Shown one piece after another: positions 1-64,000 of a stretch of 64,000 bases of DNA; position 1 is the first letter of the stretch; each line of letters begins with the position of its first letter. The stretch spans positions 35,297-99,296 of the forward strand of contig VBAT01000011.1 of assembly GCA_005884665.1 (NCBI GenBank), given 5' to 3'. The DNA comes from Bacteroidota bacterium. GTDB lineage: Bacteria > Bacteroidota > Bacteroidia > Chitinophagales > Chitinophagaceae. A model generated the notes under the pieces. It did not search any database and was not told the origin of the DNA. It saw nothing but the letters and a program-made list of their open reading frames with translations. The position numbers and the translations under genes are program-made.

Positions 1-333
1 GGAGACCTTATAAAATTTTACACTGGCAAGTATCGGTGCTATATTGGTATAACGATACTGTATACCGGAGATCGAAGCTGTTCCACTGGTATAGGTCTTT
101 GATTCTTCGCGTTGGTAGAATGTCTGCCATCCGGTCTCCAATCCAAATTCAAGATTGGGCTTTTGCCTCCTGTTAAATTCTATGTTAAAGCCGCGAAAAC
201 TCGTCTGGCCAATATAATCATGCAGGTTACCCATCGGTAAAGCAATGGGGTACGACATAACAAATGCATTATGCTGTGCCGTTACTGCCTGGCTGATCAA
301 CGCAACTGAAACTGCAAATAATATTCTTTTCAT
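1..333 (-). CDS. Outer-membrane beta-barrel-like protein, N-terminal part only (runs off window)
   Basis: Reverse ATG at 331-333 gives MKRILFAVSVALISQAVTAQHNAFV..., a signal peptide; open to window edge. Confidence 0.6.
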   Translation of the reverse strand, partial: MKRILFAVSVALISQAVTAQHNAFVMSYPIALPMGNLHDYIGQTSFRGFNIEFNRRQKPNLEFGLETGWQTFYQREESKTYTSGTASISGIQYRYTNIAPILASVKFYKVS

Positions 334-345
334 GACTGGTTTGTT

Positions 346-1002
346 TTAATTGATCTTCAGATAAGGTGATTGACTAAATGCCTGGTTGATAGCGGTGCCT
401 ATTCGGGCAGTGATACTGGAGGTGCTTCCTTCTGCCAGACCATTGAAGATAGCGGTCCATTCAACCGGAACATTTCCACCACTTGGGACTATCGCAGAAC
501 GGTCAACCATTTGTACTAACACAGTTCCGGAGCGATACCCACTTACATAGTACGGGGGATAATACCCGGGATAGTACCAGCCATAGCAATAACATCCGCT
601 GGGGTACCACCAACTCCAGTACCACCAGTCATAATAGTAGTAAATGTTGGTAGTTGTCATGGCTGACGCAAGAAGAACGACATCGGGGTTACTGGTCTTG
701 CTTACCCTTGTCCAACCGTTGGCAGTCATGTTTTGGTTAACGGCGGCCAATATTGCATTAGCATAAGTTTGATCAACAAAAGTCGGCTTATGATCGCCAT
801 CGGGATCATTGAACACATCGCCTGTGATCTTGATCACACTGTCAGGTATCGCATAAGTATGCTTGGCCTTGAAATCAAAATCCTGGTTGTAATTTGTCAA
901 AACCAGGTCAAGATCTTCGGCAAACTCTGCTCCCTTTGGATAACAACTGATCAACACGAACAGCGACACACATACGACCCATTGATAAAGTTTACTACGC
1001 AT
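346..1002 (-). CDS. DUF4136-like lipoprotein with aromatic-rich segment
   Basis: Lipobox LISCYP; YDFKAKHTYAIPDS and C-terminal pattern like DUF4136; YYYYDWWYWSWWYPSGCYCYGWYYPGYYPPYY. Confidence 0.75.
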   Translation of the reverse strand: MRSKLYQWVVCVSLFVLISCYPKGAEFAEDLDLVLTNYNQDFDFKAKHTYAIPDSVIKITGDVFNDPDGDHKPTFVDQTYANAILAAVNQNMTANGWTRVSKTSNPDVVLLASAMTTTNIYYYYDWWYWSWWYPSGCYCYGWYYPGYYPPYYVSGYRSGTVLVQMVDRSAIVPSGGNVPVEWTAIFNGLAEGSTSSITARIGTAINQAFSQSPYLKIN

Positions 1003-1257
1003 AAACAGAAATTTTTAATACTAACATTTAATTTTTTTTAAAAGAACGGAACGGATCGGCACTAGTTAAGTTTACCTATTGAAGTTACATCTCATCAAAT
1101 GAGTCCTCCAATCTTTGACTTCGTTATCAGCCAATATTTATAAAACTTGGCATTAGTTGCTTTTTTGTTATGTAGTTGTCATGTATTAATGCAGCGTTTC
1201 ATAAACATGCAGTCCTGCATTCGGTAAACGAAAGAATTCATCGAGGAAAACCACTTA

Positions 1258-2286
1258 TTAAAACTTATAGGATAAACTCACAGCTAACCCAAAGTCAAAA
1301 TTGCTGTTTCCCTGCGGTGGCTGGCTGTCGAAATTCGCATAAGGACTAAAAGTGAAATAAAAATAACGGATAAGTTGCCAGGAAAAACTGGTATTACTAT
1401 CATAGCGAACACGGCCCGTTTGCGTAAGTCCATAAAAAAGTGATTGGGTAGAATTGATCTGGATGTCCGGATGCCGGTATCTGAAAAAATCAAACTTGAT
1501 GATCAAAGGTATCTCGAGAAGCAGGCCGCTATTGGTACCAGAAGTGCTTTTCTCATTATTAAATACGAGACCGCTTAGCGCTAGCAGTTGCCAGTCTTTC
1601 TTCACAAACACCTTATTACCTCCTCCGACCATCTCCTGGATCCTTGAAGCGATAGACAGCTCGAGGTTTCTCTGGTAGCTTATGCTGGTGGCAACAAACC
1701 AGGCCTTCTTAAATGTATAGGCAACAAATAAACCTGCGTCCTCACGGTCTCTCGACAGCTTAGAAGAATCGATTGACTCAATGGCCGAGGCGGCCAGTTG
1801 GTATTCGAATAATTTCGTGACATATTTCACGTTTGAACTCAGGGTAATCTGTCCAAGATCGCTTGATTTGGCATAGCTGAAGCCGGCCGAAAGATTTCCA
1901 TGGAGCTGTTTGAAGAATTCTTTTTCTAAAGAAATGATCAGGTTGATATCTACTATTGGAGTACGAACCGTATCTCCATGGTCTAAAACGATATCTACCC
2001 ACCCATCCCTTCCTGATTCCTTGATCACCCCATAGTATTTTTCTTTCGTTTTCATTTCAATTTTAAACCGGCGATAGGTCTTTATCCTTTTAATCCTGTA
2101 TAATTTTACCTTCATCATTTTAAAAACGATTTCGTCGATGGTAATTTCACCCATTTGTCCATCCCGCACTTCGCCAATCAGGACCTGCCCGGTAGTTAAA
2201 AAGATTGAATCCCGTTCTTGTGCAAGGATTTTTGTGCACGGATTTATAAAAATCATCGCTAGAATTGCGGCCAATCGCCAAAACAT
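1258..2286 (-). CDS. DUF481-like outer-membrane protein
   Basis: Signal peptide, N-terminal small beta domain (TGQVLIGEVRDGQMGEITI), C-terminal beta-barrel; similar architecture to 23704..24846. Confidence 0.7.
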   Translation of the reverse strand: MFWRLAAILAMIFINPCTKILAQERDSIFLTTGQVLIGEVRDGQMGEITIDEIVFKMMKVKLYRIKRIKTYRRFKIEMKTKEKYYGVIKESGRDGWVDIVLDHGDTVRTPIVDINLIISLEKEFFKQLHGNLSAGFSYAKSSDLGQITLSSNVKYVTKLFEYQLAASAIESIDSSKLSRDREDAGLFVAYTFKKAWFVATSISYQRNLELSIASRIQEMVGGGNKVFVKKDWQLLALSGLVFNNEKSTSGTNSGLLLEIPLIIKFDFFRYRHPDIQINSTQSLFYGLTQTGRVRYDSNTSFSWQLIRYFYFTFSPYANFDSQPPQGNSNFDFGLAVSLSYKF

Positions 2287-2575
2287 ATCTATAAAGTTTG
2301 ATAATTTCCTGCCCTATTGGGCTGTATTATAGTAAAGACACGGCAGAACACCTGCATCTTGCACAGTTAACCAAAATAAGTCGCACATCTCTTTTAAACT
2401 GGCAAACTTGCGAACCACCCGCTAAAAAATTGAGGTATCTTAACTCTACGAATTGAGATACTTCTATTACTCATCTCTTTCTTTCACTTGCTGTTTCCCT
2501 CTATGGTTTACGTTGGCTACTGCTGCTAACTAAATTTTTTAGATCTATTTTATTTACTGAATCAAAAATTACTGT

Positions 2576-3193
2576 ATGGAAACAATCAGACAAAACAACG
2601 ACCCCATTACTGACCAGCTGATGCTGGAAAGGATTCGCGAAAACGATGACCATGCGTTTGACATGTTGTACAAAAAGTACTGGAAACCGCTTTTACATTT
2701 CGCGGCTTACTATATTAATGACAGGGACACTTGCGAAGAGATCACGCAGGAGTTATTCATACAACTCCACAACCGCCGACATACTTTACGGATCAATGCC
2801 TCTGTCGCTTCTTACCTGCATACCGCGTTGCGCAACAAGATATTCAACTATATCCGTGACCAGGCAGTTTATAAGAAACATATAAACATCGCTGCCCATA
2901 AATCTACCGGCTCACAGAACAACGTAGATCAGTTTATTTCCATGAAAGAACTCCAGGAAGAGATCTCGGTTTCTTTGAAATGCATGCCATTAAAATGCAA
3001 AGAAGTTTACCTGTTGCATGACCGCGATGATTTTACCGTAAAAAAAATTTCACAAATGTTAAGCCGGCCGGTAGATACCGTGGAGAAGCAACTTCGCCGG
3101 GCGAAAACTCATTTAAGAAATAGTTTGTTATCCTCTAATGAGTATGCAGCAAAGAACAAAATGCAAACTCTTTCCGGTCCTGTTTGCAGATAG
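2576..3193 (+). CDS. RNA polymerase sigma-70 factor, ECF subfamily
   Basis: Sigma-70 region 2 (FDMLYKKYWKPLLHFAAYYINDRDTCEEITQELFIQL) and region 4 (LPLKCKEVYLLHDRDDFTVKKISQMLSRPVDTVEKQLRRAKTHLR). Confidence 0.93.
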   Translation: METIRQNNDPITDQLMLERIRENDDHAFDMLYKKYWKPLLHFAAYYINDRDTCEEITQELFIQLHNRRHTLRINASVASYLHTALRNKIFNYIRDQAVYKKHINIAAHKSTGSQNNVDQFISMKELQEEISVSLKCMPLKCKEVYLLHDRDDFTVKKISQMLSRPVDTVEKQLRRAKTHLRNSLLSSNEYAAKNKMQTLSGPVCR

Positions 3194-3221
3194 AGATACT
3201 CAAAAGTATCTCTCTTTTTTT
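3192..3221 (+). terminator. Rho-independent terminator after the sigma factor
   Basis: Perfect stem AGAGATACT/AGTATCTCT, loop CAAA, followed by a T-run. Confidence 0.85.
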
Positions 3222-3417
3222 GTTGAGATATCTCTGAAAATCAACGCTGGCGGATTGTTATATTCTGAAGTGTCCTTACTGTGGGTGCAACCATAAATAA
3301 ATATTGTTTACCTGCTCCTGGTGCTTCGTTCACACTCCATCCTGGCTCCCCGGTAGCTCAACAGCTTTTGTTTAGCAACCAAATTTTAGTAAAGCGGCAA
3401 AATACTATATAATATAT

Positions 3418-3990
3418 ATGAAAGCATATTTATCTTTTAATCGCCTTTTACCTCTTGCTATAATAATCATAGCAATGTCCTGTGGTCCTTCATTGAAAGT
3501 AAATACGGACTATGACAAGAGTGTAAATTTTACCAGCTACAAAACGTTTTCCCTTTACAAAGCTGATGAGATCCATGATGCGATCAGTGAGCTCAATAAA
3601 GACCGTATAGCTAATGCCATACGGGCCGAGATGATAAAGAGGGGCTTCCAGGAAAATACCACTTCGCCGGATCTGCTGGTTAACCCGGTAGCCATTTTCA
3701 AAGACCGGACGTCCGTAAGCTCCACAACCAATTATTATGGCTATGGTGGCATGTATCGTCCTTATTATGGTGGAGGAGGTATGGTCAGCGGCACCACCAG
3801 TTATGATGTCCAGCACTACAAAGACGGTTCGCTGATCATAGATGTCCTGGATGCAAGTACAAAGAAGCTCATATGGCAGGGAGTTGGCAACAAAGAGATC
3901 GATGGCCCGGTTAAAGATCCCGATACCAATATCCCGAAAGCCGTAGCGGCTATCATGGCGGACTTTCCGCCGGGTAGCAAGAAAAAATAA
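3418..3990 (+). CDS. DUF4136-like lipoprotein
   Basis: Lipobox AMSCG; VNTDYDKSVNFTSYKTFSLY; LIIDVLDASTKKLIWQGVGNKEI. Confidence 0.85.
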   Translation: MKAYLSFNRLLPLAIIIIAMSCGPSLKVNTDYDKSVNFTSYKTFSLYKADEIHDAISELNKDRIANAIRAEMIKRGFQENTTSPDLLVNPVAIFKDRTSVSSTTNYYGYGGMYRPYYGGGGMVSGTTSYDVQHYKDGSLIIDVLDASTKKLIWQGVGNKEIDGPVKDPDTNIPKAVAAIMADFPPGSKKK

Positions 3991-4021
3991 AGTTCACGTA
4001 GCCATTTCCATTATACAACTC

Positions 4022-4342
4022 ATGCATATTGCAATGACTAGAAGAAGGTTCAGTGATGAGCAGAAACTGGAGATACTTCAAGAGGCGGAAAAGATAGGAG
4101 TTACCGCCGTGTTGCGTCTTCACAGTCTCTCTTATAGCGTATTTGCAAAATGGAGAGAGAAATTCAGGAATCCAGGTACCACCAAACAGGAAGCAGCCCT
4201 CTCGAATAAAGCCAGGTCTGAGTTGAAACAATTCATAGAAGAAAATGCCCGGTTGAAAAAAATTATTGCTGACCAGGCCCTGGAGCTCGAACGAAAGGAC
4301 GAAGAACTGAAGAAGAGCATTTCATTATATGGAAAACGATAA
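4022..4342 (+). CDS. Orphan IS3/IS911 OrfA-like (transposase HTH) protein
   Basis: RRRFSDEQKLEILQEAEKIGVTAVLRLHSLSYSVFAKWREKF plus leucine-zipper-like ENARLKKIIADQALELERKDEELKK; no OrfB downstream. Confidence 0.75.
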   Translation: MHIAMTRRRFSDEQKLEILQEAEKIGVTAVLRLHSLSYSVFAKWREKFRNPGTTKQEAALSNKARSELKQFIEENARLKKIIADQALELERKDEELKKSISLYGKR

Positions 4343-4384
4343 CCATTATAAATATTATTTAATTCACCAATTAAACTCCTTAAC

Positions 4385-4930
4385 ATGAAAAGGTATTCCC
4401 TACTGCCGGTTTTTATTTTGTTTTTTGTTCTATTGCGGGCTCAGGATAAAACCATCACCGGTACCAAACAGATATCTAAAAGCATGACGCCGCAACAGGT
4501 AATTGATTCATTGCATAAACATTTTCCTGACGCGAAATCCATACAATATTATAAGCCACCCGCCGATGCAGTACAAAGAGGCTGGAATATTACCGAACAG
4601 GACAACCTTGACGCGGGAGCGGAAATAGATTACTATACGATCAGCTTCAACAGGCAGGGACTCAAATACTATGGCCTTTACGAAAAAGATGGAACCCTGG
4701 TGAAAGCCAAGATCGAACAAAATGTAGAGAACCTTCCTGACACGATAAAGCATTCCTTAATGAATCTTTCAAAACAATATCCTGGCTATAAGGTTGTTTC
4801 CAAAAAGTATTATAAAAACCAGAATTATACTAAAAGCGAGGAATATTTTGAAGTAGTGGCGCAGAATGGCAATGCTAAAAAGACCTTATACTATAACAAT
4901 GAAGGAGCATTAGTAAAAGTCAAAGACTAA
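4385..4930 (+). CDS. Secreted PepSY-like hypothetical protein
   Basis: Signal peptide; repeated pattern of YY..G.......F / YYKNQNYTKSEEYFEVVAQNGNAKKTLYYNNEGALVKV. Confidence 0.6.
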   Translation: MKRYSLLPVFILFFVLLRAQDKTITGTKQISKSMTPQQVIDSLHKHFPDAKSIQYYKPPADAVQRGWNITEQDNLDAGAEIDYYTISFNRQGLKYYGLYEKDGTLVKAKIEQNVENLPDTIKHSLMNLSKQYPGYKVVSKKYYKNQNYTKSEEYFEVVAQNGNAKKTLYYNNEGALVKVKD

Positions 4931-4942
4931 ACTTGATTCCCC

Positions 4943-5230
4943 GTGAAGGCCATAATAAAAATAACAGGAAAGGAACCGGCATACCGGTTTACTGGAGCTC
5001 TATCGCTCATATTCCTTTCAACTTTCCTGTTATTTTTTCAAAACAATATTATCATAAAGGATCCAAATAACTCTTTGAGCCCTCCCACCCTGCCGGGCAT
5101 ATACATGCTCGTTTTCCATTTTTCTTATTTCCTGGTAATCGCCGCGTCTCTACAATCCACACGCCTGGCATTAATATCTGAGCAAAAGGGTGGCATACGG
5201 TCACGTTCCAGGATTACTAAAAACCGATGA
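4943..5230 (+). CDS. Small hypothetical membrane protein
   Basis: ORF of 95 aa with two predicted hydrophobic segments. Confidence 0.35.
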   Translation: MKAIIKITGKEPAYRFTGALSLIFLSTFLLFFQNNIIIKDPNNSLSPPTLPGIYMLVFHFSYFLVIAASLQSTRLALISEQKGGIRSRSRITKNR

Positions 5231-5264
5231 GTTAACAAATATCATTCATCTAAAATCAACAACT

Positions 5265-6047
5265 ATGTTAAGCAAATCAATGGCCTTTTATTCACTTCTC
5301 TTAGTTTCAGCTGTAGTACTATGTTCCTGTGGTACCAACAAAAAGCTGGAGGCCAGCCGTACCGAGGTAGCCCAGTTACAGACCGAGAATAGCCAGCTTA
5401 AGCAAAAGGTCCAAACCATGCAAAATGAAACGAACCAGCTCAAAGCAAATAACCAGGCAATGACTAATGAACATAATAAGTTAGCGGCGGACTACAGCAG
5501 CTATAAAACAAGTTGTGAAAAGACAAAGGAAGAATACGAAGAACTGAATGCTGCAATGATGTCTATGGCTGACGAAGCAGGAAGGCTCCAGGAAAGGCTC
5601 GATTCTGCAATGCAAGACTTTGAAAGCCGCGGCGTCGAAGTGTATGCCAAGGATCACCTGATCTATGTAAGTATGGAAGATAAACTCCTTTACAAAAGCG
5701 GAAGTTCATCACTAGGCACCGAAGGAAAAAAAGTATTGGGTACCCTGGCCTCTGTATTGAATGATTATCCGAAGCTGAAAGTAGTTGTTGTCGGCAATAC
5801 CGATACCATGCATGTAAAGGGAGTTGCGGACAATTGGTCATTGAGTACCGAAAGAGCGAATGGAGTTGTGCGTATACTCAGCAAAGATTACAACGTAGAT
5901 CCAGGACGTCTTACAGCAGCCGGAAAAGGAAAGTTCAGCCCTATTGCCAATAATTCAACCGAAGCCGGTAGAGCAAAGAACCGGAGAACTGATATCGTTC
6001 TGAATCCCGATTGGGACAGGCTTTGGGAAAGTGTGCAAAAGGAATAA
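5265..6047 (+). CDS. OmpA family lipoprotein with coiled-coil region
   Basis: ATG at 5265, lipobox LCSCG, coiled coil, OmpA C-terminal domain (VVVVGNTDTMHVKGVADNWSLSTERANGVVRIL...AAGKGKFSPIANNSTEAGRAKNRRTDIVL). Confidence 0.92.
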   Translation: MLSKSMAFYSLLLVSAVVLCSCGTNKKLEASRTEVAQLQTENSQLKQKVQTMQNETNQLKANNQAMTNEHNKLAADYSSYKTSCEKTKEEYEELNAAMMSMADEAGRLQERLDSAMQDFESRGVEVYAKDHLIYVSMEDKLLYKSGSSSLGTEGKKVLGTLASVLNDYPKLKVVVVGNTDTMHVKGVADNWSLSTERANGVVRILSKDYNVDPGRLTAAGKGKFSPIANNSTEAGRAKNRRTDIVLNPDWDRLWESVQKE

Positions 6048-7071
6048 GTCAACCGGTCGTCATCAAAATGATCAACCTGTGGTGAGAACCATTTTTTATC
6101 ATATATCGGTTTGCCTGGTGGTGTTTGTCGGCGGTTGCGACAGTAGCGGCCGGGATACAATACACTCCTTACCCTTTAATGATCCCCTCTCCTCCTGGAA
6201 TGAAGGGTCTCTGAAGAGGGCCGTTATAAGTTATGTAAGGAAAGTAACAGATAGCAGTTCCAAAGATTTTATTCCCGTTAATGACCGGATCGCCGCATTT
6301 GATAATGACGGCACTTTATGGGCGGAAAGACCTTATGTGCAGGAGTTATTTGCTTTTTACCGTGTAAAGAAAATGGTTGCGCAGGACCCATCCCTGGCTG
6401 TTAAGCAACCCTTCAAAGCAGTCATAGAAAATGATAAAAATTACTTCAGTAACGGTGGTGAGAATGCCGCCCTCCAATTGATCGCTGCAACACATACAGG
6501 GATGCCGGAAGACGAGTTTGAATTAGCCGTAAAAGATTTTTTCTCAACAGTAACATATCCGGGCCGCAATGTTTCCGTGGCCCGGATTATTTATCAGCCA
6601 CAGATCGAACTGCTGAATTATTTACGTGCCAATGGCTTCAAAATATTTATATGTACAGGGGGCACTATCGAATTTGTTAGAGGTATCTCTGAACAACTGT
6701 ATGGCGTTCCCAAATACCAGGTGATCGGTACCACCTTTAAGTATTCATACTCTGCAAGCAACCGAATGATCATTCGCGAGCCTTTGGTTGATCATATCAA
6801 TGATAAAGAGGAAAAACCGATAGGTATCCAGATGCATATTGGTCAGCGCCCTGTTTTTGCCTGTGGTAATGAAGGCGGAGCCGGAGATATAGAAATGTTG
6901 AAATATAGCCAGGGCAGTTCCTATCCTTCCTTCCAGTTGCTGATTAATCATGATGACTCAACGCGGGAATTTTTTTACCAGGAAAAAGATAGTGCTTCAT
7001 TAAGAGCAGCGGCAAGGAATGGGTGGCATGTTGTGAGTATGAAAAACGACTGGAAGCTGGTGTTTCCGTGA
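6031..7071 (+). CDS. HAD-superfamily phosphatase-like lipoprotein
   Basis: IAAFDNDGTLWAERPYVQE (motif I), ICTGGTIEFVRG (motif II); lipobox GGC. Exact start uncertain. Confidence 0.85.
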   Translation: MCKRNKSTGRHQNDQPVVRTIFYHISVCLVVFVGGCDSSGRDTIHSLPFNDPLSSWNEGSLKRAVISYVRKVTDSSSKDFIPVNDRIAAFDNDGTLWAERPYVQELFAFYRVKKMVAQDPSLAVKQPFKAVIENDKNYFSNGGENAALQLIAATHTGMPEDEFELAVKDFFSTVTYPGRNVSVARIIYQPQIELLNYLRANGFKIFICTGGTIEFVRGISEQLYGVPKYQVIGTTFKYSYSASNRMIIREPLVDHINDKEEKPIGIQMHIGQRPVFACGNEGGAGDIEMLKYSQGSSYPSFQLLINHDDSTREFFYQEKDSASLRAAARNGWHVVSMKNDWKLVFP

Positions 7072-7185
7072 GGGGCTGAATGAGGTCATTGCGAAGACCG
7101 GAGCACTCGATCTCGCTCTGTTTCTCCGCCCTGCGAAGACGCTGGATGCTGGGATCAGAATAGTAAATGAAATTCAATTCTATAA

Positions 7186-7584
7186 ATGGACAGGCAAAGC
7201 ATCATACAGTCAACTTATTTAAAAAACCGCTACACAATCAACGATAATAGCTGTGAAGAGGAGATTTGTGAATGCGATGTTGTAAAAACAGACCGGGAAA
7301 AAACACAATTGCGCAGCATCGCGATAATTGTGTTGTTGGCTTTCGCCTGTGCGTTGAGTTTAACTATCCTGAAAATAAATGCAGCGGAAACAGGCTTGCA
7401 AACTGACAAAGCCGAAACGATAGCTTGCGGTTTGCAAAGCGACAAGCAAACAAGGAAGAAAATTTTTTCATATAACGACTATCAATCAAACAAAAACAAC
7501 AATGGAAATTGTCCACACCCGTCCGCTTATTCAGTGCTGGGGTGTTGCAACGATTCGAAACGAAAAAAGAATCAGGTCTGTTAA
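7186..7584 (+). CDS. Hypothetical single-TM protein
   Basis: 132 aa ORF upstream of the sulfatase; one hydrophobic segment SIAIIVLLAFACALSLTIL. Confidence 0.3.
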   Translation: MDRQSIIQSTYLKNRYTINDNSCEEEICECDVVKTDREKTQLRSIAIIVLLAFACALSLTILKINAAETGLQTDKAETIACGLQSDKQTRKKIFSYNDYQSNKNNNGNCPHPSAYSVLGCCNDSKRKKNQVC

Positions 7585-7639
7585 ACCTTATTAGTATTTA
7601 AGCCAGTAAACAAATTTGATAACTATTAAAACTGAAAAA

Positions 7640-9247
7640 ATGGGTAAGAGTAATGGGAAACTAAAGAAACAACCGAACATTCTATTCATCATGAGCGATG
7701 ACATAGGCTGGTTCAATGCAAGCTGCTATCATAACGGTATAATGGGTTATCAAACTCCCAATATAGACCGTATTGCCAAAGAAGGGGCCCTGTTCACCGA
7801 CTTTTATGGACAGCAAAGTTGCACGGCGGGACGTGCAGCATTTATCACAGGTCAGTCGCCGATAAGAACGGGGCTTACAAAAGTTGGTTTGCCGGGAGCT
7901 ACCCTTGGTCTGAGTGCCGAAGATCCATCAGTAGGTCAATTCATGAAAGGCCTCGGTTATGCTACCGGACAGTTTGGCAAAAATCATTTAGGGGACCGCA
8001 ACGAACATTTGCCCACAGTTCATGGGTTTGATGAGTTCTTCGGAAACCTTTACCATCTAAACGCCGAAGAAGAGCCCGAGAATCCAGATTATCCGAAAGA
8101 CCCAAACTTCCGTAAAAAATTTGGTCCCCGCGGAGTGTTGAAATGTAAGGCAACCGATAAGGACAATACAACCGTTGATCCACAGTTCGGAAAAGTTGGC
8201 AAGCAGGTTATCGAAAATACCGGCCCGCTCGACACCAAACGTATGGAAACAGTAGATGAGGAATTCCTGGCTGCCGCGAAAAATTTTATTGGTCGTAAGA
8301 CAAAAGAAGGTGCGCCCTGGTTTTGCTATTTCAACACAACACGTATGCATATCTGGACGCATTTGAAGCCGTCCTCAAAAGGTAAGACAGGCCTTGGCGT
8401 ATATCCCGATGGCATGGTAGAGTTGGATGGTTATATCGGAGAATTATTGAAACAACTGGATGATCTTGGTGTGGCTGATAATACGATCGTTGTATTTACT
8501 ACTGACAATGGCGCCGAGGTGATGTCATGGCCGGACGGTGGAACTACTCCGTTCCGAGGTGAAAAAGATACAAATTGGGAAGGAGGATGGAGAGTACCAT
8601 GCGTGATGAGATGGCCAGGCGTTATTGAACCCGGTCGCGTGATCACTGATATTTGTTCATTACAGGATATGATCCCCACTTTCGCTGCTGCTGCTGGTGA
8701 GCCAGACCTGGTGGAAAAAGTTAAGAAAGGATATAAAATAGGCGATAAGACATTCAAAGTTCATCTCGACGGATATAACCTGATGCCTTTTCTGAGTGGC
8801 AAGGAAAAAGAATCGCCACGTAAAGGTTTCTTCTACTGGAGTGATGATGGTGACCTGATGGCGATCCGGGTAGGAAACTGGAAGATGCATTTTTTGCTGC
8901 AACATGGTCATGGCCTGCAAGTCTGGAATAAACCGCTGGAAGTGCTACGGGCTCCGCGAATGTTCAACTTGAGAAGCGATCCATTTGAGCGGGGAGATGT
9001 CGATGCGAGCGTTTTCTTTGACAAATGGTTTGCTGATAGGGCATTTTTATTGGTGCCGGCACAGGCAATCGTTTCAGAATTTCTCAAAACCTTCCAGGAA
9101 TTTCCCCCACGAGCAAAGTCTGCAAGCTTTGGCATTGACCAGGCTATGGAAAAATTAATGCCAAAGGATACCGGCTCAGAACCCAAAATGGTACCGCAGG
9201 AACCGAAAGGCAAGAAAAGCAAAGCAGAGTTGGCTGCGCATAATTGA
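7640..9247 (+). CDS. Arylsulfatase (type I sulfatase, S1/alkaline phosphatase fold)
   Basis: PNILFIMSDDIGW, FGly-type motif CTAGR in QQSCTAGRAAFITGQSPIRTGL, FTTDNGAE; ATG at 7640. Confidence 0.95.
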   Translation: MGKSNGKLKKQPNILFIMSDDIGWFNASCYHNGIMGYQTPNIDRIAKEGALFTDFYGQQSCTAGRAAFITGQSPIRTGLTKVGLPGATLGLSAEDPSVGQFMKGLGYATGQFGKNHLGDRNEHLPTVHGFDEFFGNLYHLNAEEEPENPDYPKDPNFRKKFGPRGVLKCKATDKDNTTVDPQFGKVGKQVIENTGPLDTKRMETVDEEFLAAAKNFIGRKTKEGAPWFCYFNTTRMHIWTHLKPSSKGKTGLGVYPDGMVELDGYIGELLKQLDDLGVADNTIVVFTTDNGAEVMSWPDGGTTPFRGEKDTNWEGGWRVPCVMRWPGVIEPGRVITDICSLQDMIPTFAAAAGEPDLVEKVKKGYKIGDKTFKVHLDGYNLMPFLSGKEKESPRKGFFYWSDDGDLMAIRVGNWKMHFLLQHGHGLQVWNKPLEVLRAPRMFNLRSDPFERGDVDASVFFDKWFADRAFLLVPAQAIVSEFLKTFQEFPPRAKSASFGIDQAMEKLMPKDTGSEPKMVPQEPKGKKSKAELAAHN

Positions 9248-9354
9248 ATGTAAAAATGAATAGGTAAATAAATCATGGAGCTGGGCGCAAATCCGGCTCC
9301 ATGAATTTCAGTTCTTACTATTCTTATCAGCTGGCTACAATTAAATATTTCAAT

Positions 9355-10347
9355 ATGCCTGAATTATTAGATATAAAAAAAGAAATAACAACAGCTGTCA
9401 CAAAAAACATGGTATTTATTCCCGGAGGTAAGTTCCTTATGGGCTCCGAAAAATTTTACCCGGAAGAAAAACCGGTGCATCAGGTAACGGTCGATGGCTT
9501 CTGGATCGACAAGTATACCGTCACAAACCGGGAGTTTAAGGATTTCACCGTAGAAACAAATTATGTAACGGTCGCTGAAAGACCGCTGGATCCAAAGGAT
9601 TACCCGGAAGCAAAGCCGGAGTTACTGGTCCCCGGTGCATTAGTGTTTAAGAAATCCGACAGACCTGTTAACCTGAAAGATTATTTTAATTGGTGGCAAT
9701 GGGTACCCGGCGCCAGTTGGAGACATCCATATGGGCCGGGAAGTAATCTCTCCGGCTTAAGAGATCACCCGGCAGTGCACATAGCCTATGAAGATGCAGA
9801 AGCTTATGCTAAATGGGCAGGCAAAGAACTGCCGACAGAAGCAGAATGGGAATTTGCAGCAAGAGGTGGGCTCGAAGAAATGGATTTTACCTGGGGCAAT
9901 GAAGACATGCAATTAACTAACCCAATGGCGAATACATGGCAGGGTGAATTCCCTCATCAAAATCTACTGATAGATAAGTTTGAGGGAACTTCTCCTGTCG
10001 GATCGTTTGCTCCCAATGGTTTCGGTCTTTATGATATGGCCGGCAATGTATGGGAATGGACGAGTGATTGGTATGTGGCACACCTGGATGAAAGTGCGAA
10101 CAAAGTAAAGTCCTGTTGCACCACGCATATAAATCCTCGTGTAATTTCTCCAGAGCAAAGCTATGATCCCTGCCAGCCCCAAATACGGATCCCGAGAAAA
10201 GTAATTAAGGGTGGTTCACATATATGTGCGCCAAATTATTGTTTGAGATACAGGCCTGCAGCCCGTCAGCCGCAAATGATTGACACTGGCATGAGCCATA
10301 TCGGTTTTCGTTGTATTAGGCGAAGAGATTTAGATGAAACTCACTAA
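9355..10347 (+). CDS. Formylglycine-generating enzyme family (SUMF1-like) protein
   Basis: VFIPGGKFLMGS, PTEAEWEFAARGG, YDMAGNVWEWTSDWY, GGSHICAPNYCLRYRPAAR with paired cysteines. Confidence 0.95.
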   Translation: MPELLDIKKEITTAVTKNMVFIPGGKFLMGSEKFYPEEKPVHQVTVDGFWIDKYTVTNREFKDFTVETNYVTVAERPLDPKDYPEAKPELLVPGALVFKKSDRPVNLKDYFNWWQWVPGASWRHPYGPGSNLSGLRDHPAVHIAYEDAEAYAKWAGKELPTEAEWEFAARGGLEEMDFTWGNEDMQLTNPMANTWQGEFPHQNLLIDKFEGTSPVGSFAPNGFGLYDMAGNVWEWTSDWYVAHLDESANKVKSCCTTHINPRVISPEQSYDPCQPQIRIPRKVIKGGSHICAPNYCLRYRPAARQPQMIDTGMSHIGFRCIRRRDLDETH

Positions 10348-10406
10348 AATCGGTGTTATGCAATAACCGAGCGAACAACATTGAATAATCTTAATCCCTA
10401 ACAAAT

Positions 10407-10505
10407 ATGAAAATGATCCTGGTGCTTTCGTTCTTTTTCATATTACTGTCGTTTTTCTTTTATATGGGTTACAGCCAGCCAAACAGGAAAAAACGTGAGG
10501 AATGA
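10407..10505 (+). CDS. Very small membrane peptide
   Basis: ATG ORF of 32 aa MKMILVLSFFFILLSFFFYMGYSQPNRKKREE; hydrophobic then basic. Confidence 0.3.
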   Translation: MKMILVLSFFFILLSFFFYMGYSQPNRKKREE

Positions 10506-10523
10506 TAAATCATTCTTTCATGG

Positions 10524-10712
10524 TTGCTTTTAAAAATTGGTTTACTGGCGCAGGTTTATTTGGAACCCTGCACAAAGGATTGGAATTATACCGTTCGCCT
10601 CTATCGCCCGCGGCCTGACATATTGAATGGCAAATGGAAATTTCCTGAACCGGAACTCGTGGACCGACTGAATAAAAAATCCGACTATGAACGAATTGAT
10701 CGAAAATATTAA
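10524..10712 (+). pseudogene. DUF1254/DUF1214-type C-terminal remnant
   Basis: [28 protein letters not shown] resembles the C-terminus of DUF1254 proteins, as in LVLRLYWPKKEALDGTWTAPP at 12514..13911; lacks the rest of the protein. Confidence 0.5.
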
Positions 10713-11095
10713 AGCAGGCCTTGACAAATGGGGAGAGTTCGCGGAGATCATCCTCGATGCACTTTCCCTGTTATGTATTATTGCCGGGATTATTATTTCC
10801 TTGGTAAGAGCAGTTGAATACCGCAGACGCTCGCCTGGCGATCATCCGCTACACACGCAGTTCCGAATGATATTTGGCGGCTGGCTGGTGGTCGCCCTGG
10901 AATTTCAACTGGCTGCCGATATCGCAAGCACCATTGTTTCACCTACTTCCGCACACCTCATCGAGTTGGGCAATTGCGCTGGTGCGGACGTTCCTGAATT
11001 ATTTTCTCGGCAAAGAACTTAAAGAGGACAATCAATTATTGCGATCCCGCATGGAAAAGAACAGGAGAACGGAATTAAATGCAGTGACTGACTAA
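10687..11095 (+). pseudogene. DUF1622 membrane protein interrupted by a frameshift
   Basis: Frame 1 reads ...GGWLVVALEFQLAADIASTIVSPTSAHLIEL; the family continuation AIALVRTFLNYFLGKEL is in frame 2; switch at the GGG at about 10968-10970. Confidence 0.75.
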
Positions 11096-12001
11096 TTGAA
11101 GAATATGTCTAAAAATTATTCTGATAAAAATCTACAGGGAATTACTTTCCTGGATGAGGACCTGGCTCACGCGGATTTCTCGGATAGCGATATCCGGGGA
11201 ACTAATTTTACAGGCTCTAATCTTTCAGGCGCCAATTTCACGCATGTAAAAACCGGTATCTCTTCTGCTAATACGGTCATCCTGTTTTTTATCGCATTGG
11301 TCTTGTCGCTGGCTTCGGGTTATGTCGCCATGCTGGCGGGACAAACTATCCAGGGTATGCTTAAGTCGCCGGATTCAAATGTCACGATAGCAGCAATTGT
11401 GGCCATTGTTATTGTGGTTGTTTTTATAGTATATGCATATTGGAAAGGCGTGGGCAATGCTATCAAGCATCTTATCATTCCTGCAGCAATCATTTCATTG
11501 GTGACCGGCGTATTAGCTTATTTCTCAAAACTGGGCACAGGCCAGGGAATGCTATACGTGATACTCTATTATTTACTCGTCGTCATCATGTTCATCATTG
11601 GAACTCTTGCTCGGGCTGCAGCCGGCACATTATCTAATGTGCTTTTTTTGATAGTAGCCCTGTCTGGCGGCATATTTGGCCGCAGTGTTGGTGGCGGTAT
11701 CGGCACCGTGGTCATGGCTCTCGCCTGCATGCAGATAAGCAAAAGAGCACTGAGCGGAGCTCCGGGATTTGAAGTGCTGAGAAAAATGGCTTCATTGATT
11801 ACCCGGAAATTAGGGACTTCCTTCCGCAATACCCAGTTAGCCGACGCAGATTTTTCCCGTATAAAAAAAATAAAGAACTGCGATTTTACAGGGGCAGATA
11901 CACGGGTTACGAATTGGGGCAATTCGCAAAAAACAAATTGCCTGGATGGTCATCAGATCATCACTGAAAAATCGAAGAAGCATAAAGAAGTAATTCAATG
12001 A
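11096..12001 (+). CDS. Pentapeptide-repeat membrane protein
   Basis: ADFSDSDIRGTNFTGSNLSGANF at the N-terminus, several TM segments, then a second pentapeptide patch TQLADADFSRIKKIKNCDFTGADTRVTNW. Confidence 0.8.
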   Translation: MKNMSKNYSDKNLQGITFLDEDLAHADFSDSDIRGTNFTGSNLSGANFTHVKTGISSANTVILFFIALVLSLASGYVAMLAGQTIQGMLKSPDSNVTIAAIVAIVIVVVFIVYAYWKGVGNAIKHLIIPAAIISLVTGVLAYFSKLGTGQGMLYVILYYLLVVIMFIIGTLARAAAGTLSNVLFLIVALSGGIFGRSVGGGIGTVVMALACMQISKRALSGAPGFEVLRKMASLITRKLGTSFRNTQLADADFSRIKKIKNCDFTGADTRVTNWGNSQKTNCLDGHQIITEKSKKHKEVIQ

Positions 12002-12030
12002 AGAAATGAAAAGTATTATAAAGTAAAATC

Positions 12031-12426
12031 ATGGAAACAGAAGTAAGCAAAACAGCAGATCACTCTCCCAGCAACACGGAGCTTGCGTTTGAAAGGACCC
12101 TGTTGGCCCATGAACGTACTCTCATGGCGTGGGTAAGAACTTCGATTTCCATGATCTCTTTTGGATTTACCATCTATAAAATATTTGAAGAAATAAGCAA
12201 AACGCCAGAAGGACAAAACAGGTTATTAACCCCAAGGGTAGTGGGCATGATCATGATCTCTTTCGGCTTGTTTGCCTTGCTATTGGCACAGGTACAACAT
12301 ACCATTGCAATCAGGAAGATAAAAAGGAATTACCCGGCGATGCAACGTTCACTCTCTTCGGTGCTTTCGATCATGGTATTAATGTTTGGACTGGCGTTGT
12401 TTTTAGCAACAGTGTTTAGGCAATAA
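12031..12426 (+). CDS. DUF202/YidH family membrane protein
   Basis: ELAFERTLLAHERTLMAWVRTSISMISFGFTIYK. Confidence 0.9.
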   Translation: METEVSKTADHSPSNTELAFERTLLAHERTLMAWVRTSISMISFGFTIYKIFEEISKTPEGQNRLLTPRVVGMIMISFGLFALLLAQVQHTIAIRKIKRNYPAMQRSLSSVLSIMVLMFGLALFLATVFRQ

Positions 12427-12513
12427 CGAAGAGAGGAGAAACAGAGCAAGAGCGAGGACTTGAAATATTTTTTAACTAACGGTGTGTGGACATCGACAAA
12501 ATGGAGGTGAGGT

Positions 12514-13911
12514 ATGGGAACTGCAGAGAAAGAAAAAAAATCCAGCAGGCAAAGGTTGAGCGCGGATGATGCGCAAACCATAGCTAAAGAAGCCTATATC
12601 TATGGCTTCCCGATGGTAGATAATTACCGCATCCAGTATGCCTATTTTGAAGACTGGACCGACCCGGAATATAAGACCCCCTGGAACCTGCCTTATAACA
12701 ATGCACGGGTCTATACACCGACCGATAGAGCGGTTCAAACTCCTAATTCGGACACTCCTTATTCATACATTGGTGCCGACCTGAGGACAGAGCCTTTGGT
12801 AATTACCATACCCATGATCGAAAAGGAAAGATATTTTTCCGTCCAGTTCATAGATGCCTATACTTTCAATTTTGATTATATCGGCAGCAGGACTACTGGA
12901 AATGACGGCGGTCATTTTTTATTAGCCGGCCCAAACTGGAAAAGTGAAACACCGGAGGACATAAAACATGTGATACGTTCCGACACGCAATTCGTGTTGG
13001 CATTATTCCGTACACAACTTTTCAACCCAGAGGATATTGAGAATGTAAAAAAAATACAAGCCGGCTATAAAGTGCAGTCCTTAGCCGAATTTTCCGGGAA
13101 ACCTGCTTCCTTCCCTGCGTCAAGAAGCAATTTCATCAAACCATTAAGCAAGGAGAAGCAACTAAGCTCATTGAATTTCTTTAGTATTCTGAATTTCCTC
13201 CTTCAATTCTGCGTTATCCATCCCAGCGAGAAAGGGTTAATGCAACGTTTTGCAAAATTGAATATCGGGCCCGGTAGGGAATTTAATGCAAGCGATTATT
13301 CCGAAGAGATACAAAAGGCGATCAGCAACGGGATTGCCGATGCCTGGTTGAAAGAGAAAGAAGTACGCGATAAAGTTGCGGCCGGCAAACTCAGCTCTGG
13401 CGATCTTTTCGGCACCCGCGAGTATTTGAATAACAACTATGCCTATAGAATGGCGGCAGCAGCAGGAGGTATCTACGGTAACTCAAAGGAGGAAGCGATC
13501 TATCCTGTCTATTATCTTGATTCTACCGGTCAACCAATCGATACCTCGGCTAACAAGTATACCATTCATTTTGCAGCCGGGCAATTACCTCCCGTGAATG
13601 CATTCTGGTCGCTTACTCTCTATGAAATGGAGTCGAGCCTGCTGTATGCCAACCTGCTTAATCGCTATTTGATCAATTCACCGATGCTTCCGGAGCTCAA
13701 AAAAGACGCAGACGGAGGACTGACGCTTTATGTACAGCATGAATACCCGGGTAAAGACAAAGAACCCAACTGGCTGCCTGCACCCAAAGGAATTTCAAAA
13801 CTGGTATTACGACTGTACTGGCCAAAAAAAGAAGCGCTTGATGGAACATGGACAGCGCCACCGATTATGATCAACCTGCCTGCCGGCAGGCAGGCGGAGC
13901 GAAGCAATTGA
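12514..13911 (+). CDS. DUF1254 + DUF1214 domain protein
   Basis: AKEAYIYGFPMVDNYRIQYAY, ..TPNSDTPYSYIGADLR (DUF1254), VNAFWSLTLYE...DADGGLTLYVQHEYPG (DUF1214); C-terminal LPAGRQAERSN derives from a DNA palindrome. Confidence 0.92.
   Translation: MGTAEKEKKSSRQRLSADDAQTIAKEAYIYGFPMVDNYRIQYAYFEDWTDPEYKTPWNLPYNNARVYTPTDRAVQTPNSDTPYSYIGADLRTEPLVITIPMIEKERYFSVQFIDAYTFNFDYIGSRTTGNDGGHFLLAGPNWKSETPEDIKHVIRSDTQFVLALFRTQLFNPEDIENVKKIQAGYKVQSLAEFSGKPASFPASRSNFIKPLSKEKQLSSLNFFSILNFLLQFCVIHPSEKGLMQRFAKLNIGPGREFNASDYSEEIQKAISNGIADAWLKEKEVRDKVAAGKLSSGDLFGTREYLNNNYAYRMAAAAGGIYGNSKEEAIYPVYYLDSTGQPIDTSANKYTIHFAAGQLPPVNAFWSLTLYEMESSLLYANLLNRYLINSPMLPELKKDADGGLTLYVQHEYPGKDKEPNWLPAPKGISKLVLRLYWPKKEALDGTWTAPPIMINLPAGRQAERSN
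13875..13894. repeat. CCTGCCTGCCGGCAGGCAGG palindrome inside the 3' end of a CDS
   Basis: Perfect 20 bp palindrome, also present with one mismatch at 16825 and 20905. Confidence 0.9.
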
Positions 13912-13971
13912 AATGGTATCGAAGTATCCATGTTCCTATAAACAGATTTATAACAATTAAAATTAAACTTT

Positions 13972-14568
13972 ATGAAAAAACTCCTTTTGCTTCCAATTCT
14001 GTTTGCAGCAATTGTTGCGAATGCGCAGATCAGCATCGGTATTAAAGGCGGCGTTAACGTCAGCAATTTCACCGGTAATAATTTTGATACTATCAAAGCC
14101 AACTCCCTGGTTGCATTTCATATCGGCGCCTTTCTTCGTTTTAAGTTCGGCAGGCACCTGGTATTGCATCCCGAACTGCTTTTTTCTTCGCAGGGCGCTA
14201 AACTGGATGACCAGGGAAATGAATCAACTTATAAGGTTTCATACATCAATATCCCTGTTGTGTTACAGTATGAAACAATTGGAGGGTTTTATCTCGAAGC
14301 AGGTCCCCAGTTTGGTTTCAAGGTAAGTGAAGACATACCTAACTCAACGATCGAAAATTTCGCAAAGGAAACCGATTTTTCCATAGCCCTTGGTTTGGGT
14401 TATCACACCAAAGGAGGATTTGGGATCGGAGCACGCTATACGGTAGGCATTTCCAAGGTCGGCGATTTCGATTCGGCGAATATTAATCCCGACTTTAAGA
14501 ACGGTGTAATACAGATTAGTCTCTTTTATACTTTTTTCAATAAAAAAAATAAGAGCGACAACAAGTAA
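13972..14568 (+). CDS. PorT-like outer-membrane beta-barrel protein
   Basis: Signal peptide; ISIGIKGGVNVSNFTG...YINIPVVLQYE...FYLEAGPQFGFKVSE. Confidence 0.85.
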   Translation: MKKLLLLPILFAAIVANAQISIGIKGGVNVSNFTGNNFDTIKANSLVAFHIGAFLRFKFGRHLVLHPELLFSSQGAKLDDQGNESTYKVSYINIPVVLQYETIGGFYLEAGPQFGFKVSEDIPNSTIENFAKETDFSIALGLGYHTKGGFGIGARYTVGISKVGDFDSANINPDFKNGVIQISLFYTFFNKKNKSDNK

Positions 14569-14569
14569 G

Positions 14570-14944
14570 ATGGAACTGAATAGCCAGGATAACAAAGGGC
14601 AGTCGGACAGGAATGATCTCCATCAATTCCGGCCATCGCTGGTTACGGCAACCGGAATCTTCCTGGGCTTCATGCTGAATTTTACCGATGAATGGCTACC
14701 CCATTCTTTTTCCAGGAGTACTGCCGGTGGAATAATCGTGGCTGTCAGTGTTACTTCAAGTATTGGCCTGCTGATCGTCGTACTATACCGGATATTGAAG
14801 AAGAACTATCCTGTTGACAATGTTGATACATTTTACAGGACAACGCTCCGGCTGTTTATTATTGGAATCATAATTCCTTTTTTCACAATACTGCTGGCGA
14901 TGATCGCGAAGCTAGTGGACAAAATATTCTATGGTAGCACTTAA
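14570..14944 (+). CDS. Hypothetical membrane protein
   Basis: Several hydrophobic segments; start overlaps the end of the upstream coding region closely. Confidence 0.55.
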   Translation: MELNSQDNKGQSDRNDLHQFRPSLVTATGIFLGFMLNFTDEWLPHSFSRSTAGGIIVAVSVTSSIGLLIVVLYRILKKNYPVDNVDTFYRTTLRLFIIGIIIPFFTILLAMIAKLVDKIFYGST

Positions 14945-14999
14945 TGACCCTCTGTAACTAATAATATTTGATATCACATTAAAAGAAAAGGAAGTAGGT

Positions 15000-15755
15000 A
15001 TGAAAAAGCTACGGCTGTATTTTGTCTTACTGTTTTTGCCAGCAACTAAGTTCTGCATGGCTCAAACCGACACTCTTAGCCACCAACGATCATACAAAAA
15101 CGTGATCCGCTATAATTTATCGGGCGCTTTAATGTTCGGGATCGACAAATATATTGTCATCGGTTATGAAAGAATAATCACCCCTCACCAGAGCTTTTCG
15201 ATAAATGTTGGCCGTGCCGTACTTCCAAGGCCGATCAGCATCGTCACTGACAGCTTTAGCCTGAGCAAAGACGTAAAAAGAACCGGTTATAATGTATCTG
15301 TGGATTATCGCTTTTATCTCGCTAAGGAAAACAAATTCGCTGCGCCACATGGTTTATATATCGGTCCTTATTACTCATACAATCATTTTGACAGATCGAA
15401 TGAATGGATACACAAAAACAACAATGCCAGTAGCAATGTGACAACAGACTCAAAGTTCAATATCCACACGATCGGTTTTGAGTTAGGTTATCAATTCATA
15501 GTATGGAAAAGGCTGGCTCTGGATTTTCTCATGTTCGGCCCAGGCTTTGGCTTTTATAATTATAAGGCAAGTTTTGACGGGCATATTGATGCCGCGACGC
15601 AGGAACAATTATTAGACGGGCTAAAACAGTTGCTCACTCAAAAATTCCCGGGGATGAATTATGTTTTTAGCGATAAAAAGTTCAACGCAAACGGGGTGCT
15701 GAACACAAACACGTGGGGTTACCGGTATATCATACATATCGGATATATTTTTTGA
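15000..15755 (+). CDS. Hypothetical outer-membrane beta-barrel-like protein
   Basis: Signal peptide, alternating beta pattern, terminal aromatic residue IHIGYIF. Confidence 0.65.
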   Translation: MKKLRLYFVLLFLPATKFCMAQTDTLSHQRSYKNVIRYNLSGALMFGIDKYIVIGYERIITPHQSFSINVGRAVLPRPISIVTDSFSLSKDVKRTGYNVSVDYRFYLAKENKFAAPHGLYIGPYYSYNHFDRSNEWIHKNNNASSNVTTDSKFNIHTIGFELGYQFIVWKRLALDFLMFGPGFGFYNYKASFDGHIDAATQEQLLDGLKQLLTQKFPGMNYVFSDKKFNANGVLNTNTWGYRYIIHIGYIF

Positions 15756-15804
15756 ATCTTAATAAGATCCTAAAAAACACATTTTGAGAGGCGCCTCTTG
15801 AAAA

Positions 15805-16127
15805 GTGCGGAAACTCATTGATTTATATGGCAAGCCGGTGACACTAAACGGTAGTTTCCGCAAAGAACCCTACATAATTTTTAAAGACGGGCAGAATCGG
15901 TTCACTGGAAATGGCGGTTACAATGATATTTCCGGTACTTATAAGGTAAACGCGGCCGAGATCCCGGGCAATATCCAAGAAGATGGCCTGGCATGGAATC
16001 CGAACGCCGGTTCCTGGAAGCACTGACGCGAGGCGAAAGCTTCACGATCCAGGTCGATATACTGGTATCCAGTACATCACCGGCTCGGTTAAAAGGGTTA
16101 ATGAAACGAATAAACGATACTGGCTAA
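15805..16127 (+). pseudogene. META/HslJ domain remnant split by a frameshift
   Basis: Frame 1: LIDLYGKPVTL...EPYIIFKDGQNRFTGNGGYNDISGTYKV; frame 3 from 15993: MESERRFLEALTRGESFTIQVDILVSS, the usual META continuation. Confidence 0.6.
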
Positions 16128-16154
16128 ACTAATTTCTAACTAAAATTTTACTGT

Positions 16155-16811
16155 ATGAAACGAATATCCTTGTTCATCCTGTTTATCACGATCACCATCG
16201 CAGGTTCTTCCCAACAAAAGCTTAGACTGAATGGCTATGCGAACTATGTATTTGACGACAGCTATGACTCCTATTACGATGCGCATAACTATTACAACGG
16301 TAAGATCCAGGGAGGGTTCCAGGGGGGTGTTGGTCTTGAATATATGATCCAGCCCAGGTATTGCGTCGAACTGATGTGGCTGCATCAATCCACGCATGCT
16401 CCCACCTATTACTGGGACGGAGCCTCAAGCCTGAAAGAGAAATATGCAAATTTTGAAACCAATATCGACTATGTGCTAATTGGCGGTGATGGACATTTTT
16501 CACAGCCTAAATCAAAGGTGGAAGGCTACGGTGGTTTGTTCCTTGGAATGGCCTTCCTCGGTGCTAAAAATCCAGACAATGGCAACCATGGAACTACTGA
16601 AAAGTTTGCATGGGGAGCCAGGCTGGGCGCTAATGTATGGGCCGGTGAAAAATTCGGAATAAAACTCCAGGCACAGTTAACATCCGTATCACAGGGTGCG
16701 GGCGGTGGACTTTATTTTGGTACAGGGGGTGCAGGGGTTGGTTTAAGCACCTATTCCAGTATCTACCAGTTTGGATTGGGAGGCGGATTGACGTTTAAGC
16801 TCGGACATTGA
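16155..16811 (+). CDS. Outer-membrane beta-barrel protein, paralog A
   Basis: Signal peptide; LRLNGYANYVFDDSYDSYYDAHNYYNGKIQGG; paralogous to 16877..17515 and 32919..33563. Confidence 0.75.
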   Translation: MKRISLFILFITITIAGSSQQKLRLNGYANYVFDDSYDSYYDAHNYYNGKIQGGFQGGVGLEYMIQPRYCVELMWLHQSTHAPTYYWDGASSLKEKYANFETNIDYVLIGGDGHFSQPKSKVEGYGGLFLGMAFLGAKNPDNGNHGTTEKFAWGARLGANVWAGEKFGIKLQAQLTSVSQGAGGGLYFGTGGAGVGLSTYSSIYQFGLGGGLTFKLGH

Positions 16812-16824
16812 CAAGAGCCGCGAG

Positions 16825-16844
16825 CCTGCCTGCCGGTAGGCAGG
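16825..16844. repeat. CCTGCCTGCCGGTAGGCAGG palindrome
   Basis: Between tandem paralogs; same family as 13875 and 20905. Confidence 0.9.
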
Positions 16845-16876
16845 CGAAGCGAAGCAAAGCAAATAAAATTTTACCG

Positions 16877-17515
16877 ATGAAACAGATAGTATCCGTCGCA
16901 TTGATGATGGTTATAACTGCAGGAGTGTCCGCGCAACAATTCCGATTGAATACATATGGCACTAATTCATTCGATGAAAGTTTTAACTACAAGCTGGATC
17001 CTTACAATTATTATAGTGGCAAGATCTACGGCGGACTTCAGGTTGGTGCCGGGCTTGAATATCTTATACAGTCGCAGTATTGTGTAGAACTGATGTACCT
17101 CCGGCATAGTACACACGCTCCCACTACTTACCGGGCAGGCGCATGGACTTACGAGAAAACTACTGATTTTGATGTTACACTGAACTATTTTCTTATTGGA
17201 TTGGATGGTCACCTCCCTACCAAAAATGGCAAACTAGAAGCTTATGGTGGAGTATTCCAGGGAATAATGGTTATCGATACCAGGAATCCTGTGAATGGAC
17301 TAAAATCTTCCTCCACAAAATACGCCTGGTCGACAAGACTGGGTGGCAATTTCTGGATTACCAAAAACGTGGGAATAAAACTGCAAACGCAATTATTGGT
17401 TTCGATCCAACCTATTGGCGGAAAAGATGTTTTCACGATGCGTGACCTGGATGCTTTTTCTACGATACTCCAATTAAATGTAGGAGGAGGGTTGACGTTT
17501 AAATTGGGAAAATAG
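16877..17515 (+). CDS. Outer-membrane beta-barrel protein, paralog B
   Basis: ATG at 16877 starts a signal peptide; FRLNTYGTNSFDESFNYKLDPYNYYSGKIYGG aligns with paralog A. Confidence 0.75.
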   Translation: MKQIVSVALMMVITAGVSAQQFRLNTYGTNSFDESFNYKLDPYNYYSGKIYGGLQVGAGLEYLIQSQYCVELMYLRHSTHAPTTYRAGAWTYEKTTDFDVTLNYFLIGLDGHLPTKNGKLEAYGGVFQGIMVIDTRNPVNGLKSSSTKYAWSTRLGGNFWITKNVGIKLQTQLLVSIQPIGGKDVFTMRDLDAFSTILQLNVGGGLTFKLGK

Positions 17516-17556
17516 TTCAAAGCTTGATTGATTGCTAAGGTACTCTATGTCTTCAC

Positions 17557-18456
17557 TTGAAAATGGCAAAAGCAACAGGATTTATATGTTTATTATGTCT
17601 GGCCCAACATAAGATAAATTGCCAGGAACTGGAGCCGAGGGCTTATGCCGCTTTGCCCAAAGACCTCAATGCAATTGTTTTTGCCTATGGATTTTCAAAA
17701 GGAAATGTTCTCAACGATCCTTCCCGCCCTATAAAGGACCTGTCTATCACAGCAAACAATTTTGCCGCAGGTTATCTCCACACATTTGGACTTGCCGGCA
17801 AGCTTGCTCGTGTACAGGTGACGGTGCCTTTCATGCTTCTGGCCGGTCATGCCGAATTGAACGGGAGAGATACAAGTGCATCCCGCACAGGTTTTGGCGA
17901 TGCAAGGATACGATTGGGTATTAATCTAACAGGTATTGCTGCCATGGGTAAAAGGGAATTTGCGCAGTATACGCAAAGGACAATAGTTGGCGTCAGCCTC
18001 ATAATGACTGTACCCACCGGTCTATACCTGAAAGAAAAGCTTATCAATATCGGAAGCAACCGCTGGGCGTTTAAGCCCGAAATAGGAGTATCCAAACGAA
18101 TCAAAAGAGTATATGTGGAAGCTTACGGAGGTGTTTGGTTCTATACCATCAATCATGAATACCTGGGTGATAACACGCTCGAGCAAAAACCAGTGTTCAG
18201 TTTCCAGGTGCATGCTTCATATTATTTTAAAAATAAAATGATGGTAAGCATTAACACTACCTGGTTCAACGGTGGCACGACAACCATCGGAGGCAGGCCT
18301 GCGGGTGATCTGGTCGATAACTGGAGAGTCGGCGCTACCTGGGCACTCCCTATTGCTAAACAACAAACGATAAAGCTCCAGTTCCATATCGGCGCTTATA
18401 CCAGCAGCGGATATGATTATAATGTTGCAGTGCTGGGTTATCAATATCTCTTTTAA
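17557..18456 (+). CDS. Outer-membrane transporter-like beta-barrel protein
   Basis: LEPRAYAALPKDLNAIVFAYGFSKGNVLNDPS...; C-terminal NVAVLGYQYLF; likely ATG at 17563. Confidence 0.7.
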   Translation: MKMAKATGFICLLCLAQHKINCQELEPRAYAALPKDLNAIVFAYGFSKGNVLNDPSRPIKDLSITANNFAAGYLHTFGLAGKLARVQVTVPFMLLAGHAELNGRDTSASRTGFGDARIRLGINLTGIAAMGKREFAQYTQRTIVGVSLIMTVPTGLYLKEKLINIGSNRWAFKPEIGVSKRIKRVYVEAYGGVWFYTINHEYLGDNTLEQKPVFSFQVHASYYFKNKMMVSINTTWFNGGTTTIGGRPAGDLVDNWRVGATWALPIAKQQTIKLQFHIGAYTSSGYDYNVAVLGYQYLF

Positions 18457-18518
18457 TTGGCAATAAAGAAAATTTAAACTCTTATAAAATAAAAATAGAA
18501 CAACATTCAAAAAGCTTA

Positions 18519-18920
18519 TTGATTATGAAAAAATATTTAGTGTACGGCATTTTATTGTCTTTAGCGCTATTTGTATTCGCAACCGTCGGAGCGCAGAAAA
18601 AAAATGAAATGACGACTGAAGAAATGGCCGGCAAACTAACCGGCTGGATGAAAACAAACCTGGAATTGACCGATAACCAGGTTGGCCAGGTGCAAACCAT
18701 CAATCTCAAATACGCAAATAAAATGATGGAATTGCAAAATGACGGTTCATCAAACAAAAAACAAAAAATGCGGGCCATGAAAGCAGACTCAGACGCAAAA
18801 GACCAGGAATTGAAAAGAGTGCTTACCGCCGACCAGTTCCAGTCCTGGCTGGTAAAAAAAGATGAAGCAAAAAAAGCATTGAAGGAAAAAATAAAAGAGA
18901 AACAAAGCAGCTCTTACTGA
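18519..18920 (+). CDS. Spy/CpxP-like small periplasmic protein
   Basis: Signal peptide; MAGKLTGWMKTNLELTDNQVGQVQTINLKYANKM; Lys-rich C-terminus. Confidence 0.65.
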   Translation: MIMKKYLVYGILLSLALFVFATVGAQKKNEMTTEEMAGKLTGWMKTNLELTDNQVGQVQTINLKYANKMMELQNDGSSNKKQKMRAMKADSDAKDQELKRVLTADQFQSWLVKKDEAKKALKEKIKEKQSSSY

Positions 18921-18941
18921 TCGCTTTGCTTTAGTACAGGT

Positions 18942-19652
18942 ATGAAAAAGCTGATAACCGTAGTCCTGGGTGTATTTATGATTCATTCCGCATACTCACA
19001 GATCATAATAGCTATATTGTTTGGAGACAAACTTAATACAGGCAAGCTTGAATTCGGAATCGTGGTCGCTCCCACTTTCACCACTATTTCGAATCTTGAC
19101 TGCAAATACCGAAATGGATTCAATCTCGGCATATACTTTAATATACATCCGGACGAAAGATTCTTTATTCATGTAGAAGGAGTGGCAAAAGGCGCGTTTG
19201 GCGCAAAGGGAATTATCCCCTACACAACAGGCAGCGATACGCTTGACAATCTCTTTGCAGGAGGATCTGTAGAAAGAAAGATCAAGGCATTTAGCTTGCC
19301 TCTCCTTTGTCGTTATGCCATCAGCCCGAAATTTTTTGCCGAAGCCGGCATACAGGCTGATATGATGCTGGGAGCTAAAGATATTTTCAACTCGGAAATA
19401 AACGGTAGCGATCTGGATTATACAGTAAAAATAAATGACAATGTCGCCTTGCTCGACTTCGGCTTAACAGGCGGACTCTTCTATAAATTCAGGAAAGACA
19501 AAAGGAGCATGGGAATGGGCATCCGGTATTTCCAGGGACTCACAGATATAATTACTACCACCAGTGGTACACAAATGAACGTAGCCTGGCAATTGATAGT
19601 CACAATCCCGATTGGTGCAGGCAAAGTACCTCCCAACGGAACGAAAAAATAA
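18942..19652 (+). CDS. Outer-membrane beta-barrel domain protein
   Basis: Signal peptide; alternating beta pattern; FGIVVAPTFTTISNL. Confidence 0.65.
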   Translation: MKKLITVVLGVFMIHSAYSQIIIAILFGDKLNTGKLEFGIVVAPTFTTISNLDCKYRNGFNLGIYFNIHPDERFFIHVEGVAKGAFGAKGIIPYTTGSDTLDNLFAGGSVERKIKAFSLPLLCRYAISPKFFAEAGIQADMMLGAKDIFNSEINGSDLDYTVKINDNVALLDFGLTGGLFYKFRKDKRSMGMGIRYFQGLTDIITTTSGTQMNVAWQLIVTIPIGAGKVPPNGTKK

Positions 19653-19673
19653 CAAACGATCAAAGAACCTGGC

Positions 19674-20837
19674 ATGAAGGGAATTAAAAAACAAATCGCA
19701 TGTCTTTTCGTTTGGCTGCTATGCTGTGGTATTATGTTTGGTCAACAGGAAAAAAAACGTGTCTCATTAAAGGATTCCCTGGATCGGGCTTTCGATGTCA
19801 GCGATTACGTCATTGACGCGAATGGGTTTGTTCCGATACCATATATTATTACCGAGCCGGCTCTTGGCGGATTTGGTGGAGCGCTCATACCTGTTTTTAT
19901 CAATAAGCGGCCTCCTTATCTAGATTCCGTAAAAGAAAAACTTATCAGGACCCCGGTAGCCCCGGATATAACAGGTGGCATTGGGCTCTATACAGCCAAT
20001 AATACATGGGGCCTCATTGGCTTTCGTTCAGGCACGCTGGTCAAAAGTCGTATCAAATACAGGATCGGTGGTGGATATCTGAACCTGAACATGTCTTTTT
20101 ACAAAACATTTGACCAGTTGGGTGAAAAAGAAATGAAATTCAACTTCAAACTCGTCCCTGTATTTCTGCAGGCAATTAAACGTATCGGTTTCTCTCACTG
20201 GTATGGAGGTTTCAAATATCTTTTCCTGAAAACCGATACACGTTATGTTGGGGACACACTTTTAAATCATCTTGCAAAAGAATTCGAACAAGAGCAGATG
20301 ATCAGCCAGCTTGGGGCAATCATTGAGCTGGATACAAGGGACAATATTTTTACACCTGATCGGGGAATAAAATTTCATATGGAGGCTGTTTGTTCCGACA
20401 ATGTGCTTGGAAGTGATTATGACTATTGGTTACTGAACTATTTTATGTTTTGGTACCGGCCGATCTCAAAAAAACTGGTTGGCGGCCTTCGTATCGACGG
20501 GCAGCAGGCGATCAGTGATCCTCCCTTTTACCTGCTTCCATTTATTAATATGCGCGGAGTACCGGCTGCACGTCACCAGGGTACTGCAACGCTACTTTCT
20601 GAAGGCGAGTTGAGATGGGATATCGTGAAGAGATGGAGCGCCGTAACGTTTGGCGGAGCCGGCAAAGCATTTGATGAATGGAATGCCATCAATGATGCGG
20701 ACTGGGTCTGGAGCTACGGCGCTGGTTTTCGCTATTTACTCGCACGCAAATTCAAACTAAGAGTAGGGATCGATGTAGCCCACGGCCCCGGAACCTGGGC
20801 TTACTATATTGTATTCGGAAGCAATTGGCAGAAATAA
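19674..20837 (+). CDS. BamA/TamA-type surface antigen beta-barrel protein
   Basis: FVPIPYIITEPALGGFGGALIPVF...LDTRDNIFTPDRGIKFHMEA...LRVGIDVAHGPGTWAYYIVFGSNW. Confidence 0.85.
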   Translation: MKGIKKQIACLFVWLLCCGIMFGQQEKKRVSLKDSLDRAFDVSDYVIDANGFVPIPYIITEPALGGFGGALIPVFINKRPPYLDSVKEKLIRTPVAPDITGGIGLYTANNTWGLIGFRSGTLVKSRIKYRIGGGYLNLNMSFYKTFDQLGEKEMKFNFKLVPVFLQAIKRIGFSHWYGGFKYLFLKTDTRYVGDTLLNHLAKEFEQEQMISQLGAIIELDTRDNIFTPDRGIKFHMEAVCSDNVLGSDYDYWLLNYFMFWYRPISKKLVGGLRIDGQQAISDPPFYLLPFINMRGVPAARHQGTATLLSEGELRWDIVKRWSAVTFGGAGKAFDEWNAINDADWVWSYGAGFRYLLARKFKLRVGIDVAHGPGTWAYYIVFGSNWQK

Positions 20838-20838
20838 A

Positions 20839-21062
20839 CTAGTGTTAAGTTAAGTGTGATTCGACGATTTATATTGACGGATACACGAATGAAAAGATTT
20901 ACTGCCTGCCTGCCGGTAGGCAGGTTTAACGATATAAACAAATTAACTGATAAACGGATGAACGATCACTAACTCCAATCACTAACTCCAATCAACGCCA
21001 CGGATGACCTTCTTTTTTATCCGTGAATCCGTGGCGACAAGATATGCTTAACATAACACTAG
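20839..21062. mobile_element. MITE-like element, copy 1
   Basis: Terminal inverted CTAGTGTTAAGTTAAG / CTTAACATAACACTAG; extended imperfect inverted repeat; second inverted copy at 46043..46234; contains a CCTGCC palindrome at 20905..20924. Confidence 0.7.
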
Positions 21063-22354
21063 AACACTTCGTTTAGTCCGCAAAATATTCCGGCGGCGCC
21101 ATATTTTCCCATAGCAAAATCAAGACATAAAGCTGAGCGGCTGTTTTTATCAAAAAGAATTCGCAATCCTAGACCTGCGGCCGGTTCCCAGTATTCGAAT
21201 ACTTTTTTATAAAGATCGTCAGATGCGGTTTGGAAATTGAAGAACGCTACGCCGCTGATTAAACTGTTTCTCGTTACTGGGAAACGGTATTCTGTTTCGA
21301 AGCAGGCATACGAAGGACCTTTGAAACGCCCAAACGTGTAACCTCTCCCGCTACGCATATAGGTATCATGAGCCGTGCCGGGCATTTCAAGGTAAGGTAT
21401 CTTACCGCTTAGCTTATAGGATGCCCATTGCCAAAATGCAAGCACATGCGCGGGATTGCGTTTGCTCAGGCTGATGTATTCCCTGAAATCATACATAAGT
21501 TGTACCGCATGCTTTGTACTTGCCATCCATGTTTCATTGAACCGTATATTGACATCTGCATAGATTCCGCGATAGGCCCTGACAGGATGTTCGCGGGTAT
21601 TATACTGGAATGCCAGGATGAAACCGTTTGCCGAGTAGCTATTTGAGTCAAAATCGTTGCGACGGCTGTATCGCTGGTGTGGAGTGCTTAAACCCTCAGT
21701 CTGCTTTTTATCATTAATATCGGTATAAATATCAAAATCGACGCCAGCGCCGATATAAAAATCTCCTGCAATCCTACGATAGGCTTTTTCAAATAGCCGG
21801 ATAAACTGGTATTTGATCGGGAAGGAACTGTCGCCGTTCTTTGTCGGCATATCATTAAAATTAAAACCGGTGATGACCCTTCCCTGCCCCGTACCGATAC
21901 CCCAGTCAACAATACCCATCTTCGACAGCTGCCAGTCACCCTGCCAGTTCCATTTGTTTCCGGGTGTAAACATATTATGACGAGCCCGGAACGTAAGTAT
22001 GTTTTTAGTGCTATAAGAAGCAGACAGATTGAAAATAGAATAGATGGTATTGGATGGAAGGCCAAATTGTTTACCTGCCATAAGGTTCACCCCGATGTTG
22101 AAACCAAAGCTGGGATTATATCCCAATATCGGCAATAATGTAATGGATGGTTTGTTATGGGGTCTTTTTTCAGCCGGACCTTTTTTGAAGATTTGACGGA
22201 CCACGTCATTTATGTCCTTTTGTTTGCTTAGATCATAGTTCCGGGTTAATGTATCCTGACCTGATGCACTGGTACAGGGATAAATAATGAACACCAGGAC
22301 AGCCAGGAAGAAAAGCAATGAACCCAGTTTTCTTTTTTCAGATGGAACTGACAT
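21059..22354 (-). CDS. BamA/TamA-type outer-membrane protein
   Basis: ITLLPILGYNPSFGFNIGVNLMAGKQFG...; terminal Phe; stop TAG lies in the end of the MITE-like element. Confidence 0.8.
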   Translation of the reverse strand: MSVPSEKRKLGSLLFFLAVLVFIIYPCTSASGQDTLTRNYDLSKQKDINDVVRQIFKKGPAEKRPHNKPSITLLPILGYNPSFGFNIGVNLMAGKQFGLPSNTIYSIFNLSASYSTKNILTFRARHNMFTPGNKWNWQGDWQLSKMGIVDWGIGTGQGRVITGFNFNDMPTKNGDSSFPIKYQFIRLFEKAYRRIAGDFYIGAGVDFDIYTDINDKKQTEGLSTPHQRYSRRNDFDSNSYSANGFILAFQYNTREHPVRAYRGIYADVNIRFNETWMASTKHAVQLMYDFREYISLSKRNPAHVLAFWQWASYKLSGKIPYLEMPGTAHDTYMRSGRGYTFGRFKGPSYACFETEYRFPVTRNSLISGVAFFNFQTASDDLYKKVFEYWEPAAGLGLRILFDKNSRSALCLDFAMGKYGAAGIFCGLNEVF

Positions 22355-22374
22355 AAACCTGTTCTCCTTTATAG

Positions 22375-22860
22375 CTATTCATGCTTCCCCTTCTTAAGAA
22401 AATAAAGACTGAGTGAAACCAAAAAGATGCCGCCGGGTATGATAAGGGTCTGCAAATCGACCGGTTCTCCATTGATCTTTTTACCCGCAAGACCGGTTAG
22501 AAATGCAATGACCATTGTGGTCAGTATAGCCTCCCACAATATGACCTTTAGCTCCATAAAATTCTTTATTCGCAGCCAGTGTGGAAGATTGACCGGGAAT
22601 CCCTTATCAGGATCAACAAACAACAGCATTACACCAAGGGCGAGAACAAAAAAAACGATAGCGATCAGGAACAGGTCAACCACCGAAAGCAGGCCGATCG
22701 CCATGATTTTCGCCAGGTGTTCCGTATCAAAGGAGCGGATGTCGGCGATCACCTTCACGAGATCGTAGGCACCCAGGAGTGTCAGTACTATTCCTGCTGC
22801 CAGCACCAGCACAGCGATAATGCCGATAAAGACCCTGAGTGTACTAAAAATATTTTTCAT
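22375..22860 (-). CDS. YqhA-like hypothetical membrane protein
   Basis: Four hydrophobic segments; LSVVDLFLIAIVFFVLALGVMLLFVD...WEAILTTMVIAFL. Confidence 0.6.
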   Translation of the reverse strand: MKNIFSTLRVFIGIIAVLVLAAGIVLTLLGAYDLVKVIADIRSFDTEHLAKIMAIGLLSVVDLFLIAIVFFVLALGVMLLFVDPDKGFPVNLPHWLRIKNFMELKVILWEAILTTMVIAFLTGLAGKKINGEPVDLQTLIIPGGIFLVSLSLYFLKKGKHE

Positions 22861-23037
22861 AAATGGAATCGGGCAGTCCCCGCCTTATATAAAGACACTT
22901 TTGAGGCTATTTTCTGCCACTGAGAGAGAAGTGCAGAGAAACAGAGCGGAGAGCGATTGGCAAGTTTGCCTGGCTTAAGCCGTTAAACCTTTTAAACCGT
23001 CTTTCTCGCCCTGATTCTCGCTCTTTCGCTGTATTGT

Positions 23038-23685
23038 TTACTTCTTCAACAAATTTGCTTTTTCCATTTGTTTAACCAGGCTGGACATGTAGGACTCGCT
23101 GAATTTTTTTATAGAGGCCGGGTCGAGCACCTTCGACTGAACCGACCACATGAGTTCCGTCGACGCGACATCGTACAGGTTGCTTTGTATAAAATAATTC
23201 TTGTCATCAGTAAAATATCCCTTCGTGGAAACACTCGGCGCGTAATGGCTATAGTAGCCGGTGTAGTAGTAGGCATAGGGTTGTACTGCATAAGTTGTCG
23301 TCCCGGGTGTATAACCCACTTGTTCCTCTTTTCGCAATAAAGAGGCGACAAAAAGGGCATCGCAACCACTTTTCTTTACCTTCTCTACGATCGAATCCTT
23401 CTCCGGCATTTTGGGATTCTCCAGTGAAGGAGGAAGAACATCACTACTCTTGACCACCATACGTCCTTTGGAGGAAGCAGCTTTCGCCAGGTCGTTTTCC
23501 AGTTGAAGTCTTACCTGTATATCTGCGGTCATCACAACGATGAACACGCTATCGTATGTCCTGCCCTGCATTTTTTCCTTATTCACCCATACATCCGCTG
23601 TTTCTGCTGTTGATTTCTTCGACGGCGAACAGTTAAACAGTAATAACGTGAGGACTGTTATCAGTAACATATTTCCTGTTTTCAT
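23038..23685 (-). CDS. Hypothetical lipoprotein with Tyr-rich loop
   Basis: Lipobox LFNCS; YAVQPYAYYYTGYYSHYAP. Confidence 0.65.
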   Translation of the reverse strand: MKTGNMLLITVLTLLLFNCSPSKKSTAETADVWVNKEKMQGRTYDSVFIVVMTADIQVRLQLENDLAKAASSKGRMVVKSSDVLPPSLENPKMPEKDSIVEKVKKSGCDALFVASLLRKEEQVGYTPGTTTYAVQPYAYYYTGYYSHYAPSVSTKGYFTDDKNYFIQSNLYDVASTELMWSVQSKVLDPASIKKFSESYMSSLVKQMEKANLLKK

Positions 23686-23703
23686 AGATCTTAATTTGAT
23701 GTT

Positions 23704-24846
23704 TCATTTATTAAATTCCCACCCTATGCTAAATATAAGTACGTAATCAAAATCATTGCCCGCAATGGCCGGCTGGTTATCGTAATTAAAAGTCAGGCCC
23801 AGCTTTATATAAAGATCAAGCGGCAGATCATATTTTGTATCAAGTGAAAAATCCACACGCCACCTGTCGGCCTCGGTAAGACTGCGATAGGCAAATATGG
23901 TATTGCTCAGGCTAAAGTCACCAATGTCAAAGAGATTTAGTGCAGAAAATGCCACTGCCTCATAGCTACTTCTGCTTTCTTTATCGGTTGTAAAGCTTTC
24001 ATTGTTTAACGAAAATCCAGCTCCTAATGACCAATACATTTTATTAGTACGGAAAATGGAATAACCGGCACCGATCTTACCCGTGGTTCGCAGGTCAAGC
24101 GCCTGTTCCGTGTTGGAAAGAAAATCCAACGACCCGGCCAGGAACCATCCTTTCGGAAGAAAATATTTGACTGACAGTCCAAACTCGGTTCGTTTTGTTT
24201 CTTCAACACTGTCCCGCTTCGAACGTAGATCATTATAATAAACATCCCCTTGCCATTTATTGCCGGCATAGCCAAATGAGCTTCTCACACTGAATTCCCG
24301 TTGGTTATTCGCCTTGGTAATATTCAATCCAAGGTCAACAGCGGCATAGGTGCGTCCCCAGAATTTGGATTTTATCCCCTTCAGGTAAACGACATCATCC
24401 ATCGTTGCTTCCATTTTTTCGCCGGTAAAAGAATTAATGTATACTTTATTACCCTCACCAGACCGAATCGAGCCATTTATGTTCTTTCCATCTTGTAGAG
24501 AGATCAGAAAATTAGTTTTTGAGTAGACTGACCTTATTCCCGACCATTCTACCGTAAAGTCCTTTTTTGAATAAGGAGTTTCAATGGTCAACACGCCATT
24601 GGTCATGGATTTTATTTCACCGACCATGATATCGTTATTTTTCAATACCAGCGAATCAGTTTGGGAATAGGCGTTAGTAACACAGCTGCACCAGAGCAGC
24701 ACTACGATGAAAAATATTTTATGGCTCAATGGGGTCGAGGGACCGGGCCTGTCGCCAGGAGCCGCCATAAAAGCATATGGCTGGGCAGGCAGGTATTTAT
24801 TGTTCCTGCGTAGTTTTTTCCGGCGAACTGCTGTCACTCCTTTCAA
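23704..24846 (-). CDS. DUF481-like outer-membrane protein
   Basis: SLVLKNNDIMVGEIKSMTNGVLTIETPYSKKDFTVEW... then C-terminal barrel; true start probably downstream of the listed one. Confidence 0.8.
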   Translation of the reverse strand: MKGVTAVRRKKLRRNNKYLPAQPYAFMAAPGDRPGPSTPLSHKIFFIVVLLWCSCVTNAYSQTDSLVLKNNDIMVGEIKSMTNGVLTIETPYSKKDFTVEWSGIRSVYSKTNFLISLQDGKNINGSIRSGEGNKVYINSFTGEKMEATMDDVVYLKGIKSKFWGRTYAAVDLGLNITKANNQREFSVRSSFGYAGNKWQGDVYYNDLRSKRDSVEETKRTEFGLSVKYFLPKGWFLAGSLDFLSNTEQALDLRTTGKIGAGYSIFRTNKMYWSLGAGFSLNNESFTTDKESRSSYEAVAFSALNLFDIGDFSLSNTIFAYRSLTEADRWRVDFSLDTKYDLPLDLYIKLGLTFNYDNQPAIAGNDFDYVLIFSIGWEFNK

Positions 24847-25264
24847 ACTTTAAGCTCATATCCGGTGGCAGACCAATCTTCATGTTCAAACCACGGAATA
24901 TATAATGGGATAAGTTCATTCCTTTCTGCATCGAGTCGGCTTTTTGTAACCCGCGAATGATGAGTTTTAAAATCTCTTTGTCTTTATTGTCCTCAAGTAA
25001 TTGATTGTTTCCGCATCAAATCCTTTCCTTATTAAATGAAATACTGATGCCGGGAGGAATACCCATATCCACGCTCACTTCTCTCATGTTGAAACCGGTG
25101 ATCTCGATCAATGGTGCCAGCCCAAGAATATCATTGATCAACGCATTGATCTTTTCGATACTGGAGTCCATCATATCCTTAAGGAAAGAAAAGGAGTCCT
25201 TCAGCTTGCTGCCCACCAGTGTAATGGAATCCGACAAACCGGTTTTTACATCTGAGAGATTCAT
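24797..25264 (-). pseudogene. Small hypothetical protein interrupted by an in-frame TGA
   Basis: 82 aa ORF ...PPGISISFNKERI, TGA at 25016-25018, then 72 in-frame codons CGNNQLLEDNKDKEILKLIIRGLQKADSMQKGMNLSHYIFRGLNMKIGLPPDMSLKFER... Confidence 0.5.
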
Positions 25265-25434
25265 AGATACAAATTTTTTGATGCGATATATATTAAAGAC
25301 GTCAGCATTGCCAGTTTAGGGCATTTAAAAAGGCTGCATATAGAAATACACAGCCTTGATTGCTGTCGTCACACTATGGTTTACTCCGTCCTGATATACT
25401 CGTTTGCTGCTAGTGGCTCTCTTTTTATATAGGG

Positions 25435-25457
25435 AGATGAGTTCATCTCTTTTTTTA
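25435..25457 (+). terminator. Rho-independent terminator-like hairpin without an obvious upstream gene
   Basis: GAGATGA-GT-TCATCTC followed by a T-run. Confidence 0.6.
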
Positions 25458-26044
25458 TTCTTTGAAAAAACATAGGGTACGCTTTTTAATCTGCTAATTG
25501 AATATGAGACTGACCCTGTTTAATTCACAATTTGAATATACAGTAAGAAGAAGGGGAATTCTATTTTTTGGGGTTACAATCGGCCTCATATTATAAAAGT
25601 GGGCTTTGTCTTTATGTTCGTGCAGCAATTGAATAAAAACCATCAGCAAATCACGATTATAGGTCGCCCTAAACAATTGTCCGCAGCCTGTACAATATGA
25701 ATAAGCAAAATTTTATAAGAGTTCCCGATGAACAGCCCTTTATGCTTGCTTTACGCCCTGAGTATGGATAGTTTTGTTGAGACGATTCCAGCAAGAAGTT
25801 ATGAGCCCGGCCTTGATCTATATATGCCTAGTAAGTTTTTCGATTATCGAGATTTACAGAAATACGACGGGAAGAAAAAACAAAAAGAAGAGTTTCTGAT
25901 ACCGCAGTACCGGAAAAAATTACACCCCCGGCGATTATACGCAAATACCATTTTTCAATATAACCTGATTGGGTAGATTCACGGTTTCGAAGGGAGAAGT
26001 ATTTTTATACTTCTTCCTCTTTTATTTAACCCTTCCCCGGCAGC

Positions 26045-26464
26045 ATGGATGCAACTGGCTACATAGATATTCCGCTTTATACTGCTTATAAAAAGGATTC
26101 GGATTCTGAATACCTGGATGGCAGCAAATACCGCTACGCATTGAAATTCGATAAAGATTATTGGCCACTCACTGTTTTCTGGAGCCTGACGACTTACCGG
26201 ATGTCGGGAAACATCCGCAAAAGCGACCCGGTACGCAGGTACCTCATACATTCACCGCTGTTCTCGGGGTTATTAAAAGATGCAGATGGCGGTTTAACGA
26301 TCTATCTGCAAAGAGAATCACCAGGCAGGGATAAAGAAAGTAACTGGTTACCTCCTCCGCGCGGCTTATTCTTTATAGCACTAAGGGTTTATTTACCAAA
26401 ACAAGATCCTCTTATCAAACGAGGTGATGTTCTATCACTGGAAAAATCCGTCATTTGCCCGTAA
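26045..26464 (+). pseudogene. Truncated DUF1214 (C-terminal DUF1254-family) fragment
   Basis: PLTVFWSLTTYRMSGN...RRYLIHSPLFSGLLKDADGGLTIYLQRESPGRDKESNWLPPPRGLFFIALRVYLPKQDPL aligns with the C-terminus of 12514..13911. Confidence 0.8.
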
Positions 26465-26651
26465 TTCAGAATTCAATAGCGACGGGTATACTATTATAAT
26501 TCTTGTCCAGAAATGAAACGTTTTATTTTGATGGTTCCCCAATGAAGCCCAATATTGTACATGGTTTTTCAAACAGAATGTATAGCGTGCTTTCAATTAC
26601 AGGTATAATTACCGATCCATTTGTAAAATCGATTCCGAATCGGGCTTCCCT

Positions 26652-29600
26652 ATGTCTGCCGGTACAGCTCATCATCGAAAGATTATCCTCCCGATAATCC
26701 TCCTGCTATTGCAATGCCAGTTATTTGCCCAACTTTCAGCTGCATTCACCGCCACTCCACTTGCAGGATGTTCACCCATTGTCGTTCAGTTTACTGATCA
26801 GTCCACGGGCAATCCTACTCAATGGAGATGGGACCTCGGCAATGGCGTGATCTCTTTTTTACAAAATCCATCCACCAGTTATTTTAACTCCGGCACTTAT
26901 ACTATCAAGTTGGTCGTGACAAATGGTATCACTGCAGATTCGATTATAAAAAGCCAGTACATCACCGTTTTTGCCGCACCGGTTGTAAACTTTACCGCTT
27001 CAGATACATCGGCGTGTTTTCCTTTTCCCGTCCAGTTCACCGATTTAAGCACTTCACCAAACGGTACCATCAGCAACTGGCTTTGGGATTTTGGTGATGG
27101 TGCAGTTTCCACTCAACGCAATCCCCTGCATGTTTATACAACATCGGGCAACTTCACGGTGACATTGAAGGTCACAAATTCAAATGGCTGCTTTAAGTTG
27201 CTAAGCCACCCGCAATATATCGACGTCACTGATGGAGTAAGAACCGGGTTCACCAATACCAGCCCGGTACAATGCAGTGTCCCCGCGACGATCAGTTTTA
27301 CGAATACTTCGACCGGCGGGGGCTCTTTGAATTTTACCTGGATCTTTGGAGACGGAACCGGATCAAACCTTGCTAACCCCGTCCACGTCTATTCCGCCAC
27401 CGGCACTTACTCAGTCATGCTGGTAACAGAAAGCTCTCTGGGTTGCCGTGATACGCTGATAAAAAATAACCTTATCAGCATCGGCGCCATGACCTCTCAA
27501 TTTAACAGCCCCGATAGTGTTTGCATAGACCAGTCTTTCACCATTAGCAATACCACTACACCCGCCCCCATTTCATCGCACTGGGATTTTGGAGATGGAA
27601 CAATCTCCACGCAAATCAACCCGGCAAAAAAATATACTTCTGCAGGCGTCTTTACTATAAAACTGGTAAACACTTTCAGTGGTTGCATGGATTCAACTAC
27701 CAAAACAATTACAGTACGGTCAGGACCTGCTGCAGATTTTTCAGCAAATCAAACACGAAGCTGTGCGATTCCATTTACAGCAGGCTTTATTAATCAAACA
27801 ACCGGCAACAATACCTATCTATGGAATTTTGGGGACGGGTCCACAAGCACTCAAGCCAACCCGGTTCACACTTATACAACTGCCGGCACCTATCCGGTTA
27901 CACTGGTTGCTGTCAACGAAACGGGTTGTAGTGATACCATTACAAAAGTCGATTACATACAGATCAAAGAACCTGTGCTTACCCTCAATAATTTGCCACA
28001 ACAGGGTTGTATACCGTTAACCATTTCACCGGTTTCAACTCTTATCTCCACCGATCCTGTCGCTACGTACCTGTGGAACTTCGGGGACGGCACTACGAGC
28101 GCCGCGGTAAACCCTTCACATACTTATACAACTCCCGGAACCTACACCGTGTCATTGACGATCAGTACTACCGGTGGATGTACAGTCACCGCTGTTCTAA
28201 ACAACGCAGTAAAGGCCGGCAATAAACCACAAGCAGCTTTTTCCGCAGATCCTACCGATGTATGTGCACAGCATCCCATTCAATTTACAGATAACAGTAC
28301 CGGTAACGTGGATCAATGGCTATGGACGTTTGGCGACGGTATCACTTCCACCGTTCAAAACCCGCTGCACACATATGAAGAAGTCGGGCCGATATCCGTG
28401 ACACTGGTAGTATGGAGCAATGGTTGTGCCGACACACTAACAATTCCAAATATTGTCAATATCAGGCCGCCGGTAGCCAGCTTCAGACCTTATTCTAACT
28501 GCACTGATAAATATAAAATCGATTTCGTTGACCAATCACTTGGTGCGCAGACCTGGAGATGGGAGTTTGGCGACAGCACCTTCTCGACCCAGCAATCGCC
28601 ATCTCATACTTATGCCAGTCCCGGCACCTACGTACCCTATCTGACAGTGACCAATGGAAACTGCGTCTATACAACTTACCGTGTCGTATTGATCATCGAC
28701 GAAAAAGCCAGGTTCAGTGCAGATAACAATACGGCTTGTAAAAACACCACCATTCATTTTACCGGCGAAAATATCAATGCGGCAAACATCAATTCCTGGC
28801 GTTGGGATTTCGGTGACGGTAATACAAGCAACGACCCCTCGTCCAGTTCGCACACTTACACGATTGCAGGAAATTATACGGTCAGCATGACGATCATTGA
28901 TCTAATGGGCTGTTCTGACACACAAAGCATACCCCTGACTATACTTGGTCCCAGGGCAGCATTCGGATCTTCCATATCGGCCGCATGTTTCGGAGCCGAT
29001 CCGGTTTTATTTTATGATTCATCCACTGCCGATGGATCGCACCCACTGGTAAAATGGATATGGAATTTTGGGGACGGAATCATCGATTCCACTTCTGCCC
29101 CACCCTACATGCATAATTATACTGTGGCAGGCGATTTTGCCGTTTCGCTTACTGTGGTCGATAACAATGGTTGTCGTGATTCATTGAGAAAAAACTCAGC
29201 TGTGATCATTGGGCATCCCAATGCTGCTTTTAATTCACCAGATTCACTCTCCTGTACAGACCGGCCTGTCAGGTTTGTCAATACATCCACAGGTAACGAT
29301 CTGCAATACCTGTGGAATTTTGGAGATGGCTCAGGCTCTACAAGTGTAAATCCTATACATTATTATAATGGTATCGGCGTATATACGGTAAGCTTATCGG
29401 TAGTAGACCCATCTGGTTGCCGTGATTCTGTCATCCGCAATGCCTTTATCAATATCAGTTTTCCCACAGCAAGATTTTCCATTTCTGATTCTTTTAGTAC
29501 ATGTCCTCCCCTGAGAGTAGAGTTCACCAGCGCATCTCTCAATTACACAAACCTGCAATGGGATTTCGGCGATGGCAACAATTCATCGCTTTCCAGTCCT

Positions 29601-31448
29601 TCTCACGTTTATACATATCCCGGAATTTATACCGCGAAGCTGATAGTCACCGGGCCAGGCGGCTGCAGGGACAGTATGTATAAACTAATTGAAGTAAGGG
29701 GTCCGAGGGGTAGTTTTAATTATATACCACTGCAGGGATGTAAGCCATTGACCGTTGCTTTCACGGCTACAACAATCGATCGCATTTCCTTTACCTGGGA
29801 TTTTAGCGATGGTACTACTGTCGCAACCATGGACTCGATCTTATCTCACACCTATACATTTGCCGGATACTATGTGCCCAAAATGATACTGGAAGATATC
29901 ACGGGTTGCAGGGTTCCTATTGTAGGCACCGATACCATCAGGGTTGTCGGTGTCAACGCCGGAATCAAAATGGGCCAGTCCCGTTTCTGCAACTCGGGAA
30001 ATGTCAGCTTTTTTGATTCAACGATCAGCAACGATCTTATTACAGCCTGGCAATGGGATTTTGGTGATGGCGAAACGAGCAACAGCCCGCAACCGGTTCA
30101 TCACTATGCTTCTCCCGGTATTTATACAGTCAACCTGGCTGTAACAACCGAAGCAGGTTGCAGTGACGCCCGGTCTCTCACCGATACCGTAAAAGTTTTT
30201 GCCAGCCCTATTATTGCTATCAATGGTGATTCAGCTGCATGTGTTCCAGCTCAACTCGGTTTCGTTGCCCAGGTACTTGCGGGTAATCCTTCTTTACTCA
30301 ATTGGTCATGGACCTTCGGGAATGGAGGTGTTTCCCTGGGAAGTTTGCCGCCGATCCAGTCCTATCCCAGTCCCGGCGCTTTTAATATTACATCAATTGT
30401 TGTTGATGAACATGGTTGCAGGGATACTGCAACCAAGACGATCAACATTTATCCGCTCCCCAATACGGATGCGGGGGCTAATGCAATAGTCTGCGCCGGC
30501 AGTTCAACTCAACTACAAGCCAGCGGAGCCACCACCTATTTATGGAATGCATCCCCTGGCTTAAGCTGTACAGGTTGTTCCAATCCTATCGCTTTACCCG
30601 GCGACAAAACAACCTATGTAGTAACAGGAACCAGTGAACACGGATGTATAAAAAAGGATTCAGTGACAGTTGGTGTGCAAAAACATTTTGCATTGAACCT
30701 TAGCCCCGGGGATACGATCTGTACAGGTGAATCTGCCCGGCTAATTGCATCCGGCGCTGATCAATATAGCTGGTCGCCCTCAACAGGACTCGATAATGCC
30801 AGCATAGCTTCCCCATCGGCAAGCCCTTCAACCAGCACATTATATACATTAACCGCAAAAGACAGTTTGCATTGTTTTACGGAAACAGGAAGTGTATTCA
30901 TTAAAGTGTACCCCATTCCCACCGTCGAAGCGGGACAGGATGCAACGATTGTTGTTGGCAACCAGGTCCCCCTTCATGGCACTGGTTCGCCTGATATTGT
31001 TTCCTGGAAATGGCGGCCCGCTTACAACCTCAGTTGCAGCAATTGCGCCGACCCGGTAGCGGCGCCCCGGCAGACAACCAAATACCTGCTCGAAGTAAAA
31101 AATGAAGGCGGCTGCCTGGTCCGCGATTACCTGACCATATATGTAACATGCAACAAAGGCGAGCTTTTCATACCTAATACATTCTCTCCAAATGGTGATG
31201 GCATGAATGATCGCTTTTATCCCCGGGCAAGAGGAACATTCATGATCCGTTCGTTCAGAGTATATAACCGTTGGGGCGAATTGGTATTTGAAAAATTGTC
31301 TTTCAGTCCCAACGATGCATCGTCTGGCTGGGATGGCAAATTCGGGGGAAAAACTTTATCACCGGATGTGTATGTATATATCTGCGAAGTACAGTGCGAG
31401 AATGGAGAAATGCTGAGATATACCGGAGATGTCACCTTAATACAATAA
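26652..31448 (+). CDS. PKD-repeat cell-surface protein with T9SS type B (gliding motility-associated) C-terminal domain
   Basis: About 15 PKD-type units (WDFGDG/WNFGDG signatures); C-term FIPNTFSPNGDGMNDRFYPRA...VYNRWGELVFE...WDGKFGGKTLSPDVYVYICEV. Confidence 0.95.
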   Translation: MSAGTAHHRKIILPIILLLLQCQLFAQLSAAFTATPLAGCSPIVVQFTDQSTGNPTQWRWDLGNGVISFLQNPSTSYFNSGTYTIKLVVTNGITADSIIKSQYITVFAAPVVNFTASDTSACFPFPVQFTDLSTSPNGTISNWLWDFGDGAVSTQRNPLHVYTTSGNFTVTLKVTNSNGCFKLLSHPQYIDVTDGVRTGFTNTSPVQCSVPATISFTNTSTGGGSLNFTWIFGDGTGSNLANPVHVYSATGTYSVMLVTESSLGCRDTLIKNNLISIGAMTSQFNSPDSVCIDQSFTISNTTTPAPISSHWDFGDGTISTQINPAKKYTSAGVFTIKLVNTFSGCMDSTTKTITVRSGPAADFSANQTRSCAIPFTAGFINQTTGNNTYLWNFGDGSTSTQANPVHTYTTAGTYPVTLVAVNETGCSDTITKVDYIQIKEPVLTLNNLPQQGCIPLTISPVSTLISTDPVATYLWNFGDGTTSAAVNPSHTYTTPGTYTVSLTISTTGGCTVTAVLNNAVKAGNKPQAAFSADPTDVCAQHPIQFTDNSTGNVDQWLWTFGDGITSTVQNPLHTYEEVGPISVTLVVWSNGCADTLTIPNIVNIRPPVASFRPYSNCTDKYKIDFVDQSLGAQTWRWEFGDSTFSTQQSPSHTYASPGTYVPYLTVTNGNCVYTTYRVVLIIDEKARFSADNNTACKNTTIHFTGENINAANINSWRWDFGDGNTSNDPSSSSHTYTIAGNYTVSMTIIDLMGCSDTQSIPLTILGPRAAFGSSISAACFGADPVLFYDSSTADGSHPLVKWIWNFGDGIIDSTSAPPYMHNYTVAGDFAVSLTVVDNNGCRDSLRKNSAVIIGHPNAAFNSPDSLSCTDRPVRFVNTSTGNDLQYLWNFGDGSGSTSVNPIHYYNGIGVYTVSLSVVDPSGCRDSVIRNAFINISFPTARFSISDSFSTCPPLRVEFTSASLNYTNLQWDFGDGNNSSLSSPSHVYTYPGIYTAKLIVTGPGGCRDSMYKLIEVRGPRGSFNYIPLQGCKPLTVAFTATTIDRISFTWDFSDGTTVATMDSILSHTYTFAGYYVPKMILEDITGCRVPIVGTDTIRVVGVNAGIKMGQSRFCNSGNVSFFDSTISNDLITAWQWDFGDGETSNSPQPVHHYASPGIYTVNLAVTTEAGCSDARSLTDTVKVFASPIIAINGDSAACVPAQLGFVAQVLAGNPSLLNWSWTFGNGGVSLGSLPPIQSYPSPGAFNITSIVVDEHGCRDTATKTINIYPLPNTDAGANAIVCAGSSTQLQASGATTYLWNASPGLSCTGCSNPIALPGDKTTYVVTGTSEHGCIKKDSVTVGVQKHFALNLSPGDTICTGESARLIASGADQYSWSPSTGLDNASIASPSASPSTSTLYTLTAKDSLHCFTETGSVFIKVYPIPTVEAGQDATIVVGNQVPLHGTGSPDIVSWKWRPAYNLSCSNCADPVAAPRQTTKYLLEVKNEGGCLVRDYLTIYVTCNKGELFIPNTFSPNGDGMNDRFYPRARGTFMIRSFRVYNRWGELVFEKLSFSPNDASSGWDGKFGGKTLSPDVYVYICEVQCENGEMLRYTGDVTLIQ

Positions 31449-31470
31449 CAGAACAGTTAACCGATCGACT

Positions 31471-32484
31471 ATGAAAAAAAATTATAAAAACTGGTTTATC
31501 GCAATCCTTCTCCCTTGTTTCACGACAGGCAGAGCCCAGGATATACATTTTTCTCAATTCTATGAAATGCCATTATACCGAAATCCTGCACTGGCGGGGA
31601 TCGTGAACGGCGATATTCGAGTACAGGCTGTCTTTCGTTCGCAATGGAACAGTTTTGCCAGTGCTTATAAAACCGGTGCATTAAATGCAGAATATAAAAT
31701 GCATGCCGGCAAAGGGAATGACTATGTCACCATTGGTCTTGAAGCTTTTTTTGACCGGGCAGGCTCAACTGCTTTGACCACGACCATATTGATGCCCGTA
31801 TTCAATTATCATAAATCCCTCAGTACCGAAAGGAATATGTATCTCTCTGCTGCATTCATGGGTGGATTCGTGGATCGCAGGTTCGATCGTTCAAAAATGA
31901 TCACCAATAACCAATTTGATAATGGCAGCGATGGCGAAAATCTGCCGAGGAGCCGGTATACATACTGGGATGGAAGTGCCGGCCTCAGCTTCAGCTCCGG
32001 CCTGGGCGACAACCCGGTCAATAATATTGTCGCCGGAATTGCCTATCATCATTTCAATAACCCGAGGATATCTTTCTTTGAAAGCGCAAACGTACGCCTT
32101 GACCCCAAGTGGGTTTATTCGCTCGATCTCAAGACAGCTCTTGCGGAAAATTCATCATTGACCATTCATTCGGATTATTCGCAGCAGGGGAGTTACAGGG
32201 AACTTATCGCGGGAGCACTGTATGGTTTTAAAATAGGTGCCCAAACAGATAATCCCGACTATACGATCCATGGAGGTGTGTTCGTACGATGGAACGATGC
32301 TATCATACCAGTGGTCAAGTTAGATTATCGTCCGTTTTCTTTTGCGTTTAGCTATGATGCCAACATTTCAAAATTGAAAATGAGCAGCTATGGCCGCGGT
32401 GGCTTCGAACTTTCGCTCTCCTATATCGGTTTGCTTGACAGGGATAATTCAAGCCTGAAAGCAGTTCATTGTCCCCGGTTCTGA
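31471..32484 (+). CDS. PorP/SprF family type IX secretion membrane protein
   Basis: QDIHFSQFYEMPLYRNPALAGIVNGDIRVQAVFRSQWNSFASAYKT. Confidence 0.95.
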   Translation: MKKNYKNWFIAILLPCFTTGRAQDIHFSQFYEMPLYRNPALAGIVNGDIRVQAVFRSQWNSFASAYKTGALNAEYKMHAGKGNDYVTIGLEAFFDRAGSTALTTTILMPVFNYHKSLSTERNMYLSAAFMGGFVDRRFDRSKMITNNQFDNGSDGENLPRSRYTYWDGSAGLSFSSGLGDNPVNNIVAGIAYHHFNNPRISFFESANVRLDPKWVYSLDLKTALAENSSLTIHSDYSQQGSYRELIAGALYGFKIGAQTDNPDYTIHGGVFVRWNDAIIPVVKLDYRPFSFAFSYDANISKLKMSSYGRGGFELSLSYIGLLDRDNSSLKAVHCPRF

Positions 32485-32890
32485 AGTAAGAACGCAGATC
32501 ATTGCGATTGATATGATGTCTTAAAAAATCTTAATGATCCTAACAATCAGCGTTCTGTTTCTCTACAATCGAAGTAAAGACGCAGATCATTATGATTGAC
32601 ATGATATCGTAAAAAATCTTAATGATCATAACAATCAGCGTTCTGTTTCTCTATAATCAGAAGTAAAAACGCAGATCATTATGATTGACATGATATCTTA
32701 AAAAATCTTAACGATCATAACAATCAGCGTTCTGTTTCTCTATAATCACAAGTAAAAACGCAGATCATTATGATTGACATGATATCTTAAAAAATCTTAA
32801 TGACCCTAACAATCAGCGTTCTGTTTCTCTATAATCACAAGTAAAAACGCAGATCATTATGATGAGATGATGTCCTAAGAGATCTTATTG
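32484..32890. repeat. Tandem array of an 89 bp palindromic unit, about 4.5 copies
   Basis: ACGCAGATCATT starts recur at about 32492, 32580, 32669, 32758, 32847; each unit runs from AACGCAGATCATT to AACAATCAGCGTT. Confidence 0.95.
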
Positions 32891-32918
32891 GTCAGCACCA
32901 GCCGCGTTCCATTGAATT

Positions 32919-33563
32919 CTATTTCTTTTTAGCCAGGCCGAAGCGGAAAATGATCCCGCCGTTTATAGCAGATTGTAGATAATGGTTATAAGCTGTAATG
33001 TTAGAATTAAGCGGGTTGCCCGAAACCGCATAATTGAATTTTACAGAATAGAGCAAGTCCGCTTTTAACCGGATAGATACCAGTTTACGAAAAGCATATT
33101 CGAGTCCCAGGTTTCCGCCCCAGGTAAATTTAACACGGGAAGACCTGTCGCCTAATACAGGATCTTTTAAAGTAAGAAGCCCCATACCAATATCTGATCC
33201 AAGAAATGGCTTTAAGCCTTTTTTAGTTAGAAAGGCCACAAACTCAAGGAGCATCCATTGTATGGTCATGTCGAATTGATGCTGGGCTGTGATGCCCGTC
33301 GTATGAAAAGTCGTCGGGACTTTTGTATCCTGGTGGTAATACAGTAATTCGAGCGAATAGCTATTTTCCAGGAAAAGACCGACACCGATACCATGCCGCC
33401 GTTCCCCTTTTATGGTGCCCTGGTAATAATCTGCGGTGTAGTGATAATTATCAACATCCCTCGAAAATGTTTTTCCCTCGTACAATCCCACTCTTAGCTC
33501 CTGCCCCTGCAGTGAAAGGGCCGAACAGATCAGGCAAATGGGAAAAAGGAACGATCTTCTCAT
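32919..33563 (-). CDS. Outer-membrane beta-barrel protein, paralog C
   Basis: LRVGLYEGKTFSRDVDNYHYTADYYQGTIKGERRHGIGVGLFLENSYSLELLYYHQDTKVPTT aligns with 16155 and 16877 products. Confidence 0.7.
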   Translation of the reverse strand: MRRSFLFPICLICSALSLQGQELRVGLYEGKTFSRDVDNYHYTADYYQGTIKGERRHGIGVGLFLENSYSLELLYYHQDTKVPTTFHTTGITAQHQFDMTIQWMLLEFVAFLTKKGLKPFLGSDIGMGLLTLKDPVLGDRSSRVKFTWGGNLGLEYAFRKLVSIRLKADLLYSVKFNYAVSGNPLNSNITAYNHYLQSAINGGIIFRFGLAKKK

Positions 33564-33846
33564 CGAAAGAAAAAATGAAAGCTTTAAATCAGTGATACTA
33601 TCGTTTGGGAGGTCCGTGCCTGGATGGGAAGAATCTGTTTTGGAAGTCAGGTGTTAATGTCAACGTTGCATTAACACCCGACTCTTCCAGCCACTATTAT
33701 ATGAAAAAGACAAAGCCAAGATACACCGCAGAAGAAGAGAATAAAAATTTTAGAGGGTGAATAAAGCACAAGATTATAATCGTTGGCCAAAGCCCGGGTC
33801 AAATCATTTTTTTTATGTTATGAGGCGCCTTTCAGCTGTTTGGCAC

Positions 33847-34236
33847 CTACCCGATGACCATCTGTTTCACCAGTGCGGCAAGCCAGTCCTGCTGTAGGAC
33901 GGGGCTGTCCGATGTAGACAATCGAATAACGATAATAAACTGTGAGGAAGGTTCAGACAATGACTGATTTTCGTTGTCGGCTTCTGGGGAATATTTCTGG
34001 CGGTAAATAGTGAAGCCTTCGTCATTGTCTTTCTTCATCGAGGAGACCATTTGGGAGCTAATGCGATAATGTTTAATGGGATTAAGCATACCCAACTTTG
34101 GCGCCAGGTTGTGAAGGTCAACGCTCCAAAATCCTTCCAGGCCCGGTATTCTCTTGCTACCGAATTTTAGCGTATGATATTCTTTGTTTTCTTCCGGCAG
34201 CTCTGCATCTTCATCTCTTACATAAGCAGGATTCAT
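33847..34236 (-). CDS. Stand-alone, divergent DUF1214-like domain
   Basis: LEGFWSVDLHNLAPKLGMLNPIKHYRISSQMVSSMKKDNDEGFTIYRQKYSPEADNENQSLSEPSSQFIIVIRL mirrors the DUF1214 order of conserved residues. Confidence 0.5.
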   Translation of the reverse strand: MNPAYVRDEDAELPEENKEYHTLKFGSKRIPGLEGFWSVDLHNLAPKLGMLNPIKHYRISSQMVSSMKKDNDEGFTIYRQKYSPEADNENQSLSEPSSQFIIVIRLSTSDSPVLQQDWLAALVKQMVIG

Positions 34237-34585
34237 AGATCGTCTGGTTTATGCTCACGCGCATCGGCGTAAGCCGGTGGAAAAGATATTCTGGTCACAT
34301 GAATTAGGAAAAGTGTCGTAGCGTCGTTACGCTTTCACGGGTTGAGGCTGTCGTAGGCTTGAGATTCGAGGGTCTTTAAAATAAGACTTCTTTTAAAGTT
34401 ACATTGGAAAACTGCTTTGCAATTTCAAAACTTGCCAAATCCTGCTAAATACCTGCAAAGAAAAGCCGAATATGGCCTATCTGACGAAGGTCGCCGGAAT
34501 ATGGGCACGCTTTCCTAAATTTTAGCCGATAGTCATTAGGATAATTTGTTTATTAAACGCCTGGAAAATACTTTCATTAAATTAA

Positions 34586-35254
34586 ATGCCTACAGTGAAA
34601 GCCGATATCAACCGGGAAGAGCGAATAAGAAACAGAGTTGAAATACTCGGCACCATCGTACTTTCTGTCGCTTCACTGGCAATTACCTGGTGCAGTTATC
34701 AAAGTTCATTGTGGAATGGCATCCAAACGATCAGCCTGATCGAAGCAAACACCTATGATATGCAGGCTTTGGAAAAAACCACTCTCCTGGAACAGCAGCA
34801 GGAAATAGATGCCAACGCAGTTATGAATTTTGCCAACGCAGTTATCGACCGGAATCAGGAGCGGATCAAGTTTTATCTTGAACACGGCAGGCCTGAAATG
34901 TCAAAGATATTTTCAGAATGGCTCAACACTGATCCGTTGAATAATCCAAATGCGCCTGCTCATCCTATGGCGACGAAGGAATACTTGAAATTGACTGCAA
35001 AATCCAGGGATGAACAGTCGGAACTCAAAAGAAAAGCAATCGAATATAAGGACCGCGGGCTGAAGGCGAATTTGCATTCCGACAATTATGTATTATACAC
35101 GGTCATCTTTGGGATGGTATTGTTTATAAATGGTATTTCCTCGAAAATCACCAACATAAGGTTGATGCGTCTATTCTCGTTCGTCTCCGCCATTATTTGC
35201 CTGATCGGCCTGGTTACGTTGTTAACTCGTCAGCCTATCACGATGCCGGGTTAA
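34586..35254 (+). CDS. DUF4337-like membrane protein
   Basis: IVLSVASLAITWCSYQSSLWNGIQTISLIEANTY; two C-terminal TM segments. Confidence 0.7.
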   Translation: MPTVKADINREERIRNRVEILGTIVLSVASLAITWCSYQSSLWNGIQTISLIEANTYDMQALEKTTLLEQQQEIDANAVMNFANAVIDRNQERIKFYLEHGRPEMSKIFSEWLNTDPLNNPNAPAHPMATKEYLKLTAKSRDEQSELKRKAIEYKDRGLKANLHSDNYVLYTVIFGMVLFINGISSKITNIRLMRLFSFVSAIICLIGLVTLLTRQPITMPG

Positions 35255-35279
35255 TCGATCATAACCTCTTGGTAAAAAA

Positions 35280-35301
35280 ACCCGGCTGCGAACAGCCGGG
35301 T
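35280..35301 (-). terminator. Rho-independent terminator for the AraC-type gene
   Basis: Stem ACCCGGCTG/CAGCCGGGT with T-run on the minus strand. Confidence 0.85.
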
Positions 35302-35323
35302 ACCCAAAAAACACAAACCCTAA

Positions 35324-36394
35324 TTACACGTCTTCATCCCTAACTTTCTTCAAGTGGATACCGGGTCCCTCGGTAAGGTCTAACAACAACTCTTCCTGTT
35401 CCTGGTCGACTTTTAATTGCTTTAAGTAAGCAGATGGGTTCAGACCAGTAGCTTTTTTGAAAGCCGAAGTGAAAGTATTCCGGTTGCTAAATCCCGATTC
35501 ATCTGCGATCGCTTCCAGTTTCTTGTACTTCCACTCCATGGCAATGATCTTCACCTTACAATGGGAAACCCTGTATTCGTTGATAAAATCGTTGAAGTTC
35601 ATTTTATGATACCTGTTGATGAATGCCGACAAAATATGAAGCGGCACATTCGTTTCCTCAGCCAGGTGCTTTAATGAGTATCCATGTTGCAGGAAAGGCT
35701 TTTTTTCTGTAAGAAATGCGGTCACGATACTGTCAATATGTTTCATTTTTTCTTCGGTGAGGAAAAAAGAAGAAACCTCTCCGTGCTTCTTTACCTCATG
35801 TGCGTGACCGTTGCCGTTCATGCCGTTTCCGTTCATGCCGTTTCCGTTGACCATTCCATTGACTGCGCCATTGATAGTCACTTTTTCCTTTTCAATACCA
35901 AGATAATTTTTCCTGAGCATCACCAGCACAAGCCACAAATAAACGCCGGTCATACAATAAACATATAACCGGAACGCCAGCAGGGATATCTGCTCAGCGC
36001 TGAATGATGAAAAAATATTCCTGCCGTTATTCTGGAGAAAGTCAAGATTTCCGTTCACCAAAAAAGCGATGGCACATCCTATGCAAAACAATGCACAAGG
36101 AACCAGGTTGACGACATCGGTTCTTTCGATATTTCGTTTATTAAAATAATTGCGGAGATAGAGATAGGCTCCAGGTATGAACAGTGAACGGGCAATATAC
36201 CCACTCATGATAACATACATGGGAGTGGTACCCGCACCGGTTTCAACGATGATCCTGATACTTTCAGAATAAAGCAGCAGAACGAGCACCCATTTCAATA
36301 GTCTGTTTGACAATATATCCTTCATGGACATTACAAGTAACAAACAGGTCACAACGACGATCGTGTAGAATTGTTCTAGGATTTGCATAAGCAA
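35324..36394 (-). CDS. AraC-family regulator with N-terminal membrane region
   Basis: TM segments then HTH (LEAIADESGFSNRNTFTSAFKKATGLNPSAYLKQLK); NGNGMNGNGMNGNGH linker. Confidence 0.92.
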   Translation of the reverse strand: MLMQILEQFYTIVVVTCLLLVMSMKDILSNRLLKWVLVLLLYSESIRIIVETGAGTTPMYVIMSGYIARSLFIPGAYLYLRNYFNKRNIERTDVVNLVPCALFCIGCAIAFLVNGNLDFLQNNGRNIFSSFSAEQISLLAFRLYVYCMTGVYLWLVLVMLRKNYLGIEKEKVTINGAVNGMVNGNGMNGNGMNGNGHAHEVKKHGEVSSFFLTEEKMKHIDSIVTAFLTEKKPFLQHGYSLKHLAEETNVPLHILSAFINRYHKMNFNDFINEYRVSHCKVKIIAMEWKYKKLEAIADESGFSNRNTFTSAFKKATGLNPSAYLKQLKVDQEQEELLLDLTEGPGIHLKKVRDEDV

Positions 36395-36601
36395 TTGATT
36401 TAGGCATGGATCTTTTAATAATTGGAATAGTTCACATTGTTCATTTTATATACTTCGTAAAGCATCAACTTTTCAGGCCATACTAAGTAGTAATACTTAA
36501 TTTGGATCATCCTGTTTTACTTCATTATTAAGTCTGTTCATTTGTCGTATTATTATTTTTAATTGTCATGTAAATCAATTAACTTTAAAAGGTTTAGTAG
36601 C

Positions 36602-36895
36602 TCACAACAGATCATGATTATGTTTTTGCCCTAAGTGGTCCACAAACTGAAGCAGATCTTTTTCCAGGGTGGTTTTGAGATCTTTGTATTCGCGCAGAAA
36701 TCTCTCGTCTTTTTCGACTGACATTTCCCACTGCCCCAAAGACTTCACGCAAAGAAAATAATCATGGCACAGTGCCTGGAACTCTTCACTGTCATTAAAA
36801 AGAGAAGTGATCTTTTCTTTAATTGCAGGAAACTTTTCGACGGCACACAGTAGCTCTGCTCTCATTGCGATTTTGATTTTCCAATATTGTTTCAT
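36602..36895 (-). CDS. Hypothetical protein
   Basis: 97 aa ORF; helical, acidic; ATG start. Confidence 0.5.
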   Translation of the reverse strand: MKQYWKIKIAMRAELLCAVEKFPAIKEKITSLFNDSEEFQALCHDYFLCVKSLGQWEMSVEKDERFLREYKDLKTTLEKDLLQFVDHLGQKHNHDLL

Positions 36896-37502
36896 GAAAA
36901 CCGGGCAAGTTCATTTATCCTTTTAAACCATTAGCAAGATAAGGTGCAGGGTTATGTGAAAACAAATTTTTGAGGATGCTAACAGTTACTGTAACGGTTA
37001 TGTAACACGATGAGAAACTTTGATAAAATACATAATTACCATCAGGCTTCTGTCAATGGTGAATTTATTTGGCCTTTCTTTCATGTAAAATCAATAATCG
37101 TATACGTGTTTCCTCTCAATTTGCAAATCGTGCAAACGATTACAATGAAAACTTTTATCAGCGGTAATTTTTTTAAGTGTTTACATTATATATTGTGCAG
37201 GTATGATTGTCGTGTTAGGAATGTTTTTTGTTCAGGAAAAGAAGTAGTTTGCAGCACCAGCCATTATCCCACCCCTCTGAATATTTTATTCATTAAAATT
37301 TAGTTTTTTCAAGTTCTTATTATTACCGTTACAAGAATTCACCATTCGGATAACGAGACCACCTAAGCAGGAACAGGCATTATTAATGCAGAAACTCGGC
37401 AGTTAAAGGCAGATGATTAGGCACCACATGAATTAGGAAAGAATTATTAACCAAAACAACTTACCCGGCAGTAACGATAGCCGGGTATAGGATTTGACTG
37501 CA

Positions 37503-39092
37503 ATGGGGGACCTTGGGAATACATACAGCATTGATCCGGGCACAGTGAGGAAAGAACTTTCGCAAATTCTTTCTTCCGACAAATTCAGGAATGCCCAGGT
37601 TTTATCCATGTTTCTTCAATTTGTAATTGAAGAAACACTGGCAGGGCGGATCAATGAAATCAAAGAATATACTATTGGTATAAGGGCATTGGGACGTCCG
37701 CCTGATTTTAATCCACAGGTAGATGCCGTTGTCCGCATTCATGCGGGAAGGCTTCGCCGTATGCTTCATGAATATTATGAAGGCGAAGGATCTACTGACC
37801 CTGTCCTTATCGAAATGCCAAAAGGAGGTTACGTTCCTCTTTTTAAACATCGCAATGGCAATGGCACCGATGACCGCCTGTTGAATCATATTTCAAACGA
37901 TATCCCCCTCATCCAGCGCAAAGCAACGATCGCAGTCTTTCCTCTTCGCAACCTTAGCATCGATAATTCCAAAGATTTTTTTGTGGAAGGCATGGGGGAA
38001 CAAATCTGCGTCGACCTGGCCAAATTCCAGCACCTGAGCATTATCCCCTGTTATCCCTCGCTGAAGTTTCTTGCGCAGAAAGAAGTCCCCGAAAATCATA
38101 AAGAAGATGATTTCGATTATATGTTGACGGGTAGCGTACGCTTTGCCGAAAACAGGGTACAGGTAAATGTGGAGTTAATGATCGCTGACACAGGAGCATT
38201 GTTATGGACACATACATACCAGCGACATTTTAATGCCGGTATGCTTTATACGATCCAGGACCAGATAATCGAGCACCTGGCCAATAAGCTGGCCGATACG
38301 GACGGGATCGTCACAAAAAATATTATACAAAACAGCAGCCTGCGGAAGAAAAAAGTGTTGGGCGTCTACGAATCGGTATACCTATATTATAGCTTCCGGG
38401 AAAAATATGACAGCGATACACTCGAGCAGGCCCGCCTGTCCCTTGAAAATGCACTTGCCATCGACCCTGACAATGCCCTGATCTGGGCATCGCTGTCAAA
38501 AGTATACTTACATAATTATTGTATCCGCTTCGAGTCGTCGGCTGCAGATCTTGAAAAAGGTAAGATGTATGCAGAACGGTCCATGTGGCTTGACCAGAAT
38601 TGTCAATATGCTCATAAGGCTATGGCCTGGACTCATTTTCTCACCGGTAAAAAACAGGATTGCCGTGAAGCAATAGAAAGATGCCTCGATATTAATCCTA
38701 TAGCCCCAAGTGTTACAGGCAGCATGGGATTCCTGATGATCTGCCTGGGTAATTATTTACATGGATTTCAATTGTTGCTAAAGACAATGTACCTGAACCC
38801 CATCACGACCTGGTATTGTAATCTCGGGTTTGCATTATATTATTATCATAGTGGAAACTACCAGGAGACATTGAACTGGGCCCAACGGCATCCCCAGGGA
38901 GATATCCCCCTGATGCTTTTAGTCAGGCTTTCAGCAAAAGGAAAGCTCCGCCAGGAAAACGTGAAAGTGGAAATGGAAGAACTACATGAATCGGATCACA
39001 GGACCATCAAACGGGCCCCCCAGATACTAAACCAGTTTGTTTACGACAATGAACTAAGAATAAAACTGCTTATCGGTCTTTCCCACGATTAA
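37503..39092 (+). CDS. TolB-like N-terminal domain/TPR protein
   Basis: LSSDKFRNAQVLSMFLQFVIEETLAGRINEIKEYTIGIRALGRPPDFNPQVDAVVRIHAGRLRRMLHEYY; IAVFPLRNLS...FFVEGMGEQICVDLAKF; TPR-like C-terminus. Confidence 0.88.
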   Translation: MGDLGNTYSIDPGTVRKELSQILSSDKFRNAQVLSMFLQFVIEETLAGRINEIKEYTIGIRALGRPPDFNPQVDAVVRIHAGRLRRMLHEYYEGEGSTDPVLIEMPKGGYVPLFKHRNGNGTDDRLLNHISNDIPLIQRKATIAVFPLRNLSIDNSKDFFVEGMGEQICVDLAKFQHLSIIPCYPSLKFLAQKEVPENHKEDDFDYMLTGSVRFAENRVQVNVELMIADTGALLWTHTYQRHFNAGMLYTIQDQIIEHLANKLADTDGIVTKNIIQNSSLRKKKVLGVYESVYLYYSFREKYDSDTLEQARLSLENALAIDPDNALIWASLSKVYLHNYCIRFESSAADLEKGKMYAERSMWLDQNCQYAHKAMAWTHFLTGKKQDCREAIERCLDINPIAPSVTGSMGFLMICLGNYLHGFQLLLKTMYLNPITTWYCNLGFALYYYHSGNYQETLNWAQRHPQGDIPLMLLVRLSAKGKLRQENVKVEMEELHESDHRTIKRAPQILNQFVYDNELRIKLLIGLSHD

Positions 39093-39409
39093 GAAGTAAA
39101 AACACAATTCATGCTATTATCTTTTGCACGCACTCACCAATTGTTTGCTGCCCAAAAAATCGCACTCACGGTTTTTATAGATTCACGCCGCCCCCTATTA
39201 TAAAAGCGGGCAAAACCTGCCTGTTAATACTTGAAACGAATTAATGCTGGTTGTAATTTTAATTAGTAGCAAACACAGCTCAATTCAGCTACTCCCACAC
39301 AAGGATTGCTCCATCTTCGATCCATCTCTTTGATTTTCTATTCTGTATTACGTGCAGTCGTTAACACGTGGATAAAATTTCCATGTAACCGGCAATAAAC
39401 ACTGTCTCT

Positions 39410-39877
39410 ATGACTAAAAAAAAAAATCTATTCTCTGTTATTTGGGATTTCCTCAGTCCTCACAAAAAGAAAAAGAGTGTTGGTGAACAGTTGAGGGGAT
39501 ACGAGGTAAAATTTCTGAAGGTCCGGCTGGAGGGACTTATGGATCAACAAAAGCCTTTCCTGAGACCCCGGTATAGCATCAATGACATGGCAACTGATAT
39601 GCAAATCCCCTCCTACCTGCTTTCTTCTTTTCTCAACAACATTATGAAAATAAACTTCAGCGATTTTCTTAACCGGTACCGGATAGAATACTGCCAGGGC
39701 ATAATGAGAGATAGAACAACCTGGTCCTTTAGTCTAAAAGAATTAGCTGGTAAATGCGGATTCAACAACCGGAACACATTTACAACTGCATTTAAAAAGT
39801 TTACAGGCAATACCCCTTCCGACTATATTAAAAAACTGAAGCTATTTACCTATCAGGCCAAACCCGAAAGGCAATGA
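39410..39877 (+). CDS. Short AraC-type HTH protein
   Basis: SLKELAGKCGFNNRNTFTTAFKKFTGNTPSDYIKKLK; closely parallels the C-terminal half of 35324..36394. Confidence 0.88.
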   Translation: MTKKKNLFSVIWDFLSPHKKKKSVGEQLRGYEVKFLKVRLEGLMDQQKPFLRPRYSINDMATDMQIPSYLLSSFLNNIMKINFSDFLNRYRIEYCQGIMRDRTTWSFSLKELAGKCGFNNRNTFTTAFKKFTGNTPSDYIKKLKLFTYQAKPERQ

Positions 39878-39895
39878 AGCGATAAAAAAATTGTG

Positions 39896-40342
39896 ATGAA
39901 AGCGAACCTTCAAAGAAAAACCACGGCCACGGCGCATTTAATTAAGATCCTTTTTATAAGCTGCCTTTTCTTCCCCTTATCCTGCTATATGGCCAAAGGA
40001 CCGTATGAATCCGTAGAGATCCTGACTTCGAGTAACTGGGTATTATCCGAGATAAAGGACCAGTCAGTTACATTACACGACTTTAAAAATGGAAAACCTT
40101 ACCTGCATTTCTCACCCGAGGGGAACCTGACAATATTTACAGGATGCGATTATTTACGCGGCACTTTTGTCGCGAGGGGATCCCTGATCAGGATGAGATT
40201 TGATACTGCCAATTTATGCAGAACTTATCTTGCTTCGGATTTTGTGAACGCATTAAAGATGTCAAATACTTTCAAAACACGTTTGGAAAAATTAGTCCTG
40301 ATACGCGATACTTCTGAATTGATGTATTTTTTTCCGAAATAA
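39896..40342 (+). CDS. META-domain-like lipoprotein
   Basis: Lipobox LSCY; SNWVLSEIKDQSVTL...KPYLHFSPEGNLTIFTGCDYLRGTF. Confidence 0.75.
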   Translation: MKANLQRKTTATAHLIKILFISCLFFPLSCYMAKGPYESVEILTSSNWVLSEIKDQSVTLHDFKNGKPYLHFSPEGNLTIFTGCDYLRGTFVARGSLIRMRFDTANLCRTYLASDFVNALKMSNTFKTRLEKLVLIRDTSELMYFFPK

Positions 40343-40546
40343 TTGCGGCCCCGACCGGCCTCACCCTTCCGTCCCTCTCCGAAGGAGAGGTAAACTACTT
40401 TCTACTTCTACTCAGCACTCTTCATGATTTCAGCAGCTATTATCTTATCTACCCTTTGCCGGATTGCGATGGCACATTTTAGTACGGAACATCCAGCATC
40501 TAGCATCCAGCATCAATTCTCCATCATCCCCCTTACCTTTACAACT

Positions 40547-41485
40547 ATGGTCCAGTATTTTAAAAATATTGACTTCAAAACTGTAGCCATCGATAAGCCG
40601 GAAAATGGCAGTTGGGTAAATGTGCTGCCTCCGCTAAAGCAGGAAGAATTTTCCGGGTTGTCAGCTGAACTTGAGATACCAATCGATTTTCTTACCGACT
40701 CACTGGATATAGACGAAAGGAGCCGTTTCGAAGAAGAGGACAATGTGCGACTGATCGTGATCAAAACCCCGACGGAAAACAATTCGTTTAACGAAAGCGA
40801 CGCCTATTATATCACCATCCCGATTTGTATCATTCTCACGCATAACCAGATCGTCACGGTCAATTCTTTTGAAAACCCGGCCATTAAAAAATTCCTGAGC
40901 ACTTTTCAAAACCGTCATCCTGACAAAAAGAACATGATGGTGCTGAAAATATTTGAAAAGATCGTTCAGAATTTCATGGAATACCTGAAGGAGATCAACC
41001 AGCGCAGGAATGTCCTCGAGCAAAAACTATATGTGGCCAGCCAAAATGAACAGCTGCTGCAATTGATGCGGATACAAAAAAGCCTGGTATATTTTGTTAC
41101 CGCTCTCCGCTCCAATGAAATGCTGATGATGAAACTCGAAAGGACCAATTTCCTTGCATTGAATGATGAAGACAAAGAGTTCCTGAATGATCTCATTGTC
41201 GACAATTCGCAGGCCCTGGAAATGGCAAACATCAATACAAACATTTTAAGCAGCACCCTTGACGCGTTTGCCAGCATCATCGCCAATAACCAGAACCAGG
41301 TGCTCAAACGCCTGGCGGTAATCACGATCGTACTTACATTCCCTGTGCTGATCGCCAGTATATTCGGAATGAATGTACGAAACGGGTTCGAACACTCGCA
41401 ATCAGCCTTTTATATTGTCGTATTTCTTTCGCTTATCATTGCCCTGGTTATCGGGTGGCTTTTTTTACGTAAAAAAATAGTTTAA
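40547..41485 (+). CDS. CorA-type magnesium transporter family protein
   Basis: C-terminal two TM segments with FGMNV; likely ATG at 40547. Confidence 0.92.
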   Translation: MVQYFKNIDFKTVAIDKPENGSWVNVLPPLKQEEFSGLSAELEIPIDFLTDSLDIDERSRFEEEDNVRLIVIKTPTENNSFNESDAYYITIPICIILTHNQIVTVNSFENPAIKKFLSTFQNRHPDKKNMMVLKIFEKIVQNFMEYLKEINQRRNVLEQKLYVASQNEQLLQLMRIQKSLVYFVTALRSNEMLMMKLERTNFLALNDEDKEFLNDLIVDNSQALEMANINTNILSSTLDAFASIIANNQNQVLKRLAVITIVLTFPVLIASIFGMNVRNGFEHSQSAFYIVVFLSLIIALVIGWLFLRKKIV

Positions 41486-41491
41486 TACAGG

Positions 41492-41953
41492 ATGAACAGG
41501 TTCAATCTCCGCGTTTATGGAATTTTAATCAACGAAAAGAAACAGGTGCTCGTAAGCGATGAATACATCCGCGGAGGCTACTATACCAAGTTTCCCGGTG
41601 GTGGGCTGGAATTTGGAGAAGGAACAAGGGATTGTCTTGCAAGGGAATTCATCGAGGAAATGAACCTGCGCGTCGAGGTCGGCGATCATATATATACAAC
41701 AGATTTTTTCCAGCTATCGGCCTTCAACCCCGATCACCAGATCATTTCCATCTACTATTATGCGAAAGCGCTGGAAGAAATAAAAGTCCCCTTGAGGGAT
41801 AAGGTCTTTGATTTTGATGAGCAGCAACTGGAGATTTACCGGCAGAAAAATGAAATAGAAACTTTTCGGTTTATTGACTGGGAAAATTTCTCCGCGGAAA
41901 GTGTAACGCTCCCTATTGATAAGATTGTTTCGGAGCTGGTAAAGAGAAGTTGA
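41492..41953 (+). CDS. NUDIX hydrolase
   Basis: Nudix box variant GGGLEFGEGTRDCLAREFIEEMNL. Confidence 0.93.
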   Translation: MNRFNLRVYGILINEKKQVLVSDEYIRGGYYTKFPGGGLEFGEGTRDCLAREFIEEMNLRVEVGDHIYTTDFFQLSAFNPDHQIISIYYYAKALEEIKVPLRDKVFDFDEQQLEIYRQKNEIETFRFIDWENFSAESVTLPIDKIVSELVKRS

Positions 41954-42003
41954 CTGGTTGACTAGTTCCGAAGTCCTGCTTAACTGATTAACAAATCAAC
42001 CAA

Positions 42004-42807
42004 TTACTCATCCCCCATCGCAGCCTTTTTCATCTCAGCCGCCATCGGGTGGCCCAGGTATCTTTCTATCCACCCATGCACAAGATAGATCACGGGTGTA
42101 AGTATCAATGCCATGATAAACTTATAAATGTAATTACCCACGCAGATCGTCATCACGAGGCCGAATCCCCATGGCTTTCCCTGGTTCGTTGATACGCGTG
42201 GCCCGATGTAAAAGGCAATAAACAGCACAACGAAACTGTCGACAAACTGCGAAACCACGGTGGATCCGGTTGACCTCAGCCAGATGCCTTTTTCACCGGT
42301 CAGTTTTTTTATTTTATGAAAAATAAAAACATCAAGAACCTGTCCTATCCCAAACGCTACCAGTGAGCCGATGATGATCCATGAGCTTTGGCCGAATATG
42401 GCCTGGTAAGCTTTATTTGCATCTGGCACTCCCTGGTTGGAATAATTACTAACCCAAAATCCTGCGGGAGTTATATGAATCGCTCCCTGGAACATGATAA
42501 ATGCATAGCCGATCAGGCCAATTGCCATAAAAGAAAGGAACCGGACTCCTTTCATTCCATAATATTCATTGATGATATCAGTCATAATGAACACAACGGG
42601 CCACAAAAGGACTCCCGCTGTGAGATTAAATGAGAACTCGTTACCGAAGATCAGCAGGCGAAGCGGCTTTATACCTATTGTTTCTTCCAACGAAAACAGT
42701 TTTACTCCCATCAATTCAGCGATCAGCGCATTGCAGATAAATATACCGGCGAGGATAATGAAGAGGCGAGTGGGTTTATGGTGTATGATTGCCTTGACCA
42801 TTGACAA
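42004..42807 (-). CDS. Queuosine precursor transporter (VUT family)
   Basis: NALIAELMGVKLF, MTDIINEYYGMKGVRFLS, LRSTGSTVVSQFVDSFVVLFIAFYIG. Confidence 0.93.
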   Translation of the reverse strand: MSMVKAIIHHKPTRLFIILAGIFICNALIAELMGVKLFSLEETIGIKPLRLLIFGNEFSFNLTAGVLLWPVVFIMTDIINEYYGMKGVRFLSFMAIGLIGYAFIMFQGAIHITPAGFWVSNYSNQGVPDANKAYQAIFGQSSWIIIGSLVAFGIGQVLDVFIFHKIKKLTGEKGIWLRSTGSTVVSQFVDSFVVLFIAFYIGPRVSTNQGKPWGFGLVMTICVGNYIYKFIMALILTPVIYLVHGWIERYLGHPMAAEMKKAAMGDE

Positions 42808-43084
42808 AGATTAAGTAAAATAAATAAACGAACATCCAGACTATATTGCAAGCAATCAGCCACCCGGGAACTATGGTGTTGAGCTTTCTTTTGGTGAACA
42901 ATACCGCCAGGTAACAAATTAAAGTAGCGGGCACCAGCAACATTCCCATGAATGTACCGATAGTAATGATCGTTGAAGCCAGGTCCTGTTCTTTTATCCA
43001 GTCTTTGATTAACAGGGAAAGTGACAGGAGAAAACAGAAACCGCTGATAAATGCCAGCCGCGATAAGAAAAGAAGCCATTTCAT
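42776..43084 (-). CDS. Hypothetical membrane protein
   Basis: Three hydrophobic segments; overlaps the downstream gene start. Confidence 0.55.
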   Translation of the reverse strand: MKWLLFLSRLAFISGFCFLLSLSLLIKDWIKEQDLASTIITIGTFMGMLLVPATLICYLAVLFTKRKLNTIVPGWLIACNIVWMFVYLFYLIFVNGQGNHTP

Positions 43085-43123
43085 AAGCCCTAAATGTATT
43101 AACTATTTGCAATTAGTGCAAAG

Positions 43124-43430
43124 AAAGGGCCGCGGAGAGCCACAGAGGAGACACAGAGAGCCGCAGAGAATATACCAGGAAAGAATACGTCCGGAAAGAC
43201 AGAAACGAGACAGAGAGAAAAACTCTGTGGCTGTCTGTGGCCAATCTTCCTGTTTCAATAAAGATTGGCGATTTCCCAATGTTACTTCCTTTTGGAGAAA
43301 AGAAAATCTCTGCGGCCCTCTGTGGCCAATCTCCCTCTTTTAATAGAGACTGTCGATTTTCGAATGTTGCTTCTATTTGAAGAAAAAGAAAACTCCGCGG
43401 CTCTCTGTGGCTAAAGAATCTCTATAATCA
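43124..43430. repeat. Intergenic inverted/tandem repeats based on CTCTGTGGCYCTCTGTGGC
   Basis: Leading GCCGCGGAGAGCCACAGAGG...; then direct units near 43220, 43303 and 43391. Confidence 0.8.
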
Positions 43431-43481
43431 ACCTTAGACCCTACCGAAAAAACCTTTATTTTGCCGCACTAAATCACTCCA

Positions 43482-46034
43482 ATGGGGAACATAAACTGGA
43501 AAAAAATCTTACCGCACGCTATTGCTGTCTTTAGTTTCATTGTCATTGCCGCACTCTTCTGTAAACCGGGACTGGAAGGCAAAGTCCTTTACCAGCATGA
43601 CATTGTTCAATACGAAGGCGGAAGTAAGGATATCGCCAACTATGTGGCAAAACACGGTGAGGCGCCCCTGTGGACGAACGGTATGTTCAGTGGCATGCCT
43701 ACCTACCAGATTTGGATGCCCGCCAATAATGTTCTCCCGCATTATGTCAATAAAGTGCTTACGTTAGGTCTGCCGCAGCCAATGCAGTTCTTTTTTCTGG
43801 CCTGTCTGCTATTTTATTTTCTTTCCCAGGTAGCCCGCGTAAACCCCTATATCGGCATATTCGGCGCGCTGGCATTTGGGTATTCTACTTATAATCCTGT
43901 AATGATCTCCGCCGGTCACGTAACGCAGATGTGGGTGGTGGCCTATATGCCCGCTATACTTGCCTCCGTGATGTTGATCTACAGAAAAAAATATTTGTTG
44001 GGCTCCGGCCTGCTGGCTTTATTTACGGCTACGCAAATAGGATTGAATCACCTGCAGGTATCCTATTACTTATTTATTACACTGGGTCTTTACACCATTT
44101 TCTGCGTCGTACGCTGGACAAAAGAAAAGGAATACGCGCATATGATCAAAGCGCTTGGTTTTACAGCACTGGCCGTAGTGATTGGGGTAATGGTGAATGC
44201 GGTGACCCTGCTTACCACCTACGAATATGCCAAGGAAACGATACGCGGTGGCTCTTTAGAAGTAAAGGATTCTACCACTACTGTCAAAACCACGGGCCTG
44301 AGCAAAGAATACGCTTTTGAATATAGCTACAAACCATTGGAGACATTTACTGTGATGTTTCCGCGGATATATGGCGGCAGCGGCGGCATCCGGGAGATTG
44401 GAGAAGACTCAAAAATAGCCCAGGCGTTAAGTGAAATGAATCCCCAGCTTGCACAACAACTACAACAGAGCGGTCTGCGGCAAAGCAGTTATTGGGGATC
44501 ACTGACGTATACGGCAGGGCCGCCCTATTTCGGGGCGATTGTCTGTTTCCTGTTTATCGTTTTCCTGTTTTTTGTAAAAGGTGAGATCAAATGGTGGATA
44601 CTTACTGCCAGTGTACTTGCACTATTAATGTCCTGGGGAAAATATTTTTCCGGGTTCAACTATTTCCTTTTCGATTATTTGCCCCTCTACAACAAGTTCA
44701 GGGCGCCTTCGATGAGCCTCATTATCCCGCAATTGCTATGGCCTTTTGCAGCGATCCTTGCATTGCAAAATGTCATCAGCAATGTCAATAACCCTGATAC
44801 CTGGAAAAAGCTAAAGAAAGCGGGTATCGCAACCGCAGCATTATTGGTCATTGCCCTTTTTGCGTATTTATCGCTCGACTATATGGATGAAGGAGCAAAG
44901 AAGCTTAAGGAACAGGTTATGAGCATGCAGCAACAGGAGGTAAGAGAACCTGTATTGAACGCCATGAAAGCACTGGCCGAGGACCGGAAAAGCATATTCC
45001 TCACAGACATCCTGAAGGCTATTGCCATCATCGGTATTTTCTTTGGAATTCTTTCGTTATATGTGAGGCGGAAGATCCAAAATCCCATCTGGGTCTATAT
45101 CGCAGCGATATTATTAATATTAATTGATCTAATACCTGTTGACAATACCTACCTGAATAAAACTCCTTTCCTGGACCGGGAGGCTTACCAGGAACCCGAA
45201 GAAAGCAAACAGGACCTGGCGCCGGGAACAGCCGACCAGCAGATATTAAAAGATACAGGATGGTACCGCGTGCTGAACCTGGCCGTATCACCGTTCCAGG
45301 ATGCCACTACTTCCAATTTTCATAAATCGCTGGGCGGTTACCATGCAGCTAAGATCAGCCGCTACCAGGACTTATGGACAAACAAGATCATTGCCGAAAC
45401 TGAAGCCTTGCGCAATGATTCTATGGCTTTCGTTGGCCTGGGGCTTAATCAAACGACATATACGGGATTGAACATGTTGAACACGAAGTATATCATCGGC
45501 AACAATCCTCCTGCTACGTCCAATCAGCGTCCGCTTGTTATTGTCAACCCCAATGCCCTGGGGCCTGTCTGGTTTGTAAGGGAAGTGCGTTTTGCCAATG
45601 ACCTGAGAGATGAAATGAAGTTTCTAAACGGCATGGATGCCTCAAAGGTGGCAATTGTATCTGCAATTGATAAAAACAAGGTCACTCAACCAGTATATGA
45701 TTCGAGCGCCAAAATTGAGCTGGTAAAAAATGATAACGATATTATCACTTACAAGTCCAACGCATCAAGCGTCCAGTTTGCGGTATTTAGCGAAGTATAT
45801 TATTCAGAAGGATGGAACGCATACATAGACGGGAAGAAAACAGATTATGTAAAAACGAACTATACCTTGCGTGGATTGAGTGTACCTGCTGGTGCCCACA
45901 CCATTGAATTTAAATTTGAGCCAGCCTCCTACAAGAAAGGAAGATCAATAACCACGATCGGCCAAATACTGGTGCTCTTGCTTTTGATCGCAGGGATTTT
46001 CTTTGATGTAGTGAGACGAAGGCAGATAGTGTAG
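43482..46034 (+). CDS. YfhO family membrane protein
   Basis: QHDIVQYEGGSKDI, multiple TM segments, C-terminal YYSEGWNAYIDGKKTDYVKTNYTLRGLSVPAGAHTIEFKFEP. Confidence 0.93.
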   Translation: MGNINWKKILPHAIAVFSFIVIAALFCKPGLEGKVLYQHDIVQYEGGSKDIANYVAKHGEAPLWTNGMFSGMPTYQIWMPANNVLPHYVNKVLTLGLPQPMQFFFLACLLFYFLSQVARVNPYIGIFGALAFGYSTYNPVMISAGHVTQMWVVAYMPAILASVMLIYRKKYLLGSGLLALFTATQIGLNHLQVSYYLFITLGLYTIFCVVRWTKEKEYAHMIKALGFTALAVVIGVMVNAVTLLTTYEYAKETIRGGSLEVKDSTTTVKTTGLSKEYAFEYSYKPLETFTVMFPRIYGGSGGIREIGEDSKIAQALSEMNPQLAQQLQQSGLRQSSYWGSLTYTAGPPYFGAIVCFLFIVFLFFVKGEIKWWILTASVLALLMSWGKYFSGFNYFLFDYLPLYNKFRAPSMSLIIPQLLWPFAAILALQNVISNVNNPDTWKKLKKAGIATAALLVIALFAYLSLDYMDEGAKKLKEQVMSMQQQEVREPVLNAMKALAEDRKSIFLTDILKAIAIIGIFFGILSLYVRRKIQNPIWVYIAAILLILIDLIPVDNTYLNKTPFLDREAYQEPEESKQDLAPGTADQQILKDTGWYRVLNLAVSPFQDATTSNFHKSLGGYHAAKISRYQDLWTNKIIAETEALRNDSMAFVGLGLNQTTYTGLNMLNTKYIIGNNPPATSNQRPLVIVNPNALGPVWFVREVRFANDLRDEMKFLNGMDASKVAIVSAIDKNKVTQPVYDSSAKIELVKNDNDIITYKSNASSVQFAVFSEVYYSEGWNAYIDGKKTDYVKTNYTLRGLSVPAGAHTIEFKFEPASYKKGRSITTIGQILVLLLLIAGIFFDVVRRRQIV

Positions 46035-46042
46035 AGTGGATG

Positions 46043-46234
46043 CTAGTGTTATGTTAAGCATATTTTTCCGCCACGGATTCACGGATAAAAAAGAAGTCAA
46101 CCGCGGCATTGATTTGAGGTTGGCGATCGTTCATCTGTTTATCAGTTAATTTGTTAAACCGTTAAACGGTAAATCTTTTAATCCGTGTATCCGTCGCAAT
46201 ATAAAACGTCGAATCATACTTAACTTAACTGTAG
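46043..46234. mobile_element. MITE-like element, copy 2 (inverted relative to copy 1)
   Basis: GCTAGTGTTATGTTAAGCATA...CCGCCACGGATTCACGGATAAAAAAGAAG...GTCGAATCATACTTAACTTAAC is the reverse complement of 20839..21062 with divergence and without the CCTGCC palindrome. Confidence 0.7.
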
Positions 46235-46275
46235 ATGCTGGATGCTGGAGTTAGCATTGTAACTTCCATCATTAG

Positions 46276-47070
46276 CTATCTATTTTTGTTGATGATTTTC
46301 CAATAAAGGTTCTTCAATAGTACCCTCGTGCTTTCAGGATTGCGTAGGTCGATGATCTTTCGTTGTATTACGGCATCTTTCAATTGCTCCCAGTAAAGCT
46401 GTTTGTGTTTTTCCATAATATAATTCACGATCTCTTTCCGTTTCGGTTCGGATTGAGTCAGGAGCATTGATTTTTCTGTTACCCGGTAATTTAAGAGGTA
46501 TTCTTTCAGTACATGTACCCTCCAACCTGCCGAAGTAAGCCGTATCCAGAACTCCCAGTCTTCATAGCCTGTTTTCATCTGCTCATCATAACCGCCGGTT
46601 TTCTCCCAACATTCCTTCCGGAACATGGCGCTGGCGCAACTTTCCTGCCTGTACAGGAAGTTTTTTATATCACCGCCCAACGGTTTCCAGGTATATTTTT
46701 TCAGGCCAAAGCTTTTTAGGTAGCAAGTGACCCCTCCGGCCGATGGATCCTGTTTTAATGCGTCGACCCCCTGCCCGATAAAGGTGCTCTCGAATTTATC
46801 GTCAGCATCCAGGGTAACGATAATACTGCCGCTGGCATGCCGGATGCCATGATTACGAGCGGAAGAAAGGTGCCCGTTTTCCTTGTGCAAAACCTTTATT
46901 ACCGGATCATTGAAAGAATCCAGTTTTTTTAACGTAAACTCATCGGTAGAACCATCATTTACGATTATTATTTCAAGATCTGTAAAGCCCTGCGCTTTGA
47001 TGGAAGAAACAGAATCATCGAGGTATTGCCCGTCATTATAGCATGGAATTATTACGCTTACCAGTGGCAT
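46276..47070 (-). CDS. Glycosyltransferase family 2
   Basis: VSVIIPCYNDGQYLDDSVSSIKAQGFTDLEIIIVNDGSTDE...LDADDKFE. Confidence 0.95.
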   Translation of the reverse strand: MPLVSVIIPCYNDGQYLDDSVSSIKAQGFTDLEIIIVNDGSTDEFTLKKLDSFNDPVIKVLHKENGHLSSARNHGIRHASGSIIVTLDADDKFESTFIGQGVDALKQDPSAGGVTCYLKSFGLKKYTWKPLGGDIKNFLYRQESCASAMFRKECWEKTGGYDEQMKTGYEDWEFWIRLTSAGWRVHVLKEYLLNYRVTEKSMLLTQSEPKRKEIVNYIMEKHKQLYWEQLKDAVIQRKIIDLRNPESTRVLLKNLYWKIINKNR

Positions 47071-47271
47071 GGTCTTTTTTTGTTATTTTGCAAACTAATG
47101 AAAAATCGGTAGTGGTCAATATTTCACTCAATCTGGCACGGTGTATCGGTTTGGAAACGCATGTCACGCAACGACGCAACGCTTTTAGAATGACGACATT
47201 TACGTCGCGTCTTTGTCCCGCCAAATGGCAGGATGGCGTGAAACCAAAACTCCATCAAAATCCTCCATTTA

Positions 47272-48198
47272 TTGAAACCTCTTAGTTTTATTATCATCAC
47301 CTATAATCGTCCCGACGATGCGTTGGAGCTGATGCAAAATATTGCCGGTCTCGACGAGGCTAATGAGCTGCTGGAGGAGATCATCCTGGTCAATAACTGC
47401 TCTACCAGTGATTATGATAAAGTAAAAGACTATATCCAATCGCAGCCTTTACCTTTTAAATATATTGATGCACCGGAAAACCTGGGTGTGGCAAGAGGTC
47501 GTAATTTTGCTCTTCGTTTTGCCACCGCTCCCGTTCTGATCTTGCTCGATGATGATGCCGTATTACAAAACAAAGATGCCCTGAAACAGGTACTCCTGGC
47601 ATTTGAACATGTTCCGCCCGGGTCTGAAGATATACACAAGGATACAGCCATCGTCTCTTTTAAGATATTGTACTACGATACCCTTGATATGCAGAGGAAT
47701 GGCCTGCCCCATAAAAAATACAAGAAGTATAAGGATAAACATTCTTTTTACACCTATTATTATGCCGGTGGCGCTCATGCTATCAAAAAGCAGGTCCTGG
47801 AGGAGATCGGCTATTATCCTGAAGATTTTTTTTATGGCATGGAAGAATATGACCTCGGCTACCGCATCATCGACCGGGGATATGCCATCCAGTACAACGA
47901 CAGTATCGTCATGTTGCACAAGGAGTCCCCACTTGGAAGAAAACCCACCAGTGAGAAACTGAAAATGATGTGGGTCAATAAATCAAAGGTAGCCTGGAGA
48001 TATCTCCCTAAAATCTATTTTTACACAACAGCATTGATGTGGTCGTTCCAGTATTTGCGGGTCACAGGATTTAACCTGGCAAATTATTTCCAGGCCTGGA
48101 AAACTGCCTGGTCAATACCAGGAAAGGAACAACGAAGAAAAATTTCGAGGGACTCTATGGCATACCTGCGAAAAGTGGAAGCAAGATTATATTATTAA
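47272..48198 (+). CDS. Glycosyltransferase family 2
   Basis: SFIIITYNRPDDALELMQNI...EEIILVNNCSTSDY...APVLILLDDDAVLQN. Confidence 0.93.
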   Translation: MKPLSFIIITYNRPDDALELMQNIAGLDEANELLEEIILVNNCSTSDYDKVKDYIQSQPLPFKYIDAPENLGVARGRNFALRFATAPVLILLDDDAVLQNKDALKQVLLAFEHVPPGSEDIHKDTAIVSFKILYYDTLDMQRNGLPHKKYKKYKDKHSFYTYYYAGGAHAIKKQVLEEIGYYPEDFFYGMEEYDLGYRIIDRGYAIQYNDSIVMLHKESPLGRKPTSEKLKMMWVNKSKVAWRYLPKIYFYTTALMWSFQYLRVTGFNLANYFQAWKTAWSIPGKEQRRKISRDSMAYLRKVEARLYY

Positions 48199-48211
48199 AA
48201 TCAGTTAGTTT

Positions 48212-48862
48212 ATGAAGAGCGTATTGGAAAAAATATTGCCGCAATCATGGGTGGACAGCTATAAAGAATACAGGAATAAACATTCAGCGGAAAGTAACCG
48301 CCGGAAATGGGAAATGAATGGAAAGCCTCTTCCCCCGCCTCATACCATTAAACAGGAAGCAATACAGCATTATCAAAAAAAATCGGGCTATGGAATATTG
48401 GTAGAAACGGGCACATATAAAGGCGATATGATACTGGCCCAAAAAGATTTTTTTAAGAAATTATATTCTATCGAATTAAGTCCTGCGTTATACCAGAGAG
48501 CTAAAAAGAGATTCCGGAAATACTCCTATGTTACTTTATTGCAGGGTAACAGCGGCGAAGTGATTTCGCGGGTACTTGGAGAATTACAGGAACCCGCCAT
48601 CTTCTGGCTGGATGGTCATTATTCAGGAGGTATAACAGCTACCAGTGAAAAACATTCTCCGATCAACGAAGAACTGCAGGCATTGATCAGCAATAACCGC
48701 TTTCAGCATATTGTCCTGATCGATGATGCCCGTGTCTTTACCGGTGAAAACGGTTACCCGACAATCGAAGAAGCAAAGGAAATGACCATACGTAATTTCC
48801 CGGGTTATCATTTCTCTGTTGAAGAAGATATCATTCGCCTGGTCCCTAAAAAATTCAGTTGA
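48212..48862 (+). CDS. Class I SAM-dependent methyltransferase-like protein
   Basis: GILVETGTYKGDMILAQ...LYSIELSPALYQRAKKRF...IFWLDGHYSGG. Confidence 0.75.
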   Translation: MKSVLEKILPQSWVDSYKEYRNKHSAESNRRKWEMNGKPLPPPHTIKQEAIQHYQKKSGYGILVETGTYKGDMILAQKDFFKKLYSIELSPALYQRAKKRFRKYSYVTLLQGNSGEVISRVLGELQEPAIFWLDGHYSGGITATSEKHSPINEELQALISNNRFQHIVLIDDARVFTGENGYPTIEEAKEMTIRNFPGYHFSVEEDIIRLVPKKFS

Positions 48863-48885
48863 CCGCTAATAACGATCAGTCACAT

Positions 48886-51741
48886 ATGAAGCCAACTAGC
48901 CTGATATTCCTGTTTATTTGGTTGGCTGGCGTCAATGCCTTGCAAGCTCAATCGTATAGTTCGGTTCATTATGACACAAAAGACGGCCTACCCAGCGGCA
49001 CCGTCTATGATGTGTCCCAGGATAAGGACGGCTTCGTATGGTTTGCTACCGAGAATGGTCTCTGCCGTTTTGATGGAAAGAATTTTAAGACTTTTACCAC
49101 GAAAGACGGCTTGCCTGATAATTCTATTTTAAGAGTGCATGGCGACAACTCAGGTAAATTATATTTCACTCCATTTACACACGGCTTATTCTATTTCAAA
49201 AATGACAGTTTTTACAAAGTACCGATCCCTGAAAAGTATAAACTGGACCTTTCGATCATCACTTTCTTTGCCAACCAGGGAAAACGGGTCGTCATCAGCG
49301 GTCTCGGTAAACCCTATATATTGGACAGCCAGGGTCTCCTTTCATATCACGATAAATTCAATGTCAGTGAGCAGATATCATTTACCAAACGGATATTTGA
49401 CACCCTGCTCATAGTTGGCTCACAGGACAGCATTTTTTTTATAGACAATGCGGGAAAGGTCAGGGCGTCTATTTATTCAAAAGAAAAACGGGCCTATGAT
49501 ATATATGACGATGATCTCCGGATACGGCAACTGAAGCTCCCCAAAGAGCTTGGGGGCGTTCCGGGTTCATTGGTGGGCAAAAACCTCGTGTATTACATTC
49601 TCGGCGACGAGGTATACTTTTTTAGCTATTCAACTGGCGAACTTTCATTCAAGATCAAGGTCAAGAAATTCAGCGGCGCTTATTTCGACAATGAAAATAA
49701 TCTATGGGTATCCACTTTGGGCGATGGTGTATACCGTTTCCCTTCCTTCAAATATATTAATGTCGACTTCGGTGGGCGGAACGAAGTATTCTCGCTGATA
49801 AAAAATGGTGACCATATACTGGCAGGATCAGATTTCAGCCAGATGTTCGAGATACCTCTTCAAAATAAAAACGGCGATTACACAGTCACCCATTATTCCC
49901 ACTACATAGATACCTCCGGTAACCCGGTAGCCCGGTTTACGAAAAGAAACCGCATCTACGTCCTCCGCGCTGAGGGTAATGATCTTTACATTGGTACGGA
50001 CGCTTTTGTATTGAAAAAAAACGGCCCGTACTTACCGTTACTTAAAAATATATTTCCAATAAAGGATATCGACGTATTAGGTCATCATTTGCTTATATGC
50101 ACCGGATATGGTGTATTGCTGGCCGACAGAATTTCGATGACAGTGACAGACACCCTGCTCAGGCAACGTGCTACCTGTGGCAGTTATTATAAAGGCAAAT
50201 ATTACATTGGCACCCTGGGAGGACTGATAAGGATCGACTCCTTGACAAAAAAAATTGAACATCTATATGATATTTACCCTTCGTTCAAAGGCAGAATAAC
50301 AGCCATAAAAAGAGGAATGGATGATGACCTGTGGATAGCCACCAGCGGTTTTGGGCTTAATCATTTCAAAGACGATAAAATAATCCAGGTCCTGGGAACT
50401 GAAGATGGACTGAGCAGCGATATCTGCACAACCCTTTTTATAGACAGCAGCCTCGTCTGGCTTGGTACCAATAATGGTCTTAACAGGATCGAGACCGGGA
50501 AAGAAAAACCAGGAATTACCCGGTTCACCGTTGCCGATGGACTGGGAGCCGATTTTATCAATTCCATCCTAACTACCGATAGCAACATCTACGTGGGTAC
50601 AGCAGCCGGCCTTACTATTTTCAGTAAAAATATACTTACAGAAAGATCCATCTGCATCCTACATATTTTGAAAGTATCCGAAAACAACCTGACCTTGAAA
50701 AAAGATAGCGCGTATACATTTCCTTACAATACCCTAAATATCCGGGTTGATTTTACCGCTGTATCATTCAAATCGGGGGGTGACATAATGTATTCCTATC
50801 AATTGCAAGGACTTGATAACACGTGGAATACGACTACGGCCAACTTTGTCAATTTCCCCACCCTCCAGCCGGGAGGCTATACGTTGCTGTTGAAAGCGGT
50901 CAATAAATTCGGCGTTCAAAGTGAAACAAAAAAAATAAGGATCACCATCATGCCGCCGTGGTGGGCAACCCTGCCATTCCGTATCGCTGCACTGCTGATT
51001 ATTGGGTTGTTGGTGCTGCTCATTTACCAATACAATATCCGTAGTGTTAAACGTAAACAAGAATTGAAACGAGATTTTGAAACGCGGTTTGCGGCACTTG
51101 AGCAAAAAGCTTTGCAAGCCCAGATGAATCCCCATTTTATTTTCAACGCCCTGAATTCAATACAAACTTTTATCCTTAACCTGGATGCTGAAGGAGCGAA
51201 TAACTACCTGACTAAATTTGCCAGCCTCATCCGTCAAACGCTGGAAAATTCTATGCATTCATTGATCCCTGTTGCCAGCGAAATACAGTATATTGAAACT
51301 TACCTGAAGTTGGAGAAATTACGGTTTAGGGAAAAATTTGAATACCGGGTACAGGTCGACGAATCCATTGATCAAAATAACACTTTACTGCCAAGTATGT
51401 TATTGCAACCTTATGTGGAAAATTCCATACGACACGGTATCCAACACCGCAAAGACAATCACGGTCTGCTATTGGTTTCTGCTACCAAAACAACAGGTAA
51501 TGCCATTCTTTATACCATACAGGATAATGGCGTGGGCAGGAAAACTTCTGAAGCCCTGAAATCTGCCCGGCATATCGAGTACCAGTCAAGAGGAACTTCA
51601 ATAAATGAAAAACGGATTGCAGCCATTAACATACAGTTCAAAACCTCGATGCGCGTGGACATCCAGGATGTGCTTGATGAGAATGGCAATGTAACAGGCA
51701 CGTCTGTGACCCTATTAATTCCGCCGCTTCAAAAGCAATAA
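48886..51741 (+). CDS. Ligand-binding sensor (two-component-regulator propeller) with LytS-type histidine kinase
   Basis: Reg_prop repeats (GLPSGTVYDVSQDKDGFVWFATENGLCRFDG), Y_Y_Y region, TM, His kinase ALEQKALQAQMNPHFIFNALNSIQTFIL; ATG at 48886. Confidence 0.95.
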   Translation: MKPTSLIFLFIWLAGVNALQAQSYSSVHYDTKDGLPSGTVYDVSQDKDGFVWFATENGLCRFDGKNFKTFTTKDGLPDNSILRVHGDNSGKLYFTPFTHGLFYFKNDSFYKVPIPEKYKLDLSIITFFANQGKRVVISGLGKPYILDSQGLLSYHDKFNVSEQISFTKRIFDTLLIVGSQDSIFFIDNAGKVRASIYSKEKRAYDIYDDDLRIRQLKLPKELGGVPGSLVGKNLVYYILGDEVYFFSYSTGELSFKIKVKKFSGAYFDNENNLWVSTLGDGVYRFPSFKYINVDFGGRNEVFSLIKNGDHILAGSDFSQMFEIPLQNKNGDYTVTHYSHYIDTSGNPVARFTKRNRIYVLRAEGNDLYIGTDAFVLKKNGPYLPLLKNIFPIKDIDVLGHHLLICTGYGVLLADRISMTVTDTLLRQRATCGSYYKGKYYIGTLGGLIRIDSLTKKIEHLYDIYPSFKGRITAIKRGMDDDLWIATSGFGLNHFKDDKIIQVLGTEDGLSSDICTTLFIDSSLVWLGTNNGLNRIETGKEKPGITRFTVADGLGADFINSILTTDSNIYVGTAAGLTIFSKNILTERSICILHILKVSENNLTLKKDSAYTFPYNTLNIRVDFTAVSFKSGGDIMYSYQLQGLDNTWNTTTANFVNFPTLQPGGYTLLLKAVNKFGVQSETKKIRITIMPPWWATLPFRIAALLIIGLLVLLIYQYNIRSVKRKQELKRDFETRFAALEQKALQAQMNPHFIFNALNSIQTFILNLDAEGANNYLTKFASLIRQTLENSMHSLIPVASEIQYIETYLKLEKLRFREKFEYRVQVDESIDQNNTLLPSMLLQPYVENSIRHGIQHRKDNHGLLLVSATKTTGNAILYTIQDNGVGRKTSEALKSARHIEYQSRGTSINEKRIAAINIQFKTSMRVDIQDVLDENGNVTGTSVTLLIPPLQKQ

Positions 51742-51744
51742 CAT

Positions 51745-52482
51745 ATGATACGAGCTGTAATTATTGACGACGAGCCGGGCAATATTGATGTCATGAAAAA
51801 AATGGTAGAAGAGTTTTGCAATGATATCGAGATAGCTGGTACTGCTTTATCAGTTGACGAGGGGATCATGTTGATCAGGGGAAAAAAACCTGACCTGGTC
51901 TTCCTTGATATTGAAATGCCGGGCAAAAACGCTTTTGACCTGATCGACCTGTTGACACCGGTCAATTTCGAGATCATATTTGTTACGGCATTCGAACACT
52001 ATGCGCTCAGGGCCTTCCGGTACAGCGCTATTGATTACCTGCTAAAGCCTGTTAATATTAAAGAACTCCGCGAAGCGGTTGAAAAAGCGGGAACAAAGAT
52101 CAAAGAAAGAAATTTCCAGGATCGCCTCAACAATTTTTTCGGGATTGAAAAGAAAAGGGAAATCAAGATCGCTATCCAGTTGAAAGATGGATACACATTC
52201 ATTAATTATAACGACATTGTTTGCTGCACATCAGAAGGATCTTATACCACACTGTCTCTTAAAGATGGCAGCAATTTATTGTCCAGTAATAACCTCGGGC
52301 ATTTTGTTGACCTGCTTCCCGAGGACGTTTTTTGCAGGATACACAATTCCCATCTGGTAAATCTCGATCATGCGGTCAGCTACTCCAAGGGCCGGGGAGG
52401 GATGCTATTGATGGCCAACAAAATGATGCTGGAAGTATCGCAACGAAAAAAAGACGAACTGCTGAGCCGGTTTAAAAAGTAA
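51745..52482 (+). CDS. LytTR-family response regulator
   Basis: Receiver IRAVIIDDEPGNID...LVFLDIEMPGKNAFDL; LytTR C-terminus VFCRIHNSHLVNLDHAVSYSKGRGG. Confidence 0.96.
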   Translation: MIRAVIIDDEPGNIDVMKKMVEEFCNDIEIAGTALSVDEGIMLIRGKKPDLVFLDIEMPGKNAFDLIDLLTPVNFEIIFVTAFEHYALRAFRYSAIDYLLKPVNIKELREAVEKAGTKIKERNFQDRLNNFFGIEKKREIKIAIQLKDGYTFINYNDIVCCTSEGSYTTLSLKDGSNLLSSNNLGHFVDLLPEDVFCRIHNSHLVNLDHAVSYSKGRGGMLLMANKMMLEVSQRKKDELLSRFKK

Positions 52483-52805
52483 TTTCCCGGAATCAATTCC
52501 TTTCCCACGCCGAAACAGGCTGCTCAGCCATAAGCTGTTTTGACTCGGTTATGGCCAATTTCGACGCAGTTATAAAGCTACCGGCCTGTTACTTCAGTTC
52601 CTTATAGAATTATTCTATTTTCATTCCTACCATTAACCACCTTCTTCTACCTTTCGTTCTAATTGTCATCAAGACCATTAGTCATTGAACCTTATCCATT
52701 TTATAAAAACGTAAGTTTACGAATAATTCCGGCTGACAGCGGTTCTTAATCAGAATATAACAGAGCACGAGGGTGCCTTTCCGCTACCTTTCTTATATTA
52801 GAAGT

Positions 52806-53303
52806 GTGAAACTCACAACCATCCTTGCAACCACTATTGGCATGCTTATTTCAACCCTGGCCTGCGCACAACAGGTGATGAATGCTACGGGTAATACCTT
52901 ACATGATACGAATATAAGTATTGAGTATTCTGTCGGTGAGATTGCAATTACGACCTTAGCAGCTACGGACAATTATATTACGCAGGGATTGCTTCAGCCG
53001 ATCGTGAAAATCAGCGTCGCACCCTGCAAGATCTCAGACCTGGTTCCCACAGCATTCACACCCAATCACGATGGCCTGAATGATTGCTATGGCGTGAGTC
53101 AGTGGCCCTATACTTCTTCATTTGAAATGAGCATTTATAATCGCTGGGGGCAACTTATTTTCAGAACAACCAACCCGTCCGCATGCTGGGATGGAAAATA
53201 CCTCGGAAAAGACCAGGCTGTTGGCGTTTATGTTTTCATGATCAGGGCAAATTCCGATTGTGGCCCAATATTCAGGAAAGGAACCTTTACATTAATCCGA
53301 TAA
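52806..53303 (+). CDS. Small secreted protein with T9SS type B C-terminal domain
   Basis: Signal peptide from GTG 52806; VPTAFTPNHDGLNDCYGVSQWP...IYNRWGQLIFRTTNPSACWDGKYLGKDQAVGVYVFMIRA. Confidence 0.88.
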   Translation: MKLTTILATTIGMLISTLACAQQVMNATGNTLHDTNISIEYSVGEIAITTLAATDNYITQGLLQPIVKISVAPCKISDLVPTAFTPNHDGLNDCYGVSQWPYTSSFEMSIYNRWGQLIFRTTNPSACWDGKYLGKDQAVGVYVFMIRANSDCGPIFRKGTFTLIR

Positions 53304-53493
53304 AAACAACTATCATAAAGACGAGGTAATTAGCCCTTGCTTTAAAAGGCGCCAGTATGCACCAAAGCCAACGTATGAAAAAAATCAACCGGCCTGTTCA
53401 GAGAGCTTTACCGATGTGTTAGCAGTCGCGGTTTATTTTATTAGCCTTTTAGCGGTGCAATGATAAATTCAGAATACTTAAAGTAATAAAACA

Positions 53494-56439
53494 ATGAAAA
53501 AGACAAGCCTAGTTCTTCTTGTTATGTTGTACGTCGGCGTTGCGGTCGCACAGGTGCCACAGGCGTTAAACTACCAGGCTATCGCAAGAACTTCCAGTGG
53601 CCAGATCATTCCATCACAGAATATCGGGATACGTTTTAGTATTACCGATGTCACAGGAAATACGGTTTTTTATCAGGAAACGCATAACACTACGACCAAT
53701 GCATTCGGGCTGTTTACGCTAGCGATTGGAAAGGGTACCGCCGTTAGTGGCACCGTTCCCAACATTGATTGGTCAAGTGGCGGAGATAAGTATCTTAAAG
53801 TCGAGATTGCTCCTCAGGGAGGAACAAACTACACGCTTCAGGGGACAACTCAGTTGATTAGTGTTCCTTATTCGCTGTACGCCGAAAAAACTAAACTGGT
53901 AGGTGGTACCGCTGTCACTATTACCAATGGTAATACCATCAATGCGAACTACCAGGCGGGCCCCGGGATTATTATTACCGGAAATACCATTTCATCTACT
54001 TCATCGGTTGCCTCATGGCTATTGAATGGCAATACAGGCACTACAGCTGCGAATTTTATAGGCACCACAGATGACCAGCGTCTTTATTTCAGGACAAACA
54101 ATAAAATGAGAATGTTCCTGGAGAAATCAAGTATCGGCTCGGGATCTGACCTGGCTCTTCTTTCTCTATCGGATGAAGCTGGGTCGGCAACTAACCCTGC
54201 CCAGTTATCTATCTGGGGTAGAGAACTAGTGGGTATGTCGGCCAACATGCTGATCGCAAACAATGTGGTTGGACAAACATGGGGAGAAGCCGTAGGGAAC
54301 ACCCAGGGCAGAATGATTCGTTTTTCACAAATGACCGCATCCAATTTTATACAAAGTCATTTCTATGATTTGGGAATCAGCAGGGATTCTTCTTTCTATA
54401 TCAGCGATCACTGGTTCCAGAATGCTGGAGCGAACACGCCACGGAAAATGATCACTATTTCGCCACAAAACCTTGTAGGGATCAACCTGGACAACGCGGA
54501 AAAACCGACAGCAAATTTTCATACCAAAGGAAGTGTCCGGCTCCAGGGTTTAACCAGTAATAACACATTGACCAATGTGCTGGTAACAGATGCAAACGGT
54601 AATGTTTCCACCAGGGATGCCAGCTCGCTGGGTGGTGCAATAGGTAACGACTGGACATTAATAGGAAACACCGGAACTACGGCAGCTAATTTTCTAGGTA
54701 CCACGGATGCCCAACCCATGAGAGTTCGGACAAATAATATCAATCGCCTCACTATTGATGCAGGACAACCGATTACAGGCGGCAATTTTTCGATCACCTA
54801 TTTATCTGATCTCGCCAGTATAAAAACGGCTCCGGCAGAACTGGCTGTTTTCGGTAAAGATGTCAGCGGTACCGGCATTCCTGTACATGTATTTTCTTCC
54901 GTGGAAGGCATGACCTGGTCGGCAACTGGCGGTACAAACAATACAGTAGGACGTTTGATGCGATATAATCAAATGACAGGTGCAGCTTCTGGCTCATTCT
55001 TCGATGTCGGTATTGACCAGGGCACTTCGTTTTTTATTTCTAACAAGGGATTAAATGGTACAGCAGGCGTTTTTCCCAAAAAAATGATCACCATCAGCCC
55101 TACCGATTTTGTGGGCATTAATCTTAACTGGGCAGAAGATCCAACAGCCAATCTTCATACGAAAGGAAGCGTGAGATTACAGGGATTGAATACAAATAAT
55201 ACGTTGACCAATGTGCTTGTCACAGACGCTAACGGCAACGTGTCTACGCGAGACGCCAATACTCTTGCTGGCGGAAACGGATGGTTATTAACCGGCAATG
55301 CAGGGACTACGGCCGCAAATTTTTTGGGAACTACGGATAATCAGTCAATGAGTGTTCGCACAAATAATATCAATCGCCTCACTATTGATGCAGGACAACC
55401 GATTACAGGCGGCAATTTTTCGATCACCTATTTGTCTGATCTTGCCAGTATCAAATCAGCTCCGGCAGAACTGGCTGTTTTCGGTAAAGATTTCGGTAAA
55501 GATGTCAGCGGTATCGGCATTCCTGTGCATGTATTTTCTTCCGTGGGAGGCATGACATGGTCTCCAACCGGCGGTACAAACAATACCGTTGGCCGTTTGA
55601 TGCGATTAAATCAAATGACGGGTGCATCTTCAGGATCGTTCTTCGATTTCGGTATCGACCAGGGTACTTCATTCTTTATTTCCAACAAGGGATTAAATGG
55701 TACAGCAGGCGTTTTTCCCAAAAAAATGTTCACTATCAGCCCTTCAGATTTTGTTGGCATTAATCTTAACTGGGGTGAAGATCCGACTGCCAATCTTCAT
55801 ACAAAAGGAAGCCTGCGATTTGAAGGCATCAATACCAATAATTCGTTTACGAGAGTTCTTGCCATGGATGCCAATGGTAATGTCGCCGCCAGGGATGCAA
55901 GTACGCTTCGTACTCACCTGGTAGCGGATGCAAACGGGATTCACAATGACAACAGAGGGCATGTTGGATTTGGGGGCGTGTCAAGCAAACAACACCTGTT
56001 GAATGTAGAAATGATGGAAAATACAGCCGACGGACGAGCAATCACAAGGTTTGCTTCCAATGATACATGGCAAACCAATCTCCGCCTGGATAATACCACC
56101 ACGCAAAAAGCTTATTCGATCGTTGTTGGAGGCAATGACAACCGGTTTACCAACTATGGGGTGGGTCGCGGCAATTTTGGAATTGTGAACGGCACTACTC
56201 AATCCTCTGCAAGTACGATACCCCTGATCATCACCAGTGATAACAAAGTTGGTATCGGTAATGGCATTGGGGGAAAAGATAACCTGCCAAAATCAAGATT
56301 ACATGTGCGGGACGGAGACGTTTTTATCGATGATATCGGTTCAGGCGTTATCATGAAATCTCCAAACGGGAAATGCTGGAGAATGACGGTTAGCAATGAA
56401 GGAACCCCGGTATTTACAGCTATCCCCTGTCCTAAATAG
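53494..56439 (+). CDS. Repeat-containing secreted surface protein
   Basis: Signal peptide, QVPQALNYQAIARTSSGQIIPSQNIGIRFSI N-terminal domain, three tandem large repeats starting GTTAANFxGTTD. Confidence 0.88.
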   Translation: MKKTSLVLLVMLYVGVAVAQVPQALNYQAIARTSSGQIIPSQNIGIRFSITDVTGNTVFYQETHNTTTNAFGLFTLAIGKGTAVSGTVPNIDWSSGGDKYLKVEIAPQGGTNYTLQGTTQLISVPYSLYAEKTKLVGGTAVTITNGNTINANYQAGPGIIITGNTISSTSSVASWLLNGNTGTTAANFIGTTDDQRLYFRTNNKMRMFLEKSSIGSGSDLALLSLSDEAGSATNPAQLSIWGRELVGMSANMLIANNVVGQTWGEAVGNTQGRMIRFSQMTASNFIQSHFYDLGISRDSSFYISDHWFQNAGANTPRKMITISPQNLVGINLDNAEKPTANFHTKGSVRLQGLTSNNTLTNVLVTDANGNVSTRDASSLGGAIGNDWTLIGNTGTTAANFLGTTDAQPMRVRTNNINRLTIDAGQPITGGNFSITYLSDLASIKTAPAELAVFGKDVSGTGIPVHVFSSVEGMTWSATGGTNNTVGRLMRYNQMTGAASGSFFDVGIDQGTSFFISNKGLNGTAGVFPKKMITISPTDFVGINLNWAEDPTANLHTKGSVRLQGLNTNNTLTNVLVTDANGNVSTRDANTLAGGNGWLLTGNAGTTAANFLGTTDNQSMSVRTNNINRLTIDAGQPITGGNFSITYLSDLASIKSAPAELAVFGKDFGKDVSGIGIPVHVFSSVGGMTWSPTGGTNNTVGRLMRLNQMTGASSGSFFDFGIDQGTSFFISNKGLNGTAGVFPKKMFTISPSDFVGINLNWGEDPTANLHTKGSLRFEGINTNNSFTRVLAMDANGNVAARDASTLRTHLVADANGIHNDNRGHVGFGGVSSKQHLLNVEMMENTADGRAITRFASNDTWQTNLRLDNTTTQKAYSIVVGGNDNRFTNYGVGRGNFGIVNGTTQSSASTIPLIITSDNKVGIGNGIGGKDNLPKSRLHVRDGDVFIDDIGSGVIMKSPNGKCWRMTVSNEGTPVFTAIPCPK

Positions 56440-56471
56440 TTAAAGCACTCCCGCAGAATTAATATATTTGT

Positions 56472-56502
56472 GTCCCGCGCAGTGGCGCGGGACATTTTTT
56501 TA
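56472..56502 (+). terminator. Rho-independent terminator after the repeat protein
   Basis: Perfect GTCCCGCGC/GCGCGGGAC stem, AGTG loop, then ATTTTTTT. Confidence 0.92.
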
Positions 56503-56514
56503 TATAATCTGTTT

Positions 56515-57228
56515 ATGAATATCCCAAGACTGGCACTTATCCAATCCCTTATTGAGAAGAACCACTACCACAATTATCTCGAGATCGGCGTAAGTATTGG
56601 AACGGTTTTTTTCCGGGTCCGAAGTAAAAATAAAATCGCCGTCGATCCCGAATTTGGGTTTAATAAGTTTAAAGTACTGACCAGGGCTATCCGGCTGAAC
56701 AATCCATCTAACCTGTCGGCAAATTATTTTGAGAAAACAAGCGATGCTTTTTTTGCTGAAAATGCCGCCGGTACCATAAAAGGAAAGCTGGACATTTGCC
56801 TGGTCGATGGTATGCATGAATACTCTTATGCATTAAAAGATATCCAAAATGCGCTGAACTATCTTTCGGACAACGGCGTGATAATAATACATGACTGTAA
56901 TCCCCAAAAGGCTGAAAATGCCTGTTCCTTTAACGAATGGAAGGCCAGGGGATTTACAGGTGAATGGAATGGCGATGTATGGAAGTCGATAGTTTACCTG
57001 CGCTCATTAAGAAAAGACATAGATGTTTTTGTAGCCGATACGGATTATGGATTAGGGATCGTCACGAAAAAAAATGCCGTCAATAATTCAATCCTGCCCT
57101 TCAAAAGCTTTGAAGAGATCGACTCCCTGCCTTTTTCCGAGCTTGATAAAAACCGGGCAGCCTGGCTCAACCTGAAACCCGCATCGTATCTTAACGAATA
57201 CTTTGGCCTGGATTTAAAATTTTCCTGA
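56515..57228 (+). CDS. Class I SAM-dependent methyltransferase
   Basis: YLEIGVSIGTVFF...KLDICLVDGMHEYSYALKDIQNAL...VIIIHDCNP; ATG 56515 lies just after the terminator. Confidence 0.85.
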   Translation: MNIPRLALIQSLIEKNHYHNYLEIGVSIGTVFFRVRSKNKIAVDPEFGFNKFKVLTRAIRLNNPSNLSANYFEKTSDAFFAENAAGTIKGKLDICLVDGMHEYSYALKDIQNALNYLSDNGVIIIHDCNPQKAENACSFNEWKARGFTGEWNGDVWKSIVYLRSLRKDIDVFVADTDYGLGIVTKKNAVNNSILPFKSFEEIDSLPFSELDKNRAAWLNLKPASYLNEYFGLDLKFS

Positions 57229-57236
57229 CAGTAGTT

Positions 57237-58172
57237 ATGGGGAAAAATCAAACTCCTGAGGTTTCGATCTGCATTCCTGCTTATAACCAGACAACCTACC
57301 TGAAAATATTGCTCGACTCTATCGCCCGGCAAACATTTGCCGATTTCGAGATCATCCTCAGCGACGACTCCACGACCCCAGACGTAAAAGACCTGGCTGA
57401 AGCATCCGGTTTTGGAGGAAAAATGAAATACTATAAGAATAACCCCTCCCTGGGCTCGCCGGCCAACTGGAACGCGGCAATTGAAAAAACTTCGGGCCAA
57501 TACATCAAGATCATGCACCATGATGACGCATTGAACAGCCCAACCGCGCTTGAGGAAATGATGGCATGTATTAAGAACAATAACTCCGATTATTTATTTT
57601 GTTTTTCCGCTATTGAGAATGTCAGTGATCCTGGAAAGAACCGGATTCACCGGATCAGCAGATTCGGAAAGCTGAAAAATAAACCTTACCTGCTTTTTTT
57701 TGGCAATAGTATCGGCGGGCCCAGCAGTCTCCTGGTCAAAAACACACTAAAGGACCTGAAATACGATACAAAACTCATCTGGCTGGTAGATGTTGAATAC
57801 TACATCAGGCTACTTGAAACAAACCGTGCAGGAAATATCATCGCGAAACCGCTGGTACTTACTCATGATGCCGTTGAACACCGCCTTACCTCATCGATAT
57901 TGGCTAATCCTGAATTGCAAATAAAAGAGCATGCCAGCCTTTACCGGAACTTGTCTTCCAAAGCACCGGCAATCACCCGTTTCTTCATGCAGGTTTATCT
58001 TACAAGACTATTTTTTAAGTTTGGAGTAAAGAATAAAGAGCTGTTGAACCTGTTTGCTGATAAACCCCGGTTGCTGAATGCATATTTTTCGACAATAAAA
58101 ATTAAACCAGCTTACCTTGCTTACCGGGTAGTAATAACGGTCTTGGATATTACAAGGAAAGCATTGTTTTGA
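57237..58172 (+). CDS. Glycosyltransferase family 2
   Basis: VSICIPAYNQTTYLKILLDSIARQTFADFEIILSDDSTT...KIMHHDDAL. Confidence 0.95.
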   Translation: MGKNQTPEVSICIPAYNQTTYLKILLDSIARQTFADFEIILSDDSTTPDVKDLAEASGFGGKMKYYKNNPSLGSPANWNAAIEKTSGQYIKIMHHDDALNSPTALEEMMACIKNNNSDYLFCFSAIENVSDPGKNRIHRISRFGKLKNKPYLLFFGNSIGGPSSLLVKNTLKDLKYDTKLIWLVDVEYYIRLLETNRAGNIIAKPLVLTHDAVEHRLTSSILANPELQIKEHASLYRNLSSKAPAITRFFMQVYLTRLFFKFGVKNKELLNLFADKPRLLNAYFSTIKIKPAYLAYRVVITVLDITRKALF

Positions 58173-58189
58173 CGAATCAACGAATCAAG

Positions 58190-58942
58190 ATGTATATTTT
58201 ATACGCGATAAAACGGACGGCCAGGAGCATACTTCTTTTTCCTAAAAAAATTATAATATTCTTTTCTTTCCTTGGGCAATGGTCCCGTTTCAGGAGCAGG
58301 AATGACAAACGATTTGCATTGCGAAACCGGGACCTGTATCCCTGTCTCAATGATCGCCTTACTACCACCCCTTTTGATGCTCATTATACCTATCACCCCG
58401 CATGGGCGGCGAGAGTGCTGGCAAAAACAAAGCCTGCCTTGCATATCGATATTTCGTCGATCCTGCATTTCAGTGCTGTGATCTCTGCTTTTGTGCCTGT
58501 AAAATTTTATGACTATCGGCCGGCACATTTGCAGCTGGATAATTATGAATCGGGATTCGCCGATCTCAAAGCGCTTCCGTTTGAAACCGGTTCTATCGAA
58601 TCCATTTCCTGCATGCATACGATTGAACACATCGGGCTTGGCCGGTACGGAGATGAATTGGATGTGCAGGGCGATATCAAGGCCATTAACGAGCTAAAAC
58701 GTGTTACACGATCCAATGGACAAATCCTTTTTGTGACACCCGTCGGTCAACCCCGCATTGAATTCAATGCCCATCGCATTTACAGCTTTGAGCAGATCAC
58801 GGAATATTTTGAAGGCTGCGAATTAATTGAGTTTTCCCTGATTCCCGACGAGGGGGGCCTGATTGTTGATGCTGAACCGGCGATGGTTAAAAACCAACGG
58901 TACGGTTGCGGATGTTTTTTATTTAAAAAGAAATCGCAATGA
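58190..58942 (+). CDS. DUF268-like methyltransferase-related protein
   Basis: HIDISSILHFSAVISAFVPVKFYDYRPAHLQLDNYES...ESISCMHTIEHIGLGRYGDELD. Confidence 0.8.
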   Translation: MYILYAIKRTARSILLFPKKIIIFFSFLGQWSRFRSRNDKRFALRNRDLYPCLNDRLTTTPFDAHYTYHPAWAARVLAKTKPALHIDISSILHFSAVISAFVPVKFYDYRPAHLQLDNYESGFADLKALPFETGSIESISCMHTIEHIGLGRYGDELDVQGDIKAINELKRVTRSNGQILFVTPVGQPRIEFNAHRIYSFEQITEYFEGCELIEFSLIPDEGGLIVDAEPAMVKNQRYGCGCFLFKKKSQ

Positions 58943-59796
58943 TCATCGTTCGTCTCCAGGGTGGCTTAGGTAACCAGTTGTTTCAATATGCCGCTGGAAA
59001 AGCATTAGCTCACCGGCTAAACAAGCCATTCAAATTAGAAACGATCACTTCTCTTCAAAAAGACAAAAAGCGCAGCATAGCTTTGCAGGGTTTGCAGGGA
59101 GATTTTGCACTTGCATCACCCAAAGAAGTGAAAGAGTTTTTGACCTTCCCTTCCCTGTACAGGCATAACACCGCTTTTTTTTCCAGGTTTGGCAGGAACA
59201 TTTACAAGGAACCGCATTTTCATTTCGATAAAAATTTTTCTTGCCTCAAGGATCCTGTTTTTCTCGATGGGTTCTGGCAAAGTCCATTCTATTTCCAGGA
59301 TATCGAATCGACGATCCGGAAGGATTTTACGGTCAAACCGGAACTGGTCAGCAAAGTGTTGGAAAAAGGAAAGGAGCTGGAGCAAAGATCTTCTGTCGCC
59401 GTTCATGTCCGCCGGGGTGATTTCACGAACAAAGCGGCAACTTCTTATCATGGTATATTGAGTGCATTTTATTATGAAAAAGCAATCGGCTTAATTAAAG
59501 AAAAAGATCCTTCCGCCTGCATCTATTTTTTTTCAGATGATATCGAGTGGGTAAAACAAAACCTGGCCGTTGATAAAAACGTACAATTCATTTCTTCTTT
59601 TGAAAATTCCGCCATTGAAGATTTTTACCTGATGACAAAATGCAGGCACAATATAGTAGCTAACAGCAGCTTTAGCTGGTGGCCCGCGTGGCTGAACACA
59701 AACTCCGATAAGATAGTTGTAGCACCCAAAAAATGGTTTGTAGATACTACTATCAACACCAATGACCTGATACCGCCGGAATGGAGACGATTGTAA
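58939..59796 (+). CDS. Alpha-1,2-fucosyltransferase-like (GT11)
   Basis: MIIVRLQGGLGNQLFQYAAGKALA; VAVHVRRGDF; HNIVANSSFSWWPAWLN. Confidence 0.93.
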   Translation: MIIVRLQGGLGNQLFQYAAGKALAHRLNKPFKLETITSLQKDKKRSIALQGLQGDFALASPKEVKEFLTFPSLYRHNTAFFSRFGRNIYKEPHFHFDKNFSCLKDPVFLDGFWQSPFYFQDIESTIRKDFTVKPELVSKVLEKGKELEQRSSVAVHVRRGDFTNKAATSYHGILSAFYYEKAIGLIKEKDPSACIYFFSDDIEWVKQNLAVDKNVQFISSFENSAIEDFYLMTKCRHNIVANSSFSWWPAWLNTNSDKIVVAPKKWFVDTTINTNDLIPPEWRRL

Positions 59797-59845
59797 ATTT
59801 CTCCTTCCTTCCCGCTCTCCGCTCTCGCACTCGCTCCAGACCTAA

Positions 59846-60775
59846 CTATTTATTGGCCGCTAAAAAAAAGGGATAGGTCTTTTTCAATCCTTCTTTTAAC
59901 GAAGTTGAATGTTTCCAACCCAGGTTGTGAAGACGGGAGCTATCCATCAGCTTGCGGGGAGTGCCATCGGGCTTACTGGTATCGAATTTTATGTCGCCGC
60001 TAAAGCCAATGACGTCTTTTACAAGAAGGGCCAGTTCCTTTATCGTTACCTCTTCGCCGGTGCCAATGTTTATAAACAGTTTATCGTCGTACTCTTTCAT
60101 CAAAAACATGCATGCATCAGCCAGGTCATCGGCGTACATGAATTCTCTGAGCGGCGTACCCGTGCCCCAGATTTCTACGAAGGGCGATTTATGTTGTTTG
60201 GCTTCATGGAATTTCCTAATCAATGCCGGTATCACATGCGAATTCTGCGGATGATAATTGTCACCCTGGCCGTATAAATTGGTTGGCATGGCTGAAATAA
60301 AATTACATCCATACTGGTCGCGGTAGGCTTCACACAGCTTTATGCCGGTGATCTTAGCGATAGCGTAAGGTTCATTGGTAGATTCAAGTAGCCCTGTCAG
60401 CAAATATTCTTCCTTCAATGGCTGGGGAGCCATCTTTGGATAGATGCAGGAGCTACCGAGGAATAAAAGCTTTTTTACTTTATTCAGGAACGAAGCATGA
60501 ATAATATTTGACTCGATCAGCAGGTTGTCGTACAGGAATTCGGCCCGGTAAGTATTATTAGCAACGATCCCTCCTACTTTAGCGGCAGCGAGGAAAACAT
60601 ACTCAGGTTTTTCAGCGGCAAAAAAATCGATTACCGCTTGCTGGTTTCGAAGATCCAGTTCGCCTGAACTACGTTCAATAATATTGACAAAATTTTGTTC
60701 TTTTAATTTTCTTACGATAGCCGAACCCACCATTCCCCTGTGACCCGCCACATAGATTTTACTGTTCTTTTCCAT
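59846..60775 (-). CDS. fcl: GDP-L-fucose synthase
   Basis: [69 protein letters not shown]. Confidence 0.96.
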
Positions 60776-61887
60776 TATTCAAACTGCCTTAAAGTATGAA
60801 AGCCTGATTCCTTTAAAACAACATCCTTCCTGAAAAGTTCGATATCCGCATGCACCATCTCCCGGGCAAGATCATGTAGCGTATATTTTGGCGTCCATCC
60901 TAATTTATCTTTGGCTTTGGTAGCATCTCCCAACAGCAGATCTACTTCAGTCGGGCGGAAATAACGTTTGTCTACCTCCACTACAATATCGCCTTTGGAT
61001 AAATGGATCTCCGGATCGGCAACCTTGGTCACGATAGCTTTTTCCTTTTCTTCCTTCCCCTCAAAAGCTACTTCCACTCCCGCATGTGCAAAGGCCATCC
61101 TTACAAAGTCCCGCACGGAAGTAGTTACCCCGGTGGCGATGACAAAGTCTTCCGCTTCTTTTTGCTGCAACATCAACCACATCGCTTCCACGTAATCTTT
61201 TGCATGACCCCAGTCGCGTTTGGCCGAAAGATTTCCGAGAAATAGTTTCTTTTTCAATCCAAGCACGATCTCCGCAACACCGCGGGTGATCTTGCGCGTT
61301 ACGAATGTTTCTCCCCGAAAAGGACTTTCGTGGTTGAACAGGATTCCATTGCACGCGTACATGCCATAAGCTTCGCGGTAGTTGACAACGATCCAGAATC
61401 CATATAATTTGGCTACGCCGTAAGGGGATCTTGGATAAAATGGAGTTTTTTCGTTCTGCGGGACCTGCTGCGCCTTGCCATACAATTCCGAGGTAGAAGC
61501 CTGGTAAATTTTGGTCTTTTTCTCAAGGCCAAGAATACGAACGGCTTCAAGAATACGTAATGTGCCAACCGCATCGGTGTTTGCCACATATTCAGGTTCC
61601 TCAAAACTTACGTGCACATGGCTCATAGCTCCCAGGTTATATATCTCATCTGGCTGCACCTGCTGAACGATACGGATGATATTTGTAGAATCGGTGAGAT
61701 CGCCATAATGAAGGATCATTTTTACATTTGCTTCATGCGGATCCTGGTATAAATGGTCGACTCTTTGCGTATTGATCAGTGAAGTGCGTCTCTTGATACC
61801 ATGCACTTCGTATCCTTTTTTCAATAAGAATTCAGCCAGATAGGCACCATCCTGCCCGGTAATACCTGTAATAAGGGCTTTTTTCAT
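60775..61887 (-). CDS. gmd: GDP-mannose 4,6-dehydratase
   Basis: [64 protein letters not shown]. Confidence 0.97.
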
Positions 61888-61934
61888 TCGATGATAGTTT
61901 GAGCAAAAGTAACAGTTTATTGCAATGTTGCCGA

Positions 61935-62738
61935 TTACCGTCCGCCTGTCGCCGACAAGAGCTGACCTTCGTTGATAATTTGCAGGAATCTTTTCATTCC
62001 TTCCCGTTTTCTTTCATCCAGCCGGTAACTCAGATGAACGGTGTAATATTTTTTCAGGTCATAAATATCAAACGGAGTTTGTCCAGCGATCTCATCAATA
62101 TGCTGCAATCCAAGTTCATTAGCTTCGTTGAAAGTTTTGATGAAATCATCTGGCAATTTTTGTGTGCTCACCCACGCGGCAAATACAAAGGGCAACCCGG
62201 TAATAGCTCTCCAGGCAGAACCAAGATCATAAATATAGGTTGAGATGCGGCGTTGTTCCAGCGCCCTGTCGCCGATCACAAGACCTGCCGTCGTACCCCT
62301 GATCTCCTGCCGGAAGCTTTCATCGGCTGCCTGGATAATTTCTGCTTCAATTCCCCAATATTCTTTCATCAGCCATTGTAACAAAGCAACTGAAGAGCGG
62401 CTTTGATAATCGAGATAGACCTTCTTGATCTCATTCATTGGCACCTCGCTAAACAAACAAACGGAAGCGATCTCATTTTCCGCGCCGATGCAATGATCGC
62501 CTGCAATATAATAGACCGGGAGATCCGGGATTGCTGCAACCGGTATCAACCCCACATCTATTTCACTATTGATGAGCATGTCTGCCAGGTGGGCCGGGTA
62601 TGAAGCGATGAGTTCAATCTGATCATTAATGGGTGGTCGTTCCAGCCCGTATAACAGCGGTTTTGTATTGAGATAGTTTACGACACCTACCCTGATCTTC
62701 TTACCCGCAGCCCCTGCCGGGGACCTGTTATCACTCAT
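61935..62738 (-). CDS. mqnA: Chorismate dehydratase MqnA (futalosine menaquinone pathway)
   Basis: [69 protein letters not shown]. Confidence 0.93.
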
Positions 62739-62770
62739 TTAAACCGAATTTTTTCTTGTTGTTGAATGCC

Positions 62771-62969
62771 GGTAGTGTCCCTGCTTGAAAACTCAGAATG
62801 GCCACAGAGGACCACTGAGAAAACATGGAGGACCACTGAGAAGGAAAGCTCCGTGGCTCTCCACTCTGCCTTGATGTAGCCCTGTCGAAGGGATGGCAGA
62901 GTTTGTTTTTTTCTCTGTGGCTCTCTGTGGGCAAATTTAAATCCGATAGCCATCGGATGAGACACTACC
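62771..62969. mobile_element. MITE-like element with GGTAGTGTC terminal inverted repeats
   Basis: GGTAGTGTC...GACACTACC, flanked on both sides by TGAATGCC; contains CTCTGTGG-type repeats and the palindrome ATCCGATAGCCATCGGAT. Confidence 0.65.
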
Positions 62970-63065
62970 TGAATGCCTTATTAACAAAGCCCATTTTCGA
63001 CTTCATTATCTTTGCGCAAATGTAAGTTGTCATCCATTAAAAACCTGAATCAATAGACACAACGA

Positions 63066-64000
63066 ATGGAACTTAACCCATTAACCGCGATTTCCGCCAT
63101 CGACGGCCGCTACCGCAAGCAGGTACAACACCTTGATGAGTATTTTTCGGAGTATGCATTGATGAAGTACAGGGTAAATATCGAGGTCGAATATCTTTTC
63201 TTCCTCGAGAAAAAAAAATTCCTGGCTCTTTCTGTTAAAACGCGAAAACATCTTCAAAAACTGGTCTCTGATTTTAGCCTGGAACAGGCTGGTGAGATCA
63301 AGAAAATAGAGTCAATCACCAATCACGATGTAAAAGCAGTTGAATATTTTGTAAAAGACGAATTAGGTAAAGCCGGCGGTAAACAGGCGGTAGAATGGGT
63401 GCATTTCGGATTGACTTCGCAGGACATCAACAACACGGCTATCCCCCTGTTATGGAAGCATGTTATAGAATACGAGTACCTGCCGTTCTTATTAAACCTT
63501 AGCAGGCAGCTTACCCTGCTTGCCAAGGACTGGATGAGTATTGCCATGCTTGCACACACACATGGACAACCGGCAAGCCCGACTACATTGGGTAAAGAGA
63601 TAATGGTTTTCGTGGAAAGGATCCATAAGCAGGTAGACCAGTTTATCGCCATACCTTTTAGCGCAAAGTTCGGGGGCGCCTCGGGTAATTTCAATGCGCA
63701 TTATGCAGCCTTCCCGAAAACCAACTGGATCAAATTTGCCAATGAATTTATATCCAGCCTCGGGGGAATGACCCGGCAACAATTCACAACGCAGATCGAA
63801 CACTACGATAACCTGGCCGCACATTTTGATTGTATCAAACGGATCAATAATATACTGCTGGACTTCAGCCGCGATGTATGGATGTATGTGTCGATGGATT
63901 ATTTCAAACAGAAAACAAAGAAAGGCGAGGTTGGCTCTTCCGCGATGCCGCATAAAGTAAATCCAATCGATTTTGAAAATGCAGAAGGCAACCTGGGAAT
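63066..64000 (+). CDS. purB: Adenylosuccinate lyase, 5' portion (runs off window)
   Basis: MELNPLTAISAIDGRYRKQVQHLDEYFSEYALMKYRVNIEVEY; THTHGQPASPTTLGKE; GSSAMPHKVNPIDFENAEGN. Confidence 0.97.
   Translation, partial: MELNPLTAISAIDGRYRKQVQHLDEYFSEYALMKYRVNIEVEYLFFLEKKKFLALSVKTRKHLQKLVSDFSLEQAGEIKKIESITNHDVKAVEYFVKDELGKAGGKQAVEWVHFGLTSQDINNTAIPLLWKHVIEYEYLPFLLNLSRQLTLLAKDWMSIAMLAHTHGQPASPTTLGKEIMVFVERIHKQVDQFIAIPFSAKFGGASGNFNAHYAAFPKTNWIKFANEFISSLGGMTRQQFTTQIEHYDNLAAHFDCIKRINNILLDFSRDVWMYVSMDYFKQKTKKGEVGSSAMPHKVNPIDFENAEGNLG

Follow-up and report, generated by a model that had tools for sequence, protein, structure and literature searches.

Two copies of one gene-less element lie in inverted orientation in the window, the 64-kb stretch of DNA analysed here. 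Copy 1 (20839-21062) separates the convergent genes 19674..20837(+) and 21059..22354(-), and copy 2 (46043-46234) separates the convergent genes 43482..46034(+) and 46276..47070(-); sequences, coordinates, flanks and gene orientations are all as the original prediction had them. BLASTN with copy 1 as query recovered copy 2 from the minus strand of the window (46229-46043; E 5e-45; 76% with gaps), and a multiple alignment gives 89% identity between them once gaps are set aside. Four matches to the end motif CTAGTGTTAWGTTAAG, at no more than two mismatches, were found in the 64-kb window, against 0.04 expected. The matching ends described for copy 1 are present in its sequence, and the far end of copy 2 has decayed to CTACAGTTAAG (46219-46234). 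The features are as follows.

20839..21062, + strand: MITE copy 1, 224 bp, A end on the left and B end on the right
20839..20866, + strand: terminal inverted repeat, A end (CTAGTGTTAAGTTAAGTGTGATTCGACG), resembling the one that precedes the transposase in IS630 relatives
20839..20842, no strand: CTAG target, left copy, including the duplicated TA
20905..20924, no strand: 20-bp palindrome CCTGCCTGCCGGTAGGCAGG in copy 1
20997..21035, no strand: inner hairpin module GCCACGGATGACC..ATCCGTGAATCCGTGGC, resembling solo hairpins elsewhere in the genome
21033..21062, - strand: terminal inverted repeat, B end (CTAGTGTTATGTTAAGCATATCTTGTCGCC), resembling the end downstream of the transposase
21059..21062, no strand: CTAG target, right copy; on the minus strand 21059-21061 is the TAG stop of gene 21059-22354
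46015..46291, no strand: outer arms (46015-46029 and 46276-46291, the right arm T-rich) of a hairpin older than the insertion of copy 2, from the reconstructed empty site
46043..46234, - strand: MITE copy 2, 192 bp, inverted relative to copy 1 and lacking the 20-bp palindrome
46043..46046, no strand: CTAG target of copy 2
46231..46234, no strand: CTAG at the A end of copy 2, decayed to GTAG

The element family in its host genome

The genome that carries the window, which lies at C33:35297-99296, is a 5.7-Mb draft that is 94% complete and divided into 124 contigs. It holds nine copies of 185-224 bp. When all of it was scanned for the end motif at up to two mismatches, a 99-bp element emerged on C97 that has the same ends and a different interior, as well as one match to a single end, which we take to be fortuitous because its position looks like coding sequence. 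The further copies support a mobile family. None was found in the six congeners searched. With gaps set aside, the nine copies are 85-94% identical in pairwise comparison, most so at the two ends (91% and 94%); mean divergence between copies is about 11%, and some ends have decayed. The copies are short (below about 300 bp), non-coding, dispersed and multiple, the properties by which MITEs are recognised. Copies in four places (L235 5001, L237 5001, L239 5185 and window 46231) lie in or beside intergenic phrases such as CCAGCATCTAGCATCC / GGATGCTGGATGCTGG; these form a low-complexity repeat in which CTAG sites are available.

The assembly gave no match to DDE_3 (PF13358), and the sampled congeners yielded no close transposase. 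A collapsed IS copy could be missing, since the assembly is an incomplete draft in many contigs. The family looks orphaned because a transposase was found neither in the genome nor in the genus, and this absence, the divergence of the copies and their decayed ends indicate that it is probably now immobile and decaying.

Ends shared with IS630 elements and the CTAG target

The same ends, CTAGTGTTAAGTTAAGY and CTAGTGTTATGTTAAnY, left/right asymmetry included, are found on autonomous relatives of about 1.2 kb, whose two overlapping ORFs encode an IS630-family transposase. An end scan of 299 genomes of the same bacterial family gave a match in 27, including an inverted pair 1199 bp apart (L079). 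The first ORF of this 1199-bp element encodes an HTH protein (PF13551, PF13565) and the second a DDE_3 protein (PF13358, 1.8e-29); both match the NCBIfam IS630 transposase model NF033545 (6.5e-50), as does L158. Across 84,980 named species genomes the IS630-like end pattern was found in at least 119 stretches, and all matches listed by name belong to Bacteroidota. The inverted end pairs of the Bacteroidota loci fall into two size classes, of about 80-290 bp and of 1199-1273 bp. Members of the long class usually have an end of the AAGTTAAGT/ATT type before the transposase and one of the ATGTTAATC/AGC type after it; L216 seems to be the other way round, its strand having been set from the longest ORF only. 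The split of the transposase into two overlapping frames is seen in L079 (element at 997-2195) and L158 (2622-3832), and in L158 the second part is itself interrupted. Such an arrangement suggests a programmed frameshift in this Bacteroidota IS630 group.

The window element keeps the end asymmetry: its A end resembles the 5' ends of the ISs and its B end their 3' ends, at up to 19 of 20 positions each. The first 20 bp of the A end in the family consensus are identical at 19 positions to L058, L130, L158 and L205, and those of the B end at 19 to L158, a locus from a Chitinophagaceae genome that thus agrees with the window element at 19/20 at each end. The likeness to the autonomous ISs is limited to about 20-28 bp per end. 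Between its ends the element has no relation to the transposase gene and so is not a simple internal-deletion derivative.

The copies have CTA..TAG on either side, and none shows a direct repeat beyond CTAG. When the flanks of L079 are joined with a single CTAG, the interrupted gene reads as one open frame across the junction, and abutting elements have one CTAG in common (L084, L149). IS630 prefers the TA in CTAG, by the account of Tenzen and Ohtsubo 1991 given in PMC2170065, and ISY100, another IS630-family element, duplicates TA (PMC2170065). The restored frame, the common CTAG and this precedent place the duplicated TA inside CTAG, and the insertion is thus at C^TA^G with duplication of the TA. 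The first base of the element is G and its last is C, so that CTAG is restored at both junctions and a TAG stop codon at the target stays intact. This bears directly on copy 1, where the minus-strand gene 21059-22354 ends inside the terminal CTAG, a point absent from the original prediction; its TAG stop is hence the insertion site. Preserved TAG stop codons are also seen at C102 and C55.

CTAG is rare in the host genome: 400 kb contain 115 sites where 385 would be expected. Of the 42 sites that lie outside coding interiors, 14 are stop codons. An argument for active targeting of insertion to stop codons or gene 3' ends, beyond mere tolerance, comes from the pooled loci, where 11 of 38 placed MITE insertions are in a TAG stop against 5 of 82 non-coding CTAG sites (p=0.001), but genes there were called by length alone and we distrust the excess for that reason. 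It disappears against the background of the host genome, in which three of ten copies occupy stop codons, the same share as the available sites, and we consider such targeting very unlikely.

Because the ends and their asymmetry are common to transposase-coding IS630 relatives, the element is best described as a non-autonomous IS630 MITE. The earlier term 'MITE-like' was correct and can now be sharpened to the IS630 family with a CTAG target, on the strength of the shared ends and of the transposase in the relatives. We hold with high confidence that both copies are gene-less IS630-type MITEs that would have been mobilised in trans and pasted at CTAG. What can be read from the DNA itself are the two ends, the number of copies and their size classes, the family of the transposase, the CTAG target and the stops left intact. 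In the mechanism that we infer, a transposase of the IS630 family (Tc1/mariner-type DDE), supplied in trans, would bind the two ends, excise the element and reinsert it by cut-and-paste at the TA of CTAG, duplicating the TA; the terminal G and C would rebuild CTAG at both junctions, and a TAG stop would survive the insertion. Copies would then persist where they are harmless, in short intergenic gaps, at gene 3' ends and in stop codons, and a family whose transposase is now undetectable in genome and genus would probably be left without movement.

Correia elements of Neisseria and Nezha of cyanobacteria are likewise small non-autonomous elements with a TA duplication; to our knowledge, their sequences are unrelated to that of the window element. 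A closer parallel is RUP of Streptococcus pneumoniae, a MITE attributed to IS630-Spn1 and present in about 108 copies, which resembles the window family in its size of about 100-200 bp, lack of genes, IS630-family ends, TA target and intergenic copies (PMC2229807). The window family differs in having other ends, another host phylum and a longer CTAG target, and in numbering only ten copies, in a genome where the search for a partner IS found none. The autonomous Tc1/mariner-type elements IS630 and ISY100 agree with it in TA insertion and duplication, IS630 also in the CTAG preference as related in PMC2170065, and their transposase family is that of the 1.2-kb relatives; unlike them, the window element lacks a transposase gene, and the transposase of its Bacteroidota relatives is in two overlapping frames. 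MITEPsy1 of Pseudomonas syringae is a small bacterial MITE that also inserts at CTAG (or YTAA), but with a 4-nt duplication, a tentative IS5-type assignment and other ends (PMC3189936).

Folding and the convergent junctions

Copy 1 folds far better than its shuffles (z -6.8), as does copy 2 (z -4.2). In copy 1 the lowest-energy fold of the plus strand is multibranched, and not the single long hairpin proposed for the whole element. As a rival reading, the element could be a normal intergenic hairpin or RNA gene, encoded by the host and spread by duplication without a transposase. This would account for the folding and for the occurrence of interior modules outside the element; it would leave unexplained the precise ends at CTAG in nearly all copies and the sharing of those ends with transposase-coding elements. 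The Rfam scan of the window gave no match and the covariation search for a conserved RNA was negative, with a compensatory change in one of 53 pairs of the consensus fold, and we find this explanation scarcely credible.

From the two convergent junctions it had also been proposed that the element serves as a bidirectional terminator. On this reading it would have a domesticated function, the long hairpin ending the transcripts of both convergent genes and copies being kept for that effect. Both window copies and C55 do lie between convergent genes, the convergent junctions of the host genome fold better than the tandem ones (median z -1.76 versus -0.58, p=0.03), a long hairpin is present at the copy-2 junction in all five congeners, and the site of copy 1 before insertion has no strong hairpin, which makes the MITE the only candidate there. 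As a family property, however, the proposal is not supported. The flanking genes of the ten copies in the host genome are convergent in three cases, tandem in four and divergent in three; 3/10 is no established enrichment over the roughly 16% of junctions that are convergent (p=0.21), nor is the pooled figure of 10 convergent among 38 placed MITEs significant against the same share (p=0.07). A scan for intrinsic terminators (a GC-rich stem plus a T tract on each strand) found none inside copy 1 and one weak candidate, with a 5-pair stem, in copy 2, and the covariation term is unfavourable. The hairpin at the copy-2 junction is older than the MITE, which inserted into its stem. Copies at gene ends are in any case expected, because a third of the non-coding CTAG sites of this genome are stop codons. 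We therefore judge a domesticated terminator unlikely, although copy 1 may have a local terminator effect, given the lack of a strong hairpin before insertion. The position between convergent genes is better regarded as coincidence plus tolerance, and the insertion tolerance offered as the other explanation in the original prediction fits the IS630 MITE reading.

The broader idea that convergent junctions of the host genome are systematically built of long hairpins was rejected, the shift in folding being only modest. At the copy-2 junction the five congeners always have the yfhO-like and glycosyltransferase (yfhO/GT2) genes in convergent order and lack the MITE; their flanks are too diverged for a base-exact empty site. 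When the flanks of copy 2 are joined, a pre-existing hairpin with a T-rich arm appears with the MITE inside its stem, so the hairpin came first. Each congener has its own hairpin at this place, unrelated in sequence, except that two species share one, so that the orthologous convergent junction (window 46035-46275 and L263-L267) holds unrelated long hairpins in different species of the genus. This suggests that hairpin sequence turns over fast at a fixed place. For the copy-1 gene pair no conserved pair was found in the congeners, which gave a homologue of only one of the genes (58% identical). Solo hairpins GCCACGGATACACGGATGAC..TTTTATCCGTGAATCCGTGGC that resemble 20997-21035 occur at L017, L018 (three in tandem), L020, L023, L024 and L029, and a CCACGAATGCACGAAT hairpin similar to them fills MITEs of another genus (L086, L090).

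A nested palindrome and the wider group

The 20-bp palindrome CCTGCCTGCCGGTAGGCAGG is present exactly in five of the nine copies, with single-base differences in two of these; the other four lack exactly the palindrome, except that in C51 the gap is slightly longer. It is cleanly there or missing at one site, with no duplication or leftover, and each of the two sequence groups (subclades) of the MITE includes copies of either state: group one has TTTACCA(palindrome)TTTAAC beside TTTACCATTTAAC, and group two TTTACCG(palindrome)TTTAACGG beside TTTACCGTTTAACGG. The host genome contains 27 GC-rich palindromes of the form CCTGCCTGCCGG(T/C)AGGCAGG, often at R|TTTAA or before CGAAGCGAAGC. Palindrome sites in the window are at 20905-20924, 13875-13894 and 16825-16844, with others at L218-L232; for the window gene that carries another copy, no orthologue was found in the genus. 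The exact palindrome is present in 30 of 150 genomes of the bacterial family, its reversed control in none, and identical palindromes are dispersed in 25 of the 103 genera sampled from that family.

Gain or loss of the palindrome could be explained by replication slippage, by exchange between MITE copies or by a dedicated process. A tentative and rather doubtful suggestion is that it behaves as a unit in its own right, gained and lost exactly, and would thus be a minimal mobile or precisely excised palindrome. If it were true, the MITE copies would constitute a natural before/after experiment for the putative enzyme of the palindrome.

The literature searched contained no description of a Bacteroidota-wide group of IS630 elements and MITEs, and nothing relevant on MITEs in Bacteroidetes, Chitinophaga or Flavobacterium, or at convergent genes. 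The present analysis identifies such a group, made up of IS630 elements and the MITEs that they would mobilise, and corrects a tempting functional reading based on two convergent junctions. It also shows how such elements can directly adjoin genes, since a TAG stop is rebuilt from the CTAG target together with the terminal bases, and the nested palindrome provides a lead on an unexplained type of repeat.
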